A stretch of 64,000 bases of DNA from Geoalkalibacter subterraneus (GTDB lineage Bacteria > Desulfobacterota > Desulfuromonadia > Desulfuromonadales > Geoalkalibacteraceae): the NCBI RefSeq assembly GCF_000827125.1, contig NZ_CP010311.1:3059001-3123000 (forward strand), given 5' to 3'. A program made the position numbers and the translations under genes. Below are positions 1 through 64,000 of the stretch, in pieces. The notes under the pieces are model-generated. The model made no database searches, had not been told where the DNA came from, and was given only the letters and a program-made list of their open reading frames with translations. The stretch's first letter is position 1, and each line of letters opens with the position of its first letter.

Positions 1-275
1 TGCCGGTTGACCACATCCTCGCCGCTCGCCAGCGCCTCGCGCACCGGGCAATGGGTAAAGCAGATGTTGCTGCGAAAGATTTCACAGCAGCTCTGCCCCA
101 GCGCCTCCTCGCGGGAAAAGCCGGTGATCTCCTCCGCCGCCCGGTTGAACCAGGTAATGCGCATCTGCTGATCGACGGTGAAGACACCATCGGCGACACT
201 GTCGAGAATCGTGGCCAGATGTTCCAGGTGGCGGCAGGGACCGCCAGCAACGGGGTGTTGATCATCCATGATCAT
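1..275 (-). CDS. PAS-domain sensor/regulator, N-terminal part (runs off window)
   Basis: The minus-strand frame opens at 275 (a second in-frame ATG lies at 269) and stays open to base 1. The visible ~91 residues form one PAS domain: a helix leading to ILDSVADGVFTVD, then ITWFNRAAEEITGFSREEA, the usual PAS core, and a Cys-rich end (SCCEIFRSNICFTHCPV). This arrangement is common at the N-terminus of sigma-54-dependent Fis-family activators and of PAS histidine kinases in Desulfuromonadales. The output domain lies outside the window, so the type of protein cannot be decided. Cysteines in the PAS loop may hint at redox or metal sensing, which is inference. Confidence 0.75.
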   Translation of the reverse strand, partial: MIMDDQHPVAGGPCRHLEHLATILDSVADGVFTVDQQMRITWFNRAAEEITGFSREEALGQSCCEIFRSNICFTHCPVREALASGEDVVNR

Positions 276-408
276 TGAATCCTTCCACAGCATCCGATCC
301 GATTCACAGACAACAGGATAGCACGCGCACTCCTAAATCTGTAACAAAGAGATTATCAACCGCCCTGTTGCAGTCCAAAGTGAATAAGATTTTCAAAACA
401 TTTTTTTA

Positions 409-437
409 TTGACAACAAAAAAAGAATAGCAGATAAA
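409..437 (+). promoter_or_regulatory. Candidate sigma-70 promoter for the lipoprotein gene
   Basis: A perfect -35 box TTGACA lies at 409-414. After 17 nt comes GATAAA (432-437), a 4/6 match to the -10 box, in a strongly A/T-rich stretch. The first start codon with a good ribosome site is 70 nt downstream at 508. Confidence 0.45.
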
Positions 438-507
438 TTAAACTTCACAAATAACAGTGCATGGCGTGACATCAATGTCTATGCACAACCACACAGGAGG
501 GAAAAAA

Positions 508-2856
508 ATGAGTTTTGTTCGAACAAGTCTGGTGGCTCTTCTTGCCACAATGTTTTTGGCCGCCTGCGGCGGCAGTGGCGGCAGTGGCGGCAGCAGTGGC
601 AGTGATACTCCCCCGGTAAGCGGAAGTGGTATTGCTGTTGACCCCTATATCGTTGGCGCCGTATTTAACGAAGTATTGATTGATCCTGAAACAGGCGATG
701 AAGAAATCCTCCAGAGATCCACACCTTCAGATGAACACGGTTATTTCAGTTTTGATGAACCCTTTTCTGAAGATTCCGTTATTGTCATCTCCGACACCCG
801 AGGCTTACACAACGGTATTCCCTTCAATGGAAGGCTGAAGAGGAAAGTGGATGATAACGGCACTCTAGTGACTTCTCCAATCACCACCCTTCTTGCTGAG
901 GGCATGGATGAAAAGGAGGCCGCTATATTATTAGCAGGGGAAAATGCTTCTGAAGAAGAAATTGAAGCCTTTCGCGCCAAACTCAAACTGAATCCCATGA
1001 CGGAACCTGACCACAAACTGCTTGTGGCCGCCATGGCGATCAACACCGCGTTGACTGCCACCAACAACAATATCAATGACCAAAAACTAGAAGAAGTTTT
1101 TAAGGCAGTTTCCAAAATCCTGGATGAAAAGATTTTCAATCCTGAAAATGAGGATAAGCCCCTCAATACCCGCATCGGTACATCCGTCGGCCTCACGGAC
1201 TTCATTGCCAAAAAAATTCAGAGCGATGACAGCTTTGACATTGAAACAGGCGTATCGGACATATTGATTCGAGACGCCATGGAAAAAGCTGGCGAAGATG
1301 GAAAAGTTGCCATCGACGATGATGGCACCGTCGACAAACCAAGCGAAAAGGTTGCCGACTCGCTGAAAAAAGGCTTTGCAGCTCTTGACGCCGCAGCACA
1401 AAACAACAAAACCGATGACCTGCTGGCGGCCACGCGGCATTTCAAAATGGCGGCGGCACTCACAGCCACAGATGCCGAGGCCACCCGCAACGATAAAGAC
1501 GCCGCCCTGTTCTTCGGCAGCATGGCCCAGGTCATGAGCCTGGCAAATCCATATTCCAGCACCGTTAGCAGTGGCTACAACCGGCTGGGCGACATTCTGG
1601 ACGCTTTTGGTTTCTACGACGAGCGTGATGACATCTCGCTGATATCCTATCCAGAAGAGTGCACCACAGTTACAACGGCTTATGGTTGGACTTACGAAGA
1701 ATGTGTCAGCGACCCTCTGCCTCAGACAACCCCCACCAGCGGTGAACTGCAGCAGTTCCTGTTCAATCGCCTCGGCAGTGAATTGACCGGCGCCGCCAAC
1801 ACCCTGAGCCAGGTCAGTTCCCAGTTCAGCTACCAGTGGACCGACCCGGTCGATGCTTCGACCGTTCAGTTCGATTATGCCGACGCCTTGTTTCTCAGCT
1901 CGGTTGCCCACGGCATGCTGGGGCAACTGAATATTCAGCAAGCTTACAATCTGGATATCGATATTTCTGAAGTTGAAAACAAACTCCGCACAGAAAATTC
2001 TCTCGATCAAAGAACTTACACCGCAGAAGACTTCCTGCAGGCCCATCCTGAACTGGGCACATTGAAAGCCGATTACACTACCCGTCTGGATGAAAGCAAA
2101 AAGCAGTTCAATAAAGCTGCGGATCAATTGCTTGCCGCCTTCACGGCCATGGAAGAAGAGACGGATGATCAGAGAAACAATTTCATCAACTTCTATACAG
2201 AAGACTGCGCATGGATCGGCTCAGCATATGAGTGTACCGAGAATCCTGAAAAAATGGCGGCCGACATTGAGGAGGCCAAAGCAAATATCGCTCAATTCAA
2301 GGATGCACTAGACCAACCAGTCATTTTCGAAAATGACCCGGCAGATTCTAGCGACAACGAAACAATTGATTTCAGCCGCCTCTTCGAGGGCATCGATCTG
2401 CGGGAGCAGATTCCGCCTGTGAAGGGCAATGTTCCTGGGATGTTCGAAGACCCCACCCTCGATAACCTTTTGATAGACACACATTTTGATCTCAACCAGG
2501 ACCTCGATGAGGACGGCTCCCCCGATCTGCTGGTTGGCTTTTCTCAGTTCGGTGCGCCACTGGTCAGCGGCAGAACATTCGACATTCTCTGGTCTTACTG
2601 CGGGGTCAGCGGGACTTTACAGATCAATGAAGACTCCACCTATAACTACACTTGGTCTGACTGGTACACAAATGACGGTCCTCAACAAAGTTCCGGCACC
2701 TGGAGTATCGAGGAAGGACGATTAAACTTAACCGGCGACAGCTTTGATATGACAGCAGAGATGGACAAAGGGAACGGCTTAGAGGGCGAATCCCTCGATC
2801 TCGACATCTGGTGGTCTCAATCTGACAACCAAGGCTGTTTCGGCTATTGGAACTAA
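508..2856 (+). CDS. Large orphan lipoprotein with poly-Gly/Ser linker
   Basis: The start at 508 is chosen because AGGAGG lies just upstream and it places a lipoprotein signal peptide at the very N-terminus (hydrophobic VALLATMFLAAC, lipobox LAAC, then a GGSGGSGGSSGS linker). An earlier in-frame ATG at 457 would bury this signal. The mature protein of about 760 residues is acidic and soluble-looking. It has an N-terminal beta-rich part of the carboxypeptidase-regulatory/Big type (VGAVFNEVLIDPETG, then DEHGYFSFDEP), a long helical middle, and a C-terminal region with paired Cys and aromatic residues. No enzyme motif was recognised. It was probably anchored at the outer membrane facing periplasm or surface. 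It is followed by a strong terminator, so it is likely monocistronic. Confidence 0.85.
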   Translation: MSFVRTSLVALLATMFLAACGGSGGSGGSSGSDTPPVSGSGIAVDPYIVGAVFNEVLIDPETGDEEILQRSTPSDEHGYFSFDEPFSEDSVIVISDTRGLHNGIPFNGRLKRKVDDNGTLVTSPITTLLAEGMDEKEAAILLAGENASEEEIEAFRAKLKLNPMTEPDHKLLVAAMAINTALTATNNNINDQKLEEVFKAVSKILDEKIFNPENEDKPLNTRIGTSVGLTDFIAKKIQSDDSFDIETGVSDILIRDAMEKAGEDGKVAIDDDGTVDKPSEKVADSLKKGFAALDAAAQNNKTDDLLAATRHFKMAAALTATDAEATRNDKDAALFFGSMAQVMSLANPYSSTVSSGYNRLGDILDAFGFYDERDDISLISYPEECTTVTTAYGWTYEECVSDPLPQTTPTSGELQQFLFNRLGSELTGAANTLSQVSSQFSYQWTDPVDASTVQFDYADALFLSSVAHGMLGQLNIQQAYNLDIDISEVENKLRTENSLDQRTYTAEDFLQAHPELGTLKADYTTRLDESKKQFNKAADQLLAAFTAMEEETDDQRNNFINFYTEDCAWIGSAYECTENPEKMAADIEEAKANIAQFKDALDQPVIFENDPADSSDNETIDFSRLFEGIDLREQIPPVKGNVPGMFEDPTLDNLLIDTHFDLNQDLDEDGSPDLLVGFSQFGAPLVSGRTFDILWSYCGVSGTLQINEDSTYNYTWSDWYTNDGPQQSSGTWSIEEGRLNLTGDSFDMTAEMDKGNGLEGESLDLDIWWSQSDNQGCFGYWN

Positions 2857-2885
2857 TGTCTGAACAGTTCTAAAACTGATCCCGC

Positions 2886-2916
2886 AACGGGGTCATCCAC
2901 AACGGATGACCCCGTT
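2886..2916 (+). terminator. Strong hairpin after the lipoprotein gene
   Basis: A perfect 13-bp stem AACGGGGTCATCC / GGATGACCCCGTT with loop ACAAC lies 30 nt after the lipoprotein stop. The U-tract is weak (CCTTGTG), so termination may be partial and read into the next gene. Confidence 0.7.
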
Positions 2917-2933
2917 CCTTGTGAGGCCAGAGA

Positions 2934-3671
2934 TTGAACCGAAACCCGCTCCTAGCAGAAACCAGCAAGATGGTTCGCATCTTACTGATTTTAATGATCT
3001 CGATTACATCGTCTGCGTGTGAGCGAGATGGAGAAAAACACAATCAAAACCCTATCAGAATCGAAAATTCCTCAAATGTTATCGATATCCGAGGGATCAC
3101 CCACACAAGTTATTCACACGAGGGGAAAGTTACTCAACGCATTGCCGCTGACCAGTTCCTCGTTCGCCCTCGACAGTTCGGCGGGCTGCGAGTTAAATCG
3201 ATCAATGAAGCCTATCTTGTCAATACTTCGATCGATCTGCACAAAAGACCTGACTCTGACGCCAACACAGAAGAAGATCTTGCCAACACCTCTACATCCT
3301 CCGGTTCCGGAGTAAATCTCTCCTCGGTCATTCAAAATCTCGCACAAGCCCGCGGGGTGGGCCGTCTGACACGCGTAATCATCACCGACCTTGAGCTGAA
3401 CATCTTCCTCAATGGAAACCTTCGCTATAAAATGCTTTCGAACAAAGCGGTGATTGATTTCAACAAGGGACAGTCATCCTTTAATGGTTTTGAATATTTC
3501 CATCAAGACGATGTTTTTTTAATCCGCGCGTCAGAAGCTTATCACGACCACGGGAATAATCGGTTTGTCATTCCCGGGGCTTTTTCCTTCTCAAGCCGCA
3601 CCATAAATCGGCACGGGGAAGGGCTGATAATTAACGATAAAGGAAGCCTTACTTTCCTGGATTCTGAATAA
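2934..3671 (+). CDS. LptC/OstA-like lipoprotein, putative
   Basis: A TTG start at 2934 has GAGG 7 nt upstream; an ATG at 2970 is the alternative but lacks a clear ribosome site. The N-terminus is a short signal (ILLILMISITSSAC) consistent with lipidation at Cys. The body resembles the periplasmic beta-jellyroll of LptC-type proteins: a motif around THTSYSHEGKVTQRIAAD, then VKSINEAYLV, a low-complexity insert of Asp/Ser, then LRYKMLSNKAVIDFNKG and FLIRASEAYHD. LptC-type proteins carry lipopolysaccharide across the periplasm. This copy is not beside lptA/lptB, so it is more likely a paralogue or a distant relative. The family call is by eye and could be wrong. Confidence 0.6.
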   Translation: MNRNPLLAETSKMVRILLILMISITSSACERDGEKHNQNPIRIENSSNVIDIRGITHTSYSHEGKVTQRIAADQFLVRPRQFGGLRVKSINEAYLVNTSIDLHKRPDSDANTEEDLANTSTSSGSGVNLSSVIQNLAQARGVGRLTRVIITDLELNIFLNGNLRYKMLSNKAVIDFNKGQSSFNGFEYFHQDDVFLIRASEAYHDHGNNRFVIPGAFSFSSRTINRHGEGLIINDKGSLTFLDSE

Positions 3672-3719
3672 AAACATTTTGTTGCCCTCCGTATTTCTCT
3701 TTCCCACACTTTGATGGCA

Positions 3720-3746
3720 CAAAAAAAGCCGGCCACAAGGACCGGC
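3720..3746 (-). terminator. Terminator for the minus-strand porin remnant
   Basis: Read on the minus strand, GCCGG / CCGGC with an additional GG/CC pair closes a short loop and is followed directly by a run of T residues (3721-3727 are A on the plus strand). Confidence 0.65.
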
Positions 3747-3790
3747 AAAAAATATCTGCGGCGGTTTCGCCGCCGGAGGAGGTGGAGCGT

Positions 3791-3819
3791 GCGCGGCCGG
3801 CATGTAAGTCCGGCCGCGC
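3791..3819. terminator. GC-rich 10-bp hairpin between convergent genes
   Basis: GCGCGGCCGG and CCGGCCGCGC pair perfectly around a 9-nt loop. On the plus strand it is followed by TTTTGG. It lies 18 nt beyond the stop codon of the minus-strand porin remnant, so it probably acts with the hairpin at 3720-3746. Confidence 0.5.
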
Positions 3820-3837
3820 TTTTGGTTCTCTCGAAAA

Positions 3838-4374
3838 TCAGAATTTAACGGTCAGTGATGCGTTGATGTCCCAGGCGGTGTCGATGACAGGGAACATGGA
3901 GAATTCCTTGCCGTCCTGCACGTCCTCGACTTTTTTCGGCTTGCCCACCGGAGAACCGCTGCCGGTGTACTCATAGTCGTAATACAGGGCACCCACCTTG
4001 ATGAACATGTTGGGGTTGACATCAAAGATGTAGTAAGCCTCGCCCACATGACCGCGGGTGGCCAGCTTGCTGCCGACGATATCGTCCTGGGCCTGGGTGA
4101 ACGGTGTCCAGTACTTGGAGCCCCAGTTGTACTCAACGCCGAATTTACCCATCGGCGCCGGGGTCTGGAAACCGACATAGACGGAATAGCCGTCGTGATC
4201 CTCATCGAGGCCGTCGGTTACGAACTCGCCGGTGGACTCGAGAACGGGATTGCCGTTTTCATCGATGGCAGTCACTTCGAACACAGGCGTAGCGTCGGCC
4301 AGCAGGCCGCCGAGGCCGGAGGGATTATAGTTGTCGTTGCCGAGGTGATCGACTGAATAGGCGAGAAATGCGGA
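3838..4374 (-). pseudogene. 3' remnant of an outer-membrane beta-barrel (DUF3373-like porin)
   Basis: The frame is open from an upstream stop codon at 4375-4377 to the natural stop at 3838, with no plausible start. About 178 residues remain, and a GTG at 4284 is the only internal start candidate. The content is a typical barrel C-terminus: alternating strands (FGVEYNWGSKYWTPFTQAQ, then GHVGEAYYIFDVNPNMFIKV, then ALYYDYEYTGSGSPVG) and a terminal Phe, the outer-membrane insertion signal. It resembles the DUF3373 outer-membrane proteins of Geobacter relatives, which are about 500 residues long, so roughly two thirds is missing. The break is within about 25 bp of the hydrogenase large-subunit stop, which suggests the hydrogenase operon and the porin were joined by a deletion or insertion. 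Confidence 0.65.
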
Positions 4375-4399
4375 TTAGAGATGCTGATAATGTGCGTGA

Positions 4400-5677
4400 T
4401 CAGACAAAATCGATTTTCATCAGGTGGGTGGAGCAACTGATACACGGATCATAGGCACGGACCAGCATTTCGAGGTGGCGAGCCATCTCCGTGCGCGGCA
4501 GATGCAGAAGCGAAGGAGCGAGGTGATGCAGGTCGGCCTCGATGTTTCCGAGGTTCTGTGCGGTGGGGATAACACAATCGGCAGACTCGATGCGCCCTTT
4601 CTCATCATAGGCATAAGAATGAAACAAGAGACCGCGCGGCGCCTCTACGGCAGCAGCCCCCTTGCCCCCCACCGGCGGCACCCACACGGATTCGGGCTTC
4701 AGCCCCTTGAGCAGCAGACCGTCGATCAGGTGGACCGAAGATTCGAGGAAGTGGACCACTTCCACCAGGCGCGCGTAATTGGCCTCGAAAGGATTGACGG
4801 TCGTGCGATTGAGACCCAGCGCCTCGGCGACCTTCTTCGCCATGGAGGACAGATGCTCCCCGGCATTTTTATACCGTGCCAGGGGGCCGACCATGAAGTT
4901 TTCGCGTGTTGCGCGCGCAAATTTGGCGTTGGAGTGGGGTTGATGATATTCGCTGATCATTGTTTCAAAACGCGCCACAGGGCAGCTTACGCCCTCACTG
5001 GAGAACAGGTCGCCGTCAAGCCCGGGGTAACCCTGCTCTGTCCGCAGGCAGATATATTCCGTCTCGCGCGCCATCCAGGGGATCTCGAAATCAGCGAACA
5101 GGGCCACGGTCTCTTCCAGGTCAGCGAGCGCCGCCACCAGATTGCGCCTGACCTCCTGCAGTTCGGCGACCCCGGGCAGAACGGAAAAACCGCCGACGCA
5201 GGTTGTCGCCGGGTGCACAGCTCGGCCGCCCACCACACGCACCAGATCATTCGCGGTTTTTTTCAGGCGCAACGCACGGCTCACCAGTTCACGGCGGTCG
5301 CGGGCCAGTTCGGTAAGACTGGAAACACCAAGGTAGTCAGGCGCCGCCATGAAAAACAGGTGCAGCAAGTGACTCTGCATGTTCTCGCCATGGCTCAGCA
5401 ACCGCCTCAGTCCACGGGTCTGGTCGGAGACAACCACACCCAGCGCCTGCTCGGTCGCTGCCAGAGAAACAAGAGTGTGCGACACGGAGCACACCCCGCA
5501 GATGCGCGCCGCAATGGGCGCCACATCACTGTAATGACGCCCTTTGAGTATCTCCTCGAAAAACCGCGGCGATTCCACCACATCCAGGCGGCACTCTTTG
5601 ATGGCGCCATCCACGGCATCCACCACCAGGTTGGCGTGCCCTTCCATACGGGCGAGATGATTGAGCTCGATTTTCAT
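4400..5677 (-). CDS. NiFe hydrogenase large (alpha) subunit, group 3 type
   Basis: The catalytic subunit holds the NiFe(CN)2CO site. Both ligand motifs are present: RICGVCSVSH (Cys60, Cys63) and DPCISCSTH near the C-terminus (Cys412, Cys415). Seven residues (LMKIDFV) follow the His after which maturation proteases of this family cut, so the protein is made as a precursor. The length of 425 residues and the partners fit group 3 cytoplasmic bidirectional enzymes, most like the NADP-linked group 3b (sulf)hydrogenases of Pyrococcus. It is the last gene of the operon, with 95 nt separating it from the small subunit. That gap holds a palindromic repeat. No maturation protease or hyp genes are in the window. 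Confidence 0.92.
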   Translation of the reverse strand: MKIELNHLARMEGHANLVVDAVDGAIKECRLDVVESPRFFEEILKGRHYSDVAPIAARICGVCSVSHTLVSLAATEQALGVVVSDQTRGLRRLLSHGENMQSHLLHLFFMAAPDYLGVSSLTELARDRRELVSRALRLKKTANDLVRVVGGRAVHPATTCVGGFSVLPGVAELQEVRRNLVAALADLEETVALFADFEIPWMARETEYICLRTEQGYPGLDGDLFSSEGVSCPVARFETMISEYHQPHSNAKFARATRENFMVGPLARYKNAGEHLSSMAKKVAEALGLNRTTVNPFEANYARLVEVVHFLESSVHLIDGLLLKGLKPESVWVPPVGGKGAAAVEAPRGLLFHSYAYDEKGRIESADCVIPTAQNLGNIEADLHHLAPSLLHLPRTEMARHLEMLVRAYDPCISCSTHLMKIDFV

Positions 5678-5685
5678 ATGATCCT

Positions 5686-5768
5686 AAAGTCAAAAGCTTT
5701 AACGGAGAGACGGAGAAAAAACAAGGCGAACTCTCCATCTATTCTCACTCTCTGCGCCTCTCCGTTGG
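5686..5768. repeat. Palindromic repeat (family C) inside the hydrogenase operon
   Basis: The gap between the small and large subunit genes is an imperfect palindrome whose ends are AACGGAGAG and CTCTCCGTT. One end carries AAGTCAAAAGCTTTAACGG, nearly identical to the arms of the repeat at 48422-48653 (AAGTCAAAAGCTTCAACG). It would form a hairpin in the hydrogenase mRNA just upstream of the large-subunit ribosome site, which could set subunit ratios. That last point is inference. Confidence 0.7.
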
Positions 5769-5772
5769 GATT

Positions 5773-6507
5773 TCAAGATTTTTCCGGCGGCAGATTAAAG
5801 ATCCGGAATTCCGACAGGATATCCTCCACCGTCAGGCCATGTTCTTCGAGGATCTGCCGGTAGGGGTGGGAGCGCGGGTTGTCCACCAGGCCGCGGCAGC
5901 CGCGGCAGCGATCGCCGCCGGCGATGCACAGGGCGTGACAGCCCGCACGGGTGACCGGACCGAGACAGACGGTGCCCTGGTCGAAGGTGCAGGGGTATTC
6001 CCCCAGCTTGCACTCTACGCAGACCGAATAGGTCGGCAGTTCCGGAGTGCGCCCCACCAGCAGCGCCTGCAGCAGCTGCAGAAACTCCTCTCCATCCACC
6101 GGGCAGCCGGGAAGGCGGGCATCGACCTTGACGAAGCAGGATAGGGGGCGGGGCAAGGTCTTTTCTATCCCCTCCACCTCACGGCCATAAGCGCTGTAAG
6201 CCAGCCGCTGCGGCTCGCAGAAATGGCTCAGGGCATTGATGCCTGCATTGTCGGCGCAGGACCCCAGCGCTACCAAAACTTCACAGCGCGAACGGGTCTC
6301 CTCCAACCGCCTGACCTCCTGAGGATGTCCGACGCTGCCCTCGACAAAGGCAATATCGAGAGCTTCGCCCGTATCCGCCAAAATCTCGCGAAACGCAGCC
6401 ACTTCCACCAGCTCGATCAGCTCAAGCCATTGCTCTTCAAGATTGAGCACCGTAAGTTGGCAGCCTTCGCAGCCGGTGAAATCGAAAAAGCCGATCCGTT
6501 TCTTCAT
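5773..6507 (-). CDS. NiFe hydrogenase small (delta) subunit
   Basis: The start at 6507 overlaps the stop of the preceding gene as ATGA, so the two are translationally coupled; longer upstream frames would intrude into that gene. The protein (244 residues) belongs to the NADH:ubiquinone oxidoreductase 20-kDa-like small subunits. MKKRIGFFDFTGCEGCQL begins it, followed by GSCADNAG, a PGCPVDGEEF segment, and a Cys-rich C-terminus (CKLGEYPC, CLGPVTRAGCHALC, CRGCRG). These are ligands for three Fe-S clusters that carry electrons from the NiFe site to the flavin subunit. It lacks a Tat signal, so the enzyme is cytoplasmic. Confidence 0.92.
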   Translation of the reverse strand: MKKRIGFFDFTGCEGCQLTVLNLEEQWLELIELVEVAAFREILADTGEALDIAFVEGSVGHPQEVRRLEETRSRCEVLVALGSCADNAGINALSHFCEPQRLAYSAYGREVEGIEKTLPRPLSCFVKVDARLPGCPVDGEEFLQLLQALLVGRTPELPTYSVCVECKLGEYPCTFDQGTVCLGPVTRAGCHALCIAGGDRCRGCRGLVDNPRSHPYRQILEEHGLTVEDILSEFRIFNLPPEKS

Positions 6508-8399
6508 CGCTCGATCGCTTCTTTCAGGTGTTTGACCTGTGCATAGGGGAAGATCGGTCCGCTCTCGCACACGCAGATGTCGTTGATGCGGCACTTGCCG
6601 CATTTACCCAGTCCGCATTTCATGTGGCGTTCGAGGTTGAGATAGAGTTGATCTTCACCGACTCCCCAGCGGAAAAGCAGGGGATTGACTGCGCGGTACA
6701 TCCGGGCCGGACCGGAAACCACGGTGGTGACACGGTCGGGATCGAGATCGAGATCCTTGAACAGGTGTGCCACATCGCCGCGGGTCACCCCCCAACTGTT
6801 GTCCCCCTGGGTCACGGCGAAGCGGCAGTCCATGCTCCCCTCGCGATGCCAGGAGAGCAATTCGTCCCGGAACAGGTAATGATCCACCGTGCGCGCCCCG
6901 TACAGAAGCATGATCCGGCCATAGTCATCACGGCGTGCCAGCAGGCCGAGCACCAGGGAGCGCAGCGTAATCATCCCCATGCCGCCGGCGACCACCAGCA
7001 GATCGCGGCCGTTGAATCGTTCCAGCGGAAACCCGCAGCCGAAAGGGCCTCGCACCCCGACAGTATCCCCGGGCCGCAGGCGGTGCATGGCCTGGGTCAA
7101 AGCTCCCGCAGCACGAACCACTACTTCGATTTCGTCGCTCTGAACCGGCGCCGAAGCGATGGTAAAGGGAGCTTCCCCCTGGCCGAAAACGGATATTTCA
7201 AGAAACTCGCCCGGTTCGAATTCCAGCGGATGCGGCATGCGCAGCCGAAAGAGCTTTTCGCTCTCCGTGAGCGACTCGACGTACAGGATTTCAGCCAGCT
7301 CCGGACGATACTCTGCCGCGGGAGAGGCCTTCGGAGCCGGGAGGGACTGCTCCTGGTGGAGGCGGTTGAGTACGGCTACAGGGTCAATGCGGCTGAGACA
7401 CTCCCGGCTGCAGCGGCCGCAGCCGACGCAGGCGGTGCGCTGGTATTTATCCCACAGGTATTTGTATTTACGAAAAAACCGGTGCCGCTGCCGATCCGCC
7501 TGGTTGCCGCGGAATTCGTCGCCGCCGGCCACCTTGGTGAACTGGTCGAACTGGCAGGAATCCCAGGTGCGCACCCGCTCGCCGCCCACCAGATCGAGGT
7601 CGAGGCGATCCTCGACATTGAAACAGTAGCAACTCGGACACAGCATGGTGCAGGCCCCGCACCCCAGACAGCGACTGCCCAGCTCCTCCCATACCGGATG
7701 GTCATAGACGCGCTCCATCAGCGGTGCCAGATCCTCAGAAACAAAATCAAGGCGATGGGAAATCGGTTTGGCCTGCAACGGCAGGGGCGGCTCCGAGGGG
7801 CGCTGCGCCACCGTCGGCGCGTAGAGATAAAGCAGGCGCTCGCCGCGGCGGCTGCCGGTCTGCACCAGGTAGCCGCCGGCGACACGGTGGAAAAACAGGT
7901 CGAATCCATCCGCGGCCCGGTCCGTTCCCATACTGGTGCAGAAGCAGTGTTCATCGGGCACGCAATCCACCCCGATCAGGATGGTCACTTCACGTTTGGC
8001 GCGATAGGCGCTGTCGGCCTCACCGTCGAACAGGCAGTCATCAAGCACCCGCACGGCATGCAGGTCGCAGGGATGCATACCGAAAATAACCCGGGGACTC
8101 GCCGCACGTTCCGGCTCCAGCAGAACCCTGCCGCCGAGACGGAAGCGAAACAGTTTTTCCCAGTTGGGAAAGAGAAATTTTTTCGGTGAATGGACCTGGG
8201 GAGAATATTCGAGGATCATTTCAGCCGGGTCCTCGATACGGTCGAGCACCCGGCGGTTGCCTTTGGCTTTGACCGCAACCACCTCGAACGCGCTTTGCAG
8301 CGCGCGGGCGAACATGTCGATCTCTTCCCGGCTGATGGGGCGCCAGGATGAAGAATCGGGGGGCAGCCCGCCTTGAGGGTCGGTCAGAATATCATTCAT
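6504..8399 (-). CDS. Fused hydrogenase beta-gamma electron-transfer subunit
   Basis: This single 631-residue protein joins two chains that are separate in Pyrococcus sulfhydrogenase. Residues 1-345 match the beta subunit (related to anaerobic sulfite reductase subunit A), with two ferredoxin motifs: C244/C247/C250/C254 and C324/C327/C330/C334. Residues 365-631 match the gamma subunit, a ferredoxin-NADP reductase/dihydroorotate dehydrogenase electron-transfer fold. That part has a flavin segment (PFTIAS, ~411-416), a nucleotide-binding GGMGMITLRS (~472-481) and a 2Fe-2S site (C595/C600/C603/C611). The reading frame is uninterrupted across the junction (~345-365, Pro/Ala-rich linker). It is first in the operon. 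Its likely job is passing electrons between NAD(P)H and the hydrogenase. Confidence 0.9.
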   Translation of the reverse strand: MNDILTDPQGGLPPDSSSWRPISREEIDMFARALQSAFEVVAVKAKGNRRVLDRIEDPAEMILEYSPQVHSPKKFLFPNWEKLFRFRLGGRVLLEPERAASPRVIFGMHPCDLHAVRVLDDCLFDGEADSAYRAKREVTILIGVDCVPDEHCFCTSMGTDRAADGFDLFFHRVAGGYLVQTGSRRGERLLYLYAPTVAQRPSEPPLPLQAKPISHRLDFVSEDLAPLMERVYDHPVWEELGSRCLGCGACTMLCPSCYCFNVEDRLDLDLVGGERVRTWDSCQFDQFTKVAGGDEFRGNQADRQRHRFFRKYKYLWDKYQRTACVGCGRCSRECLSRIDPVAVLNRLHQEQSLPAPKASPAAEYRPELAEILYVESLTESEKLFRLRMPHPLEFEPGEFLEISVFGQGEAPFTIASAPVQSDEIEVVVRAAGALTQAMHRLRPGDTVGVRGPFGCGFPLERFNGRDLLVVAGGMGMITLRSLVLGLLARRDDYGRIMLLYGARTVDHYLFRDELLSWHREGSMDCRFAVTQGDNSWGVTRGDVAHLFKDLDLDPDRVTTVVSGPARMYRAVNPLLFRWGVGEDQLYLNLERHMKCGLGKCGKCRINDICVCESGPIFPYAQVKHLKEAIER

Positions 8400-8528
8400 G
8401 GAAAAAGCATGGACCTTGGCTTGGGGAAGTGTGAATCATGATCGATAGAAGTCAGTGTAAGCGAGGGCATTTGCCGGCGTCAAGGCGGGCAAGTGAGACG
8501 GCGAAAGGAAGTTAGATAAAAAGCTTCC

Positions 8529-9596
8529 TCAGTGCGCCAGTCGCAGCACTTCGCGCGCAATGCGCTCCAGAGAAACGACCTGCTCCACTCCGCCATGTTT
8601 GACGGCTTCATTGGGCATGCCGAACACCACGCAGCTGGCTTCGTCCTGGGCGAGGGTGTGGGCACCGGCATCCTTCATCTCCCGCATGCCGCGGGCACCA
8701 TCGTCGCCCATGCCGGTCATGATCACTCCGACCGCGTTGGCGCCGGCATAACGAGCGGTGGAGCGGAACAGCACATCAACCGAAGGCCGGTGACGAGACA
8801 CCAGGGGGCCGTCCTTGATTTCCACATAATAGCGCGCACCGCTGCGCTTGAGAAGGCAGTGCCGGTTGCCGGGGGCGATCAGGGCGCGTCCGCGCAACAC
8901 AGTATCTCCGTCACGGGCTTCCTGAACCGAGATGCGGCACAAACCATCCAGCCGCTGGGCGAAGGAAGCGGTAAACTGCTCGGGCATATGCTGCACAATG
9001 ACGATACCGGGCACATCGGAGGGGAGTGCTTCCAGAAAAACCCGCAGCGCCTCGGTGCCTCCGGTGGAGGCGCCGACCACCACCACCTTTTCAGTGGTCT
9101 GGATCATGGCGCGGTTTTTTGCGGCCGGCAGGACGGCATCGGCGGTCAGTTTGGCGGACACTTCGAGGGTACGCGGCGAAAACTTGCGCAGCCGCGCCCC
9201 GGCGGCCGCCTTGACCGTGTCGCAGATGCGTACTTTGGCTTCCTCCAGAAACTGTTTTGTGCCCAGGCGGGGCTTGGTGATGATATCGACGGCGCCGTAT
9301 TCGAGAGCCTTGAGCGCGGTGTCCGAGCCGTCGTCCGTCAGGCTCGAGCACATGACCACCGGTATGGGGTGCTGGCTCATGATTTTGCGCAGAAACGTCA
9401 ACCCGTCCATACGCGGCATTTCGACATCGAGGGTGATGACGTCGGGCACCTGCTCTTTGAGGCGCCGCGCGGCCACGTAAGGATCTGAGGCCGTGGCGGT
9501 GACCTCGATGTCCGGGTCCGAAGTGAGGATATCGACCATGGTCTGGCGCACGACCGCGGAATCATCGACCACCATGACTTTGATTTTTTTTGCCAT
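8529..9596 (-). CDS. cheB: CheB chemotaxis methylesterase
   Basis: An N-terminal receiver domain ([15 protein letters not shown]; phospho-Asp in [13 protein letters not shown]) is followed by a linker and the methylesterase/deamidase domain. The catalytic elements are Ser in [10 protein letters not shown], His in IVQHMPEQF and Asp in [12 protein letters not shown]. CheB removes methyl groups from glutamates of chemoreceptors and deamidates glutamines. The start at 9596 is preferred over 9602 because GGGGA is then about 7 nt upstream. It is the last gene of a che locus whose upstream members cheA, cheW and cheR are broken, so it may be without partners here unless other che clusters exist in the genome. 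Confidence 0.95.
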
Positions 9597-9651
9597 GCGC
9601 ATATCCCCGAAATGTCCGCCGGCCCACGCCTTTGACCGACAGCACTTCAGC

Positions 9652-10050
9652 CTAGTCGAGCAGTTTGCATTCCCTGAGTTTCAGCAGCAGATTTTTTTTC
9701 TCGATCGGCTTGACCAGGTAATCGGTGCACCCCCCGTGATAGAAAGCCTCCACCACATCATGGGGCTGATCCAGCGCCGTTGTCATCAGGACCTTGACCT
9801 CATCACGCGGCGCCACCCCCAGCTCTTTTTCGTGCCGCCGGATGATCTTCAATACCTGTTGGCCGTCCATTTCCGGCATCATGATATCGAGACAGATCAG
9901 TTGATAAGGACGGCCCTCTTTCTGTGCAGCCTCGAAGGCCGTCACAGCCTCTTCGCCATTGACGGCAACATCACTGGAGCCGAAGGGTTCGAGCATCTTC
10001 TGCAACAGGCGACGGCTGGTGAAATCATCTTCAGCAATGAGTATGCGCAT
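9652..10050 (-). CDS. Single-domain response regulator (CheY-like)
   Basis: The 132 residues form one complete receiver domain: acidic pair in [12 protein letters not shown], phospho-Asp in [12 protein letters not shown], a Thr-Thr switch (VLMTTALD) and the conserved Lys in [10 protein letters not shown]. There is no output domain. AAGGAACGG lies upstream of the ATG. It sits between cheB and a two-receiver protein in the same orientation and may be the phospho-target that talks to the motor or to a c-di-GMP branch. Confidence 0.9.
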
Positions 10051-10068
10051 AAATTCCGTTCCTTCTCT

Positions 10069-10899
10069 TCAGCCCTCCTCGGGGCCGATATTTTCGACGA
10101 TTGCCAGCAGATCCGGCACCTGAAACGGTTTGGCCAGAAAGTCATCAACACCCGCCTCCATAAAACCGTGCCGGTCCTGGGGGTCGACATGGGCGGTCAA
10201 CGCCACAATCGGTACGGCCGGATCGCATGCGGGGCAGGCGCCGGCGCGGATCATGCGGGTCGCGGTGGTCCCGTCCATTTCGGGCATGACAATATCCATC
10301 AGAATCAGGTCAAAACACTGGTCGGCCAGAATTCGAAGCGCCTGAAGACCATTCTCCGCAGTCACCACCTGGTGCCCCCGCTTCTCCAGCACCGTGCGTG
10401 TCGCACGGGCATTGATGGGGTTGTCCTCCACCAGTAGGATGCGCCGCGGTCTGTGCGCAAGCCCGGTGGGGGGATGCTGTTTTGCACGTCGCGGGAAACG
10501 GGCGTCACCGCCACAGAGTGCCTGCGCAATGGCCTCCTGCAGATCCACCACTTTCAAGGGCTTTTCAACACAGAAAGCGCGCCCCTGCCGGCCCGCTTCG
10601 GCAGAGGGGCAGGGTTCACCGTTGAGAAACAGAATGTGCGCATCCGCCAGATCCCCTTCTGCCGCCAGCTTGCGCGCGGCCGCCAGCCCCTGCGCTCCGT
10701 AGGCGTTGAGATCGATCAGGACCAGGTCAAGCCCTCCCGGCTGCGCGGCCAATTCCCGCGCGCGCTCCAGCGCCCGGGCCACATTTTCCGCCTCATGGCA
10801 TTCCCCGCCCCACAAAACGACTGTTTCATAAAGCAGGTCGCGGCATTCGGGGTGATCGCCAACGATCAGAATACGCTTTCCGGTCAGATCCGGCAGCAT
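10069..10899 (-). CDS. Tandem two-receiver response regulator
   Basis: The start at 10899 (GGGTGGG upstream) gives 276 residues beginning MLPDLTGKRILIVGDHPE; a longer frame to 11001 would overlap the upstream cheR remnant. The first receiver (~6-120) has the phosphorylatable Asp (LVLIDLNAYG) but a degenerate acidic pocket (GDH). The second (~150-270) is canonical: ILLVEDNPINARATR, LILMDIVMPEMDG, VALTAHVD, FLAKPFQ. Double receivers of this type often act as phosphate sinks or as relays in Desulfuromonadales chemotaxis-like pathways. Confidence 0.88.
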   Translation of the reverse strand: MLPDLTGKRILIVGDHPECRDLLYETVVLWGGECHEAENVARALERARELAAQPGGLDLVLIDLNAYGAQGLAAARKLAAEGDLADAHILFLNGEPCPSAEAGRQGRAFCVEKPLKVVDLQEAIAQALCGGDARFPRRAKQHPPTGLAHRPRRILLVEDNPINARATRTVLEKRGHQVVTAENGLQALRILADQCFDLILMDIVMPEMDGTTATRMIRAGACPACDPAVPIVALTAHVDPQDRHGFMEAGVDDFLAKPFQVPDLLAIVENIGPEEG

Positions 10900-10997
10900 T
10901 TCCCACCCTTTACAGGAAGGAGATGTATTTTGTTTTCGGGTCGCATTGTTCATCGGAACCAGGCACCTCGAGAAAGGAAAACATTCGGCCATCCGGT

Positions 10998-11370
10998 TCA
11001 ATCCCGCTGATATACCGTCGGCGCAACCTGTCGCAGAGGCAGGTGAAATCCGTGCAGAGACTCGGAATGCCCCAGAAAAAGGTAACCGCCCGCCACGAGG
11101 TGGCGACAGAATTTATGCATCAGCCGCTCCTGGGTCGGCTTGTCGAAATAAATAATGACGTTACGGCAGAAGATCACGTGAAAACATTCCCGCAGGCCGA
11201 AATCTTCGTCCATGAAATTGAGCCGTCCAAAGCGCAGCATCCGTCGCAGGTCAGAATCGATGCGCACCAGCCCGGAACTGCGGTCACGGCTGCGCAGCAG
11301 GTATTTGCGGCGCAGGGGTTCTGGGATGGGGTGAATGCGTTCTTCGGCGTAAATCGCTTTGCGTGCATGC
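10998..11370 (-). pseudogene. cheR: cheR C-terminal remnant (chemoreceptor methyltransferase)
   Basis: From about 11364 down to the stop at 10998 the minus strand encodes the last ~120 residues of Che[54 protein letters not shown] and [11 protein letters not shown], the S-adenosylmethionine-fold core. The first ~150 residues of a normal CheR are absent. Immediately upstream the sequence switches, in another frame, into cheW. Without its N-terminal helical domain and SAM loop the product should be inactive. Confidence 0.85.
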
Positions 11371-11605
11371 CCATCCCCTGATTGAACTCGGTCCGCAGCC
11401 GGGTACCGATCCTGGGGGCGGCCTCAATGCTCTGAGGCGCGATTTCGAGAACTTCTTCCACCTGGTCGGCCAGTACGCCGAGTACGGTCGTGTCCTGCTC
11501 CAGCTCGACTTCGACGATGATGATGCAGGTATTGACGGTGCGCGGCGTCGGCGCCATACCGAATTTGACCCGCAGATCAACCACCGGCGCCGGCTTCGAC
11601 CTCAG
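11350..11605 (-). pseudogene. cheW: cheW internal/C-terminal remnant
   Basis: The minus-strand frame reads [49 protein letters not shown] and [14 protein letters not shown], the hallmark second half of CheW, the adaptor that couples receptors to CheA. The first half is missing: upstream of PVVDLR the DNA belongs to cheA in another frame. The end is also missing: after NQGMGMH it runs into cheR instead of the expected RFLxILDIDKVF. There is no start codon of its own. Confidence 0.82.
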
Positions 11606-12014
11606 AATCCCCGCCCTGAGAAGAATCGGCCGGCTGTTGCGGCAGGAACTCGCGAAATGCATGGATCAGCTGCTCGGTTCTGGCCGCATCAACCCGGGCC
11701 TCGCCGACCGAGGCATCCTGCATCGCCTTGATCTGGTCGCGAGCCAACAGGCACAGGTCCACCATCTCCTTGGTGACTGCGATTTCGCCGTTGCGCACCA
11801 GGTCGAAAACGGTCTCAATTTCGCGAGTGAATGCGGAAATCTCATCAAAACCGAACATGGCGCCCGACCCCTTGATGGTGTGCATGGCGCGAAAGACCCG
11901 GCTGATGAGTTCCATATCATCAGGGCATTCCTCCAGCATCAGCAGGGCGGTTTCCAGCTCGGTCAGCAGTTCGTAGGCTTCTTCGCGAAAGGCGTCGTTG
12001 GGTTGTTCGCTCAT
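11577..12014 (-). pseudogene. cheA: cheA N-terminal fragment (Hpt domain only)
   Basis: The frame opens with MSEQPNDAFREEAYELLTEL and contains one phosphotransfer domain with its phospho-His45 (AMHTIKGSGAMFGFDEI). After about 130 residues the coding sequence leaves cheA and enters cheW DNA out of frame, ending at a stop after a short random tail. A normal CheA has about 600 further residues (P2 to P5, including dimerisation, ATPase and CheW-binding domains). The fragment could still be translated as a free Hpt protein, because its start and frame are intact, and might serve as a phosphorelay intermediate. That role is speculative. Confidence 0.8.
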
Positions 12015-12055
12015 TTCAGGAATCCCATTTCATGAAGAAAGAGTCCCGATGCCGG

Positions 12056-12277
12056 CTATGAACACCAGAGACACGTTGTTTTATCGGTGGCGTGCACACA
12101 GCCTTCGTGCCGGGGAAAACCGGCGCCCCAGACCAGGGCGACGGCCGCCATCAATCCCAGCGCTCTGCTTCCAACATTCATACCGGCGGCGGCAGCCAGG
12201 AAACCCAGGGTCGCCAGACCGGCAAGCAGCGGCACCAGCAGCGTACTTTTTTCAACTCGTTTTAAAGACTCTCCCAT
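12056..12277 (-). pseudogene. Membrane-protein N-terminal fragment, possibly a chemoreceptor
   Basis: An ATG at 12277 preceded by GAGGGGG opens a 73-residue frame with a charged start (MGESLKRVEKSTLLVPLL) and two closely spaced hydrophobic helices (LLAGLATLGFLAAAAGM and LGLMAAVALVWGAG). It then ends in an unrelated Cys-rich tail. Its position directly upstream of cheA and the two-helix N-terminus fit a truncated methyl-accepting chemotaxis protein, but no signalling domain remains and the identity is uncertain. It could instead be an intact tiny membrane protein. Confidence 0.45.
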
Positions 12278-12490
12278 AGCCCCCTCTTTGCAGGTTCGAT
12301 AAACGGCGCGGCGGCGGAAGCCGGCGAAGCACATAAACAGGACCGGGCAAACCTGGTTGCCAACCCTGTCGCACTTCATATTCTTAGCCTAGTTTAATTG
12401 TTTTTGCAACATTTATTTGCTTCCATTAACAGATTTTCTGGGCTGAGAAGAGGATCGAAATGTTTCAGTTGCGGGATCTATTCACCTCGC

Positions 12491-12592
12491 GGGGTCGCAG
12501 CTTCCATGACAAGGGTGTTTGGTGCCAGGGAGGGCGCCAATCAAACGGCCATGGATGGCGTAAAGTGCCCCTTTCATGGGAGTTGCGACCCC
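12491..12592 (+). repeat. Structured palindromic repeat, family A, copy 1
   Basis: An outer stem begins GGGGTCGCAGCT and closes with AGTTGCGACCCC. The inner part holds CAAGGGTGTTTGG, a hairpin GGTGCCAGGG..GGCGCCAATCAAAC and a second small arm around GGCCATGGATGGCG. The flanks (TTCACCTCGC before, ATGCTGAA after) also recur at other copies (35511, 42640, 63221). The 370-nt stretch 12278-12647 holds this repeat and no gene; short open frames across it are repeat-derived. Confidence 0.85.
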
Positions 12593-12647
12593 ATGCTGAA
12601 CATTTACGAGTTGCGCAAGGTGCTTGCAGGGAAGGGGAGGGAGGAGA

Positions 12648-12960
12648 TTATCTGGGGAGAGTGAAATAAACGGAGGTGCCGGTCCCTGTTGCGCTGTCGA
12701 TCCAGATGCGGCCGCCGTGGGAGGCAACAATGTGTTTGACGATGGAGAGCCCGAGACCGGTGCCGGATACTGCGATATTGGAGTGGTCGGCGCGATAGAA
12801 TTTGTCGAAAGCCTGCGCCGACTGCTCCCGGGTCATGCCGATCCCCCAGTCGCGAACGCTCACCTGGTATTCACTGCCTTCACAGCGCCCGCTCACCTCG
12901 ATGATGCGTGAGTCGGGGGAATACTTGACGGCATTGGACAGAAGATTCTCCATAACTTTT
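12648..12960 (-). pseudogene. Histidine kinase ATPase-domain remnant
   Basis: The minus strand encodes a complete-looking HATPase C-terminus: N box VMENLLSNAVKYSPDS, G1 box RDWGIGMTREQ, FYRADHSN, G2 box SGTGLGLSIVKHIVASHGG and a final GTGTSVYFTLPR. Everything upstream of the N box is missing: no HisKA dimerisation helix, phospho-His or sensor domain. The frame stays open to 13001 but that extension does not resemble a kinase. The closest relative in the window is the kinase at 26104-28206. It is one of five gene fragments clustered between 11.0 and 13.0 kb. Confidence 0.8.
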
Positions 12961-13053
12961 ACTGAATAGCACAGATCAATGAAAATGGCGACCATCAACA
13001 CTCATGGAAAACCTGAAATTCAAGCACCGGTTCACCTCTGGCAGAGCTTCATA

Positions 13054-13090
13054 AAAAATCGGGCGGCTCACCCCCGTTGGTGAACCGCCC
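13054..13090 (-). terminator. Terminator of the bc-cytochrome operon
   Basis: On the minus strand GGGCGGTTCACC pairs with GGTGAGCCGCCC around a short loop, followed by GATTTTTTAT. It is 66 nt beyond the stop of the cytochrome b gene. Confidence 0.85.
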
Positions 13091-13156
13091 CATGGCATGC
13101 AGCGGAAAAAATCATTTAAAGCAAGGATGTCGAAGCGTCCTCGATCAGCTCAGCAC

Positions 13157-13825
13157 TCAATGGCCGCTCTGAGGGGATTGCGCATGATGCTCGTCCTCAT
13201 GCACCTCTTCCCAGCCGGTCCACATGGGTTTGAAATATGCGAGGGGCGTCGCGCCGAGCGTGGCCAGATAGACATGGGTGAAGAGAAAAGCCACCAGGGC
13301 GCAGGCCAGCAGGAAGTGCGCACCGACCACAACCTTGAGTCCGCCCAGCAGCATGACAAGGTGCTGCATTGGCCCGAGGTTGAGCAACAGCAGCCCGGAA
13401 AGAATCACCAGCGGTACCAGGACCATCATGATCACCAGATAGGCCGATTTCTGCATGGGGTTGAACTTGGCCTCGGGCGTCGCATGATGCGGGTTGGGCT
13501 TGCCACGAAAGTAGTTGAAGAAGTAGAACAGCACCTGGCGTACCAGACCGCCGGAAAGATCATCCTTGGTCGGCACGTACAGCTTCACGAGCTTGCGTGA
13601 AATGACCAGGTAATAGATCAGCCACAGGCAGAAAGAGATACTCACCACGATGCCGGCCGTATTGTGCAGTTCGATCGCGGCCCGGTAGCTGCCGAAGATA
13701 TTGACCTTGTCGGGGAAGCGAATCTGGATGCCGGACAAAATGAGGGCGATAAAGCCGAATGCGTTAAGCCAGTGCCAGATTCGAACCGGCGTCGGTTGCA
13801 GGTAGATGTATTGTTTGCGTGCCAT
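13157..13825 (-). CDS. Di-heme membrane cytochrome b (b561/FdnI-like)
   Basis: This 222-residue protein has four hydrophobic helices and histidines placed as b-heme ligands: PVRIWHWLNAFGF (helix 1), AAIELHNTAGI (helix 2), VGAHFLLA and FTHVYLATLG (helices 3-4). It belongs to the cytochrome b/b6 family that anchors quinone-linked oxidoreductases. Its start is only 4 nt after the stop of the seven-heme cytochrome c, with GGAGG inside the end of that gene, so the two are made together. The pair resembles the CbcBA-type bc complexes of Geobacter, which move electrons from menaquinol to periplasmic cytochromes. That assignment is inference from gene pair and topology. Confidence 0.88.
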   Translation of the reverse strand: MARKQYIYLQPTPVRIWHWLNAFGFIALILSGIQIRFPDKVNIFGSYRAAIELHNTAGIVVSISFCLWLIYYLVISRKLVKLYVPTKDDLSGGLVRQVLFYFFNYFRGKPNPHHATPEAKFNPMQKSAYLVIMMVLVPLVILSGLLLLNLGPMQHLVMLLGGLKVVVGAHFLLACALVAFLFTHVYLATLGATPLAYFKPMWTGWEEVHEDEHHAQSPQSGH

Positions 13826-13829
13826 GACT

Positions 13830-14882
13830 TTAATGTCCTCCTCCCTGACGATTCTTGCGGGTCAGAAACCGCATGGTGCCGTGGCCGATGGGCATCACCA
13901 GACCGCCGGCGATAATCAGCGCACCGATAATATTCATGGTTTTATTGCGGGTCGCGCCCATCATGTAGAAGTTGGGTGTGCCATAAAGGGCATCAAGCAC
14001 CGCTCCTTTTTCCACGTCAATCCTTTCCATGGAACCGTCGGGGCGCGGGAAGGCAACGAAACTGACCTGCATTGCCTCCGGACCCGAAGCGTGACAGAAA
14101 GTGCAGTCCCAGCGATTGTCCAGAATCTGAAAATCATGGCTGACCTTCTCGGGGGTCATCATTCCCACCATGTGCAGGTCACGATAGTCGCGATTGCGAT
14201 TGAACGCCTTAAGCTCATCAAGGGTCACCACCCCGTCGCCATCGGCATCGATCAGTCTGGTCACATCTTCTTCACCCGCCAGCTTGTTAAGTTCCTCGGG
14301 GGGAACCAGCACAAAATCCCCGTAGGCTTTTTTCTGTTTGACGAGGTACCAGGTGATCACCACATCTTCCGATCCGGTATGGCAGGTAATACAGGGGACG
14401 GCCTCAATGTGCAGACCGGCCTGAGGCAGCCAACGTTCATGACTGTCAATGGTATTGGAGATCATGTGGCAGTCGGCGCACATGGCATTCATGTCGTACC
14501 CGGAGACTTCCGTCGGCGCCAGGGCGGCATGAGGGTCATGACAATCATTGCAGCCGGCCATGCCAGCGTGAACGCCGGAATTATATTCCTGCTCCACATC
14601 GAAATGACATTCGCTGCAATTGACCTTGCTGAGCGCGATACCATCGTCGGGATGCGAATCGGAAACGCCACTGTGGCAGGAAGTGCAGCCCATATAGGCA
14701 TGCAGAGTGGCTTCGAACTTGGCCCCATCGATAGCCAGAGCTTCACCGACCATATCGGCATCACCATGGCACATCAGGCAATCCTCGGTCTCCATGGCCT
14801 GTACGCCTGACACAAGAAACAGTGACAGGGACGCAGTCAGCGTCAAAAGCCTAATGATTAGGTTTCTTATGTTGCGATACAC
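13830..14882 (-). CDS. Seven-heme c-type cytochrome with EF-hand and C-terminal membrane helix
   Basis: A GTG start at 14882 with GGGAGG upstream gives an export signal at the N-terminus (LIIRLLTLTASLSLFLV); a longer frame to 15020 is not needed. Seven CxxCH heme-binding motifs are visible (CLMCH ~35, CTSCH ~65, CSECH ~88, CNDCH ~110, CADCH ~134, CITCH ~163, CTFCH ~259). Between the sixth and seventh is an EF-hand-like calcium loop (DADGDGVVTLDEL, ~211). A hydrophobic helix (~316-333) near the C-terminus anchors it to the inner membrane. It is the periplasmic electron carrier of the quinol-oxidising pair with the downstream cytochrome b. Confidence 0.92.
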   Translation of the reverse strand: MYRNIRNLIIRLLTLTASLSLFLVSGVQAMETEDCLMCHGDADMVGEALAIDGAKFEATLHAYMGCTSCHSGVSDSHPDDGIALSKVNCSECHFDVEQEYNSGVHAGMAGCNDCHDPHAALAPTEVSGYDMNAMCADCHMISNTIDSHERWLPQAGLHIEAVPCITCHTGSEDVVITWYLVKQKKAYGDFVLVPPEELNKLAGEEDVTRLIDADGDGVVTLDELKAFNRNRDYRDLHMVGMMTPEKVSHDFQILDNRWDCTFCHASGPEAMQVSFVAFPRPDGSMERIDVEKGAVLDALYGTPNFYMMGATRNKTMNIIGALIIAGGLVMPIGHGTMRFLTRKNRQGGGH

Positions 14883-14919
14883 GTTTATCCTCCCTCTGAA
14901 AGAGTCTCTCAGCGCCGGG

Positions 14920-15156
14920 CTATCGTAACTCGACGCGCCTGGATACCTGTCTCTTTTCAAAATACCCCTCAATAATCTTCTGTACTGCGAACAGCGCCGA
15001 AAAAAGCTGCGCAACAACAATAATCGCGCAGTAGACCAGGAAGATCGCGATCACTATTCCGCCGAATCCTTCCATGATTCCCGGCACCGCAGCTGCGGCG
15101 GTTACTGACCCCAGGAAAAGCGTGACGATGATAAATGTCCAGGTTCCCCGTTCCAT
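14920..15156 (-). CDS. Small two-helix membrane protein, bc-operon family member 1
   Basis: This 78-residue protein starts MERGTWTFIIVTLFLG (GGGAGG upstream) and has two hydrophobic helices. The second one (VIAIFLVYCAIIVVAQLFSALF) shares its pattern with the two other small proteins of this cluster: a FL-x-F/Y-C/F-A-I/L-I-V segment followed by A/T-QL. It ends with a charged tail. No function is known to me. Its position just upstream of the cytochrome c suggests a subunit or assembly factor of the bc complex. Confidence 0.8.
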   Translation of the reverse strand: MERGTWTFIIVTLFLGSVTAAAAVPGIMEGFGGIVIAIFLVYCAIIVVAQLFSALFAVQKIIEGYFEKRQVSRRVELR

Positions 15157-15312
15157 GACAACCTCCCTCTTAAGAATGCATGGTTAATGCAATACCCGGC
15201 TTTGCTCTTCACTCTCGTTCTTCCCCTGCCCCTTTTGATATTGCAGAGCGGGCCAGGAACGATGTGTAAAGAATTTCTCCCAGCAATCGACATCGCCACG
15301 AAAACGCCGCCA

Positions 15313-15555
15313 CTACTTTGATTTTTGTTGTGCCTTTTGCGGGGTAAATTCCTTATCGCGCGCGGCGCTTTTGACAACGCCAAGCATCATCAGCACCGCA
15401 GGCATCAATTGCGCGATTACGATCAGGGCACAAAACCCCAAAAACATCCATACGACAATGCCACTGCTGTCTTCGCGCGCTCCGGCGGCCAGGGCCGGGG
15501 CGGCACCTCCGAGAACCGCCATCAACATTGTCAATCCTGCTGCGTGTTTCATCAT
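15313..15555 (-). CDS. Small membrane protein with signal peptide, family member 2
   Basis: The start at 15555 follows AAGGAGAAAA. The 80 residues comprise a cleavable-looking signal (MMKHAAGLTMLMAVLGG, APALAAGA), a short acidic segment, one membrane helix with the shared core FLGFCALIVIAQLMPAVL, and a Lys-rich tail. It is closely similar to the protein at 16044-16274 (core FLGFFALIVATQLIPGLI). Function unknown; genomic context ties it to the cytochromes. Confidence 0.82.
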   Translation of the reverse strand: MMKHAAGLTMLMAVLGGAAPALAAGAREDSSGIVVWMFLGFCALIVIAQLMPAVLMMLGVVKSAARDKEFTPQKAQQKSK

Positions 15556-15583
15556 TTTTCTCCTTTTCCCTGTGATTTGAGTG

Positions 15584-15994
15584 TTACATCTTCTTGTGTC
15601 CCGCGCCCCCCGCCACCGTAGCTCCGGCGTTGGCAAAGGCACACTGGACGGCCAGTTTCAGTTCTTCCTGGTCCTCCGCGCTGCTCGGTTTGAGGGCATG
15701 ATAAAAAATCCCCTCTTTCCTGACTTTGCGGATCAACGGCAGTGACTGCTCGTTGGAGACCAGAATAATCGTCATGTTCTTATTGCATTTTTTGATGATC
15801 GATATCAGCTCGGCGGAAGGAATTTCTTCCAGATCGCCGCTCAAAAGAACAACCTGCGCATCTTTTTTGAAGATATCGAGCAGTACGCCGGCCGCCGAAT
15901 CCGTTTCCACGACCTGATAACCCGCCGTGGAAAAGATGTTGGCCAGCTGCCTGCGTCCTTGCGGATCCTTATCGGCAATCATCAGCACGCCCAT
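15584..15994 (-). CDS. Atypical receiver-domain protein lacking the phospho-Asp
   Basis: The start at 15994 (GGTGGGAG upstream) gives 136 residues beginning MGVLMIADKDPQGRR. The fold pattern is a response-regulator receiver: acidic pair ADKD, a beta-strand AQVVLLSGDLEEIPS, a switch strand MTIILVSNEQ, and the conserved Lys in HALKPSS. At the position where LLD is expected the sequence reads LLSGD, so the phosphorylated Asp appears to be Ser. No output domain follows except an Ala/Gly-rich tail. It is probably a pseudo-receiver working by protein contact, lying between two of the small membrane proteins. Confidence 0.82.
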   Translation of the reverse strand: MGVLMIADKDPQGRRQLANIFSTAGYQVVETDSAAGVLLDIFKKDAQVVLLSGDLEEIPSAELISIIKKCNKNMTIILVSNEQSLPLIRKVRKEGIFYHALKPSSAEDQEELKLAVQCAFANAGATVAGGAGHKKM

Positions 15995-16043
15995 GTCTCT
16001 CCCACCTTTCTGTCCCTTTACCGAATCAACAGTGAATGGACGG

Positions 16044-16274
16044 TCAATTATGCGTTCCTTTGCCTTGTGTGGCATCACGCGGTTTGCTGAACATGCTTTT
16101 AACCAGAGAGCCCAGCAGGATCAGGCCGGGAATCAACTGGGTAGCGACAATCAGCGCGAAGAAGCCGAGAAAGATCTTGGTGATCAGGCTTGTTTCATCC
16201 CCGTCGGTCCCCGCCGCGGCCCACACGTTAGCTGCTCCGAACATCAGCAATGTCGTCAGTAATTTTATTTTCAT
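16044..16274 (-). CDS. Small membrane protein with signal peptide, family member 3 (first gene of bc operon)
   Basis: AAGGAGG lies 6 nt before the ATG at 16274. The 76-residue product has a signal peptide (MKIKLLTTLLMFGAANVWAA), a short linker and one helix with the family core FLGFFALIVATQLIPGLI, then a basic tail. It is the first gene after the sigma-54 promoter at 16327-16343 and is followed on the same strand by the pseudo-receiver, the other two small proteins and the cytochromes. Confidence 0.82.
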   Translation of the reverse strand: MKIKLLTTLLMFGAANVWAAAGTDGDETSLITKIFLGFFALIVATQLIPGLILLGSLVKSMFSKPRDATQGKGTHN

Positions 16275-16326
16275 GGCCAACCTCCTTCGGCACTTGGTGC
16301 GCATACGGTTTGTGATAATCCTATAG

Positions 16327-16343
16327 AGCATCAGACGTACCAA
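16327..16343 (-). promoter_or_regulatory. Sigma-54 (-24/-12) promoter of the bc-cytochrome operon
   Basis: On the minus strand the sequence TTGGTACGTCTGATGCT matches the RpoN consensus YTGGCACG-N4-TTGCW at nearly every position, with the essential GG and GC exactly 10 nt apart. Predicted start of transcription is near 16316, about 40 nt before the first gene of the operon. RpoN promoters need an activator ATPase; its binding site was not identified. Confidence 0.65.
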
Positions 16344-16419
16344 TTTTTACAAAATGACGAACATTGCCGCTAAGTCATTGCTTTTACTTGATTTATTTTT
16401 TAATCGAGTCGGACTGGAA

Positions 16420-16466
16420 GAAAAAAACAGGTGCCGGCGTATGTAAAAATCATACTCCGGCACCTG
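16420..16466. terminator. Bidirectional terminator-like hairpin
   Basis: CAGGTGCCGG-C-GTATG pairs with CATAC-T-CCGGCACCTG around TAAAAAT (16428-16466). On the minus strand it is followed by a run of seven T residues, so it ends transcription of the small gene at 16618-16902. The rest of the 343-nt gap 16275-16617 holds the sigma-54 promoter and A/T-rich DNA. Confidence 0.8.
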
Positions 16467-16617
16467 TTTACAGTTCCCTCTCAGCAAACAGGGAGAGACG
16501 TAAATCTTTGATTTAAAACGATTTTAGAAGAGTTTTTGAGCGATGTATGAAGAAAATATACAGGGAATGACAGGAAAAGTATGCAAGCCGGGAAAGGTCG
16601 GGAGGAGGCAGGAAAAA

Positions 16618-16902
16618 TCAGCCGTGATTGCGGAACAGGCGCATGAGCAGAACACCGAAAATGGTCATGATGAGACCGACACAGATGCCAAGATACCCGA
16701 AGGCCTCCCCGGTGCCGATCCCCCAGAGTGTTGCGTCCCGGTAGAAGACCCAGAGAACGATCCCGGCAAAAGTAGCCACTCCGCCAATAATGTAGACGGC
16801 AATCGCCACCATGCCAAGCCCCATATTGGGAAGTTTGGGGGGAGTATCCTGCTGTTGAGAATCCGTTTTCTGCGGTTGTTCCTTTTTATCGGTGCGGGCC
16901 AT
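16618..16902 (-). CDS. Small two-helix membrane protein, unknown
   Basis: AGGAG lies before the ATG at 16902. The 94 residues have a charged Gln/Lys-rich head (MARTDKKEQPQKTDSQQQD) and two hydrophobic helices (MVAIAVYIIGGVATFAGIVLWVF and GYLGICVGLIMTIFGVLLM) joined by a short loop. It does not carry the QL motif of the small proteins in the neighbouring cytochrome operon. Function unknown. Its own terminator lies at 16420-16466. Confidence 0.7.
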   Translation of the reverse strand: MARTDKKEQPQKTDSQQQDTPPKLPNMGLGMVAIAVYIIGGVATFAGIVLWVFYRDATLWGIGTGEAFGYLGICVGLIMTIFGVLLMRLFRNHG

Positions 16903-16970
16903 GCTGTCACTCCTGTGCGGGAAGAATGGCGGGAGTCTAGCACCATCGTCGCCAGACCGCAAGAGCCCGG

Positions 16971-16979
16971 AGAACTCAG
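16971..16979. repeat. Target-site duplication, left copy (AGAACTCAG)
   Basis: The nonamer AGAACTCAG directly abuts the left inverted repeat of the insertion sequence and is repeated exactly at 19755-19763, outside the right inverted repeat. Confidence 0.9.
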
Positions 16980-17170
16980 CAGTGCTGACGCATGAAGCGA
17001 TGACCCGCGCCTGTGCTCAACGCCTCGGCGGGAAATTTGAGGCGTAATGCTGTCCGAATGACCCCAGAGACATCTGCCCCAGGGTGGGCGGAGCTTCTCA
17101 CGTGCTGTTTCCCCTGATTCAGGGCGTACCTACCCCTTCGCCTGCGGCGATAGGTGTGGTTGACCCTCTT

Positions 17171-18700
17171 TTATGTCAGCCGTAACTGGAAAGGGGCAGC
17201 AATCTGCTCGCGGATCCACGCCTGATTGAGCCACGGACTCGCTATCGTTTCGCGTACCAAGCGGATCAATCCCCGCACCCCGGTCTCCCGAATGATTCTG
17301 GCGATCTTTTCCGAATACCTCGCCATGATGTTGAACATGTGCCCCAATTGCATCAGATAATGGAAACCCTTCATCGCGTTCCAATCATGGCTAAAACAGT
17401 GCTCGTATTGGTAGCCGTGGTGCTTCTCTACCAGGAAGCCTGTTTCGACCCCCCAGCGCGAGCGTGCGCCCAGATTGCACCGCTCGTGGAGGTTCCATCG
17501 GTCGAGGGGCTCACTCGATAGCCAGAGGTGCCGGCTGGTCTTTTCCACCACGTCGCACCCCTGGTTGCCAATCTCTTGCCAGCTCTCCAGACATTCGACG
17601 ACGTTTACGATCTCCCGCTTCCTGCCGTTCGCCCCGAAGCTGTACTCTATCCTGTTTGCCCATCTGAAACGCTGCTGCCTGCCGCCCCAGGTTTGAAAAT
17701 GCCGGTTCTTCGGCTCAAGCCGTGCCAGGGCCTGAAATTCCTTCACCGTGCTCGGCAAGGCGTCGTCCTTCAGCACGATCATGTACTGCCATTTGTTCCG
17801 GCGGCACAGCTCCATGACTGGCCCGTTCGCATAGAGCCCGTCCAGCAACAACATGATCCGCAGCGCCGGAAACGCCTCTTTGAGCCTCGCAGCCAATCGA
17901 TAAAAAGCTTTCAGCTCGCAGTCCTGCTTGCTCCTGTGCGAATCTCCTTGCGTATGGCACAGGAACTCGCTCATCAAGGGAATGCTCATCCCGCCGGAAA
18001 AGGCGAGATTCGCCTGCAGGACATAGACGTAGTACTGCGTCTGCTCCGCGCTCTGCCCTCTATTGAACGTGCGTTGCAGGCATTCTTCGTCCCAAAGCCA
18101 GCCGCGCGCCATCTTCTGCGTACCGTCTACCGCAACGGGATAGCAATTATTGACCAAGTATCGGGAAAACTTCTTGTTTCGTATCCACTTCCGGATCAAT
18201 TCCAGCTGTACCGACGCGATCTGGTCCACCTCGATTTGTGACAATACCCTCTTGAGGGTGTCATGGTGGGGGGTCTCTTCGAGTTCGGGAAACAGGGCCT
18301 TCAGGTTCTCCCAGAGCATCGGACGGCTCATTTCCCTGGTCACCTCCCGCGAGGATGCCATCTGCAGCACGAACGACAGAATTCCCAACATCAGCAGCAC
18401 GGATAGCTTGTGCTTGGTCTTCTTCGCGGTTCTCGGATCCGGTATCGCCGACAATCGCCTCAAAAGCACCGGCAACTGGCCGCGAAACACCTTGAGCTGC
18501 TCCCAGGCCGCCTCGTTGCGGGCAAGACCCTCCTCCTCCACGCTTTTATAGCCGCTCTTGCGGTTGGCGATCGTGGCGTGGGAGGCCCTCTTCAACCCCT
18601 CTTCTTCCTGCTTGCGTCCGAGTTCCTTCTGCGCGCGTTTTCTCTGCCTTGCCTTCGCCTTGATCTCTTCGCGGTTCGCACGGCGGCTCGCTTTGCCCAT
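17171..18700 (-). CDS. DDE transposase of the insertion sequence
   Basis: The 509-residue protein starts with a strongly basic coiled region (RRANREEIKAKARQRKR, DNA binding), followed by a conserved block LLRRLSAIPDPRTAKKTKHK found in ISAs1/IS4-related transposases. The RNase H-like core has Asp192 (PVAVDGTQK), Asp287 (IMLLLDGLYANG) and a C-terminal Glu region (GVETGFLVEKHHGYQYEH), the DDE triad. No frameshift is present. It is the second gene of the IS and should catalyse cutting and joining at the 17-bp ends. Confidence 0.92.
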   Translation of the reverse strand: MGKASRRANREEIKAKARQRKRAQKELGRKQEEEGLKRASHATIANRKSGYKSVEEEGLARNEAAWEQLKVFRGQLPVLLRRLSAIPDPRTAKKTKHKLSVLLMLGILSFVLQMASSREVTREMSRPMLWENLKALFPELEETPHHDTLKRVLSQIEVDQIASVQLELIRKWIRNKKFSRYLVNNCYPVAVDGTQKMARGWLWDEECLQRTFNRGQSAEQTQYYVYVLQANLAFSGGMSIPLMSEFLCHTQGDSHRSKQDCELKAFYRLAARLKEAFPALRIMLLLDGLYANGPVMELCRRNKWQYMIVLKDDALPSTVKEFQALARLEPKNRHFQTWGGRQQRFRWANRIEYSFGANGRKREIVNVVECLESWQEIGNQGCDVVEKTSRHLWLSSEPLDRWNLHERCNLGARSRWGVETGFLVEKHHGYQYEHCFSHDWNAMKGFHYLMQLGHMFNIMARYSEKIARIIRETGVRGLIRLVRETIASPWLNQAWIREQIAAPFQLRLT

Positions 18701-18718
18701 GGCGCCACCCCCTGCCTG

Positions 18719-19603
18719 CTACGAGCAAAGCGCGCCGCGGAAATCTCCCGCAAGCGGCTTCACGAAGATCTTCTTGGGGGTCGTGCTGTAGCTCTTTCCC
18801 CTGCGCGCCAGACCTTGGCCGGTCGTCATCCCCAGGTACTGCCAGTTCGCTGCCAGATAACAGGTCCCTGCATAAAGCTCAGGGTCCACGAACGTTTCCA
18901 ACAGCAGCGGCCGATATCCCCAACGTTTGTGCCAATCGTCCCCGATGCGCCTTGCCGCCTTCCCTAAGGTGTGGCTTGCCAGGTTTTTCACCTGTACCCA
19001 GGGAAACACCAGAAAACGGCTGTTGTTGATGACGAACCCCAGGTTCCTCAGTCGCTCATCCTTGCTCCAGCCGATAAAGCGATCCCGCTCCTGCAACGAC
19101 TTCGCCGCGCCGCAAAACAGCAGACACCCCAAAAGCCCCCTCTCGCTCTCGATGAAGTAGCGTTGGAAACAGCCGATGGGAGGCGTGTACCCCAGGTAGT
19201 GATAGCGGCTCACATACTCGTTCCATAGATCGGCCGCATCCTTGCTGTCCGCCCCTGCCAGCCGAACCGGTCCGATCTCTGCGACGCTGCCTTTTACCGC
19301 CGTGGTCGCCTCCGTTCTGCGCGTCGGCTTCGGCTGCTTCTTCAGCCCCGCTCCCGGGGCGATGGTCCGCTTCCGCGGAAGCTTCAGCAATCCCTGCTGT
19401 TCGAGCTTCTCCAGTAGCTTCAGGCAGGCATCCCTCTTCAAACTCCCCGAAGCGGTGCGCCAATCCAGGTGCTCACAAATGGTAAATGCCAGTTCGAATC
19501 GGCTCAATCCTGAACATGTCGAAACCGTTTCCTGAATCGCCTCCACTTCTTCAGGACCGATGGTTCTCCCGCAGTGAACCAGTTGCTTCCTCTCGTCTCT
19601 CAT
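18719..19603 (-). CDS. DUF4338 (DruA-type) protein carried by the insertion sequence
   Basis: The 294-residue protein has an N-terminal winged-helix-like part (ETVSTCSGLSRFELAFTICE, LLEKLEQQGLLKLPRK), a linker, and the DUF4338 domain (~125-290): YHYLGYTPPIG, a GWSKDERLRNLGFVINNSRF block, FPWVQVKNLASHTLG, LLETFVDPELYAGTCY, ANWQYLGMTTGQG. DUF4338 defines DruA of the Druantia anti-phage systems, but the domain is also widespread next to transposases. Here it is the first gene of a two-gene IS with no other Druantia genes, so a role in transposition or in host interaction of the element is more likely than stand-alone defence. The biochemical activity is not known to me. Confidence 0.88.
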   Translation of the reverse strand: MRDERKQLVHCGRTIGPEEVEAIQETVSTCSGLSRFELAFTICEHLDWRTASGSLKRDACLKLLEKLEQQGLLKLPRKRTIAPGAGLKKQPKPTRRTEATTAVKGSVAEIGPVRLAGADSKDAADLWNEYVSRYHYLGYTPPIGCFQRYFIESERGLLGCLLFCGAAKSLQERDRFIGWSKDERLRNLGFVINNSRFLVFPWVQVKNLASHTLGKAARRIGDDWHKRWGYRPLLLETFVDPELYAGTCYLAANWQYLGMTTGQGLARRGKSYSTTPKKIFVKPLAGDFRGALCS

Positions 19604-19754
19604 GGCGCAGCCTCCTGGGTGAAATCACAGTCATGCCACGCTACCTTAGCGAAAAGCCGAAGCGTTGTCTAGGGTTGTTTTGCGACAAAATATTTTAGAG
19701 TCCCCCCGGAGTAGCGCTGTTTATCGGCGTAGGGAATTTCATGCGTCAGCACTG

Positions 19755-19763
19755 AGAACTCAG
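19755..19763. repeat. Target-site duplication, right copy (AGAACTCAG)
   Basis: This matches the copy at 16971-16979 exactly and contains the stop codon (19760-19762) of the adjacent diguanylate cyclase gene. Confidence 0.9.
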
Positions 19764-21529
19764 GAATAAAACTTGAATGTGTCCCGGCCGCAATCTTTGG
19801 CTCCATACATGGCGGTATCGGCATGAATCATCAAAGTCTCTGCCGTCTGCCCGTCGGTCGGATATACCGCGATGCCGATACTGGTGGTGATATGCAGCTC
19901 GGCGTCATCTTCTGCATCGCCCAAGACCACGGGCGGCAGAAGACTCTTCTGGATCTTTGCGGCCACCGCCCGAGCCTCGTCGCTGTCATGCATCTCTTCA
20001 AGGATTATGACAAATTCGTCGCCGCCGATGCGCGCAACGGTATCGGCTTCCCGCACACTGGCGTTGAGCCTTTCGGCGACCTCGCGCAGGATCCGATCAC
20101 CCGCCTCATGGCCGAGGGAGTCATTGAAATGCTTGAAGCAGTCCAGGTCAAGGAACATCAAAGCCAAAGAACGGCCTGAACGGCGTGCCCGCTCCAGTGC
20201 GTGCTCCAGGCGGTCCTTGAACAGCAACCGGTTAGGCAGTCCCGTCAGAGGGTCATGATGAGCCAGATGCTTCAAGCGGCGCTCGCTCTCTCGGACCTTG
20301 GCTTCCGCCTCCACCCGCGCGGTAATATCCCGGGAAGCCTCGATAATCCCAAGCAGTGAACCATCCCCCCTCCACAGGGGTGAAGCCACCAGTTCCACGA
20401 TGCGCTCCTCGCCCTGATGATGATGGCGATGAACGACAGTAACCGAACGGCCTGTGCGCAGCACCTCCCGAAGCGGGCAGGGATGATCTTCTCCGGTGCA
20501 GGGTGCATCGCTGTGATGAGAGAAACGGTGACAGAGCCGTTCTTCCTCTGTCATAAGGTCTGCCGAATCGCGTCCGGCAGCGGCATTCATCAACAAGACC
20601 CGGAATTCAGTATCGATCACCATGATCGGATCGGCAATCCCATCAATGACGCTTTGCAGAAAGCCTCGCTCTCGCAGAACGCTCTCTTCACGGTCGGCCA
20701 CGGCGCGGGCCATGGTATCGAACGCCTGGGAGATATCGGCCATCTCATCTTTTCCTGCAATGGCCGCCCGTACCGAATAATCGCCCCCTTCCCAGGCCGT
20801 GGTGGCACTTTTAAGGTGCTCCATGGGTCGCAGCACAAAACGCTTGAGAAAAAAGGAAATAGAGAGAAAGGTGAGAGCAAAAAGCCCCAGATGGGTAAAA
20901 AAGTTCTGCTTCATCTGCCTTGCCACGCGCTGTTCCAGAATGGACGCAGGCAGCTTGATGCTTAGAATTCCAGCAAGATCCTCCATCTCATAATCGAGGT
21001 CGGTGTCGTAATAATCCCTGAGAGTCGGTGAAGCTTCCCCCTCCCGGCTGTGGCAGTTAAGGCAGTAGGAGTCGATCCACAAAGGGGTGGAATACTGGAA
21101 AAAACGCTGGCCCTCCTCGCTGTGGTAGGTGTCCATCCACTCTTCGGCCGTAGGGTTTTCCTTGAAGAAGCGGATCGCCTCTTTCTCGATACCGTCAGCC
21201 CGATTGACCGGGTTGCGGGGTCGGTCCGACACATTGTTGAAGGTCAGGCCGCTGTTATTCCATTGTTCAAAATGCCGGACAATGCGCGGCAGGGCATGCC
21301 CCGGCAGAAATCCCAATGTATTTTCATCCAGTTCCAACCCGCTTTCGAGAAACTGCCTCTGGTAGACAAAGCGGGTCGCCATGATGAAATCATGCAGAAC
21401 CTTGGCTTCAGCATACATGTCACGCTGCACATCACGGCGGATCTGGCGGTAGTCGAAAAACTCCACCACGGCAAAAGAAAGAAAAAAGATCATGCCGATG
21501 GCCGCCATCAGCTTTGTCTGAAGCCTCAT
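19760..21529 (-). CDS. Heme-sensor membrane diguanylate cyclase (DUF3365-HAMP-PAS-GGDEF)
   Basis: A signal-anchor helix (~8-24) precedes a periplasmic Tll0287/DUF3365-type domain (~30-205) with a single c-heme motif CLNCH (156-160). A second membrane helix (~209-229), a HAMP domain, a PAS domain with several Cys/His residues (~290-410), and a GGDEF domain (~430-589) follow. The active motif is intact (RIGGDEFVI), so it should make cyclic di-GMP from two GTP; no EAL domain follows. A covalently bound periplasmic heme suggests sensing of redox state or a small ligand. The insertion sequence overlaps its stop codon without changing the protein. Confidence 0.93.
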   Translation of the reverse strand: MRLQTKLMAAIGMIFFLSFAVVEFFDYRQIRRDVQRDMYAEAKVLHDFIMATRFVYQRQFLESGLELDENTLGFLPGHALPRIVRHFEQWNNSGLTFNNVSDRPRNPVNRADGIEKEAIRFFKENPTAEEWMDTYHSEEGQRFFQYSTPLWIDSYCLNCHSREGEASPTLRDYYDTDLDYEMEDLAGILSIKLPASILEQRVARQMKQNFFTHLGLFALTFLSISFFLKRFVLRPMEHLKSATTAWEGGDYSVRAAIAGKDEMADISQAFDTMARAVADREESVLRERGFLQSVIDGIADPIMVIDTEFRVLLMNAAAGRDSADLMTEEERLCHRFSHHSDAPCTGEDHPCPLREVLRTGRSVTVVHRHHHQGEERIVELVASPLWRGDGSLLGIIEASRDITARVEAEAKVRESERRLKHLAHHDPLTGLPNRLLFKDRLEHALERARRSGRSLALMFLDLDCFKHFNDSLGHEAGDRILREVAERLNASVREADTVARIGGDEFVIILEEMHDSDEARAVAAKIQKSLLPPVVLGDAEDDAELHITTSIGIAVYPTDGQTAETLMIHADTAMYGAKDCGRDTFKFYS

Positions 21530-21742
21530 ATAAGAACACCTATGAATTAAACGTCGAAACAGTAAAAATAATTAACTATGATAAATCATTTTCGCAAAAA
21601 GGTTAAGCAAGGTCAAGAATTTGCCCTTAATCAGGCTTGTCTTGATATGTGAATTGCTTCAGCAAGAAGTAAAACTCCTGTCGAGCAGAAGGATTAAAAT
21701 AAGAACTATCTGAGCTTTATCAGAACATTAGCTGTTTTTTTG

Positions 21743-21771
21743 TTGCGCTGACTGTTTTCCTGAGACATAAT
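21743..21771 (+). promoter_or_regulatory. Possible sigma-70 promoter of the minor-pilin operon
   Basis: TTGCGC (21743-21748), 17 nt, then CATAAT (21766-21771; 5/6 match) lie 75 nt before the first pilin start. The -35 match is poor. The remainder of the 316-nt divergent gap 21530-21845 is A/T-rich with no other signal recognised. Confidence 0.35.
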
Positions 21772-21845
21772 CCCCTCGCTCTATCATGTTATTTATTCGG
21801 ACACCGTTGTTCGAGACTGGATTGTTTGTTTCAGGGGGACCCGCC

Positions 21846-22322
21846 ATGCAAGCTCTATTGCGATCTCAAGTAGGGATTACTCTTCTTGAGACTCTCATCG
21901 TTCTCGCCCTTATCTTCACGCTCTGCTCTCTGACCGGCCCCGCTCTTGGCAGGTGGCAGGCACGTTTCCAGGAAAAAACAGAACTTCGCGTTTTGGTGGA
22001 AGCCTTTCAACGGGCTCGCTCCGAGGCTGCGCGCCGCAATTGTGACGTTCTGCTGGCCTTGACCCTCGCCGATGAACACAGCGGCGGTGGCTTCCAGATT
22101 CTGGCGCGGGATTCGGAGGGACGGTCTGATCCAATCCGCGACCTTCGCCGGCTGAAAGCTCTGTCCCTCGTCGGGACAACCTTCAGCGGTGCTCCGCACG
22201 CCGGATTCAACAATCGCGGACTGCCGCTTGGGCTGGGCGGGTCGATTCAACTTGAAGGACGCCACACCCAGCGCAGCTACCGTATCAGTCAGAATGCGGG
22301 AGGAAGGGTTCGGGTCCAGTGA
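21846..22322 (+). CDS. fimT: FimT/GspH-type minor pseudopilin
   Basis: The start at 21846 follows AGGGGGA and yields a type III prepilin leader (MQALLRSQVG) cleaved before ITLLETLIVLALIFTL, with the conserved Glu at +5; an upstream ATG at 21786 would give an overlong leader. The rest of the ~158 residues is the small globular head with the ARSEAARRN motif typical of FimT/GspH. It initiates a five-gene operon for the minor pilin/PilY1 priming complex of a type IV pilus. Confidence 0.88.
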   Translation: MQALLRSQVGITLLETLIVLALIFTLCSLTGPALGRWQARFQEKTELRVLVEAFQRARSEAARRNCDVLLALTLADEHSGGGFQILARDSEGRSDPIRDLRRLKALSLVGTTFSGAPHAGFNNRGLPLGLGGSIQLEGRHTQRSYRISQNAGGRVRVQ

Positions 22323-23011
22323 ATTCTCGCCATAGAAGATTCGCAAGCAGGGTGTTTTTGAACAGAAGGACAGGCTTCAGCCTGCTTGAGGTGCTTATGG
22401 CGATGACGCTGACCTCGGTGGCCGCCATCAGTATGCTGACCCTGTATCAGAGCCATCTGCGGGCTTACCAGCATGGAAAAGCGCAGATCGAAACACAGGA
22501 CAAGCTGCGCGTGGCGCTGGCCCGCATAAGCCACGAACTGCGAAGCGCCGGCTATGACCCCAGCGCAACCAGCGGAGCGGGGGTAGTCGTCGCGCAAAGG
22601 GATTTTCTCTATTTAACCCGCGATCTGGTGCCCTCCACCCCGTCCGCCCTGGATGGGGCCGACGAACATCTGGCCTTCTGCCTCTACCGCGATGATACGC
22701 TCGGCATCCACCGCGGACGCCAGGGCGGCGGCAGCTGCTCCGGCACCGGACGCGATGCCACGGATTGTCCCGGAAGGGGCTACCATCAACCGCTGGCCGA
22801 GAAGATCACCCGCCTTGAATTTCGTTATTTCGGCAGAAATGAAGCGGGGGAGGAAGAGGTTCTGCCTTTTGACGGGGCAAATGAATCACTTTCGGAGCCC
22901 GGCGCGATTCGGCGCATCGAGGTCGTTCTCGGAGCGGAGTTTTCCTTTCGAGGGCAGAGCCGCACCGTCGAGCGGCGCGAATCGGTCTATGTCCGCAACA
23001 TGGGGTTGTAA
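22319..23011 (+). CDS. pilW: PilW-type minor pseudopilin
   Basis: A GTG start overlaps the fimT stop (GTGA). After a basic leader of about 18 residues the prepilin site TG/FSLLEVLMAMTLTSVAAI is present. The body includes ELRSAGYDPSA, characteristic of PilW, and a C-terminal beta region. With 230 residues it is shorter than many PilW. It should be processed by PilD and insert in the tip complex. Confidence 0.9.
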   Translation: MNSRHRRFASRVFLNRRTGFSLLEVLMAMTLTSVAAISMLTLYQSHLRAYQHGKAQIETQDKLRVALARISHELRSAGYDPSATSGAGVVVAQRDFLYLTRDLVPSTPSALDGADEHLAFCLYRDDTLGIHRGRQGGGSCSGTGRDATDCPGRGYHQPLAEKITRLEFRYFGRNEAGEEEVLPFDGANESLSEPGAIRRIEVVLGAEFSFRGQSRTVERRESVYVRNMGL

Positions 23012-23014
23012 AAA

Positions 23015-23440
23015 ATGCCTGGCAACCGGCAAGGGTTCACACTCCTCGAAGTCCTCTTCGCGATGACGGTTTTCACCATCGGTGTCCTGGCTATCGCAGC
23101 TCTGCAGGGAACCGGCCTGCGAGCAGCGGCACAGGCAAAAGCATTGAATGAGGGGCAGAGCGCGGCACGCACCATGGTCGAACAGTTGATGGCGCTCCCC
23201 GGCGATCATCCCCGCCTCAGCGATCGCGACGGTGACGGCGCAGCAGGATTGATGGATGCAGGCGAGGAGGCGGATCACGTCCTTATCCCACCGGGTCAGG
23301 AGAGAATGAAGCTGTCCTGGAATATCGCCACAGGCTGGCCGCGCCCCGGAGTCACAACCATACGGGTCATCGCTCATTGGTCCGAGCGCGGCCGGGAACG
23401 GCGCACGGCTCTCGAATTCGAAAGAAACAGTTTATTTTAG
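23015..23440 (+). CDS. pilV: PilV-type minor pseudopilin
   Basis: A very short leader (MPGNRQG) precedes FTLLEVLFAMTVFTIGVLAI with Glu5. The segment AALQGTGLRAAAQAKALNEG is the usual PilV core, followed by an Asp-rich loop (DRDGDGAAGLMDAGEEAD) that could bind calcium. It begins 3 nt after pilW and has 141 residues. Confidence 0.9.
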   Translation: MPGNRQGFTLLEVLFAMTVFTIGVLAIAALQGTGLRAAAQAKALNEGQSAARTMVEQLMALPGDHPRLSDRDGDGAAGLMDAGEEADHVLIPPGQERMKLSWNIATGWPRPGVTTIRVIAHWSERGRERRTALEFERNSLF

Positions 23441-23449
23441 GAGAGAGAA

Positions 23450-23947
23450 ATGCAAACGCCACCCTCTCAGATATTCAACCAGAAAGGTGCCGCGTTGCTG
23501 ACGGCGATTATGATCCTGGCGTCTCTGACCCTTCTGGGGCTCGCCTCCGTCTCTGGCGGGCTGGTGGAACTGGCCATAGCCCGCAACAATGCAGCACATA
23601 ACCAGGCTTTTTATCAGGCGGAAAATGGCTGGCGCCATGCTGCCGCCTGGCTTGCAGAACATCCCGATGCACCACGGGAAGACCTGGGCAGCCGCACCGT
23701 CACAGATCCCTGGGACCAGGCTTTTGTCCCAGAACTTGCAGAGGAGCCCGAGCCTGTTCTTTCCGAAGAAGGCCGCCCGCTCTTCAGCGCCGCTATAGTT
23801 TATGACGGCATGTCTCGCCCGCCCCTTTTCAGTGACAACGTTCGCGCGCTGCGTTACAGGATTCAGGCGAAGGGAATGGGGCCGGCCCAGGCGGTGGCCG
23901 GGATCGAAGTCCAGCTGCACCGCCTGATTCCGGCGCCCGGGTACTGA
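23450..23947 (+). CDS. pilX: PilX-type minor pseudopilin
   Basis: GGAGAGAG precedes the ATG. The N-terminus QKGAALLTAIMILASLTLLG lacks the Glu5 of true pilins and instead has the PilX pattern (GAALL), followed by NNAAHNQAFYQAENGWRHA, the PilX hallmark. The protein has 165 residues. It lies directly before the PilY1-like gene as in other Gammaproteobacterial and Desulfuromonadales operons. Confidence 0.87.
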   Translation: MQTPPSQIFNQKGAALLTAIMILASLTLLGLASVSGGLVELAIARNNAAHNQAFYQAENGWRHAAAWLAEHPDAPREDLGSRTVTDPWDQAFVPELAEEPEPVLSEEGRPLFSAAIVYDGMSRPPLFSDNVRALRYRIQAKGMGPAQAVAGIEVQLHRLIPAPGY

Positions 23948-23948
23948 T

Positions 23949-26009
23949 ATGATCCGAAAATTCCCACGTCTATTGAAGGTCGCTGGACTCCTGGGTTTAT
24001 TGAGTTTTTTACTGCTCCCGAGTCCAGCCTGTGCGGCTTCACCATCGACCTCGCAGCCAAACCGCCCGATGGCTGGGGTTTTCACTCCATCCGGCACTTT
24101 CACCTCTTGCGGTGAAGGCGACTTTTCTCATACCGGATCTCCGAGTGCCCCCTTGCACCCCGGATCAACCCTTGTGACCGAAGATGGGATCTGGCTGCGC
24201 ACTTTTTTTGATCCCCGTCAGAAAAAAGGAGACCTTCAGGCCTTCCCTCTCCCTGTGCCCGACCCTGTGCCGCAGAACCTCTCTGCATTGTGGAGCGCGC
24301 AGGAAAAGCTGGCTTCGCAAGATCTGACCACCCGCCGCATTTTCACCGTTCGGCAAGACTCCGGCCGCAAGACGTATCTGTCCGACAACAACCTGGTGGC
24401 GGGACAACTGGCGACGCTCTGGCAGACGGACCCGCAGACCGCGACAGAACTGCTGGAGAGCTTCGGCCGGCTTCCTCTGGGCACCATCATCCACAGCGAC
24501 CCGGTACTTGTGGGAGCGCCGCCACTGCTTCACTCCCGCTTAGGTTACGACTCTTTCAGGCATCGCTATCAGCAGAGAGTGCCCCTGATCTATATTGCCG
24601 CCAACGACGGCATGCTGCATGCGGTTCGTGCTTCCGACTCAGCCTCCCACCCGGCAGGAAGCCAGGTCTGGGCCTACCTGCCAGGGCGACTGCTGGCGGC
24701 GATCCCTGATATTCTTCAAGAGGAACACCGCTATCGCCTCGATCTGAGTCCGGTCGTACACGATGTCTGGTATCCGCAATGGGATGCCGCCCGAGACGAT
24801 GACAGCCGCGGGGATGGCGACGGCTGGCGCACCGTCCTGATCGGAGGCGCCGGACTGGGCGGAGATTTCTACTTCGCCCTCGATATCACGCGACCCGACT
24901 CCGACCGGGTTGTGCCGCTGTGGGAGAACTCCCCTTTCCCCGAAGCCCGTGCCTCCACCCGCCCTGCGGTCGGCCCACTGGCGCCGGACGGGCGCTGGGT
25001 GGCTTTTATGACCTCAGGTTACCGTGAGGATTCTGCCCCGGGCGCTGTCGCCGCACTCGATATCGCAAGCGGGGAGAATCTGCCACTGTGGCTCGATGGA
25101 ACGGAGGGAAGCACCCGGATCACCACCAATTCACGTTCGCCCTCCTCTGCCTATTATTCGATGACCGACCCCGTCGCCTATGACAGCAACCAGGACGGTC
25201 TGCTTGACCTGGCCTACGCCGGCGACAGCGAAGGAATTCTGTGGAAATTCCACTTTGACCCGCAGCAGCGGCTCTGGCGCGCCGGCAAACGTTTTGACAC
25301 CGGCGGCCGCGGCATTTCAGCGACGCCGACCCTGATTACCGATCATGCCGGCAATCTGCGGATTTATTTCGGCACCGGTCTTTTCCTGCATGAGGAAGAT
25401 CGCCAGGACGACACAACGCATGCCTTTTATTGCTTGATCGAACAACCGAACCCCTTTGCCCGCCCTGCCGAAGAAAGATTCAACGGAGCGCCTTTTACAC
25501 CGCAAACCGCTGCAGACCTGCTGGATGTCACAACCGTCAACAGCAGGGCGGCAATCGAATCCCTGGGGGAAAGAGCAGAAGCCGCCCTGCAGCAACACGG
25601 CTGGTGGATTCAATTGGACAGATCGCAGCAAGGGATATCGGAGCGGGTGCTCAATCAGGCAATCGTTATCGCGGGCAAGGTCTTTTTCACCAGCTACACT
25701 CCGAGCCGCGCACCCTGTGGAGGCAACGACTTCAGTCGCCTTTACGCGCTTGATTACGACACGGGGCTTCAGGCGCGCGTCGCTTCCAGCACAGTCCTGC
25801 GAACGTCCAGCGGCGGAGATCTCCCGGCAGGCCGCCGTCACGGCTACCGCGCCAGGGGGCGTGCCTTCCCGCTGAAATGGATTTTCAGCAAGGGGGAACA
25901 ATCATCGAAACTGATTTTCCAAACCGACGATGGAACGCTTCACCAGGTGGAGCCTGCTTTGAACCTTGAGGCGCTGACCCTGCGCGCCTGGCGGGAAATC
26001 GGGTTCTGA
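23949..26009 (+). CDS. PilY1-like pilus-tip protein lacking the vWA domain
   Basis: A Sec signal (LLSFLLLPSPACAA) leads a 686-residue exported protein that matches the C-terminal beta-propeller of PilY1: IIHSDPVLVGAPPL, YIAANDGMLHAVRAS, WAYLPGRLL, VLIGGAGLGGDFYFALDIT, and an EF-hand-like calcium loop YDSNQDGLLDLAYAGD (~412-425) whose PilY1 equivalent controls retraction. PilY1 proteins usually have about 1000-1500 residues with an N-terminal von Willebrand A domain; here the N-terminus is short and that domain is absent. It is the last gene of the operon and probably sits at the pilus tip. Confidence 0.88.
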   Translation: MIRKFPRLLKVAGLLGLLSFLLLPSPACAASPSTSQPNRPMAGVFTPSGTFTSCGEGDFSHTGSPSAPLHPGSTLVTEDGIWLRTFFDPRQKKGDLQAFPLPVPDPVPQNLSALWSAQEKLASQDLTTRRIFTVRQDSGRKTYLSDNNLVAGQLATLWQTDPQTATELLESFGRLPLGTIIHSDPVLVGAPPLLHSRLGYDSFRHRYQQRVPLIYIAANDGMLHAVRASDSASHPAGSQVWAYLPGRLLAAIPDILQEEHRYRLDLSPVVHDVWYPQWDAARDDDSRGDGDGWRTVLIGGAGLGGDFYFALDITRPDSDRVVPLWENSPFPEARASTRPAVGPLAPDGRWVAFMTSGYREDSAPGAVAALDIASGENLPLWLDGTEGSTRITTNSRSPSSAYYSMTDPVAYDSNQDGLLDLAYAGDSEGILWKFHFDPQQRLWRAGKRFDTGGRGISATPTLITDHAGNLRIYFGTGLFLHEEDRQDDTTHAFYCLIEQPNPFARPAEERFNGAPFTPQTAADLLDVTTVNSRAAIESLGERAEAALQQHGWWIQLDRSQQGISERVLNQAIVIAGKVFFTSYTPSRAPCGGNDFSRLYALDYDTGLQARVASSTVLRTSSGGDLPAGRRHGYRARGRAFPLKWIFSKGEQSSKLIFQTDDGTLHQVEPALNLEALTLRAWREIGF

Positions 26010-26103
26010 AAAATGGAGGTTTCCTGGTTTGAAGTCGATTTCCTCTCTCCTGCCGGGTCACTCTCATAACTTTGGGTGATATAGTTGAAAAGAGAAGAAG
26101 TGA

Positions 26104-28206
26104 TCAAACACGGAAAGGAGGAGACCAGGCATCGGAGTTATCGAGCAGCGGAATTTTGACATGAAAACTCGTCCCCTGCCCGGGCTGGCTGTCGACCCAT
26201 ATTTTTCCGCCGTGAGCGTCGACCATTTCCTTGACGATGGCCAGGCCCAGGCCGGTGCCGCTGAAAGCCGGGTTGCTCGTATGACCGCGATAGAAGACTT
26301 CGAACATCCGCTGGACCTGCTCCGGCGCCATGCCGATTCCTTCGTCCGAGATGCTCAATTCGAACCCGTCGCCCAACCTCTTGCAGAGCAGGCGGACCTT
26401 TCCCCCTTCCGGAGAAAATTTCACGGCATTAGAGAGCAGGCCCTCGAGCACCTTTTTCAGCTTCTGCGGATCCACCCGATAAAGAAGGGATTCCGGCGGA
26501 AAATCCAGGACAAAATCGTGCTTGATGAATTTGCTGCGGAAGGGTTCCAGCACCTCGGAAACCAACTGGCGCAAGTCGCATGTTTCGGGGTGAAGTTGCA
26601 GCCTGCGTCCCGAAGCGATGCGATTGATATCCAGCAGGTTGTCGACAATCGCTGAGAGCTCTTCGCCTTTTTCGTTGATAAACCGCAGGCACTCCTGGCG
26701 GGTTTCTTCCGGCAGATCCTCCTGGCCGATCAGCAGCTCGGAAAAACCAATGATCGCCGTCAGAGGGGTCTGCAATTCGTGACCGGCATTGGAGACGAAC
26801 TCCCGCTTCAGCCGCTCCACCTCGCGCTCGCGGGTCAGGTCACGCAAGGTCAGAACATGCCCGCGCTCTCGCCCGCCAAGGTCGCGAATCACCGAAGAAC
26901 GTCCCTGCAGCACACGCGACTTTTCCCGCGCCGAAGAGGTCCGGTGAAAATCTTCAGTTTCACTTGAAGTCAGCGCCGACACCAGGTTCTGGTAAAGGCG
27001 CTGATCTTCGAATAAAGATCCGGCATCATGAATGTTTTTCCCCACCAGCGAAACTTTAAAAAATTCCTCCGCAGCCGGATTCATGAGGACGACCCTGTCT
27101 TCAGTGTCTGTCACCACCACCCCATCGCCGATGGAACGCACGATGGCATCGATGCGTTCCCGCCCGGACTGCACCTCGGTCAGGGCCTGGCGCAGAGATT
27201 CTTCCATGTGCTTGAGCTCAGTAATTTCAACAAAGGTTTCAAGCAGATGGGGGCGGCCATCAAGATCGATGGGAACAATGGTCTTTAGAATAGGCAAACT
27301 GCGATCATCCGCACGGAGTATCTCCGTTTCGGTTCGCTCAACCGTTTCTCCCAGGTCGAGGACCGGGCACTGCCCCTTCGGGGTCGGACAGATGAACCCC
27401 TGGCATGGGTGCCCGACCATATCGTGGAGACGATATCCGGTGATGTCCTCCGCGGCCGGATTGGCATGGACGATTTCACGGCTTTCGCAGTCAACCAGAA
27501 TAATTCCCGCCTGAACAGAGGCAAAAATCGAGTGCATGCGGATCTGGGCCTCGCGCAGCACATCCTCCATACGCTTGCGGTCGGTTATATCTGCGTAGAC
27601 GATAATGACACGGTCGATTTCCCCCCGCGCATTTTTGATCGGTGCTGCCATGGCCTGGTAATGCCGGTCCCCCAATACGGTATCGCCGCATCTTTCGCCG
27701 CGCCGCGAAACCATCACGTCATGAAAGATGCAGCCGTTCCGCGGTTGAGCCCCATCACAAACCACACCTCGGCAGGATTTGCCTATTGCACTGTCGTCGA
27801 TGTCAAACCATTCACGCATCTTGCGGTTGAAGGAGACGATGTGCATATCGGCGTCAACCACCATGATGCCAACACCGACAGAGTCGAACACGGCCTGCAG
27901 ATTCTGTCGCGCCTCGTCAAGATCCTCGTTGGTCTCGCGCAGGTGTTCAAGCACCTGCTGGAAGGATTCCGCCACAATACCGATAGGGTCGACCTCCACC
28001 AGCGTGGCATCATCGAGTTCTTCAGGTTGCAGGGTAGCTGTCCCCATGACGCGCAACAACTGATTGGTCTTGCTGCGGATGTAATCGGAAAGCAGCGCCT
28101 TGTCTTTTCGCAGATGGGCGTTTTCACGCCGCAGGCGTTCCATTTCGTTTTCCGGTTCCTGCTCCACGAGCACTGCATCCTTTTGTTGTGAGAGAATTGA
28201 ACTCAT
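26104..28206 (-). CDS. Soluble PAS-PAS-PAS histidine kinase linked to the thiosulfate-uptake genes
   Basis: This 700-residue protein has no membrane helix. It begins with a coiled coil (~20-50), then three PAS domains (~100-215, ~225-340, ~350-460), the first two with Cys-rich loops (CRGVVCDGAQPRNGC; CQGFICPTPKGQC). HisKA follows with the phospho-His in SNAGHELQTPLTAIIGF (Gln where Arg is usual), and a complete ATPase domain (GLLSNAVKFSPEGG, SDEGIGM, GTGLGLAIVK). Its ATG overlaps the TGA of the upstream TusA-like gene, so it is coupled to the YeeE/TusA pair. No cognate response regulator is adjacent. The Cys-rich PAS domains plus context suggest sulfur or redox sensing (inference). Confidence 0.9.
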   Translation of the reverse strand: MSSILSQQKDAVLVEQEPENEMERLRRENAHLRKDKALLSDYIRSKTNQLLRVMGTATLQPEELDDATLVEVDPIGIVAESFQQVLEHLRETNEDLDEARQNLQAVFDSVGVGIMVVDADMHIVSFNRKMREWFDIDDSAIGKSCRGVVCDGAQPRNGCIFHDVMVSRRGERCGDTVLGDRHYQAMAAPIKNARGEIDRVIIVYADITDRKRMEDVLREAQIRMHSIFASVQAGIILVDCESREIVHANPAAEDITGYRLHDMVGHPCQGFICPTPKGQCPVLDLGETVERTETEILRADDRSLPILKTIVPIDLDGRPHLLETFVEITELKHMEESLRQALTEVQSGRERIDAIVRSIGDGVVVTDTEDRVVLMNPAAEEFFKVSLVGKNIHDAGSLFEDQRLYQNLVSALTSSETEDFHRTSSAREKSRVLQGRSSVIRDLGGRERGHVLTLRDLTREREVERLKREFVSNAGHELQTPLTAIIGFSELLIGQEDLPEETRQECLRFINEKGEELSAIVDNLLDINRIASGRRLQLHPETCDLRQLVSEVLEPFRSKFIKHDFVLDFPPESLLYRVDPQKLKKVLEGLLSNAVKFSPEGGKVRLLCKRLGDGFELSISDEGIGMAPEQVQRMFEVFYRGHTSNPAFSGTGLGLAIVKEMVDAHGGKIWVDSQPGQGTSFHVKIPLLDNSDAWSPPFRV

Positions 28207-28466
28207 AAGCCCGCCTCTTGGTCTTCAACAGGAAAGTCGATATGAAGCAGGTAGTGTCCTTCTTTTTTTTCCACCGTCACCCGGTACCCCATATTGCGCA
28301 CCGCTTCGGGAATTGTGGCGGTAGAGTCGCGGTTGTCCGTATGGATGGTCAGCCTTAGACTCCCCCGGCGCAGATCCTTGCGATGACGGTTGACTTCACG
28401 CAGTGCGGTCAAAAGAGTGGAGGGGCAGATCTGGCCGCGAAGGTCGAATTGCAGTTCCTGACTCAT
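28203..28466 (-). CDS. TusA/YeeD-like sulfur-carrier protein
   Basis: Starting at 28466 the 87-residue protein reads MSQELQFDLRGQICPSTLL, with the single conserved Cys of the TusA family in a CPST motif (usual CPxP). The remaining beta-alpha pattern ends in a YLLHIDFPVED strand. TusA-like partners of YeeE (YeeD/TsuB) act on thiosulfate entering the cell. It lies 63 nt after the YeeE gene and overlaps the kinase start by ATGA. Confidence 0.85.
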   Translation of the reverse strand: MSQELQFDLRGQICPSTLLTALREVNRHRKDLRRGSLRLTIHTDNRDSTATIPEAVRNMGYRVTVEKKEGHYLLHIDFPVEDQEAGL

Positions 28467-28529
28467 AGTACCGACAACCTCTCTTTCATCAGGACCGACC
28501 AACCCCGTCCTGAACGAAAAAACGATCTC

Positions 28530-29642
28530 TCAGGCCAGCAGGCGAGTGATGACTCTCGCCCCCAGCCAGGCCCCCGGGAAAAGCCCCAAGGTGAACAGAA
28601 TACTGCCGATTGCCAGAATCGGCAACCCTCCCAGAACATGCCAGACATTGCAGCCGGGCGCAAGGCGCGATGCCAGTCCCATCATCACTCCTCCCGCCAG
28701 GGCCAGAAGATACTGATTCGAGGGCAGACGCCAACGAAAATGCCACTCTCCCAGCCGCACGGCCGACAGCGCTGAACCGATAAAAACTCCCAGAATCAGA
28801 GGATACTGCACCAGGGAGATACCGTCCCAGTGTGGCGAGGGCCCCCCGGCCAAAGGCATCGCACCCAGAACGGTACGAAAATCCATAGCAATGGTACTGA
28901 AATAATCCGGCACTTGGGCGGAATGGGGCGCTGCCAGCGTCACCAGCCATGCACCGACTTTTGTATAGGCGGTGGTCAGCCCCAGGGGCATGCCGACCAA
29001 CAGTACCGACAAGGCACCGATCGTTCCCAGCGCCAAGGCGGCGTGCCAGGGCTGCAGGTAGCCCTGCGCATGTGCTGCACGGCGCAGGGTACCGTGCTGA
29101 AACCAGTAAAGGACCATGGCGAGCAGAAAAACCGCAGTGACTGCTTTGAACAGAAGCGCCGATACGCCGAGAGCGCCGGGAAGACCCCAGGAGGTCGACC
29201 AGGTGAGGCGTTCCCGCAGGGGTTGCCACCAGGGATGAATCCACCCGTAGATCATGCATCCCGATACGATCCCGCCAATGGCCGTCAAACTGGTTGCGCT
29301 GCCGGCTCCCGCCTTGTAAAGGGTTCCGAAGACGCAGCCGCCGGCCAGAACCATCCCGAAACCAAAAACAGCGCCGCCCAGCAGGTGGGTCCAACTGGCC
29401 GGCCCCATCATAGGAAAGGGCATCTCGGCGACCAGAGCGGATAGCCGCAGCGCTTCGAACAGCACCAGACCGACCAGCACTGTCAGGACAATCTGTCGCA
29501 GCATGAAGGTTGAACGAAACAGAAACAGGTCGCGAAAAGCTGAAGCCAGGCAGAAGTCGGAACGGTGCATGACCCAGCCGGCCACCAACCCCAGCAGCAG
29601 GGTGCCGCAAAATATCCCGATCTCCCAGGGACTGCCTATCAT
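28530..29642 (-). CDS. YeeE/YedE-family sulfur-compound (thiosulfate) transporter
   Basis: The 370-residue protein has about nine to ten hydrophobic helices and the two conserved Cys motifs of the YeeE/YedE family: AGGCVFGTLYKAGAGS in the first half and APGCNVWHVLGGLP in the second. In YeeE these cysteines pass thiosulfate through the membrane. Its partner TusA-like gene follows directly. The first gene of a three-gene operon ending in a PAS kinase, it supplies reduced sulfur for cysteine or Fe-S synthesis or for sensing. Confidence 0.9.
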   Translation of the reverse strand: MIGSPWEIGIFCGTLLLGLVAGWVMHRSDFCLASAFRDLFLFRSTFMLRQIVLTVLVGLVLFEALRLSALVAEMPFPMMGPASWTHLLGGAVFGFGMVLAGGCVFGTLYKAGAGSATSLTAIGGIVSGCMIYGWIHPWWQPLRERLTWSTSWGLPGALGVSALLFKAVTAVFLLAMVLYWFQHGTLRRAAHAQGYLQPWHAALALGTIGALSVLLVGMPLGLTTAYTKVGAWLVTLAAPHSAQVPDYFSTIAMDFRTVLGAMPLAGGPSPHWDGISLVQYPLILGVFIGSALSAVRLGEWHFRWRLPSNQYLLALAGGVMMGLASRLAPGCNVWHVLGGLPILAIGSILFTLGLFPGAWLGARVITRLLA

Positions 29643-29838
29643 AAAACCGTCCGCTCGACAGAATGGAACCGAAAGTTTCTGCAGCCTGGCGGAATGTCCG
29701 GAATGTCATTGGAAGGACGCGCCGCTGACCGGCCCATCATCGTACACCGACGACTGCAGAAATCAACGGGCAAACTCGTTTGAAGAGTCAAGATCCCTCC
29801 GGGTTTCATCTGCAAGCCCGACAAAAGATGCTTTTCCA

Positions 29839-29867
29839 TTGCATTTTGCCGCCCTTCTTTCTAAAAT
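29839..29867 (+). promoter_or_regulatory. Possible promoter of the rubrerythrin-like gene
   Basis: TTGCAT (29839-29844), 17 nt, then TAAAAT (29862-29867; 5/6 match to TATAAT) lie 38 nt upstream of the start codon. Confidence 0.4.
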
Positions 29868-29904
29868 ACGTCTAATTTTAACTTTCCAAATGGAGAAACT
29901 CTTT

Positions 29905-30366
29905 ATGCAGGAATTTTTTGATATCTGCTCTGAGATCGAAAGCACCATGTGCCTGATCTACCGCCGCATGGCCCATGCCGTGCGCGGCAACGAGAAGCTT
30001 CAGGAACTGATGCTTCAGCTTGCCAAGGACGAAGCTGACCACGCCAACCAGGTGCGCTACGCCCGCGTGCTGCCGCAGTCGGAAAGTTTTGCCGGAGTCA
30101 AAATCGGCAAATCCCGCCTGGAGTTGCTGCTGCTCAAGGCGCAAAGCCTGCTGCGCGATCTCGAAAACGACCCGCCCACGGAAAAGCATGCGCTGCTCAA
30201 GGCCATCGAGCTTGAAGAAGAATTCATCGGCGTCCATGTCGGCACCGCGGTCGAATTCAAGGATGAAAAGCTCAAAGAACGTTTCAGCATGCTGGCGCGC
30301 GACGACGAAAAACATGTCGGAACCCTGCGGGCCTATTTCAATGCATTTTACTCCCCGGTGACCTGA
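29905..30366 (+). CDS. Rubrerythrin/ferritin-like diiron protein
   Basis: The start at 29905 has GGAG 9 nt upstream; an ATG at 29890 would overlap it. The 153 residues are a four-helix bundle with diiron-type Glu/His positions: SEIESTMCLIYRRMA, KDEADHANQVRYA, IELEEEFIGVHVG and ARDDEKHVGTLRAY. No rubredoxin Cys pair is present. Members of this family detoxify peroxide or sense iron/oxygen in anaerobes. It is followed by a strong terminator and is monocistronic. Confidence 0.85.
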   Translation: MQEFFDICSEIESTMCLIYRRMAHAVRGNEKLQELMLQLAKDEADHANQVRYARVLPQSESFAGVKIGKSRLELLLLKAQSLLRDLENDPPTEKHALLKAIELEEEFIGVHVGTAVEFKDEKLKERFSMLARDDEKHVGTLRAYFNAFYSPVT

Positions 30367-30522
30367 AACTGGTCGCTATTAGATTAAAATATAATTTGTT
30401 TTTTTTAACCATCTAATTTTTACCAGATTTTTTGCGGGTTGACAAGATTTCATTCTCGTCTTCTTTCAGCCTTTTCACAGAAGCGTAAACAGCTATCACA
30501 ATCTCATTCTGCTCATCGGCCA

Positions 30523-30568
30523 CAAAAAAGGCCGCTTGCCCGATCCTGCAGCAAGCGGCCCTTTTTTG
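30523..30568. terminator. Bidirectional terminator
   Basis: GGCCGCTTGC (30530-30539) pairs with GCAAGCGGCC (30551-30560), flanked by A-run before and CTTTTTT after, so it works for the rubrerythrin gene (+) and for the small heat-shock genes (-). Confidence 0.92.
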
Positions 30569-30583
30569 TTCAATTGATCACAA

Positions 30584-30976
30584 TTAGTGAGTGGTGATCT
30601 CAATGCGGCGCGGTTTGGCGGCTTCACTCTTGGGCAGCTTCAAGGTCAGCACGCCGTTTTTCATGGAAGCTTCCGCCTTGTCGGCGTCAATGTCGCCTGG
30701 GAGCTGGAACTGCCGCATGTACGCCTCGGTGGTGAATTCGCGCAGCAGCTTTTCACCCTGAGGTTCTTCCTCGACCCGGCCGCGCAGCGTCAGCACATCC
30801 TGATCGATGTTGACGTCAAGACGATCTTTGTTTACGCCGGGCATATCGGCCAGAAAAATCCATGCGTCCTCGTTTTCGAAGATATCTACAGCGGGACGCG
30901 CGGTCCTTGTGCTGTCTTCATAAGGGCGCAGAGTCCGGTTTTCATCATGGCTGATGGTGAGATTTCTTTCGCTCAT
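30584..30976 (-). CDS. Small heat-shock protein Hsp20, second copy
   Basis: The start at 30976 (GGGAGG upstream) gives 130 residues. The alpha-crystallin domain is complete: PAVDIFENEDAWIFLADMPG, LDVNIDQDVLTLRGRVE, a variable loop, then FQLPGDIDADKAEASMKNG and the final GVLTLKLPKSEAAKPRRIEI. It acts as an ATP-independent holdase for unfolding proteins. It is 44 nt downstream of another Hsp20 gene and the two share only the domain core, so they probably form mixed or specialised oligomers. Confidence 0.94.
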   Translation of the reverse strand: MSERNLTISHDENRTLRPYEDSTRTARPAVDIFENEDAWIFLADMPGVNKDRLDVNIDQDVLTLRGRVEEEPQGEKLLREFTTEAYMRQFQLPGDIDADKAEASMKNGVLTLKLPKSEAAKPRRIEITTH

Positions 30977-31020
30977 GGTACGACCTCCCTTCATCAACGG
31001 ATCTTTCCTGAAATCTTCTA

Positions 31021-31470
31021 TTACGAAGCTTTTACCGTAATCTTGCGGGGTTTGGCGCTTTCTGCCTTGGGCAGAGTCACCCGCAGGACCCCGTTTCGAT
31101 ATTCGGCCTTGATCGCTTCATTTTCAACCTCGGACGGCAACTCGATCGTCCGCAGGAAGCGGCCGCTGCCGCGTTCGTTGCGATGGCAGCTGGCATCTTT
31201 GTACTCGGATTCACGGCGCTCGCCGGAGAGGGTCAGGGTCCGGTTCATGACACTGAGATCGAGATCCTCAGGTTCGACGCCGGGGACCAACGCCTCAAGA
31301 TAAAACGCATTCTCGTCCTCACGCAGATTGACCTGCGGATAATTGGCCAGGCCCAGACCCGGCAGGAAATCAGGGCTGAACAAACCGGCCGCCGGCCGCA
31401 CCCCGCGAAACGCATCATCGATTTCCCTTCTCAGATTTTCCAGTTCGCGAAACAGGCTGTTGGTCAACAT
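31021..31470 (-). CDS. Small heat-shock protein Hsp20, first copy
   Basis: AAGGAGG precedes the ATG. The 149-residue protein has an amphipathic head (LFRELENLRREIDDAFRG), then the alpha-crystallin domain: VNLREDENAFYLEALVPG, LDLSVMNRTLTLSGERR, LRTIELPSEVENEAIKAE, NGVLRVTLPKAESAKPRKI. It leads the two-gene heat-shock operon. I found no convincing heat-shock sigma-32 promoter upstream. Confidence 0.94.
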   Translation of the reverse strand: MLTNSLFRELENLRREIDDAFRGVRPAAGLFSPDFLPGLGLANYPQVNLREDENAFYLEALVPGVEPEDLDLSVMNRTLTLSGERRESEYKDASCHRNERGSGRFLRTIELPSEVENEAIKAEYRNGVLRVTLPKAESAKPRKITVKAS

Positions 31471-31704
31471 GGCAACTCCTCCTTGTTTTTATGGGTTGAT
31501 TGTGCCGCATGCGGCGGTAAGCCTTGTGCTCTGGCGTATCTCACCCATCCATATATCAAGGCGCGTGCCATAATCTCCACCCCGAAACAATCCTAGAGTT
31601 TTCAAAAACTTATATGGACGACAAATAATCCCGATTTATTTTGCGACGTGACAGAAACGTCGCACTGCAAAGGGCTGCAACGTCGCAAACCCGTTGCGAC
31701 ACAC

Positions 31705-33765
31705 TCATCCCTGCCCAGCATCGAGCAGCGCCAGGGAGCGCCGCTCGATTTCGTCGGCACTGAAACCGAAGCGCTGCAGCAACTCTCCACCCGGCGCGCT
31801 GGCCCCGAAGCGATCGAGACACAGGACATCGCCGTGCGCTCCCACATAACGGTGCCACCCCTGCCCGCAGCCGGCCTCGACAGCCAGGCGGGCCTCAACG
31901 GCGCCGGGCAGAATCTGCTCCCGGTAGTCCTCCGGCTGGGCTTCGAAAAGCTCCCAGGACGGCATGCTGACCAGGCGGGTGGCGATCCCCTGCGACTCAA
32001 GACGCTCACGAGCTTCGAGCGCCGCGTGCACCTCGGCGCCGGTCGCAATCAGGATCAGTTGCGGGTTTTCATCGGTCGCTTCCGCCAGGATGTAGGCGCC
32101 ATGCCTCAAACCTCTGGCCGGTGCAAACTGCTGCCGGTCGATGACGGGCAGGTTCTGGCGGCTCATCACCAGCATCACCGGGCCGCCCCGATGCGTCATG
32201 GCCACCCGCCAGGCTTCGGCGGTTTCATTGGCGTCGGCCGGGCGCAGCACCACCAGGTTGGGCATGGCACGGAAGCTGGCCAGATGCTCCACCGGCTGGT
32301 GGGTCGGGCCGTCCTCGCCGACCGCCACCGAATCATGAGTCAGGACATAGGTCACCTCTAGTTCGCTGAGAGCCGCCAGCCGGATGGCCGGGCGCATATA
32401 ATCGGAGAAGACGAAAAAGGTTGCGCCGAAGGGGCGGATACCGCCGTGCGCCGCCAGACCGTTGAGGATCGCCCCCATGGCATGTTCACGCACGCCGAAG
32501 GCGATATTGGAGGCGCCGTAGTCGCAGGGCCCTGCTTCCTTTCCGGGGGTGGAATCAAAATCACCCCCCGGCCCCTGGAAACTGCCCGCCTTTTTCAAGG
32601 CAGTCTTGGTCGAGGGATCGAGATCGGCCGAGCCGCCAATGAAATTTTTCACCTTGCGCGCAATGGCGTTCATCACTTCCCCACCGGCGGAACGGGTCGC
32701 CAGGGGTTTGGCATCGGCGCCATAAACCGGGATATCGGCATCCCAGTCGTGCGGCAACTCGCTCCGCATGGATCGGCCCCAATCTTCGCGCACTTCTGGA
32801 CAGGCCTCGTTCCAGGCCGTCATCCGCTCGTTCCACAGGTGTTCCAACGCAGCGCCTGCTGCGATTCTCTCTTCACGATAGGCCAGCGCTTCATCGGGGA
32901 GATAAAAAGCCGGTTCGCGCGGCCAACCGAAAAAGTCCTTGGTTGCCGCCGTTTCCTCCGCCCCCAGCGGCGCGCCGTGAGCATCGGGGGTTCCCTGCCG
33001 CCCGGGGCTGCCGTAGCCGATCTGGGTGCGGACCATGATCAGCGACGGACGTAGCATATCCGCACGGGCCGCCTGGATCGCCCGGTCGATCTCCTCCAAA
33101 TCGTTGCCATCCGATACCGGCAGCACCTGCCAGCCACAGGCCTCGAAGCGGCGCTGCACATCCTCGCTGAAGGTCAGCCGGGTGCCGGCCGCCAGCGAAA
33201 TTTCGTTGTCGTCATACAGGCAGATCAACCTGCCGAGTTTGAGATGGCCGGCAAGGGAAGCGGATTCATAGGAGAGCCCTTCCATCAGGTCGCCGTCACT
33301 GCACAGAACATAAGTCCAGTGGTCGACCACGCACTGATTGCAGCGGTTGAAGCGTGCCGCCAGAAACCGCTCCGCCATGGCCAGGCCGACCCCGTTGGCA
33401 AAACCCTGCCCGAGGGGGCCGGTGGTCACCTCTACCCCCGGGGTCACACCCCGCTCCGGGTGTCCGGGCGCGGCGCTGCCCCATTGTCTGAAGCGCTTGA
33501 GTTCTTCCAGGCTCAGATCATAGCCGTTGAGATGCAGCAGCGCATAAAGGAGGGCGGAACCGTGCCCGGCGGAGAGTACGAAACGATCGCGGTCGCACCA
33601 GTCGGGGTTCTTCGAATTGAAGCGCAGATACCGGCTCCACAACACATGCGCCATGGGCGCGGCTCCCAGCGGCAATCCCGGGTGTCCGGATCCCGCCTTC
33701 TCGATCATATCCACCGCCAGCATGCGCAAGGTGTTGATGCACAAAGTATCGAGGTCGGTTTTCAT
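31705..33765 (-). CDS. tkt: Transketolase
   Basis: This full-length 686-residue enzyme transfers two-carbon units with thiamine diphosphate in the pentose phosphate pathway. Visible motifs include [57 protein letters not shown], the ThDP/Mg site [13 protein letters not shown], and the transketolase motif around [31 protein letters not shown] precedes the ATG. The gene is 44 nt upstream of nothing else in its direction and stands between hsp20 and a ferredoxin gene. Confidence 0.96.
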
Positions 33766-33809
33766 TCTGTTTCCTCCTTGTCATTTTATGGCTTCCGGCA
33801 AACAGCTGA

Positions 33810-34007
33810 TCAACTCTGATCGAAAGGGGATAAAACGCCCTCAATTGCGCCGGGCGGACAAACGGCACGGCAATGACCGCAATCGATACAGACATCGGAA
33901 TCAATGTCATACCCTGCCGGCTCCCGTTCGACAACCGCGCCCACCGGGCAGATGAAAAAACACTGCCCGCAGGCGGTGCAGGCCATTGTGATCTGGTGGC
34001 TTCCCAT
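33810..34007 (-). CDS. 2[4Fe-4S] ferredoxin
   Basis: AAGGAGAG precedes the ATG at 34007. The 65-residue protein has two classical cluster motifs, CTACGQCFFICP and CIDCGHCRAVCP, each followed by the proline-rich turn. A longer frame reaching 34190 overlaps the divergent gene and is rejected. It lies just upstream of transketolase on the same strand and can serve as a low-potential electron carrier for many partners. Confidence 0.9.
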   Translation of the reverse strand: MGSHQITMACTACGQCFFICPVGAVVEREPAGYDIDSDVCIDCGHCRAVCPPGAIEGVLSPFDQS

Positions 34008-34098
34008 TTTGCTCTCCTTGTCCCCTGACTGTTCCTTGTCCCCTGACTGTCTGTGCTGCATACTATGAGGGATTTCAACCACTGCCATAGGCTGGAGC

Positions 34099-35199
34099 AT
34101 GATTCTCCCCTCAGTTTTCAAACAGATCGAGCCGACTTTCCATGCCGGCCTGCTCGATGATCCCCTGCTGCTGGTGCGGGTCCGCACCACCGGGCGCAGC
34201 CTGCTGTTCGACTGCGGCCCGCTGCATCACCTCGCCAAACGCACCATCAAATCGATCGACGCCATTTTCATCAGCCATGCACACATGGATCACTTCATGG
34301 GGATGGACGCCTTCGTGCGCCACAGCATGGTCTCGGGGCACGTGTACGATATCTACGGCCCGCCGGGGTTGGCCGCCCGCATGGAACGCAAGCTGGGGGG
34401 ATACGACTGGAACCTGGCGGAGGATTTCTGGTCGGACCTGCGGGTGCATGAAATTCACCCGACCCACTTTGCCCGCACCCTGTTTTCCGGACGACAAGGC
34501 TACCGGGGAACTTTTCTCGGGCGTGAAGAACGCAGAGACGCGCTGATTTACGCCAACGGTCATCTGCAGGTTGAAGCTGCCCTGTTCGATCACAAAATCC
34601 CCGTGCTCGGCTTTCGCATCACGGAAAAGCCGGGGTTTCAGGTCGACCCACAGGAGCTCGAAACTCTTGGGCTGATCCCGGGACACTGGCTGCAGGAGTT
34701 GAAAAAGAACTATTACGAAAAAAAGCTCTATCTCCCGATTCGAATAAAAACCCGGGACGGCGAAAAAAACCTTACAGGTGAGGATCTCTATGGGAGAATC
34801 CGCAGAGAGTCGCCGTGCGCCTCCATCGGCTACCTGACCGATATCGGGGCCACCGCCGCCAACTTTAAACAGGCCGAAGAGCTGTTCGCCGACCTGAGAC
34901 TGCTGATCTGCGAATGCAGCTATCTGCGCAACCACAAAGACAAAGCCCGCAGATCCTTTCACCTTTGCACCGACGACGTGCGAAGTCTGGCCGAAAAACT
35001 GCGCCCGCGCTATGTCCTGCCGATGCACTTCTCAAAGACCCACCTCAAGCACCCGCAGGATCTTTACCGCGAGCTGCGCCTCCCCACAGATGTCACCCTG
35101 CTGCAGTTGCCCCCTTATCAGACACCGCGCCCACTTCTGTGCGACGAGATTGAACCGCCGACCCCTTGGCGGGATCAGGGGGAGAGAGAAAGCAATTGA
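34099..35199 (+). CDS. MBL-fold metallo-hydrolase (RNase Z-like)
   Basis: The 366-residue protein has the metallo-beta-lactamase metal motif SHAHMDHFMG, additional ligand candidates (TDIGAT, CECSYLRNHKDKA, LPMHFSKTH) and a central Lys-rich insert. The pattern resembles tRNase Z-like members with two metals. Substrate unknown. It is divergent from the ferredoxin gene and convergent with a small zinc-ribbon gene, sharing the terminator at 35216-35257. Confidence 0.85.
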   Translation: MILPSVFKQIEPTFHAGLLDDPLLLVRVRTTGRSLLFDCGPLHHLAKRTIKSIDAIFISHAHMDHFMGMDAFVRHSMVSGHVYDIYGPPGLAARMERKLGGYDWNLAEDFWSDLRVHEIHPTHFARTLFSGRQGYRGTFLGREERRDALIYANGHLQVEAALFDHKIPVLGFRITEKPGFQVDPQELETLGLIPGHWLQELKKNYYEKKLYLPIRIKTRDGEKNLTGEDLYGRIRRESPCASIGYLTDIGATAANFKQAEELFADLRLLICECSYLRNHKDKARRSFHLCTDDVRSLAEKLRPRYVLPMHFSKTHLKHPQDLYRELRLPTDVTLLQLPPYQTPRPLLCDEIEPPTPWRDQGERESN

Positions 35200-35215
35200 T
35201 TTCCGTAAAAAAATA

Positions 35216-35257
35216 CGGCGCCGTCTCCTACCGGGGGAACGGCGCCGCACATTTTTT
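35216..35257. terminator. Bidirectional terminator
   Basis: CGGCGCCGT pairs with ACGGCGCCG (35216-35224 with 35239-35247). The plus strand continues CACATTTTTTC and the minus strand TATTTTTTTAC, serving the two convergent genes. Confidence 0.9.
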
Positions 35258-35436
35258 CAATCTTCAAAATCCTCTTCGTCTTTGAAAGTAATCGTGTGCT
35301 TGGGATCGGAGGAAGGCGTGGCGCCGCAGCGGTCGCAGAACGGCTCGCCCAGAGTTTCATCTTCGAGAACCCGTTCATAGTTGAGCTCCCTGGGTTCTCC
35401 CGAACAACGGCAATACCACCTGCGGAAAACACTCAT
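35257..35436 (-). CDS. 59-residue zinc-ribbon protein
   Basis: An ATG at 35434-35436 has AAAAGGAGG upstream and opens a 59-codon frame ending at the terminator. The product has two Cys pairs (WYCRCSGEP and FCDRCGATP; Cys9, Cys11, Cys34, Cys37), suited to one structural zinc, and an acidic tail (FKDEEDFED). The ideal ribosome site, the terminator and the Cys spacing make it a real gene. Function unknown; it may be a regulatory or rRNA-binding zinc ribbon. Confidence 0.8.
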   Translation of the reverse strand: MSVFRRWYCRCSGEPRELNYERVLEDETLGEPFCDRCGATPSSDPKHTITFKDEEDFED

Positions 35437-35510
35437 GGGGCAACCTCCTTTTAATTGGGTTCACGAAAATCCTGCTCAAAGGTTGATCCTATTCGATCTC
35501 TTCACCTCGC

Positions 35511-35613
35511 GGGGTCGTCACTCCCATGTCAAGGGTGTTTGGCGCCAGGGATGGCGCCAATCAAACGGCCAGGGATGGCGAAAAGTGCCCCTTGTCATGG
35601 AAGTGACGACCCC
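35511..35613 (+). repeat. Structured palindromic repeat, family A, copy 2
   Basis: The outer stem is GGGGTCGTCACT / AGTGACGACCCC. The core CAAGGGTGTTTGGCGCCAGG and the arm GGCGCCAATCAAAC are as in the other copies, followed by a second hairpin GGCCAGGGATGGCG. The left flank TTCACCTCGC and the right flank ACGCTGAA are conserved. Relative to the copy at 63221, two stem base pairs differ in a compensated way. Confidence 0.88.
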
Positions 35614-35648
35614 ACGCTGAAGCAGTGACCTTCTTTGTTACGACGCCA

Positions 35649-36134
35649 TCAGTCCTTGAGCAGGTCTCTTTTAAGCTTATCGTATTCCTCCTGGGTTATC
35701 AGATCTTTGTCGAGCATCAGCACCAGACGCGCCAGCTCACGACGGCGCACCGCTTCCGGATCCTCCAGCTGCGGAGCCTGTCCGCCCTCGATCGCAGTGG
35801 CCCCCTCACCCCACTGGCCGCGGTTGCCGAGTCGCACCGATGCGAGTCCACCCAGAAAACTGATCTCCACCGGCCGGTCGCGAAAAGCGGGATCGTTGAG
35901 AATGGTGCCGAGCTGCCCGCTGCGATTTTTAACTCGCCGATAAAAAAAGTAGCCCGAAAGGCCGATCAATGCCAGTCCGCCGAGAACAATCCACAGCATG
36001 TATTCCACCACGCCGCGGAAAAAAACCACAAGCAGGCCGAGCAGCAGCATCAGCAAGGCATGCAGGACCAAAATCATATAACTGGCGAAAATCCCTTTAA
36101 ACAGGCCGCCTTCGTCCTTTTGCTGGTTCGCCAT
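35649..36134 (-). CDS. Membrane protein with C-terminal SHOCT-like domain
   Basis: The start at 36134 (GGGGG upstream) gives 161 residues: a short charged head, two hydrophobic helices (ASYMILVLHALLMLLLGLLVVFF and LWIVLGGLALIGLSGYFFY), a soluble region, and a C-terminal helical segment RRRELARLVLMLDKDLITQE with a following LKRDLL. This matches the short SHOCT motif often found at the ends of bacterial oligomerising proteins. Function unknown. Confidence 0.78.
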   Translation of the reverse strand: MANQQKDEGGLFKGIFASYMILVLHALLMLLLGLLVVFFRGVVEYMLWIVLGGLALIGLSGYFFYRRVKNRSGQLGTILNDPAFRDRPVEISFLGGLASVRLGNRGQWGEGATAIEGGQAPQLEDPEAVRRRELARLVLMLDKDLITQEEYDKLKRDLLKD

Positions 36135-36214
36135 GAAACCCCCGTCACATACGTTTTTCGCTCGCATATTCTAAGCGTACAATCCTTGAAGCACTCGCAA
36201 AAACAGAAGATGGC

Positions 36215-36345
36215 TAAGCAAAAATTTCGTCCTGCAAGGCTTGGTGGTTTTTCAGGGGCGAAGGCATACATCAGGTATGTCGAGGTCCTGAAAAAACGCC
36301 GTAACGCCGTAGGGCGGACTTTTTGCGACGTCATCAATCCTTGAT
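36215..36345. repeat. Palindromic repeat, family B, long copy
   Basis: This is an imperfect palindrome: TTTTTCAGG..CCTGAAAAA encloses an inner CATAC..GTATG hairpin. It is followed by GCCGTAGGGCGGAC and TTTTTGCGACGTCATCA. The last part recurs, inverted, at 59246-59300. The gap 36135-36543 (409 nt) contains this repeat and otherwise only A/T-rich DNA with no recognised signal. Confidence 0.7.
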
Positions 36346-36543
36346 AATAACAGTTTTTACTGCGCGACTGGAAACCTTTTCCCCTCGCAGTCACGCATCT
36401 TCATCACCGCGTCTATTCACCGCCTCAGAAAACGCATTTCTCCATTTGCAATTCCCGCAATGATCTGTTAAGTATTGACATGGGTTTATTAAAAAAACAT
36501 ATAACCTGGTTTTTATTCCAACAACAGGTAGGAGGAGCCGCCC

Positions 36544-36831
36544 ATGGCCGTCAAGATTATCATCGTACGCCGCGTCCCCCGGGAAAAGGAAGAAGATCTG
36601 CGTCCCCTGCTCCTGAAGATGCGTGCTCTGGCCAACACCTGCCCCGGCTACATCTCGGGCGAAACCCTCATAAATTACGACGATCCCGAGGAGCGGCTGG
36701 TGATCAGCAGCTGGCGTGCGCTGGAAAACTGGCAGGACTGGGTCGAAGATCCGCGCCGCCGGGAGCTGCAGTCCCAGGTCGATGCGCTGCTCGGCAGCGA
36801 AACCCTCTATTCCATCTACTACAACGGCTGA
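36544..36831 (+). CDS. ABM-family (antibiotic biosynthesis monooxygenase-like) small protein
   Basis: TAGGAGGAG precedes the ATG. The 95 residues form a ferredoxin-like alpha+beta barrel of the ABM family: [56 protein letters not shown]. These small dimeric proteins act as monooxygenases, heme-degrading enzymes or sensors. It lies 28 nt before the decarboxylase alpha gene, in the same operon, but its role there is unknown. Confidence 0.82.
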
Positions 36832-36859
36832 AGAGCTGATTATCCAGGGGAAGCAGACC

Positions 36860-38413
36860 ATGAAAATGGAAAATAAGATCACCGAGCTGCTCGAAAAACG
36901 CCGCCAGGCCCTTGAAGGAGGCGGACGCAGGCGCATCGCGCAACGACACGCCAAAGGCTTGATGACGGCCCGCGAACGCGTGGAGTACCTGCTCGATGAA
37001 GGCAGCTTCGAAGAATTCGATATGTTCAAGACGCACCGCTGCCATCAGTTCGGGATGCAGGAGAAGCAATTCCCCGGAGACGGGGTGGTCACTGGATACG
37101 GCACCATCGACGGACGGCTGGTTTACGTCTTCTCGCAGGATTTTACCGTGTTCGGCGGCTCGCTTTCAGAAACCTTTGCGGAGAAAATCTGCAAAGTGAT
37201 GGATATGGCCGTCAAAAACGGTGCGCCGCTGATCGGGCTCAATGATTCCGGCGGCGCCCGCATCCAGGAAGGGATCGAGAGTCTGGCGGGATACAGCGAC
37301 ATCTTCCTGCGCAACGTCATGGCGTCGGGCGTCGTTCCGCAGTTGTCAGGCATTTTCGGACCCTGCGCCGGCGGCGCCGTCTACTCCCCCGCCCTCACCG
37401 ATTTCACCATTATGGTGCGCGGCCAGAGCTATATGTTTCTCACCGGTCCCAAGGTGGTCAAAGCAGTGACCCACGAGGATGTGGACGTAGAGACGCTGGG
37501 CGGCGCCGACGTTCACGCCTCCCGCAGCGGCACCGCACACCTGGCGGCGGATGGCGAGATGGAAGCCATCGGGCAGCTGCGGGAAATTTTCAGCTACATT
37601 CCGCAGAACAATATGGAACCGCCACCGCGGGTGGAGAGCGAAGACCCGCCCGAGCGCGAGAGCGAAGCCCTTGCGGCGCTGGTCCCGGAAAACAGCAACG
37701 AACCCTACGATGTCCGGCACGTGGTGGGCGAAACGGTCGACGACGGTCGGTTTCTCGAGTTGCAGCCCGATTACGCCCCCAACCTCATCATCGGCTTCGC
37801 CCGCTATGACGGCCGGTCGGTCGGCATCGTCGCCAACCAGCCCCAGCATCTGGCCGGAGTCCTCGACAACAGCGCCTCCGTCAAGGGTGCGCGTTTCGTT
37901 CGTTTCTGCGACGCCTTCAACATTCCGGTGGTGACCTTTGTCGACGTGCCCGGCTTTCTCCCCGGCACCGCCCAGGAATACGGCGGCATCATCCGCAACG
38001 GCGCAAAAATGCTCTACGCCTACGCCGAAGCGACCGTCCCCAAGGTGACAGTGACCCTGCGCAAAGCCTACGGCGGCGCCTACTGCGTCATGAGCAGCAA
38101 GCACCTGCGCGGCGACATCAACTATGCCTGGCCCACTGCCGAGATCGCCGTTATGGGGGCGCGCGGAGCCGCGGAAATTCTGCATGCACGGGAAATTGCC
38201 AAGAACCCCGATCAGGGGAGGGACATCCTGGCGGAGAAGGAAAAAGAGTACGCCGAAGCCTTCGCCAACCCCTATGCGGCAGCGCGGCGCGGCTACATCG
38301 ATGCGGTGATCCTGCCGCAGCGCACCCGTTTTCGCATCTGCAAGGCGCTGAACATGCTCGAAGGCAAACAGGACGCCAACCCCCGCAAAAAACACGGCAA
38401 CATCCCGCTGTGA
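36860..38413 (+). CDS. mmdA: Methylmalonyl-CoA decarboxylase / propionyl-CoA carboxyltransferase alpha subunit
   Basis: The start at 36860 (AGGGG upstream) gives 517 residues, the normal size; a longer frame intrudes into the ABM gene. The carboxyltransferase fold is complete: [62 protein letters not shown], a second half with [27 protein letters not shown] and [10 protein letters not shown]. It moves CO2 from (S)-methylmalonyl-CoA to biotin on the carrier. Followed by gamma, biotin-carrier and beta genes, it is part of a Na+-pumping decarboxylase rather than a soluble carboxylase. Confidence 0.92.
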
Positions 38414-38471
38414 CCCTGTCCTTTGCAATCAGCCGCAGAACTGATGTTTTTACGGATCAAGGGAGTACAAC

Positions 38472-38852
38472 ATGAAACTGAGTTGGGACAATGTCATTGA
38501 GGGGCAGGGGCTGGGCATCACCCTGACCGGCATGCTGGTCGTATTCAGCGGGCTGGCGCTCATCAGCCTGTTTATCGCGCGCCTGCCGAACCTGCTGGCC
38601 CTGTTCGACCGCCTGCGCGGCGCGGCATCGGCCCCGACGGCCCCCACGGCAAAAGACAAGAGCGAAACCGGGCCCGATCCGCCCGATGACGAGGAGATCA
38701 TCGCGGCGCTCACACTGGTACTGCACCTTGAAATGGAGCGGGCGGGGGGCGATCGGCAACGCATCACCATCCGCCGCAGGCCGGGACAGGGTTCCATCTG
38801 GAATTCCGCCGGTCGTATGAGATCGCTGTCCGAGGGAGGCCCCCATGCGTAA
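38472..38852 (+). CDS. OadG/MmdD-like gamma subunit of the sodium-pumping decarboxylase
   Basis: The 126 residues have a single N-terminal membrane helix (GLGITLTGMLVVFSGLALISLFIA), then a Pro/Ala/Thr-rich linker and an acidic-to-basic tail with a helix (DDEEIIAALTLVLHLEMERA). This is the usual build of the gamma chain, which anchors and assembles the complex. It overlaps the next gene by 8 nt. Confidence 0.85.
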   Translation: MKLSWDNVIEGQGLGITLTGMLVVFSGLALISLFIARLPNLLALFDRLRGAASAPTAPTAKDKSETGPDPPDDEEIIAALTLVLHLEMERAGGDRQRITIRRRPGQGSIWNSAGRMRSLSEGGPHA

Positions 38853-39297
38853 ATACGAACTGACCCTGAACGGTAAATCGTTCCGTATCGAACTTCTGGA
38901 CCTGGGCGCCGAAGAGGCGACCTTCGATGTCAACGGACGCGAGATCACCGTGACCATAGACCGGGTGGCGGAGGTCTTCAGCCATACGGAGGACAGCCGG
39001 ACGATTGAGAATCGCGCATCCCGTGCTCCGTCCCCCGCACCACCCCAAACCAGATCTGCGGGTGCCTCCGGAGCCTCCGAGCCGGGCCGGGTGACCGCTC
39101 CGATCCCCGGCTCCATCCTGTCGGTCTATGTCAAGGTCGGTGATACGGTCGCGGCCGGCGAGCCGCTCCTCAAAATGGAAGCGATGAAGATGGAGAATGA
39201 AATCAATGCGCGCATCGGCGGCACCGTCACCGCGGTCAACGTGCAGGAGGGTGATTCCGTCAGCCAGGGGCAGGAGCTGGTCCTGGTTTCTCCTTAG
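38845..39297 (+). CDS. mmdC: Biotin carrier protein of the decarboxylase
   Basis: The 150-residue protein has an N-terminal domain (MRKYELTLNGKSFRIELLDL), a Pro/Ala-rich flexible linker (~50-75) and a biotinyl domain with the attachment Lys in MEAMKMENEI. Biotin shuttles CO2 between the alpha subunit and the beta subunit in the membrane. It overlaps the gamma gene. Confidence 0.93.
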   Translation: MRKYELTLNGKSFRIELLDLGAEEATFDVNGREITVTIDRVAEVFSHTEDSRTIENRASRAPSPAPPQTRSAGASGASEPGRVTAPIPGSILSVYVKVGDTVAAGEPLLKMEAMKMENEINARIGGTVTAVNVQEGDSVSQGQELVLVSP

Positions 39298-39405
39298 TCA
39301 TCAAACTGTTTAGTCCCGTGCACCCGCGGGCCCGTTTTACGGCAAGTCTTGTGCAGGAGCGGGGTCAATCAAAATCGCCACTTCTCTTCAAAGGGAGAGA
39401 TCGTC

Positions 39406-40533
39406 ATGGAACTGCTCAGCGACTTTTTCCAGAATACCGGCTTTATGTCCCTGACCTGGGGGCATCTGCTGATGATCATCATCGGCATTGTCTTCATCAC
39501 CCTGGCGATCACCAAGGATTACGAGCCCCTGCTGCTGATCCCCATCGGCTTCGGCGTGATCGTCGGCAACATCCCCTCCATCGCCGGAATGCCTCTGAGC
39601 GTCTATGACGAAGGCAGCGTGTTGAGCTATATCTATTTCGGCGTCAGTCAAGGGCTGTTTCCGCCCCTGATCTTTCTCGGCATCGGCGCCATGACCGACT
39701 TCTCCACCATGCTGAGCAATCCGAAGCTGGTACTGCTCGGCGCCGCCGCCCAGATCGGCATTTTCCTCACTCTGCTCGGTTCACTCTATCTCGGGTTTAC
39801 TCCCGCGGAAGCAGGCGCCATCGGCATCATCGGCGGCGCAGACGGCCCCACCGCCATCTTTCTCAGTGCCAAACTCGCTCCGCATCTGCTCGGTTCCATC
39901 GCCATCGCCGCCTACAGCTACATGGCGCTGGTCCCCGTCATCCAGCCACCCATCATGCGCCTGCTCACGACCGAACAGGAACGGCGCATCCACATGAAAG
40001 CACCGCGCACCGTCAGCAAGCGCGAGCGTATCATCTTTCCCATCGCCGCCTTCCTGATCTGCGCCATGATCGCGCCGGGCTCCATGGTCCTGATCGGCAT
40101 GCTGTTCTTCGGCAACCTGCTCAAGGAGTGCACCGTCACCGACCGCCTGGCCAACACCGCCCGCAACGCCATGATCGACATCGTCACCATCCTGCTCGGG
40201 TTCTCCGTGGGCGCCAGCACCAGCGCCGATCACTTTCTCACCTCGCAATCAATCCTTATTTTCGGTCTGGGTGCGCTATCCTTCTGCGTCGCCACCTCAG
40301 GCGGCATCCTGTTCGCTAAGTTTCTCAACCTCTTTCTCACGGATAAAATCAATCCCCTGGTCGGCGCGGCAGGGGTCTCCGCCGTTCCGGATTCGGCGCG
40401 CGTGGTGCAGACCGTCGGCCGCCAGGCCGACCCGAGCAACTATCTGCTGATGCACGCCATGGCACCCAACGTGGCCGGCGTGATCGGCTCAGCGATCAGT
40501 GCCGGGATTCTGTGGACGGTGCTGGTGAAGTGA
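39406..40533 (+). CDS. mmdB: Sodium-translocating decarboxylase beta subunit
   Basis: The start at 39406 follows AAGGGAGAG; a longer frame is less likely. The 375-residue membrane protein has about nine helices and the family sequences IGIIGGADGPTAIFLS (Asp essential for Na+ coupling), NPLVGAAGVSAVPDSARV and the near-C-terminal MHAMAPNVAGVIGSAISAG. It decarboxylates carboxybiotin and pumps Na+ outward. It completes the operon and provides energy coupling for propionate/succinate-type fermentation. Confidence 0.94.
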   Translation: MELLSDFFQNTGFMSLTWGHLLMIIIGIVFITLAITKDYEPLLLIPIGFGVIVGNIPSIAGMPLSVYDEGSVLSYIYFGVSQGLFPPLIFLGIGAMTDFSTMLSNPKLVLLGAAAQIGIFLTLLGSLYLGFTPAEAGAIGIIGGADGPTAIFLSAKLAPHLLGSIAIAAYSYMALVPVIQPPIMRLLTTEQERRIHMKAPRTVSKRERIIFPIAAFLICAMIAPGSMVLIGMLFFGNLLKECTVTDRLANTARNAMIDIVTILLGFSVGASTSADHFLTSQSILIFGLGALSFCVATSGGILFAKFLNLFLTDKINPLVGAAGVSAVPDSARVVQTVGRQADPSNYLLMHAMAPNVAGVIGSAISAGILWTVLVK

Positions 40534-40641
40534 CGCAAGGAAGGAAGAGCTGCGGGGACGCTGCCTTGACAGGATCCAAAAAACCGACCAAGGTAGTAGG
40601 AAAACGCCATCCACCTCAACCGATCATAGAGGAAGGACGCC

Positions 40642-41508
40642 ATGTCACACCCGCAAATCTCATGGATCGAAAAGATCGTGCACGACTTCTGGCAGAACGC
40701 GCCGAGCAACAACCTTCATCTGAAAGAGCCCGAAAAAGCCTGGGCCACCCCCCATGTCGCCGTTGCGCGGGGCGATGACCCTTTTTTCCGCCGCTTCAAG
40801 GAGATGATCGGCCCCTTCTACTGGACCCCGGAGGAGGCCTTTGCCATGGCTCATCCGGATATCGCAATCCGGCCGCAGGAGCTGCGGGTGATCAGCTACG
40901 TCCTGCCCCAGACCGCACAGACCCGCGCCGACGAAGGGAAAGAGCAGACCCTCCCCGCGGAGCGTTGGGCCCGCTCCCGCTTCTACGGCGAGCAGTTCAA
41001 CTGCGAGCTGCGGCTGCATCTGGCCGAGAAACTGACGAAGGCGGGATTTCCCGCCGTGGCGCCCGAGCGCCTGCCCGATTTCGCCTACCAGCAGTCACCC
41101 GGCCAGGGGCTCGCTTCCAACTGGTCCGAACGCCATACCGCATTTGTCGCAGGGCTGGGCACCTTCGGGCTCAGCGACGGCCTGATCACCCGCCGGGGCA
41201 AGGCTGTCCGCTTCGGTTCGGTCGTCGCCCGCATCGATCTGCCCGCCAGCGAGCGCCCCTATGGCGACAATCACCAGGCCTGGTGCCTGTGGCATGCGCG
41301 CGGGCAGTGCGGTGCCTGCGTGCGGCGCTGCCCAGCCGACGCCATCACCACCGTACATGGCCATGACAAGGATCGCTGCCGTCAATATATCCGCGAGGTC
41401 ACCACTCCGCATGCCACGCAAACCTACGGGACAGGTGCGACCCCATGCGGACTGTGCCAGGTACGTATTCCCTGTGAGGATCGGATTCCGGCGGCGCTGC
41501 GCGCTTAG
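40642..41508 (+). CDS. QueG-like iron-sulfur protein
   Basis: AGGAAGG precedes the ATG. The 288-residue protein shares the C-terminal part of epoxyqueuosine reductase-type proteins: GLGTFGLSDGLITRRGKAVRFGSVV, then a ferredoxin motif CGACVRRCPADAI and a second Cys set CGLCQVRIPCEDR for two 4Fe-4S clusters. The cobalamin-binding features of authentic QueG are not evident, so the substrate is unknown. It is downstream of the decarboxylase operon on the same strand. Confidence 0.82.
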   Translation: MSHPQISWIEKIVHDFWQNAPSNNLHLKEPEKAWATPHVAVARGDDPFFRRFKEMIGPFYWTPEEAFAMAHPDIAIRPQELRVISYVLPQTAQTRADEGKEQTLPAERWARSRFYGEQFNCELRLHLAEKLTKAGFPAVAPERLPDFAYQQSPGQGLASNWSERHTAFVAGLGTFGLSDGLITRRGKAVRFGSVVARIDLPASERPYGDNHQAWCLWHARGQCGACVRRCPADAITTVHGHDKDRCRQYIREVTTPHATQTYGTGATPCGLCQVRIPCEDRIPAALRA

Positions 41509-41541
41509 CGCACTAAGCGCGGTGAGGGGTGAGGGGTGGGG

Positions 41542-42522
41542 TCAGCCGCCGATGCCGTGCATGTGGCGTGGCCCCTGCTTGAAGTCGCTCTCGCCGATAA
41601 GATGCTTTTCAGGCTTTGCCGCGACGGCAGAAGCCAGCACGGCTTTGAGGTGAATGTCGTCATCGCTGCTGCGTAATACGGTCCGCAGGTCAAGTTCCTC
41701 TACCGAGAAGAGGCAGGGGCGCACCCGTCCATCCGCAGTGACGCGCAGGCGATTGCATTCGCCGCAGAAATGCCGCGACACCGCCGAAATCACGCCGATG
41801 CGCCCCAGCCCTCCGTCGTACCGGTAGAGGCGTGCCACACTACCCGGCCGTGAATCGCTGATCGGCTCCAGCTTTCCCTGCTCCGCCAGCGCGCCCAAGA
41901 TCCGATCCGCCGCAAAGCGCTGTTTCTCACCGTAGTCCAGATCTCCCGCCACCGGCATGAACTCGATGAACCGCACATCCCAGGGATGCTTCAGCGTCAG
42001 ACGGGCAAAGTCGGCCACCTCGTCGGCATTAACGCCGGCGATGGGCACCATATTGATCTTGAGAGGCGTCAGGCCATGGCGCTGGGCCGCCTCAAGCCCG
42101 GCCAGCACAGGCTCCAGACCTTCACGCCGGGTTATGGCAAGAAAGCGCTCCGGCCGCAGGGTGTCGAGACTGACATTGACGCGGGAGAGGCCGGCCGCTT
42201 TGAGATCGCAGGCATAATCCGCCAGCAGCAGGCCGTTGGTGGTGAGAGTGATTTCAGGGCGCCCCGGCAAGGCACTCAGGCGGGCGATAAAATCGATCAC
42301 CCCCTTGCGTACCAGGGGCTCGCCCCCCGTCACACGGATTTTGCGAACGCCCATATCGACCGCCACCCGCGCAACACGCAGCATTTCTTCATAAGACAGA
42401 ATGTCGTGATGGCTGAGATCCGGCACCCCGGCATCGGGCATGCAGTAGCGGCAACGCAGATTGCAGCGGTCGGTGATGGAGAGGCGGAGATAATCGATTT
42501 GACGGCCGAAAGTATCGCGCAC
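41542..42522 (-). CDS. moaA: MoaA, GTP 3',8-cyclase
   Basis: A GTG start at 42522 with AGGAAA upstream gives about 326 residues. The radical-SAM motif CNLRCRYCMPD is near the N-terminus. A second 4Fe-4S site (CGECNRLRVTADGRVRPC) lies in the C-terminal half, and the protein ends with GIGG, the conserved terminal GG needed for function. It makes the first precursor of molybdopterin. moaC is 14 kb away, so the pathway genes are scattered. Confidence 0.95.
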   Translation of the reverse strand: MRDTFGRQIDYLRLSITDRCNLRCRYCMPDAGVPDLSHHDILSYEEMLRVARVAVDMGVRKIRVTGGEPLVRKGVIDFIARLSALPGRPEITLTTNGLLLADYACDLKAAGLSRVNVSLDTLRPERFLAITRREGLEPVLAGLEAAQRHGLTPLKINMVPIAGVNADEVADFARLTLKHPWDVRFIEFMPVAGDLDYGEKQRFAADRILGALAEQGKLEPISDSRPGSVARLYRYDGGLGRIGVISAVSRHFCGECNRLRVTADGRVRPCLFSVEELDLRTVLRSSDDDIHLKAVLASAVAAKPEKHLIGESDFKQGPRHMHGIGG

Positions 42523-42576
42523 GCTGAATTTCCTGTTCCAAGAGATCGCAAAAATACAGGGGGGAGAGCATTCACC

Positions 42577-42762
42577 TTGATGGGGTCGTAGCTCCCATGC
42601 TGTGCAACTGCTAAATGGCAAGCCAACAGCCCAGGATCAGGGGGTTGCACTCGCCCTCGCCAAGGGTGTTTGTCGCCAGGACGGCGACAATCAAGCCCCA
42701 GGGATGGGTTCATGCGTCCCTGGGCGAGGGTGAGTGCAACCCCCGGCCACCAACGCTGAATA
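42577..42762 (+). repeat. Structured palindromic repeat, family A, copy 3 (divergent)
   Basis: The core is at 42640-42744: outer stem GGGGGTTGCACTC / GAGTGCAACCCCC, then CAAGGGTGTTTGTCGCC and an arm GTCGCCAGGACGGCGAC AATCAA, and a CCAGGGATGG element. The stem sequence is quite different from the other copies yet remains fully complementary, and the inner arm GGCGCC/GGCGCC has become GTCGCC/GGCGAC, a compensated change. Upstream (42577-42600) lies a half copy (GGGGTCGTAGCTCCCATG) of the other variant. Confidence 0.8.
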
Positions 42763-42804
42763 ACCCCACTTATAGCACGTCCGCCGACTACCGCGAAACC
42801 CCTG

Positions 42805-43884
42805 TTACGACCGCGGCGATTCCGCCTTTTTCTGCAGCATCGGTTCGAAAGTGCGCTTCTCCACCGCGCAGCGGTAGGCCTCCTCGACCGTCACCTTCTC
42901 CTGCTTGAGCAACTCCATCAGCCGATGGTCCATGAGCTGCATCCCCTCGCCGCGCGCTGTCTGCATGATGGAGGGAATCTGGAAGGTCTTGCCCTCGCGG
43001 ATCAGGTTGCTCACCGCCGCATTGCCCACCAGGATCTCGTGCGCCGCGATGCGCCCCTTGCCGTCGGCGGTCTTCAGCAGCTGCTGGCAGATCACCCCCT
43101 TGAGGCTCTCCCCCAGCATGGTGCGGATCTGCTCCTGGGCGTCCTTGGGAAAGGCGTCAATGATGCGGTCGATGGTTTTGGCCGCCGAGTTGGTGTGCAG
43201 GGTGCCGAACACCAGGTGACCCGTCTCCGCCGCCGTCATCGCCAGAGAGATGGTCTCCAGATCGCGCATCTCCCCGACCAGAATAACGTCAGGATCTTCA
43301 CGCAGCGCAGCCTTGAGCGCCGATGCGAACGACTGGGTGTGCTGACCGATCTGCCGCTGGTTGAGCAGCGACATCTTGTTTTCATGCACGAATTCCAGGG
43401 GATCTTCCAGGGTCAGGATATGCTCGCGCCGCGTCGTATTGATCAGGTCGATCATCGCCGCCAGGGTGGTGGACTTGCCGCTGCCGGTAGGGCCGGTGAC
43501 CAGCACCAGCCCCTTTTTCAGGCGGGTCAGCTTGCGGATTCCTTCAGGGAGGTCAAGGTCGTCGGCGGAGAGAATCTTGTCGGGGATGATACGGAACACG
43601 CCGGCGATGCCGCGATGGGTGTCGAGGATATTGCCGCGAAAGCGGGCGATGCCCTCAAGAGGGTAAGCAAAATCGAGGTCGCGGGTCTCCTCGAACTGCT
43701 TGCGCTGCTCGGCGGTCAGTATTTCAAACAGCAGCACCTTCGCCTGGTCATGACTCAGCGGCGGATAGTTGAGCTGCTGCATTTCGCCGTGCAGGCGCAG
43801 AAGGGGCGGAGCGCCGGAAGAGATGTGCAGATCGCTCGCTCCCTGCTGTTTCATCAGTTTAAAAAGGGCATCGATTTTGGCCAT
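42805..43884 (-). CDS. pilT: PilT, pilus retraction ATPase
   Basis: The 359-residue ATPase has GASDLHISSGAPPLLRLHGE, Walker A GPTGSGKSTTLAAM, Asp box EDPLEFVHENKMSLLNQRQI, Walker B DPDVILVGEMRDLETI, His box TGHLVFGTLHTNSAAKTIDR and the C-terminal AIRAGK-like region altered to LIREGKTFQIPS. AGGAGG precedes the ATG. PilT depolymerises type IV pili for twitching motility. The minor pilin operon is 17 kb away. Confidence 0.96.
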   Translation of the reverse strand: MAKIDALFKLMKQQGASDLHISSGAPPLLRLHGEMQQLNYPPLSHDQAKVLLFEILTAEQRKQFEETRDLDFAYPLEGIARFRGNILDTHRGIAGVFRIIPDKILSADDLDLPEGIRKLTRLKKGLVLVTGPTGSGKSTTLAAMIDLINTTRREHILTLEDPLEFVHENKMSLLNQRQIGQHTQSFASALKAALREDPDVILVGEMRDLETISLAMTAAETGHLVFGTLHTNSAAKTIDRIIDAFPKDAQEQIRTMLGESLKGVICQQLLKTADGKGRIAAHEILVGNAAVSNLIREGKTFQIPSIMQTARGEGMQLMDHRLMELLKQEKVTVEEAYRCAVEKRTFEPMLQKKAESPRS

Positions 43885-44051
43885 GACGGCCTCCTGAATA
43901 GCGGGCTGATCGTGAAAATAAAATAAACTTAATATTCAACGATTTTCATCCCACTGTCAAGCTTCAACCTCGCCAAACTTGCTCAGGCCCGTACGCATGT
44001 GCTAGTCTTCCGCGCTTACACTAAATGACAGGACAATCCGGAGGAAATATC

Positions 44052-45029
44052 ATGAGCAAGGCACTCGGACTTCTGTCCGGCGGTCTCGACAGCAGCCTCG
44101 CCGCCATGGCCCTCAAGCGCCAGGGCGTTGAAGTCACCTGCATCGCTTTCGTCACCCCCTTTTTCGGGGCCGGTCGCGCCCGGAAAGCCGCACAGCAGAT
44201 GGACATCCCCCTGAAAATTCAGGATATCAGCGAAATTCATCTTGAAATGCTGAAAAACCCGCGCTACGGCTACGGCAAGAACCTCAACCCCTGCATCGAC
44301 TGCCACGCCCTGATGTTTCGCCTCGCCGCAGAAATTATGGATGCCGAGGGTTTCGATTTTCTTTTTTCGGGGGAAGTGCTCGGCCAGCGCCCCATGAGCC
44401 AGAATGCCAACGCCCTCAAGGCGGTCGCCAAACACGCCGGCTGTCCCGACCGGATTCTACGGCCGCTCTCGGCCCGGCTGCTGCCCATCACTCCCATGGA
44501 GGAACAGGGCCTGGTCGACCGCGAGCAGTTGCTCGATATCCAGGGGCGCTCGCGCAAAAGACAGGAGGCGCTGGCAAAGGAATGGGGGCTCGAAGATTAC
44601 CCGTCGTCCGGCGGCGGCTGCCTGCTGACGGAAAAATCGTTTACCGGCCGCCTGCGCGACCTGCTGACCCACCACCCCGAATGCACGCCCAATGATGTGG
44701 AGCTGCTCAAAGTGGGGCGCCAGTTCCGGCTGTCACCGCGCGCCAAGCTGACCCTGGGCCGCAATGAAAGCGACAATGACGCCATCCAGGACCTGCTGCG
44801 CCCCGGCCATGCCCTGGTCCGCGCGCGCGGCGTCGCCGGCCCCCTCGGCCTGGTCAGCGGCCGCCCCGAAGCGGACGACCTGCAGACCGCCTGCGCACTG
44901 GTGGCCGCTTACGGCAAAGGGCGTGACCGCTCGGAGCTGACGGTGGAGGTGCGCCAGGGGGATGAGGTATCGAACTTGGCTGTAGCACCGATGGACCGCT
45001 CACAAGCGCGGGAGATACAGGTGGAATAA
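44052..45029 (+). CDS. PP-loop ATP-dependent thiolase, ThiI/MnmA-like
   Basis: The start at 44052 (CGGAGGAAA upstream) gives 325 residues. The PP-loop LGLLSGGLDSSLAAMALKRQG near the N-terminus activates a carbonyl with ATP. NPCIDCHALM and SSGGGCLLTEKSF contribute cysteines, and the C-terminal half with DVELLKVGRQFRLSPRAKL is the NFACT-R-like domain seen in related proteins. Probable role is a tRNA thiolation step, but the exact uridine is not clear from sequence. Confidence 0.82.
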   Translation: MSKALGLLSGGLDSSLAAMALKRQGVEVTCIAFVTPFFGAGRARKAAQQMDIPLKIQDISEIHLEMLKNPRYGYGKNLNPCIDCHALMFRLAAEIMDAEGFDFLFSGEVLGQRPMSQNANALKAVAKHAGCPDRILRPLSARLLPITPMEEQGLVDREQLLDIQGRSRKRQEALAKEWGLEDYPSSGGGCLLTEKSFTGRLRDLLTHHPECTPNDVELLKVGRQFRLSPRAKLTLGRNESDNDAIQDLLRPGHALVRARGVAGPLGLVSGRPEADDLQTACALVAAYGKGRDRSELTVEVRQGDEVSNLAVAPMDRSQAREIQVE

Positions 45030-45048
45030 GTCGCAGCTCTCAAGCTCC

Positions 45049-45164
45049 CCCACCCCGACCCTCCCCCGCTGGGGGAAATTCAGAGCTCCTCCCCCCAGCG
45101 GGGGGAGGTTGGGAGGGGGGAATTCAGAGCTCCTCCCCCCAGCGGGGGGAGGTTGGGAGGGGGG
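45049..45164. repeat. GC-rich palindromic repeat, family D, with 44-bp exact tandem duplication
   Basis: A CTCCCCCGCTGGGGGA palindrome is followed by two exact 44-nt direct copies (45077-45120 and 45121-45164), each AATTCAGAGCTCCTCCCCCC then AGCGGGGGGAGG and a GGTTGGGAGGGGGG tail. The same motifs occur at 48490-48588. It lies between the PP-loop gene and the protease gene. Confidence 0.9.
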
Positions 45165-45187
45165 AAGTTTTTTCCCGGGTAAAAGTT

Positions 45188-45350
45188 TCAGGGACGCACA
45201 GTAAACGACCGCACGGCGCTCTCAACAACCTGTCCATCGGGCCTTTCCACTTCAACCTTCCAGAAGTAGGTTATGCCCGGTTCCAACTCGCCCAATGTCA
45301 CCGATCTCGTCACGAACTGAGATGGCGTTTGCCCTTCAATGACATCCCCG
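45188..45350 (-). other. Out-of-frame 3' part of the protease gene (FN3-like tail)
   Basis: Downstream of the G9 tract the -1 frame continues as DGDVIEGQTPSQFVTRSVTL, GELEPGITYFWKVEVERPDG, VVESAVRSFTVRP, which completes a fibronectin type III-like domain begun before the tract. With eight G instead of nine the protease would run through to 45188. It has no start codon of its own. Confidence 0.65.
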
Positions 45351-47108
45351 TCACCTCCCCCCCCCTCCTCCTCCTCCTCCACCACCACAGGCCGGCATAC
45401 CGAACCCCAACGCGATAACAATCAAAAGAGTCCGGACGATACGCCCGCTGCGCGTCCGGCGACGTGACAAGGGGGAACAGAGAAACAACCCTGCAGCTCC
45501 CGCCCACAACAGGGAGGTCGAAGAGGCTGCAGACGCTGTCACATTGGTCGCCTCGCTGAAATCGTCATCGGTCGCGATGCGCACCTGGGCGCTCAGCGGA
45601 TAGCCGCGGGAATCATGCAGCTGCTCCCAGCGCAGCGTCACCTCCGGCCCGTCGACCATGGCGCCATTGGTTGGCGCCGCCAGCACCGGCGTCAGCAGAT
45701 GATCGTAGGCCGCGGGCACATCGATCAGGCCATGCCCATAGCTGTTATCGGGCTCCGAAACACCAAGATCAACGGCGGACACCAGCAGAGCATCTTCGAT
45801 TGCGGCCATGTCGACATCGGGAAAGGCGCCGCGCAGAAGAGCCAGGGCGCCGCTGAGGTGCGCGGCGGAAAAAGAGGTGCCGGCAACGGTCACATAGTTT
45901 GATACCGCAGTGGCATTGGTCGTCATAATCATAGTTCCGGGTGCCACCAGCTGCGGATAAACGCCGTCGTCACAGGCCGAAGGACCGCGAGCGCTGAAAT
46001 CGGTCACACGCTTTTCATCATCGGTGGCGCCAACCGCCAGCACTTCAGGGTAGTTGCCGGGACTTTCGCTGGTGAAAGGATCAGGGCCGCTGTTTCCCGC
46101 TGCCGCCACCACCGCAACGCCGGCAGTTTTAAGCCCCTGAATCGCCCTCCGATATGTCTCGATGCACCGCTCTGGTTCAATACCATTTTGATCATCTTCA
46201 ACAACAATTCCCCAGGAATTGTTGACGATATCCGCCGCATCTGCCGTATTGCCATCCTCGTTGGGGTCAAGAGTCCACTCCAGGGCTTTGATGATCTTGG
46301 AAGAGCTGCTTGTGTTGTCCGGCCCGAAAATCCGCGCTGCAATCCATTTGGAATCAGGCGCCATCCCGAGAGGAAGACCGAATTCGTCCCCGGCCACAAT
46401 GATCCCGGTAACCGCAGTCCCGTGGCCCAGTTGGGAGTCAGGGCTTTCCGGATCCGCCTGGATAATCTGATCAAAGGGCTCAGGTGAGTCATCGTAAGGA
46501 TCAAACCAGCCGACGTCGGCAGGGCCGCGCCAACGGGAGCCAAGATCCGGATGCTCCAGATCGACACCCGAATCAAGCACGGCCACCACCGCCCCTGCGC
46601 CGCTGTGCCCCATGTCCCATAATTCGTAGGCACCCACCTGCGAAATATTCCAGCCGTGAACAGGAAAAGAAAGACGCGGCTCAGGACTCAATTGCCGTGT
46701 TTCATCGAAGTAAAGCGTATCCACTGCCGGATGCTCGCTGAGCGCGGCCAGCGTTTTCGGATCGGCTTGCAATGCGATCCCATTGATCAACCAGAGTTCC
46801 GTGGCGTCTTCGATGCCGTACTTCCGCAGAAAACCCTCCAACTCCGCCCGTCCCCGCTGCGAGCGCTCTTTCAGCTCACGCACCAGAGAATCCCGATGCT
46901 TTCTTCCGAAGCCGCGCGCCTGGGCGACGAGCTCTTCGCTACGGGACAGCGTGGCTATAACCGGGATCTTCTCATCCGGCACCGATCGCGCCAGCACCGC
47001 CCGCAGTTGAGGCGCGACCTCGGCGGCCTTCGCGGAGACAGGCAGCGCGGAAACAGAAAAGACCACACACCAGAGAATTGCTGAAATAATCTTCGCACCC
47101 ATCGCCAT
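45351..47108 (-). CDS. Subtilisin-family (S8) serine protease, frameshift-prone C-terminus
   Basis: The ATG at 47108 is preceded by AAGGAG. The protein has a Sec signal (ISAILWCVVFSVSALPVSA), a propeptide region to ~140, and a subtilisin catalytic domain with Asp in VAVLDSGVDLEHPDL, His in LGHGTAVTGIIVAG and Ser in VAGTSFSAAHLSGALALL. After the catalytic domain comes the start of an FN3-like domain (PVLAAPTNGAMVDGPEVTL, QVRIATDDDFSEAT), then an unexpected insert. That insert has a hydrophobic segment (SLLWAGAAGLFL) with a following RRRTR, a lipobox-like IALGFGMPACGG and a poly-Gly stretch encoded by (GGA)5-G9. The frame stops right there. See the tail at 45188-45350. Confidence 0.85.
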   Translation of the reverse strand: MAMGAKIISAILWCVVFSVSALPVSAKAAEVAPQLRAVLARSVPDEKIPVIATLSRSEELVAQARGFGRKHRDSLVRELKERSQRGRAELEGFLRKYGIEDATELWLINGIALQADPKTLAALSEHPAVDTLYFDETRQLSPEPRLSFPVHGWNISQVGAYELWDMGHSGAGAVVAVLDSGVDLEHPDLGSRWRGPADVGWFDPYDDSPEPFDQIIQADPESPDSQLGHGTAVTGIIVAGDEFGLPLGMAPDSKWIAARIFGPDNTSSSSKIIKALEWTLDPNEDGNTADAADIVNNSWGIVVEDDQNGIEPERCIETYRRAIQGLKTAGVAVVAAAGNSGPDPFTSESPGNYPEVLAVGATDDEKRVTDFSARGPSACDDGVYPQLVAPGTMIMTTNATAVSNYVTVAGTSFSAAHLSGALALLRGAFPDVDMAAIEDALLVSAVDLGVSEPDNSYGHGLIDVPAAYDHLLTPVLAAPTNGAMVDGPEVTLRWEQLHDSRGYPLSAQVRIATDDDFSEATNVTASAASSTSLLWAGAAGLFLCSPLSRRRTRSGRIVRTLLIVIALGFGMPACGGGGGGGGGGR

Positions 47109-47130
47109 TGGCACTCCTTGACCGGAATCG

Positions 47131-48414
47131 TTATTCGCTTTTATCGCCTTTGGATAGATCCGGCAGCGCCTCCATCAGCAGTTCAAGCACATGCACCACA
47201 CGCGCCTTGCCGCCGGCGTGGTTGATGCTGTCCTGCAGCTGCATGATGCAGCCCGGGCAGTCGGTGGCCACCAGCTCCGCGCCGCTGGCCCCGATATAGC
47301 CTGCCTTGCGCGCGCCGATTTTTTTGCTGGTGTCGTAGTGATACACCGAATAGGTGCCGCCCAGCCCGCAGCAGGTACCGGCTTCCTCCATCTCCACAAA
47401 GTCCACCTGCGGCAGCGCCTTGAGAATTTCGCGCGGCTCGCGGGTGATCCCCTGGGTGCGCAGGTGGCAGGGATCGTGGTAGGTAACTTTCTTTCTCTTC
47501 GCTGCTCTGGGCAAAGCCGCAAGTTTTTCCGGCAATCCGTGACGCGCCAGGAAAACGAAAATATCCGCGATGCGTTCCGACAGCGGCAGATACTCTCCGC
47601 CGAAATCCGCGTAAATTTTGCCGATGCCGGCGTTGCAGGAGGCGCAGGCGGTCACCACGTAATCCACCGGCCGCCGGGTGAGAGCGATGCGGTTGAGTTC
47701 GGCCAGCTTCTCCACCGTCTCCTGCGCCCCGGCACTCACCGCCGGCAGGCCGCAACAGCCCTGATCCTTGGGGATAATCACCGTAACGCCGACAAATTTC
47801 AGCGCCGCCAGCAGCGCCTCGCCGATGGCGGGGTACATGTAGTTGATGCCGCAGCCGGTGAAAAAAGCGACCGTCGGTTCACCTTCGCGCCCTTCGATCA
47901 CCTCCGGCACCCGGTCGCGAAAAGGTTTGCCGGCAATGGGCGGCAGGGTGCGGTCGCTCTCCAGAAAGGGTGCCGGAAAGCGCAGGCGCAGGCCGCTGTC
48001 CTCCGGCAGCTTCTTGAACAGCAGCGAGGAGAACTTGCCGCCGGTCTTGGCCAGAAGATCCATCAGCTTGGGGCGCCCCAGCACCGCGGCCACGCCCTTG
48101 CCGAAACTCGACAGGCCTTTCTGCTCGGCGATGCGGCGACGCGCCGCCGCAACGATCTCATCGGTGGGCACCTTGTTGGGGCACTGGGCACCGCAGCTGC
48201 CGCACAACAGGCACTGGCTCATGTCCTCGAGCACTTTCTCCTCAAGGTCGATCTCGCCGTCGAGCACCGCCCCGGCCAGCGCCACCTTGCCGCGCGCCAC
48301 CCGCCCTTCATGCTTCTCCGCGCCGAACACCGGGCAGTGGGCACGGCAGGCGCCGCATTTGACGCACTGTTCGATTTCTTCACGGAAGTCTTCGAGTTGT
48401 TTCATCTTAGGCAT
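47131..48414 (-). CDS. glcF: GlcF/LdhB-type iron-sulfur subunit of 2-hydroxyacid oxidase
   Basis: The 427-residue protein has two 4Fe-4S motifs at the N-terminus (CVKCGACRAHCP, CLLCGSCGAQCP) and two CCG domains (TGCGINYMYP, CCGLPA; TYHDPCHL, CCGLGGTY) with a DCPGCIMQLQD segment. It accepts electrons from the FAD subunit encoded upstream (48664-50046). No Shine-Dalgarno lies close to the ATG: AAGGAGG, expected for this gene, sits at the end of glcD about 230 nt away, separated by a palindromic repeat. Confidence 0.9.
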   Translation of the reverse strand: MPKMKQLEDFREEIEQCVKCGACRAHCPVFGAEKHEGRVARGKVALAGAVLDGEIDLEEKVLEDMSQCLLCGSCGAQCPNKVPTDEIVAAARRRIAEQKGLSSFGKGVAAVLGRPKLMDLLAKTGGKFSSLLFKKLPEDSGLRLRFPAPFLESDRTLPPIAGKPFRDRVPEVIEGREGEPTVAFFTGCGINYMYPAIGEALLAALKFVGVTVIIPKDQGCCGLPAVSAGAQETVEKLAELNRIALTRRPVDYVVTACASCNAGIGKIYADFGGEYLPLSERIADIFVFLARHGLPEKLAALPRAAKRKKVTYHDPCHLRTQGITREPREILKALPQVDFVEMEEAGTCCGLGGTYSVYHYDTSKKIGARKAGYIGASGAELVATDCPGCIMQLQDSINHAGGKARVVHVLELLMEALPDLSKGDKSE

Positions 48415-48421
48415 ATTTTTT

Positions 48422-48653
48422 ATGTGTCACTAAGACGCGAAGAACACGAAGAAAGTCAAAAGCTTCAACGGATAATATTTACTTGCACCCCTCCCCCCAG
48501 CGGGGGGAGGTTGGGAGGGGGGAATTCGGGACGCTGCCCAAAACCGTTCCCCCACCCTAGCCCTCCCCCGCTGGGGGAGGGGATAATTTTTTCTCCGCGC
48601 CTCTGCGTTGAAGCTTTTGACTTTCTTCGCGCTCTTAGCGTCTTTGTGGCCTC
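48422..48653. repeat. Nested palindromic repeat (family C arms around family D core)
   Basis: The outer 43-nt arms (CACTAAGACGCGAAGAACAC.. at one end and its complement at the other) match at about 39 of 43 positions and include AAGTCAAAAGCTTCAACG. Inside are family D G/C palindromes (CTCCCCCCAGCGGGGGGAGG, CCCTCCCCCGCTGGGGGAGG). The whole folds as one long hairpin in the glcD-glcF transcript. It separates the glcD end, including AAGGAGG, from the glcF ATG. Confidence 0.88.
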
Positions 48654-48663
48654 CTTATCCTTA

Positions 48664-50046
48664 TCAGTTGTCGAGGAAGATCTTGCCGGGGTTGAGAATG
48701 TTGTTGGGATCGAGGGCCTTTTTGATCTTCTTCATATAGGCGGCCGTTTCCTCGGTGAGTTCGAGGGGGATGTAGGCGGCCTTGGCGATGCCGACGCCGT
48801 GCTCACCGCTCATGGTCCCGCCCAGCTCCAGCGCGCCCTTGAAGACCTCCTCGATCGCTCTTTCCGCTTTTTCCAACTCGCCGGGGATTTTTTTGTCGAT
48901 CATGATGTTGACATGGATATTGCCGTCGCCGGCATGACCGAAGTTGACGATGGGCACACCGTGGCGGTCGGCGATCTGGTCAATCTTGCGGATCATGTCC
49001 GGAAGCTTGGAGCGCGGGACGCAGATGTCCTCGTTGAACTTGTCGGGGTTGACCTTGCGCAGCGAGGCCGACACCGAGCGGCGGATCTGCCACAGCGCCT
49101 CGCTTTCGGCCGGCGTCTCGGCGATGCGCGTCTCAACCACGCCGAGGGGCTTGATGATCTCGGCAATGCGCTGCGCCTGCTTATCCAGAAATTCACGGTC
49201 GCCGTCCACCTCGATGATCAGCACGGCGCGGGCCCCTTCAGGCACCTGCAGGTCGGTGGCCTGGCGCACGCAGTCGATGGTGCGCCCGTCCATGAACTCC
49301 AGGGTGGCCGGGATGATCTTGTTGCGCACAATAGTCGAAACGGCCTGGGCTGCACCGTCGATGGAATCGAACAGCACCAGCATGGTCTTTTTGGCCTCCG
49401 GCAGCGGCAGCAGCTTGATGACGATCTTGGTGATGATCCCCAGCGTGCCTTCCGAGCCGCACATGAGCTTGGTCAGATCGAGCCCCACGACCCCTTTCAT
49501 GGTGGAACCGCCGGTCGTGATGATGTCACCGGTGGGAGTCACGATCTCCAGCCCGAGGATATAATCCTTGGTCACGCCGTACTTGACGCAGCGCGGCCCG
49601 CCGGCGCATTCGGCGACGTTGCCCCCCAGGGTGGAGAACTTGAGGGAGGCCGGATCGGGCGGATAGAACAGCCCCACCTTCTCCACCTCCTTCTGAAACT
49701 GTTCGGTCACCACGCCCGGCTCAACCACCGCCACCAGGTTGTCCTGGTCAATCTCCAGAATGTGGTCCATGCGCTCGGTGGTCACCACCATGCCGCCGCC
49801 GGTGGGCAGCGAGCCGCCGGTAAAGCCACTGCCGGCACCCCGCGGAAAGACGGGGATCTTTTCGGCATTGGCCAGTTTCATGATGCGGCTGATCTGTTCA
49901 GAGGTCGAAGGGTGCACGACCACCTCCGGCATGAATTTCTGCTGGGTGGCGTCGTAGCTGTAGCAGAGCAGGTCCGCTTTGTCTGTAGTGACATTGTCTT
50001 TGCCGACAACCTCACGCAGTGCATTGATGATTCGGGAATCAAGCAT
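48664..50046 (-). CDS. glcD: GlcD-type FAD-linked oxidase (glycolate/D-lactate dehydrogenase)
   Basis: Starting at 50046 (MLDSRIINALREVVG) the protein has 460 residues; an upstream extension to 50121 overlaps the preceding gene. The FAD-binding PP loop (PVFPRGAGSGFTGGSLPTGGG), LVAVVEPGVVTEQF, a second FAD segment with GGNVAECAGGPRC, LKMCGSEGTLGIITK-like core and the C-terminal NFGHAGDGNIHVNIM and MSGEHGVGIAKAAYI are intact. With glcF it oxidises 2-hydroxyacids. In this lineage D-lactate is as likely a substrate as glycolate. Confidence 0.93.
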   Translation of the reverse strand: MLDSRIINALREVVGKDNVTTDKADLLCYSYDATQQKFMPEVVVHPSTSEQISRIMKLANAEKIPVFPRGAGSGFTGGSLPTGGGMVVTTERMDHILEIDQDNLVAVVEPGVVTEQFQKEVEKVGLFYPPDPASLKFSTLGGNVAECAGGPRCVKYGVTKDYILGLEIVTPTGDIITTGGSTMKGVVGLDLTKLMCGSEGTLGIITKIVIKLLPLPEAKKTMLVLFDSIDGAAQAVSTIVRNKIIPATLEFMDGRTIDCVRQATDLQVPEGARAVLIIEVDGDREFLDKQAQRIAEIIKPLGVVETRIAETPAESEALWQIRRSVSASLRKVNPDKFNEDICVPRSKLPDMIRKIDQIADRHGVPIVNFGHAGDGNIHVNIMIDKKIPGELEKAERAIEEVFKGALELGGTMSGEHGVGIAKAAYIPLELTEETAAYMKKIKKALDPNNILNPGKIFLDN

Positions 50047-50093
50047 CGAGTATCTGTCCTTGTTTAAGATAAAGGGAAAGTCTAAATCAGATT

Positions 50094-51635
50094 CTACCGA
50101 CAAGGTTCGAGGGGCGAGCACAACGCCTGCTGCTCCGGGCCTGACAAAATAACCACCCTGTTTTTCCCGCCCGATTTAGCCTTGAGCAGGGCCTGGTCGG
50201 CGCATCGCAGCAAACAGTCAACTCCCAGCCGGTCAGAGGCCGGCCGAATAGCTGTGACCCCGAGGCTTAAAGTGATCTGCCGGAAATTGCCATCAAAACA
50301 GAACTTATGTTCCGCAATGGAATGCCGCAATCTTTCGGCAAGACCCTCGGCCTCTTCCAGAGTCGTTTCCGGCAGGACAAATGCAAACTCTTCGCCGCCG
50401 TAGCGTGCAATCAAATCGTAATCACGCACCACTTTTCGGCAGACGCGGCAGATTTCCCGCAAGGCCTGGTCGCCGGCAACATGACCGAGGCAATCGTTAA
50501 GCGCCTTGAAATCGTCGACATCGGCAAGGATCAGCGCGAGGGAGTTATCTAAACGTGTGGCGCGACTGTGCTCACTACACAGGAAGGTCTGCATAAAACG
50601 CCGATTGTAGACTTCGGTCAACCCATCAAGGTGAGCCAGCCGCTCAAGCGAAGTGGTCTTGTCCAACAGATCACGGTTGGTCCGCAGCAGCTTTCGATTG
50701 CTCTGTTCATAAGCCAGATTGATCTCGCCCAGACGCTGGTTCGCCTCCTGAAGAATCTCCTCGATGGAGCGTTCGAGGTGAAGGTTCAACCCAAAATAGC
50801 CCGCCGCCTCATTGACTTCGTCGTGAATTCCGGCGCTCAGTTCGCGACAGGCTTGTGCATTAAAGTCAAGCAGCTCCTCAGCACGCCGTTGAAACTGCTC
50901 CTCATATGGACGCGGGTCGGCAGCAAAAAAAACTTCCGCCAGCACGGCGGCCAAATGACAGACCCGGATCAGACGGTCCATATTGGGATCATCCACTGCA
51001 CGAGGCGGATCATGATGGTAGCGCACCGGTTGCGCAATCTGCGGCGGCAGCCGCCAGCGCCGCGCCGCTTCTGCACCGACTTCGGCATGGTCGACTCCCA
51101 CCAAGGTCCGTTCGACCTCTACCCTCTGCAAACCGTGAACCTCCACCCGCAGGTCCACTTCACGCATGCGCTCCGGGAAACTGAGCTCCAGCAGCATTTC
51201 TCCCAGATTGCCGAGCAGACCGGCGATAAAAGCCTCCTCCGCACAGCTCGCGTCGCATCGCATTATGAGCTGACGGGCGGCCACCGCCGTCGCCAGCGAG
51301 CGCTCCCAGAACCGGGTGTAGTTGAACCCCTGGGATCTGCCCCGTTCTCCCAGGTCGATAAGGGAAAACGAAAGTACCAGGCTGCGCACCGAGTTGGTCC
51401 CCAGAACCGACACAGCCTTGTTGATCGTCCCCACGGGTGTGGAAAAGCCGTACAATGGCGAATTAGCGACCCTGAGAATCTTGCTCGACAAGGAGACGTC
51501 CTGCGAAATGACCCGCGACAGCTCGCGCAGGTCGGTCTCCTCTCCGGCAGACAATGTCAGCACTTTGGCCGCCACCGCCGGCAGGGTAGGAAGCGACTCC
51601 GCTGAAAAAATATGGTTGAGAATAGTATCCGTCAT
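50094..51635 (-). CDS. HDOD-GGDEF protein, copy 2
   Basis: The N-terminal HDOD domain (~10-210; LPTLPAVAAKVLTL, SKILRVANSPLYG, EAFIAGLLGNLGEMLL) is followed by a coiled region (~280-330) and a GGDEF domain (~345-500) with active motif RYGGEEFAF. HDOD domains act as signal-response scaffolds without hydrolase activity. The product should make c-di-GMP. Its layout and length are the same as the neighbour at 51672-53255, 36 nt upstream, so the pair arose by tandem duplication. Confidence 0.92.
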   Translation of the reverse strand: MTDTILNHIFSAESLPTLPAVAAKVLTLSAGEETDLRELSRVISQDVSLSSKILRVANSPLYGFSTPVGTINKAVSVLGTNSVRSLVLSFSLIDLGERGRSQGFNYTRFWERSLATAVAARQLIMRCDASCAEEAFIAGLLGNLGEMLLELSFPERMREVDLRVEVHGLQRVEVERTLVGVDHAEVGAEAARRWRLPPQIAQPVRYHHDPPRAVDDPNMDRLIRVCHLAAVLAEVFFAADPRPYEEQFQRRAEELLDFNAQACRELSAGIHDEVNEAAGYFGLNLHLERSIEEILQEANQRLGEINLAYEQSNRKLLRTNRDLLDKTTSLERLAHLDGLTEVYNRRFMQTFLCSEHSRATRLDNSLALILADVDDFKALNDCLGHVAGDQALREICRVCRKVVRDYDLIARYGGEEFAFVLPETTLEEAEGLAERLRHSIAEHKFCFDGNFRQITLSLGVTAIRPASDRLGVDCLLRCADQALLKAKSGGKNRVVILSGPEQQALCSPLEPCR

Positions 51636-51671
51636 TTATAAAACCGCCCCTCTAAAAAAAATAACAACAAT

Positions 51672-53255
51672 CTATCCCGGCCAGATCCGATCCAGCCAGC
51701 GGTTTTTCTCACCGAATGCCAGCACCCGGTTGCGCCCTTTGCGTTTGGCCTGCAGCAGCGCCTGGTCAGCCTGACCGATCAGCTCATCCGAGGTCGTCGC
51801 GCGATCGTCCGGCGAAAGAGTGGCGACCCCGAGGCTCAGGGCCACCTGGTAGGTTTTGCCGTCCTGCTCGAAGCGGGATTCCGCCACTTCCAGGCGGATT
51901 TTTTCGGCCACATTCAGTGCGGCATCAAGATCGGTTTCCGGCAGCACAACTGCGAACTCTTCACCGCCATAGCGGGCAATCAGGTCGTACTCCCGCAGAA
52001 CGCGGGTCATCACCTGGCACATCTCGCGCAGGATGAAATCACCGACCTGGTGCCCGTGATGGTCGTTGAACCCCTTGAAATGGTCCACATCAGCCATGAT
52101 GAGGCTCAAAGGGTGGGCGTGACGGCGCGCGCGGCTGATTTCCTTGCGCAGGGTGGACTGAAAGTAGCGATGGTTGTAAACACCCGTCAAGCCATCAAGG
52201 TTGACCAGCGCCTCAAGACGGCGATTTTTCTCCTGCAGCTCGCGAGTCAGCCTGTGCAGCTCCATCTTGGCTTCGGTCAGCTCGCGGTTCATCTGCTCGT
52301 AGGTCATGTTGATCTGCGCCAGCCGCGTGTTGGCTTCCTGCAGAATCTCTTCCACCGAGTGCTCTATATTCACCTGCATGCCAAAATAGCCCGCCACCCG
52401 GTTGACTTCGGTATGAACCCGCGAGGCGATGTCATCGACCAGCGTCGGATCAAGACCCAGCAGTTTTTTCGATTCAACGACAAACCGGCGATGGTAAACT
52501 TCCGGCCGGTCCGAGTAAAAAATGCCGGCCATCAGATAGGAGACATGCACCACCTTGTTGAGACGATCGGCCGCCTCGTTGCCACTCAGGTAGCTCTGCG
52601 GTTTGTGATGATAGGCGATCGGTGTCACCAGCGAAGACGGAAAGCCCCACTTCCGGGCAATCGCCTGCCCCAGGACGGCATGGTCGACCCCCAGGACACG
52701 CTGTTCAGCCAGCATTTCCTCACATCCCTGGTCAATCATCGCCCTGATGCGTTCACAATCTTCGGGGAATTCAATGGCCAGGATCATCTCCCCGATATTC
52801 TGCAGCAGCCCTGCGACAAAGGCCTCCTCACGTTGGGATTCATCGAGATACCCCATAATCAGGCGCGCCGAAACCGCCGAAGCCAGCGAACGCTCCCAGA
52901 ATATTTTGTGATTAAAGCCCCTGCACGGCGTCCGGGTCAGGTTGAGCAGGGAGAAGGAGAGAACCAGGCTGCGCACTGCCTGAATGCCGAGAATCGTGAC
53001 CGCCTGCTGAATGTTTCCGACCTTGGAGGACAGGCTGTAAAAAGAGGAGTTGACCACCCGCAGCACCTTGGCGGACAGCGACATGTCGTGGGAAATCAGC
53101 TCGGCGATCTCGCGTACCGTCGTCTCCTCATCGGAGGTGATCGACAACAACTTGGCCGCCACCGTCGGCAGAGTGGGCAGGGAATCGGAACTCAGCACGC
53201 GCTGAAGGATTTCGCGTCGGCTCATTTGTCCTTGCGGCTCAGCTGTTTCGCCCAT
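51672..53255 (-). CDS. HDOD-GGDEF protein, copy 1
   Basis: The protein has the same architecture as its neighbour: HDOD (~20-215; LPTLPTVAAKLLSI, SAKVLRVVNSSFYSLS, EAFVAGLLQNIGEMIL), a helical linker (YFGMQVNIEHSVEEILQEAN is shared almost word for word) and GGDEF with intact RYGGEEFAV. It has 527 residues. The two genes share motif order throughout but differ at many positions, so the duplication is old. They follow larA on the same strand. Confidence 0.92.
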   Translation of the reverse strand: MGETAEPQGQMSRREILQRVLSSDSLPTLPTVAAKLLSITSDEETTVREIAELISHDMSLSAKVLRVVNSSFYSLSSKVGNIQQAVTILGIQAVRSLVLSFSLLNLTRTPCRGFNHKIFWERSLASAVSARLIMGYLDESQREEAFVAGLLQNIGEMILAIEFPEDCERIRAMIDQGCEEMLAEQRVLGVDHAVLGQAIARKWGFPSSLVTPIAYHHKPQSYLSGNEAADRLNKVVHVSYLMAGIFYSDRPEVYHRRFVVESKKLLGLDPTLVDDIASRVHTEVNRVAGYFGMQVNIEHSVEEILQEANTRLAQINMTYEQMNRELTEAKMELHRLTRELQEKNRRLEALVNLDGLTGVYNHRYFQSTLRKEISRARRHAHPLSLIMADVDHFKGFNDHHGHQVGDFILREMCQVMTRVLREYDLIARYGGEEFAVVLPETDLDAALNVAEKIRLEVAESRFEQDGKTYQVALSLGVATLSPDDRATTSDELIGQADQALLQAKRKGRNRVLAFGEKNRWLDRIWPG

Positions 53256-53269
53256 GCCTGATCCTTTTC

Positions 53270-54544
53270 TCAGAGTCGGGCGGTCACCGGCAAGACGGTG
53301 CCGCCATCGGGAATGATTACGGTGAATGGGTTCTCGGGCAGATCAGACTGAGCCAGGTGCAAAGCCTCATCCAGATTTCGCGCTTTTTCCATTCCCATTT
53401 TCTCGGTTTCCACCGGGCCGAATTCGCTCACCAGAATCACGCGATGGGAGCGCGCCTTCATCAGGGTAGAATAGGCGGTCTGACCGTTGATTTCATAGCC
53501 GGAACGCAGCGCTTTTTCGAACGAGGCCGGATCGGTATACTGAAACCAGTCGAAAAAAGTCTTGTTGCCGAAACCATCGGCGCAGGCGGCCAGCAGAATC
53601 AGCGTGCCGCCGGGCCGAACCGCATTGACCCCGTAATCCAGTGCCTTGTGCGCCTGGATGAAATTGATGTCTTTGGGATAGCCCCCGCAGGAGACCACCG
53701 CAAGGTCGGCCGGCCGTTCCAGCGGCACGCTGTAGAGTTCGCGGCACAGCTCGCAGCCGGCAAGGTGGGCCGCTTCCAGTCCCCCGCAGAACACGGCGCT
53801 GATCTGCTTGTCGGGGGTCAGCACCGTATTGAGCAGAAAATCGGGTTCGACAAGGCGGGCGGCCTCCAGAATAGCTTCATGCACCGGGTTTCCGTCAAGC
53901 ACGCCGGTCACCGCCCGCGGATGCTTGCCACCGACCTCCGGTGGATTGAACACGGCAAAATGAGTGGCCATGCAGGTTTCCCGCGACGCCACCCCGGGCA
54001 CCAGCCCTTTGCGACCACCACCGAAGCCGGCAAAATAATGATAACCGACCGTGCCGGTGACAATCACCCGGTCGGTCTCAACCACGTGGCGGTTGACCGA
54101 AACCGGCATACCGCCGGCGGTGGTGCCGAGAAGTCTAAGCTCCGCCGGGTCGTCACACTCATGGTCGAGGATGCGGATGCGCCCGGACAGCGGGCCGAGA
54201 ATCTTGCGGTGTTCGGCATCACTCTGCTTGCGATGAATCCCCAACGCTACAAGAACGAGGATGTCCTCATCGGCGACGCCGCACGCGTTAAGCTGTTCCA
54301 CCAGAATCGGAAGATAATGCTCGCTGCCGGTATATCGCGTGATATCGGAGGTCACAATCGTGACCTTCTCGCGCGGGCGCACGATCTGATCCAGCGGCGG
54401 ACTGCCCAGCGGTTGAGCAAGCGCCTCCCGCACCAGATCAGCGGCCGATATCCGCGGCGGTAAGACGCTCGGCGTGAGGATCCTTGCCCCGGGCAGATCG
54501 CAGCGGAACACCTCGTGTCCGTATTTCAGTTCGCATCTCGTCAT
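53270..54544 (-). CDS. LarA-like lactate racemase family protein (DUF2088)
   Basis: The start is at 54544 or 54556. The protein of about 424 residues has the nickel-pincer cofactor-binding landmarks of LarA: SDITRYTGSEHYLP, VALGIHRKQSDAEH, and GTVGYHYFAGFGGGRKGLVP with its His and Lys. LarA interconverts L- and D-lactate but many relatives act on other 2-hydroxyacids. No larB/larC/larE cofactor genes are nearby. Proximity to the GlcDF-type oxidase is consistent with lactate use. Confidence 0.88.
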   Translation of the reverse strand: MTRCELKYGHEVFRCDLPGARILTPSVLPPRISAADLVREALAQPLGSPPLDQIVRPREKVTIVTSDITRYTGSEHYLPILVEQLNACGVADEDILVLVALGIHRKQSDAEHRKILGPLSGRIRILDHECDDPAELRLLGTTAGGMPVSVNRHVVETDRVIVTGTVGYHYFAGFGGGRKGLVPGVASRETCMATHFAVFNPPEVGGKHPRAVTGVLDGNPVHEAILEAARLVEPDFLLNTVLTPDKQISAVFCGGLEAAHLAGCELCRELYSVPLERPADLAVVSCGGYPKDINFIQAHKALDYGVNAVRPGGTLILLAACADGFGNKTFFDWFQYTDPASFEKALRSGYEINGQTAYSTLMKARSHRVILVSEFGPVETEKMGMEKARNLDEALHLAQSDLPENPFTVIIPDGGTVLPVTARL

Positions 54545-54556
54545 AAATCGTTCCAA

Positions 54557-54989
54557 AACAAGATATTAGCACACAAAGAAGGTTAAAGGAACATTCATAA
54601 AGGTAGTTGCAAAGGCTTTTTGTCGCAAAGTTTGAATCTGCCAGCAAGGGTCCGGCAACGTCTCCTCGCTGCATCGCATCGGCGGAAGCATTATATCCCA
54701 AATGCCTTTCAATGAGGTCACGTCCCGGCTCGATTCCTAAAGCGGTCAGAACCAGGCAGAGGAATTTAAACAAGCCGATTTTCACAAGAGCACCCTCCGT
54801 AAAAGGGCCAGAACCGCCCAATTATGGAACACTTATTTCCGAGCGGAGCGGATATTCGAATTATATCGCAGGGACAATGATCGCAAGGCTAAAATCGACG
54901 GCGGTCTCCCATGAAAACCACTGTCCACAAAGCTTCAGACGAAAGTTGACGCCGTCGCCGCCAGGGCATAGAATGCCTGCGGAGCTCTT
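54557..54989. other. 433-nt gap between larA-like gene and radA; no confident gene
   Basis: On the minus strand a GTG at 54785 has GGAGGG upstream and opens a frame (KIGLFKFLCLVLTALG, EPGRDLIERHLGYN) that would run far into larA out of frame; a small real gene cut by larA cannot be excluded. No hairpin terminator or strong promoter box was recognised in the gap. Confidence 0.3.
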
Positions 54990-56372
54990 ATGAAACCAGC
55001 CAAAAACCGCATTAAAACCATCTTCGTCTGCCAGCAGTGCGGCGGCACAAGCCCCAAATGGCTGGGACGCTGCCCCGACTGCCAGGCCTGGAACACCCTG
55101 GTCGAGGAAAAGACCGCGCCTGCCCGTGACAGCCGCGCCCCCACTTCAAGCAGCCGTCCGCAAAGACTGCCCCAGGTCGCGGTCACCAAGGAAGACCGGC
55201 GCCGCTGCGGGATCGGTGAATTCGACCAGGTGCTGGGCGGCGGAATCGTGGCCGGGTCATTCATCCTGATCGGCGGCGATCCCGGCATCGGCAAATCGAC
55301 GCTGCTGCTGCAGGCGGTCAGCCGCCTGTCCGAACAGGGCAGCGCCCTGTATGTGACCGCCGAGGAATCGGCGCGCCAGGTCAAACTGAGAGCGGACCGG
55401 CTGGGAGTCTCGCCGCGCGATGTTTTTCTGCTGGCCGAAACCTCCCTTGAAGCGATTCTCGAACGGGTTGCGGAACTCAAACCCGCTTTTCTGGTCATCG
55501 ACTCGATCCAGACCATTTTCACCGCCGCCCTGGACTCGGCACCCGGCAGCGTCAGCCAGGTGCGCGAATGCGCCAGCCGTCTGATGCAGGTCGCCAAAGG
55601 GGACGGCATCCCGACCTTTCTGGTCGGCCACGTGACCAAAGACGGCGCCATCGCCGGACCCCGCATGCTGGAGCACATGGTCGACACGGTGCTTTACTTC
55701 GAGGGCGATCCAGGTCATCCCTACCGCATTCTACGCGCGGTCAAAAACCGCTTCGGCTCCACCAACGAGATCGGCGTGTTTCAGATGAAAGACCGCGGCC
55801 TGGCCGAAGTTTCCAATCCTTCGGAACTTTTTCTGTCGGAGCGCCCGGACGGCGCGGCCGGCAGCGCAGTGGTTCCGGCTCTCGAAGGAAGCCGTCCTAT
55901 CCTGGTCGAACTGCAGGCGCTGGTCTCGACCACCTCCTTCGGCACGCCGCGCCGCACCACCATGGGCTTTGACCATAACCGGGTTTCGCTATTGGTCGCC
56001 GTGCTCGACAAAAAAGTCGGGCTGTCTCTGCCCGCCCAGGATATTTTTCTCAATGTCGCCGGAGGCGTGCGCCTCGACGAACCGGCGGTCGACCTCGGCG
56101 TCATGGCCGCGCTGGCTTCAAGTCATCTCAACCGTGCCATACCACAACGCACCATCGTCTTCGGCGAAGTGGGGCTGGCGGGCGAAGTACGGGCGGTTTC
56201 GCACCCCGACCTGCGCGTCAAGGAGGCCGCCCGTCTCGGTTTTAACCGCTGCATTCTGCCCGCCGGCAATCTGAAAAACCTCGAAGCGCCGCCCGGCCTG
56301 CGCCTCATGGGCGTCAAAAGCGCCGAGGAGATGCTCGAAGACATTTTCACCCCGGAGGAAAACGAAAAATGA
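54990..56372 (+). CDS. radA: RadA, DNA repair/branch-migration ATPase
   Basis: The 460-residue protein has a zinc finger ([18 protein letters not shown]), RecA-like core with Walker [13 protein letters not shown], the RadA signature [13 protein letters not shown], Walker B VIDSIQTI and a C-terminal Lon-like domain ([28 protein letters not shown]). RadA promotes branch migration in recombination and repair. It overlaps moaC by 4 nt (ATGA). Confidence 0.95.
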
Positions 56373-56863
56373 GCGATCATTTGACCCATTTCGACGCCGA
56401 AGGCCGCGCTGTCATGGTCGATGTCGGCGGCAAAACCGACACCCGGCGTCTGGCGATAGCGCACGGCGAAATCCGCATGAAGGAATCCACCCTCACCCGC
56501 ATCCTTGATCGTGACGTCGAAAAAGGGGATGTCTTTGCCGTGGCACGCGTCGCCGGCATCATGGGCGCAAAGAAAACCCCGGACCTGATCCCCCTGTGCC
56601 ACCCGCTGCCCATCGGCTCCATTCAACTCGATTTCACCCCTCGCCCCGGCGCCGGACGGGTTGAAATCGAGGCTCGGGTGTCGGTGGACGGAAAAACAGG
56701 CGTCGAAATGGAAGCCCTGACTGCCGTTTCCACGGCGGCACTGACCATCTACGACATGTGCAAAGCGGTGGACAGGGAGATGGAGATCGGCGCCATCCGC
56801 CTGATGGAAAAACACGGCGGCAAAAGCGGCACATTCATCCGTGCACGGGAGGACGCATCATGA
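56369..56863 (+). CDS. moaC: MoaC, cyclic pyranopterin monophosphate synthase
   Basis: The 164-residue protein has the family motifs [36 protein letters not shown] (metal and substrate residues), [20 protein letters not shown] and a terminal KHGGKSGTF. MoaC converts the MoaA product to cPMP for molybdopterin. It overlaps the genes on both sides by ATGA. Confidence 0.96.
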
Positions 56864-57417
56864 GCCAGGCTCAGAACGACCCGCCCGCATCGCCGCATGA
56901 CACGGCCCAGTTTCGCATCCGCCGTGCATTTCTGCTGCCTCTCGGCCTGCTGTTGGCCCTCTCCGTCGCCCTGCTGATCGTCACCCTGCTGCAGGGGCAG
57001 AGCACCGGCAAGATCATCGTTTTAAGCGCCCTGATCATTCCAGTGGCAGGCATTTTTCTTGAAAGCGCCACCCGAAGCGCGGAGATCGGCCCCGAGGCGA
57101 TCACCATTCATAAATTCCTGCGCAACCGCTCCCTGCGCTACGACGAGGTGACCGAAGTCGAGGCGGTGGTGGTCAAAAAGCGCGCCTTCCTGAGTATCAG
57201 CAGCGAGGCGCATTTTTTGATCATCTCCAATGCCTATGCCGACTTTCCAACCCTGGTCCGGTCATTGTTGTCCCATGTTCCGGACGAGGTGGTCACAGAG
57301 CAGGCACGAAAGATGGCGGCGGACCCGCCCGTGAAGAGTTCCGATATCGTTTCCTGCTGGATTGCGACGACACTGATGGCACTGATTCTGGCGGTGCAGC
57401 TCTACGGCCGGTTTTGA
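56860..57417 (+). CDS. PH-like membrane protein, unknown
   Basis: The ATG at 56860 overlaps the moaC stop. The 185 residues begin with a soluble head, two N-terminal helices ([21 protein letters not shown] and [16 protein letters not shown]), a PH-like beta region ([49 protein letters not shown]) and a final helix. This matches bacterial PH-domain membrane proteins of unknown role. It is the third gene of a radA-moaC coupled set. Confidence 0.8.
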
Positions 57418-57420
57418 ATA

Positions 57421-57624
57421 CTACTGTCCCGTGCGACGACGCACGGTGATGGACTCACCGCCGACGCCCCAGTTGTCCGTCTCCACTTCGTCGATGACCA
57501 CCACCGTGGTGGCGGGGTTCTTGCCCAGCACATCCACCAGCAGTTGAGTAGCGCCCTCGATCAGGCGCGCCTTCTGCTCGGCGGTGGCGCCTTCTTTGGT
57601 GATCTTGATGTTGACATAAGGCAT
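57421..57624 (-). CDS. 4-oxalocrotonate tautomerase-family protein
   Basis: AAGGAG precedes the ATG at 57624. The 67 residues begin MPYVNIKITKEGATAEQK with catalytic Pro2 after Met removal. The family length (60-70) and the C-terminal half (VVVIDEVETDNWGVGGE) agree. Substrate unknown; such proteins act as hexameric tautomerases in degradation pathways. Confidence 0.9.
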   Translation of the reverse strand: MPYVNIKITKEGATAEQKARLIEGATQLLVDVLGKNPATTVVVIDEVETDNWGVGGESITVRRRTGQ

Positions 57625-57664
57625 CGTGTCGACTCCTTTCAAATTTGGCTTTCTTGCGAAAGCA

Positions 57665-58867
57665 TCATGGTTGAGGGGCATCACTGAATCCACGATCCAG
57701 CGCGATAAAGACAGCGCCCACGCCAATAGCGAGGGCTGCCAGCAAAAGGGGCAGACCGAAACCATGATGAAGATCCGCGAGGACTCCGGCGGCAGGGGGA
57801 CCGAGCATTTGCCCGATACCGAAGCAGGCGGTCAGAACCGCCGCTGAACGGCGCTGTGCGAACGGCATGCGCCGCCCCCCTTCTGCCATCACCAGGGCCA
57901 CGATCCCCATAAAAGTGGCCCCGAAAGAAAACGCTGAAAAAGCCACAAGCAGCATGCTTTCAGCGCCAATACCCGCCAGGATTCCCGTCGCCTGCAAGGC
58001 AAAAGCCGCCAGCAGGGCGAAGCGCGTTCCGACCCGCCGGGCAAAGCGGGGCCACAATAAAGTCGACGGCATGGCCGCCAACCCCACCGCGACCCAGGCA
58101 TAGGGGGCCAGATGCGCCATACCGGGCGCAGCAGCAACGATCGCCACCAGGAATGTGGCGGTGACCACATAGCCGAGCCCCTCGAAGAAGTAGGCGACCG
58201 CCAGCGGCCAGAGGGGCTTTCCACGGCCGCCCGCAGAATCCGTCGCCACGGCCTGCGCCGGCACGCTCCCCCTGCGCCGCCCCAGGGCTACGCCAAGCGC
58301 TGCAAGCAGAACGGCAATTAGGCCACTGCCGATCCAGGTCCCCTGCCAGCCGCCCACCTTATCAAAAACCGGCACCAGCGACCCGCTCAGGGCGATCCCC
58401 AATCCAACTCCGCCGTACAGGGCGCCGAACCAGGGCAGATGGCGGCGACGGGCCAGAGCGTCGGCCACCTCACTGGAAATCAGGATAAACAGCAGCGCAC
58501 TGGCGATCCCGCCGACAAGACGCAGCATCCCCCACACCCAGAGGGTTTGGGTCATCGCCATAAAGAAAGTGGTGGCAATGCTGGCCAGTAGCGCCGCTAT
58601 TCCCACCAGCCGGTGGCCACAGCGGGCTGGAGCCAGCGAGCAGGCCAGGGCACCGACCAGGTAACCCAGGTAATTGAGGCCGGCCAGCCAGCCAGCCGCA
58701 CCGTGGCTCAAGCCAAGGTCGCGCTGCATCAGGGGCAGAATCGGAGTAAAGACGAAGCGGCCGATCCCCATGGCCACCACCAGCCCCAGCATCCCCCCAA
58801 GCAGGATAAAAAAAGACTGCCAGGCCCGCCGGGCCGCCTCATCCGGATGAATTATTTTCTTGGTCAT
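57665..58867 (-). CDS. YbfB/YjiJ-family MFS transporter
   Basis: The 400 residues have twelve hydrophobic helices and the family start GLVVAMGIGRFVFTPILPLM, GWLAGLNYLGYLVGAL, ISSEVADALARRRHLPWFGA and an MFS-type loop pattern. It ends 40 nt before the tautomerase gene in the same direction. Cargo unknown. Confidence 0.85.
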   Translation of the reverse strand: MTKKIIHPDEAARRAWQSFFILLGGMLGLVVAMGIGRFVFTPILPLMQRDLGLSHGAAGWLAGLNYLGYLVGALACSLAPARCGHRLVGIAALLASIATTFFMAMTQTLWVWGMLRLVGGIASALLFILISSEVADALARRRHLPWFGALYGGVGLGIALSGSLVPVFDKVGGWQGTWIGSGLIAVLLAALGVALGRRRGSVPAQAVATDSAGGRGKPLWPLAVAYFFEGLGYVVTATFLVAIVAAAPGMAHLAPYAWVAVGLAAMPSTLLWPRFARRVGTRFALLAAFALQATGILAGIGAESMLLVAFSAFSFGATFMGIVALVMAEGGRRMPFAQRRSAAVLTACFGIGQMLGPPAAGVLADLHHGFGLPLLLAALAIGVGAVFIALDRGFSDAPQP

Positions 58868-58983
58868 GAGATCTATTCTACGGACATTCGGATCTCAGGC
58901 AAGAAAATGTATACAATTGCGCTTTTGCGCGCTGCGTTGTATTGTGAATTCGGGTTGGATTCTACGAAGAGGAGATCAAGGAC

Positions 58984-59184
58984 ATGTTTGGACTGGGAAC
59001 ACAAGAACTGATCATTATTCTGGTGCTGGTTCTGATCATTTTCGGCGCCGGAAAACTGCCACAGGTCGGCAGCGCCCTCGGCAAGGGACTGCGCAACTTC
59101 AAATCCGGCATGAAAGACGATGAAGACGAGAACAGCGACAAAGCCGAACGACTTGAAGATGGGTCCGAGGACAAAAAAGGCTGA
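58984..59184 (+). CDS. tatA: TatA/E, twin-arginine translocase pore subunit
   Basis: The 66-residue protein has a short N-tail, one helix ([22 protein letters not shown] with the conserved FGxGKLPQ hinge), amphipathic helix [14 protein letters not shown] and an acidic/basic tail. AGGAG is 14 nt upstream and the gene is a lone tatA; tatB/tatC are not in the window. It forms the oligomeric channel for folded, cofactor-bearing proteins. Confidence 0.95.
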
Positions 59185-59207
59185 GTCGGAGTGGACAATG
59201 ACGCATC

Positions 59208-59246
59208 AAAAAAAGGCCTGCCGAACATTCGGCAGGCCTTTTTTTG
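59208..59246. terminator. Strong bidirectional terminator
   Basis: AGGCCTGCCGAA and its complement form a long stem (59214-59239) with A and T tracts on the two sides (AAAAAA before, TTTTTTT after). Confidence 0.92.
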
Positions 59247-59300
59247 ATGGCGTCGCAAAGATTCCGCCCTACGGCGTTAGGCGTTTTTTTTGCGAAAACA
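59246..59300. repeat. Family B repeat, short copy
   Basis: GATGGCGTCGCAAAGATTCC, CGCCCTACGGCGTTAGGCG and TTTTTTTTGCGAAAA repeat the inner part of the long copy at 36215-36345 in opposite orientation. It lies directly against the stop codon of the DUF302 gene and replaces its natural trailer. Confidence 0.6.
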
Positions 59301-59699
59301 TCAGACTTTGTCAATGGCAAGTTTGAGACGATCGCGGATCTGCACCAGCAGGTTCTGCAGAGAGACGCTGTCGTTGAAACCGAATACCACCACCGGATCA
59401 ACAGCCATCACCGTCGTCTTGCCGGGGCTCTCCTCGTAAATCGCCACGTTGCAGGGGAAAAGCAACCCCATATCGATCTCAGTGGACAGCGCCTTGTAAG
59501 CCACATGAGGATTGCACGCCCCCAGGATCCGGTAACGTCGAAAATCCATCCCCATATCCTCCTTAAAACGCCGGGTCACGTCAATCTCGCTCATAAGTTT
59601 GAATTGCTGCTCCCGGAGTGTCGCGCGCACCCGCTCCACCACCTCGTCAAAAGGCCTCTCAACTGTTTTTCCGAATCCGTAAGGAAGTTTTTTATCCAT
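59301..59699 (-). CDS. DUF302 protein
   Basis: The ATG at 59699 has AGGAG upstream. The 132-residue protein has the DUF302 signature: KTVERPFDEVVERVRATLREQ, GACNPHVAYKAL, LLFPCNVAIYEESPGKTTV and an I-RDRLKLAI end. The conserved Cys pair (ACNPH, PCNV) suggests metal or redox binding. Biochemical role unknown; family members are frequent in bacteria that handle sulfur or metals. Confidence 0.85.
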   Translation of the reverse strand: MDKKLPYGFGKTVERPFDEVVERVRATLREQQFKLMSEIDVTRRFKEDMGMDFRRYRILGACNPHVAYKALSTEIDMGLLFPCNVAIYEESPGKTTVMAVDPVVVFGFNDSVSLQNLLVQIRDRLKLAIDKV

Positions 59700-59773
59700 A
59701 AAATGGCTCCTGCACCGCGATGGATATTCAAAATCTTCGACATCCGTATACAGCGACGCTGAAGCGTACCACA

Positions 59774-59826
59774 AAGAACCCCCGGCGTCCATAAGTGCAA
59801 TTAACTTATAAACGCCGGGGGTTCTT
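59774..59826 (-). terminator. Long hairpin after the helicase gene
   Basis: AAGAACCCCCGGCGT pairs with ACGCCGGGGGTTCTT (15 bp) and an inner ATAAGT/ACTTAT stem continues it. The tail on the minus strand is only weakly U-rich (TTCTTTG). It lies 38 nt beyond the helicase stop and before the DUF302 start. Confidence 0.65.
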
Positions 59827-59864
59827 GACTGAAAAACAGTAATTTCAAAGAGCCAGAAGGGGTT

Positions 59865-61169
59865 TTATCCTCGCGACTCATTTTTGCGGCTGCGGTACTC
59901 GATCACCGGGCCCTTGGCATCCCTGCGGGTCTTACGCTCCCAGGGCTTGCGGCCGCTCTTGTCACTGCGGCCGGCAGGCTTGCTGCCAAAGCGTTTTTTA
60001 CCATTTCCAGCGGGGCGGGCATTGCGCAGCGGGCGCGTCGGCTCAAGACCTGGAATCACCGACTGCGCCAGCGCCTGGCCGATATAGCGCTCGATGCGCT
60101 GCAGGCGGATCGCCTCATCACCGGCGGCAAAGGAGATGGCAATCCCGGAAGCTCCGGCGCGGCCGGTGCGGCCGATGCGGTGTACGTAATCCTCGGCGGC
60201 CTGAGGCAGATCAAAATTAATGACATGACTGATGCCGGAGACATCGAGGCCGCGCGCCGCAACGTCGGTCGCGACCAGCAGGCGGATCTTGCCGCGGCGC
60301 AGATCACCCACGGTGCGGTTGCGCGCCCCCTGGCTCATGTCGCCGTGCAGAGCAGCAGCCCGGTGACCGCTGCGTGTCAGATCGCGCGCCAGAGTGTCGG
60401 CCCCCGCCTTGGTCGCGGAAAAGATGATGGCGCAGGTCATGCCCTTGTCATCGGCCAGATGACAGAGCAGGCGTTTTTTATGCTCGAGGCCGTCGGCGAC
60501 ATGCAGATGCTGCACGATGTGTTCGTGGGTCACTTTCTTGCCCGCGATATCGATGCGCACCGGCTCCTTGAGCAGTCGGCGCGCCAGATCCGCCATGGGG
60601 CGATCGAGCGTGGCAGTGAAGAGCAGGGTCTGGCGGGCGGCGGGAGCTGCGGCGGTGATCTTCTCCACATCCTCCTTGAAGCCCATGTCGAGCATACGGT
60701 CGGCCTCGTCCAGAATCAGAAACTCCAGCCGCGACAGATCGAGGCTGCCGCGCTCGAGATGATCGATCAGTCGGCCCGGCGTGCCGACCACCAGATCGAT
60801 AGGCCGGCTCAGGTCACGGAATTGCGGGCCATAAGGTACTCCACCGAGGATCACGGCGCTGCGCATATTGATAAATCGCCCGTAGGTGCGGGTCGCTTCA
60901 GTCACCTGGGAAGCCAGCTCGCGGGTCGGTGTCAGCACCAGGACACGAGGGGCGCCCTTGGGACCTTTACGCACGGTGGAGAGCTTCTCCAGCACCGGCA
61001 GCATGAAAGCGGCCGTCTTGCCCGTCCCGGTCTGGGCGGAGGCCATTACGTCACGACCAGCGATGATCTCAGGGATGGAGCGCGCCTGGATCTGGGTCGG
61101 CTCGGTATAGCCGCAGGCTTTGATGGCGCGTTGAATAGGTTCACTCAATTTCAGGTCAGAAAAAGTCAC
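59865..61169 (-). CDS. DEAD-box RNA helicase, RhlE-like
   Basis: The GTG at 61169 has AAGGAG/AAGGA upstream. The 434-residue helicase has Q motif YTEPTQIQARSIPEI, Walker A SAQTGTGKTAAFML, PTRELASQ, DEAD box LILDEADRMLDMGF, SAT as TATLDRP, LVATDVAARGLDVSG and HRIGRTGRAG. A basic C-terminal tail (RKPWERKTRRDAKG) binds RNA. The length fits RhlE/SrmB-type helicases used in ribosome assembly and cold adaptation. Its 5' leader contains a palindromic element directly before the Shine-Dalgarno. Confidence 0.95.
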   Translation of the reverse strand: MTFSDLKLSEPIQRAIKACGYTEPTQIQARSIPEIIAGRDVMASAQTGTGKTAAFMLPVLEKLSTVRKGPKGAPRVLVLTPTRELASQVTEATRTYGRFINMRSAVILGGVPYGPQFRDLSRPIDLVVGTPGRLIDHLERGSLDLSRLEFLILDEADRMLDMGFKEDVEKITAAAPAARQTLLFTATLDRPMADLARRLLKEPVRIDIAGKKVTHEHIVQHLHVADGLEHKKRLLCHLADDKGMTCAIIFSATKAGADTLARDLTRSGHRAAALHGDMSQGARNRTVGDLRRGKIRLLVATDVAARGLDVSGISHVINFDLPQAAEDYVHRIGRTGRAGASGIAISFAAGDEAIRLQRIERYIGQALAQSVIPGLEPTRPLRNARPAGNGKKRFGSKPAGRSDKSGRKPWERKTRRDAKGPVIEYRSRKNESRG

Positions 61170-61194
61170 AAGAATTCCTTCTCCTTTCGCCGTC

Positions 61195-61375
61195 TAGCCC
61201 GGGTTATTCATGAAGCTTCGTCGCGAAACCGGCAAGTGTCCGTCAGATCAAGCCTGGCACAGGGAGTTGCCCTACAGACGTACTCACAGTACGTCGAAGC
61301 GCAAGGAGCGAGCACGGCTTGAGATGGCGGGCAATTGTCGGTTGCAGCAGAAGTTTTCATGAATAATCCGGGCTA
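61195..61375. repeat. MITE-like palindrome, family E, in the helicase leader
   Basis: Ends TAGCCCGGGTTATTCATGAA and TTCATGAATAATCCGGGCTA are inverted copies matching at 19 of 20 positions. The interior continues as an imperfect palindrome to a centre GACGTACTCACAGTACGTC. It encodes nothing. It begins 4-5 nt upstream of the helicase Shine-Dalgarno. The rest of the 493-nt gap 61170-61662 holds DNA with no recognised gene and the glpK terminator. Confidence 0.88.
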
Positions 61376-61563
61376 AAGAACAAAAGGCAATACGAGGTGG
61401 CGCGCCGAACCGCCGGACGTCGTCAGGACACCGGGAACAAATCGGTTACGGCACAAACAGGACTGGCATTTCATGCATCGTCGCCAACCTGTTTTGTCGC
61501 CATGGGCTCGTGAAGGAACCGGATGCGGAGGGGTGGGTCAGGGAGCGATGAGGAGCCGGCGGA

Positions 61564-61607
61564 TAAAAAAAGCTGAACCCCGCCAACCAATGGAACAGTC
61601 AGCGGGG
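61564..61607 (-). terminator. Terminator of glpK
   Basis: On the minus strand CCCCGC..GCGGGG with wobble extension is followed by TTCAGCTTTTTTTATC. It lies 56 nt after the glpK stop. Confidence 0.75.
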
Positions 61608-61662
61608 CATACTACAGGTTTTTCACGGAAAAACAAGAAGTTTTTGCGCCTTGACGTTTTTT

Positions 61663-63180
<1,518 letters not shown>

Positions 63181-63220
63181 GACGATTCTCCCCCGTTTGT
63201 TTTTTGCACCTGTTCAGCAT

Positions 63221-63324
63221 GGGCTCGCAACTCCCATGACAAGGACCACTTTTCGCCATCCCTGGCCGTTTGATTGGCGCCATCCCTGGCGCCAAACATC
63301 CTTGTCATGGGAGTTGCGACCCCC
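63221..63324 (-). repeat. Structured palindromic repeat, family A, copy 4
   Basis: In minus orientation: outer stem GGGGTCGCAACTCCCATGAC.. closed by ..ATGGGAGTTGCGAGCCC. Core is AAGGATGTTTGGCGCCAGGG, arm GGCGCCAATCAAAC, second hairpin GGCCAGGGATGGCG, the flanks AACTCGC and ATGCTGAACA. The outer stem of about 24 nt is nearly perfect. It is the cleanest copy in the window and lies between glpF and glpK. Confidence 0.9.
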
Positions 63325-63363
63325 GCGAGTTGAATAGTTACGTTTTTTCAGGTTTCTCATAGA

Positions 63364-64000
63364 CTAACCGACGACCAGTCTTGTCACAACGGTCTGATAC
63401 AAAACAGCTCCGAGCACACCGCCAATCACCGGCCCTGCGATCGGCACCCAGGAGTAGGCCCAATCGGAGTGCCCCTTGCCCGCAATGGGCAACAGCGCAT
63501 GGGCCAGGCGGGGCCCGAGATCGCGTGCCGGATTGATAGCGTAGCCGGTGGGACCGCCAAGCGAGAGCCCGAGGCTGAAGACCAGAATCCCAACGGCGTA
63601 AGGCCCGAATCCACTGCCGATGCCGTTGTTGGCGTTAAATATCCCCATAACCCCAATCAACAGAAAGGCAGTACCGATGATCTCCGTCACCAGGTTGCGG
63701 CTGTAGGCACGGATCGCCGGGCCGGTGCAGAAAACCGCCAGCTTGAGTTCGGGCGAGTCAGTCTTGCCCCAATGCGGCAGATAGGCCAGCCACACCAGCA
63801 CCGCGCCGGCAAAAGCTCCGGAAAACTGCCCGCACATGTAGATCACAGCATCCATCGCACCGACCTGGCCGATGGCGACAAACCCAAGAGTCACCGCAGG
63901 GTTGATATGTGCGCCGCTGATCCAGCCCGCCACATACACAGCGATAGCAACGCCAAACCCCCATCCCGCAGTAATCACGATCCAGCCGGAATTCTGCCCT
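63364..64000 (-). CDS. glpF: Aquaglyceroporin GlpF (N-terminus beyond window edge)
   Basis: The frame remains open to base 64000, so the first helices are outside. Visible are both NPA boxes (GAHINPAVTLGFVA and GYAINPARDLGPRL), the Asp after the second NPAR typical of glycerol facilitators, and helices VIYMCGQFSGAFAGAVLVWL, LVTEIIGTAFLLIGVMGIF and PVIGGVLGAVLYQ. It lets glycerol enter the cell for GlpK. Confidence 0.92.
   Translation of the reverse strand, partial: GQNSGWIVITAGWGFGVAIAVYVAGWISGAHINPAVTLGFVAIGQVGAMDAVIYMCGQFSGAFAGAVLVWLAYLPHWGKTDSPELKLAVFCTGPAIRAYSRNLVTEIIGTAFLLIGVMGIFNANNGIGSGFGPYAVGILVFSLGLSLGGPTGYAINPARDLGPRLAHALLPIAGKGHSDWAYSWVPIAGPVIGGVLGAVLYQTVVTRLVVG

What the first reader, a model, noticed from the sequence alone, without database searches (positions are those of the whole stretch)
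16971..19763. Intact insertion sequence carrying a DUF4338 (DruA-type) gene, 9-bp duplication over a stop codon
Two perfect 17-bp inverted repeats, an exact 9-bp target duplication and two uninterrupted genes show a complete and probably recent element of 2775 bp. Its first gene encodes DUF4338, the domain of DruA in Druantia defence, paired here with a DDE transposase. This suggests a transposon origin or a transposon-linked function for DruA-like proteins. The duplication contains the TGA of the diguanylate cyclase gene, so that protein survives unchanged.
Basis: partly seen in the sequence, partly recalled or inferred. Interest (0 to 1): 0.65.

Follow-up and report, generated by a model that had tools for sequence, protein, structure and literature searches.

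The report
Jumping gene with Mom-like accessory enzyme
This is a complete, recently active bacterial jumping gene whose second protein, labelled as a phage-defence protein, actually belongs to a group found repeatedly inside many unrelated jumping genes and looks like the DNA-modifying enzyme Mom of phage Mu, which suggests that transposons share an unrecognised helper enzyme.

Summary
Window 16980-19754 is an intact 2775-bp insertion sequence with 17-bp perfect inverted repeats and a 9-bp duplication. It has seven near-identical copies in this genome, and two other copies show their own 9-bp duplications. The same gene pair, inside inverted repeats, occurs in Desulfoferrobacter, a Nitrospirae MAG, a Clostridiales MAG and others.

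The Druantia reading is only partly right. The first gene does carry the Pfam DruA/DUF4338 domain. But it misses the PADLOC DruA models, is very distant from real Druantia DruA, and no DruE was found nearby or in this genome. Real DruA also lacks residues that this group never varies.

What is there instead is a transposon-linked DUF4338 clade. In 55 of 80 sampled loci it lies next to, or is fused with, a DDE transposase of at least six IS families. Its predicted GNAT fold is closest to phage Mu Mom (Z 15.3, next 12.7), and the Mom residue replaced in the inactive crystal mutant is invariant here (113/113).

I propose a DNA-directed acyltransferase that helps the element spread. The chemistry is inferred, not shown. 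A sibling IS without the gene also transposes, so the gene is an accessory.

The parts
16971..16979 (.). left copy of 9-bp target duplication AGAACTCAG
16980..16996 (+). terminal inverted repeat CAGTGCTGACGCATGAA (transposase-side end)
   Evidence: same end in all seven genome copies
17171..18700 (-). DDE transposase, 509 aa, IS4-type signature (D192, D287, R415-x3-E419-x6-K426)
   Evidence: homologues with the same neighbour
18719..19603 (-). DUF4338 protein, 294 aa
   Evidence: PF14236; AlphaFold2 pLDDT 92
18740..19282 (-). stretch coding for the Mom-like GNAT domain (residues 108-288) with invariant H135, R173, R196, S210, E236, Y249
19364..19603 (-). stretch coding for the N-terminal helical region (residues 1-80), possibly a winged helix
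   Evidence: secondary structure; only weak HTH matches
19738..19754 (+). terminal inverted repeat TTCATGCGTCAGCACTG (DUF4338-side end)
19755..19763 (.). right copy of 9-bp target duplication, includes the TGA stop of the diguanylate cyclase gene
19760..21529 (-). host diguanylate cyclase-type gene whose 3' end was the target; left intact

Best explanation
The element is a complete, recently active insertion sequence. A 509-aa IS4-type DDE transposase moves it with 9-bp target duplication. Its first gene is not a Druantia gene but a member of a transposon-linked DUF4338 clade: a Mom-like GNAT acyltransferase, probably DNA-directed, that works for the element. Different DDE transposases have picked it up repeatedly, as a neighbouring gene or as a fused domain. 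Shown here: intact element; the same pair inside inverted repeats in other phyla; many transposase partners; DUF4338 inside the element ends; predicted GNAT fold with Mom as closest solved structure; conserved Mom-like residues; purifying selection like that of the transposase. Inferred: that it is catalytically active, that its substrate is DNA (element ends, donor or target DNA, or host DNA near the transpososome), and that the modification raises the success of transposition or protects the moving DNA from host nucleases.
For: Seven copies in the genome with identical ends. Pair conserved: all five independent full-length close homologues of the transposase (over 700 bits) have DUF4338 directly upstream; ten of the 80 named loci have the same pair; a Desulfoferrobacter and a Clostridiales MAG copy have inverted repeats plus 9-bp duplications around both genes, and two more MAG copies have inverted repeats. 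Recurrent partnership: 55/80 loci have an adjacent or fused transposase, of IS66, ISLre2 (UPF0236), Tn5-like IS4, window type, IS1634-like and other DDE_Tnp_1 types; ISAs1-type fusions and a Tn5-type fusion occur in this same genome. The gene lies inside inverted repeats plus 8-10-bp duplications in IS66-type (L107, L117, L126), Tn5-type (L133, L151) and L154 elements. The tree needs at least 11 partner changes. Fold and active site: model pLDDT 92; Mom of phage Mu is Foldseek rank 1 and VIA Z 15.3 over 168 residues against 12.7 for the next entry; the only residue altered in the inactive Mom crystal mutant (S114 of the gene product, titled S124A) aligns with S210; H135, R173, R196, S210, E236 and Y249 are invariant in 113/113. 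Selection: dN/dS about 0.14-0.15 in the three unsaturated pairs, close to the partner transposase's 0.10-0.15. The GNAT nature of DUF4338 is stated in PMC10853773.
Against: No activity has been measured. The Mom match by sequence alone is weak (PF25680 E 0.011, under cut-off; hhalign probability 1%). A sister transposase with 9-bp duplications moves without DUF4338, so it is not essential. 25/80 loci show no recognised transposase nearby, and some of these genes sit in a shared context in related hosts, so a host-side function is possible too. The N-terminal DNA-binding reading is weak.
Confidence: 0.5

Rival explanations
1. DUF4338 is a non-catalytic or DNA-binding cofactor of the transpososome: its N-terminal helices and GNAT-like fold bind element ends or target DNA, and catalysis plays no part.
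For: Direct fusion to transposases of several families implies work at the same DNA; the N-terminal region has a helix pattern that could be a winged helix (weak HTH matches).
Against: Residues that never vary include those at Mom's active-site positions; the ISAs1-type fusions lack the N-terminal region but keep the GNAT core.
Confidence: 0.2
2. DUF4338 is a passenger gene of a 'transporter IS', giving the host or the element a benefit unrelated to transposition, such as anti-restriction or anti-phage activity.
For: Mom itself protects phage Mu DNA from restriction (established knowledge); DUF4338 relatives occur in defence-like operons; some genes stand alone in hosts.
Against: Repeated fusion to the transposase ORF and association with many unrelated transposases in both gene orders is unusual for a host-benefit passenger; no DruB-E relative near any transposon-type member in the flanks held.
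Confidence: 0.2
3. DUF4338 acylates a protein, for example the transposase or a nucleoid protein, to regulate transposition.
For: Many close folds after Mom are protein acetyltransferases such as Naa60 and RimI.
Against: Mom stands above them (Z 15.3 against 12.7) and shares the catalytic serine position.
Confidence: 0.1

Closest known systems
Mom of phage Mu (PDB 8bv8), adenine DNA hypermodification enzyme
   Same: Best solved structure match of the model; catalytic serine, Y149 and N153 positions shared, and by alignment R101 and H48
   Different: About 15% identity; an extra N-terminal helical region; encoded by IS elements, not a phage; DNA modification not shown
DruA of Druantia type I (P. 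putida pKF715A, Nitrosococcus, Meiothermus)
   Same: Same Pfam family PF14236; hhalign probability 96% to this clade
   Different: 25-31 bits against 150-430 for the clade; lacks H135, R196, S210; DruE near it, which the transposon clade never has here
IS4-superfamily insertion sequences (IS4/Tn5, ISAs1, IS1380)
   Same: DDE with R-x3-E-x6-K, PF13808 as in the ISAs1-type fusions, 9-bp duplications
   Different: No NCBIfam IS model reaches its cut-off (best IS1380, 22 of 180 bits); carries a second conserved gene
Transporter IS (IS with passenger genes; concept from own knowledge)
   Same: IS with an extra gene besides the transposase
   Different: The extra gene is shared by many unrelated IS families and is sometimes fused into the transposase, so it looks like an accessory of transposition
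DUF4338-Tn5 and DUF4338-ISAs1 fusion elements in the same genome
   Same: Same DUF4338 clade with a DDE transposase
   Different: Fused ORF (ISAs1 type with an apparent frameshift); ISAs1 type has other ends and duplications near 10 bp

Membership tests
Insertion sequence | terminal inverted repeats, target duplication, transposase, multiple copies with the same ends | tested here: met
PF14236 DruA/DUF4338 | score over the curated cut-off (27 bits) | tested here: met
   115 bits
Druantia type I | DruB-DruE, above all the DruE helicase, next to DruA | tested here: not met
   no Dru protein in the window or in any transposon-type locus; no DruE found in own genome
Druantia type I | match to PADLOC DruA models | tested here: not met
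   no match for this protein at E up to 1; 57 of 65 relatives match weakly
Mom family (PF25680) | score over the curated cut-off (27.1 bits) | tested here: not met
   15.8 bits, E 0.011; relatives up to 21.2 bits
Mom-like GNAT fold | fold match and catalytic serine position | tested here: met
   (predicted structure)
Mom-like DNA modification enzyme | acyl-type modification of DNA bases | not testable with these tools
   needs expression and nucleoside mass spectrometry
IS1380 family | NCBIfam equivalog NF033539 over cut-off | tested here: not met
   22.2 of 180 bits
ISAs1 family | NCBIfam equivalog NF033564 over cut-off | tested here: not met
   8.6 of 70 bits; PF13808 is met
Transporter IS with a passenger gene | extra gene not involved in transposition | not testable with these tools
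   needs a transposition assay with and without the gene; a sister IS transposes without it

The most novel reading that the evidence does not exclude
Many unrelated bacterial insertion sequences share a Mom-like enzyme that chemically modifies DNA bases as part of transposition, marking or shielding the element or its target: a DNA-modification step in transposition that has not been described, with Druantia DruA as a distant, altered relative used in defence.
Probability: 0.3. Interest if true: 0.88.

Novelty: new variant of a known kind. Interest (0 to 1): 0.6.

Why it matters
DUF4338 proteins of this clade are at risk of being read as Druantia defence genes through the Pfam name, while the evidence places them in mobile elements; annotation of 'orphan DruA' may need correction. 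If the enzyme modifies DNA, transposition in several IS families would have an unrecognised chemical step, directly testable with one catalytic mutant. It also gives a comparative handle on DruA, whose biochemical activity I found no report of: the two groups share a family but differ at the active site.

Tried and rejected
Druantia membership: rejected. NCBIfam IS families: none reached. PDB by sequence alone for both proteins: nothing useful. Viral contigs with the single protein: no relative; with the alignment: four loci of three contigs, three of the loci beside IS66. Transposase structure model: too poor to use (pLDDT 62), so not searched. N-terminal region: only sub-threshold HTH-like matches, left as a suggestion. 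Solo DUF4338 loci L083-L087 as mini-elements with inverted repeats: no convincing ends; L089 has one matching end only and looks like a remnant. Papers: only three in the library name DUF4338, none in connection with transposons; no paper holds DruA, transposon and DDE together. The library is partial, so this does not prove novelty.

Full report
1. THE OBSERVATION. The element is real and exact. Perfect 17-bp inverted repeats lie at 16980-16996 and 19738-19754, flanked by AGAACTCAG on both sides. Two genes on the minus strand fill it, DUF4338 first and the transposase 18 bp behind it, each with a good ribosome-binding site. Seven copies at 100% identity (rounded) lie in the genome. Copies L006 and L007 have their own 9-bp duplications, ATGGCGCAC and GAGTTGCTG. 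The remaining copies form a tandem array of three with 7-bp linkers, and one whose flank pairs with that of the array, as an inversion between copies would give (inference). The diguanylate cyclase stop codon is inside the duplication, so its protein is unchanged.

2. THE TRANSPOSASE. P0002 matches PF13808 above cut-off and PF01609 just under. It has D192, D287 and an R-x3-E-x6-K motif with E419, as in the IS4 superfamily. No NCBIfam IS model comes near its cut-off, so I leave it as an unnamed IS4-type group. Every independent full-length close homologue found in the phylum and class searches (own, G376, G600, G139, G117) has DUF4338 directly upstream. More distant relatives (under 290 bits) have none in the flanks held; two of these are fragments. 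One such relative, in G632, is a 1698-bp element with CAG...CTG ends and 9-bp duplications in two compared copies. The gene is therefore a lineage-specific accessory, not a universal need.

3. THE PAIR ELSEWHERE. A scan of named genomes gave 80 DUF4338 loci, the best of more than 584. This sample leans towards window-like proteins and was capped. Ten have the window-type transposase downstream, in Thermodesulfobacteriota, Nitrospirota and Bacillota. Element ends were found around both genes in Desulfoferrobacter suflitae (9-bp duplication TCAAAGAAG), a Clostridiales MAG (GCGATGCTC), a Nitrospirae MAG and one other MAG. Three of these share the CAGnnCTGACGC-type end (one Desulfoferrobacter end reads CATTGCTGACGC); the Clostridiales end is CAGGGGTGAAG.

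4. MANY PARTNERS. In 55 of 80 loci a DDE transposase is adjacent or fused: 25 IS66, 10 window type, 8 Tn5-like, 7 ISLre2/UPF0236, and a few others. Gene order varies: DUF4338 follows the transposase in most IS66 and adjacent Tn5 types and precedes it in ISLre2 and window types. Fusions occur in both orders: DUF4338-Tn5, DUF4338-ISAs1, DUF4338-DDE_Tnp_1 and IS66-DUF4338. DUF4338 lies inside inverted repeats with fitting duplications for IS66 types (8 bp), Tn5 types (9-10 bp) and one further type (8 bp); ISLre2 types show 18-26-bp inverted repeats around both genes with no duplication found; in some loci no ends were found. The tree of 107 domains needs at least 11 partner changes; ISAs1 fusions (support 99), Tn5 fusions (94) and six adjacent-Tn5 rows (100) each group. 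This very genome holds three separate DUF4338-transposase combinations: the window element (7 copies), a 1924-bp ISAs1-type element (10 copies, duplications near 10 bp) and one Tn5-type fusion.

5. WHAT THE PROTEIN IS. The AlphaFold2 model is confident (pLDDT 92). Foldseek ranks phage Mu Mom first; VIA-align gives Mom Z 15.3, rmsd 3.6 over 168 residues, the next entry 12.7. Among viral models a phage protein named Mom is second. DUF4338 has been called a GNAT domain before (PMC10853773). The Mom crystal is an inactive serine mutant; sequence comparison shows the changed residue is S114 of the deposited gene, which both hhalign and MAFFT place opposite S210 here. H135, Y149, R173, W179, R196, S210, E236 and Y249 are invariant in 113 sequences. 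The sequence link to Mom alone is weak, so the claim rests on fold plus residues. dN/dS in the three least saturated pairs is about 0.14-0.15 for DUF4338 and 0.10-0.15 for the transposase, so it is maintained by selection.

6. NOT DRUANTIA. A genuine Druantia I operon was found in P. putida pKF715A, with relatives in Nitrosococcus and Meiothermus. Their DruA is a remote relative (hhalign 96%; 25-31 bits) with SW for the HY motif, no R196 and GG at S210. DruE is found only near this divergent type. Origin and direction of exchange remain open.

7. MECHANISM. Steps shown: transposition-type insertion, conservation, partner switching, predicted GNAT fold, conserved Mom-like site, purifying selection. 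Steps inferred: enzymatic activity, DNA as substrate, benefit to the element. I prefer DNA acylation in aid of the transposon because fusion puts the domain at the transposition complex and the nearest solved relative modifies DNA. A binding-only cofactor and a host-benefit passenger are the main rivals.

8. NOVELTY. IS elements with extra genes are known. I found no report of this recurrent DUF4338-transposase partnership in the papers at hand, but the library is partial and ISfinder could not be searched.

Noticed in passing
L035 (G000:C1:1998496-2006834): Three copies of the window element in tandem with 7-bp linkers TCCCGGA; the array's right flank pairs with that of another copy (L005), suggesting an inversion between copies.
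   Followed up: partly
L034 and L035, next to the window element's copies: A 1924-bp DUF4338-ISAs1-type element lies within about 11 bp of two window-element copies; in L035 its 10-bp duplication CCCGGACACA includes the first two bases of the window element.
   Followed up: partly
L036 and L041: Tandem dimers of the 1924-bp element at two sites share the same 10-bp linker GCCCTGATTG but have different outer duplications, so the dimer seems to move as a unit.
   Followed up: partly
L041:3679-3784: The DUF4338-ISAs1 ORF breaks at CCCAAAAAAAGTC and continues in another frame; the run of A suggests programmed frameshifting, and a relative in G049 shows the same ending.
   Followed up: partly
L033:2413-4749: Single-copy 778-aa fusion of DUF4338 to a Tn5-like transposase in the same genome.
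   Followed up: partly
L099 and L108: Stand-alone DUF4338 gene with shared upstream context in two Desulfosarcina genomes: a member kept by the host without a recognised transposase.
   Followed up: partly
L058, L059, L060: ORFs that join DUF4338 to a glutamine cyclotransferase domain in genomes of one genus.
   Followed up: no
L170-L173: Long DUF4338 proteins in other operons with ATP-binding, FtsK-like or NERD/helicase genes, a possible defence context apart from Druantia I.
   Followed up: no
rank 1: An uncharacterised 469-aa Faunusvirus (giant virus) protein is the best viral structure match by E-value, ahead of Mom.
   Followed up: no
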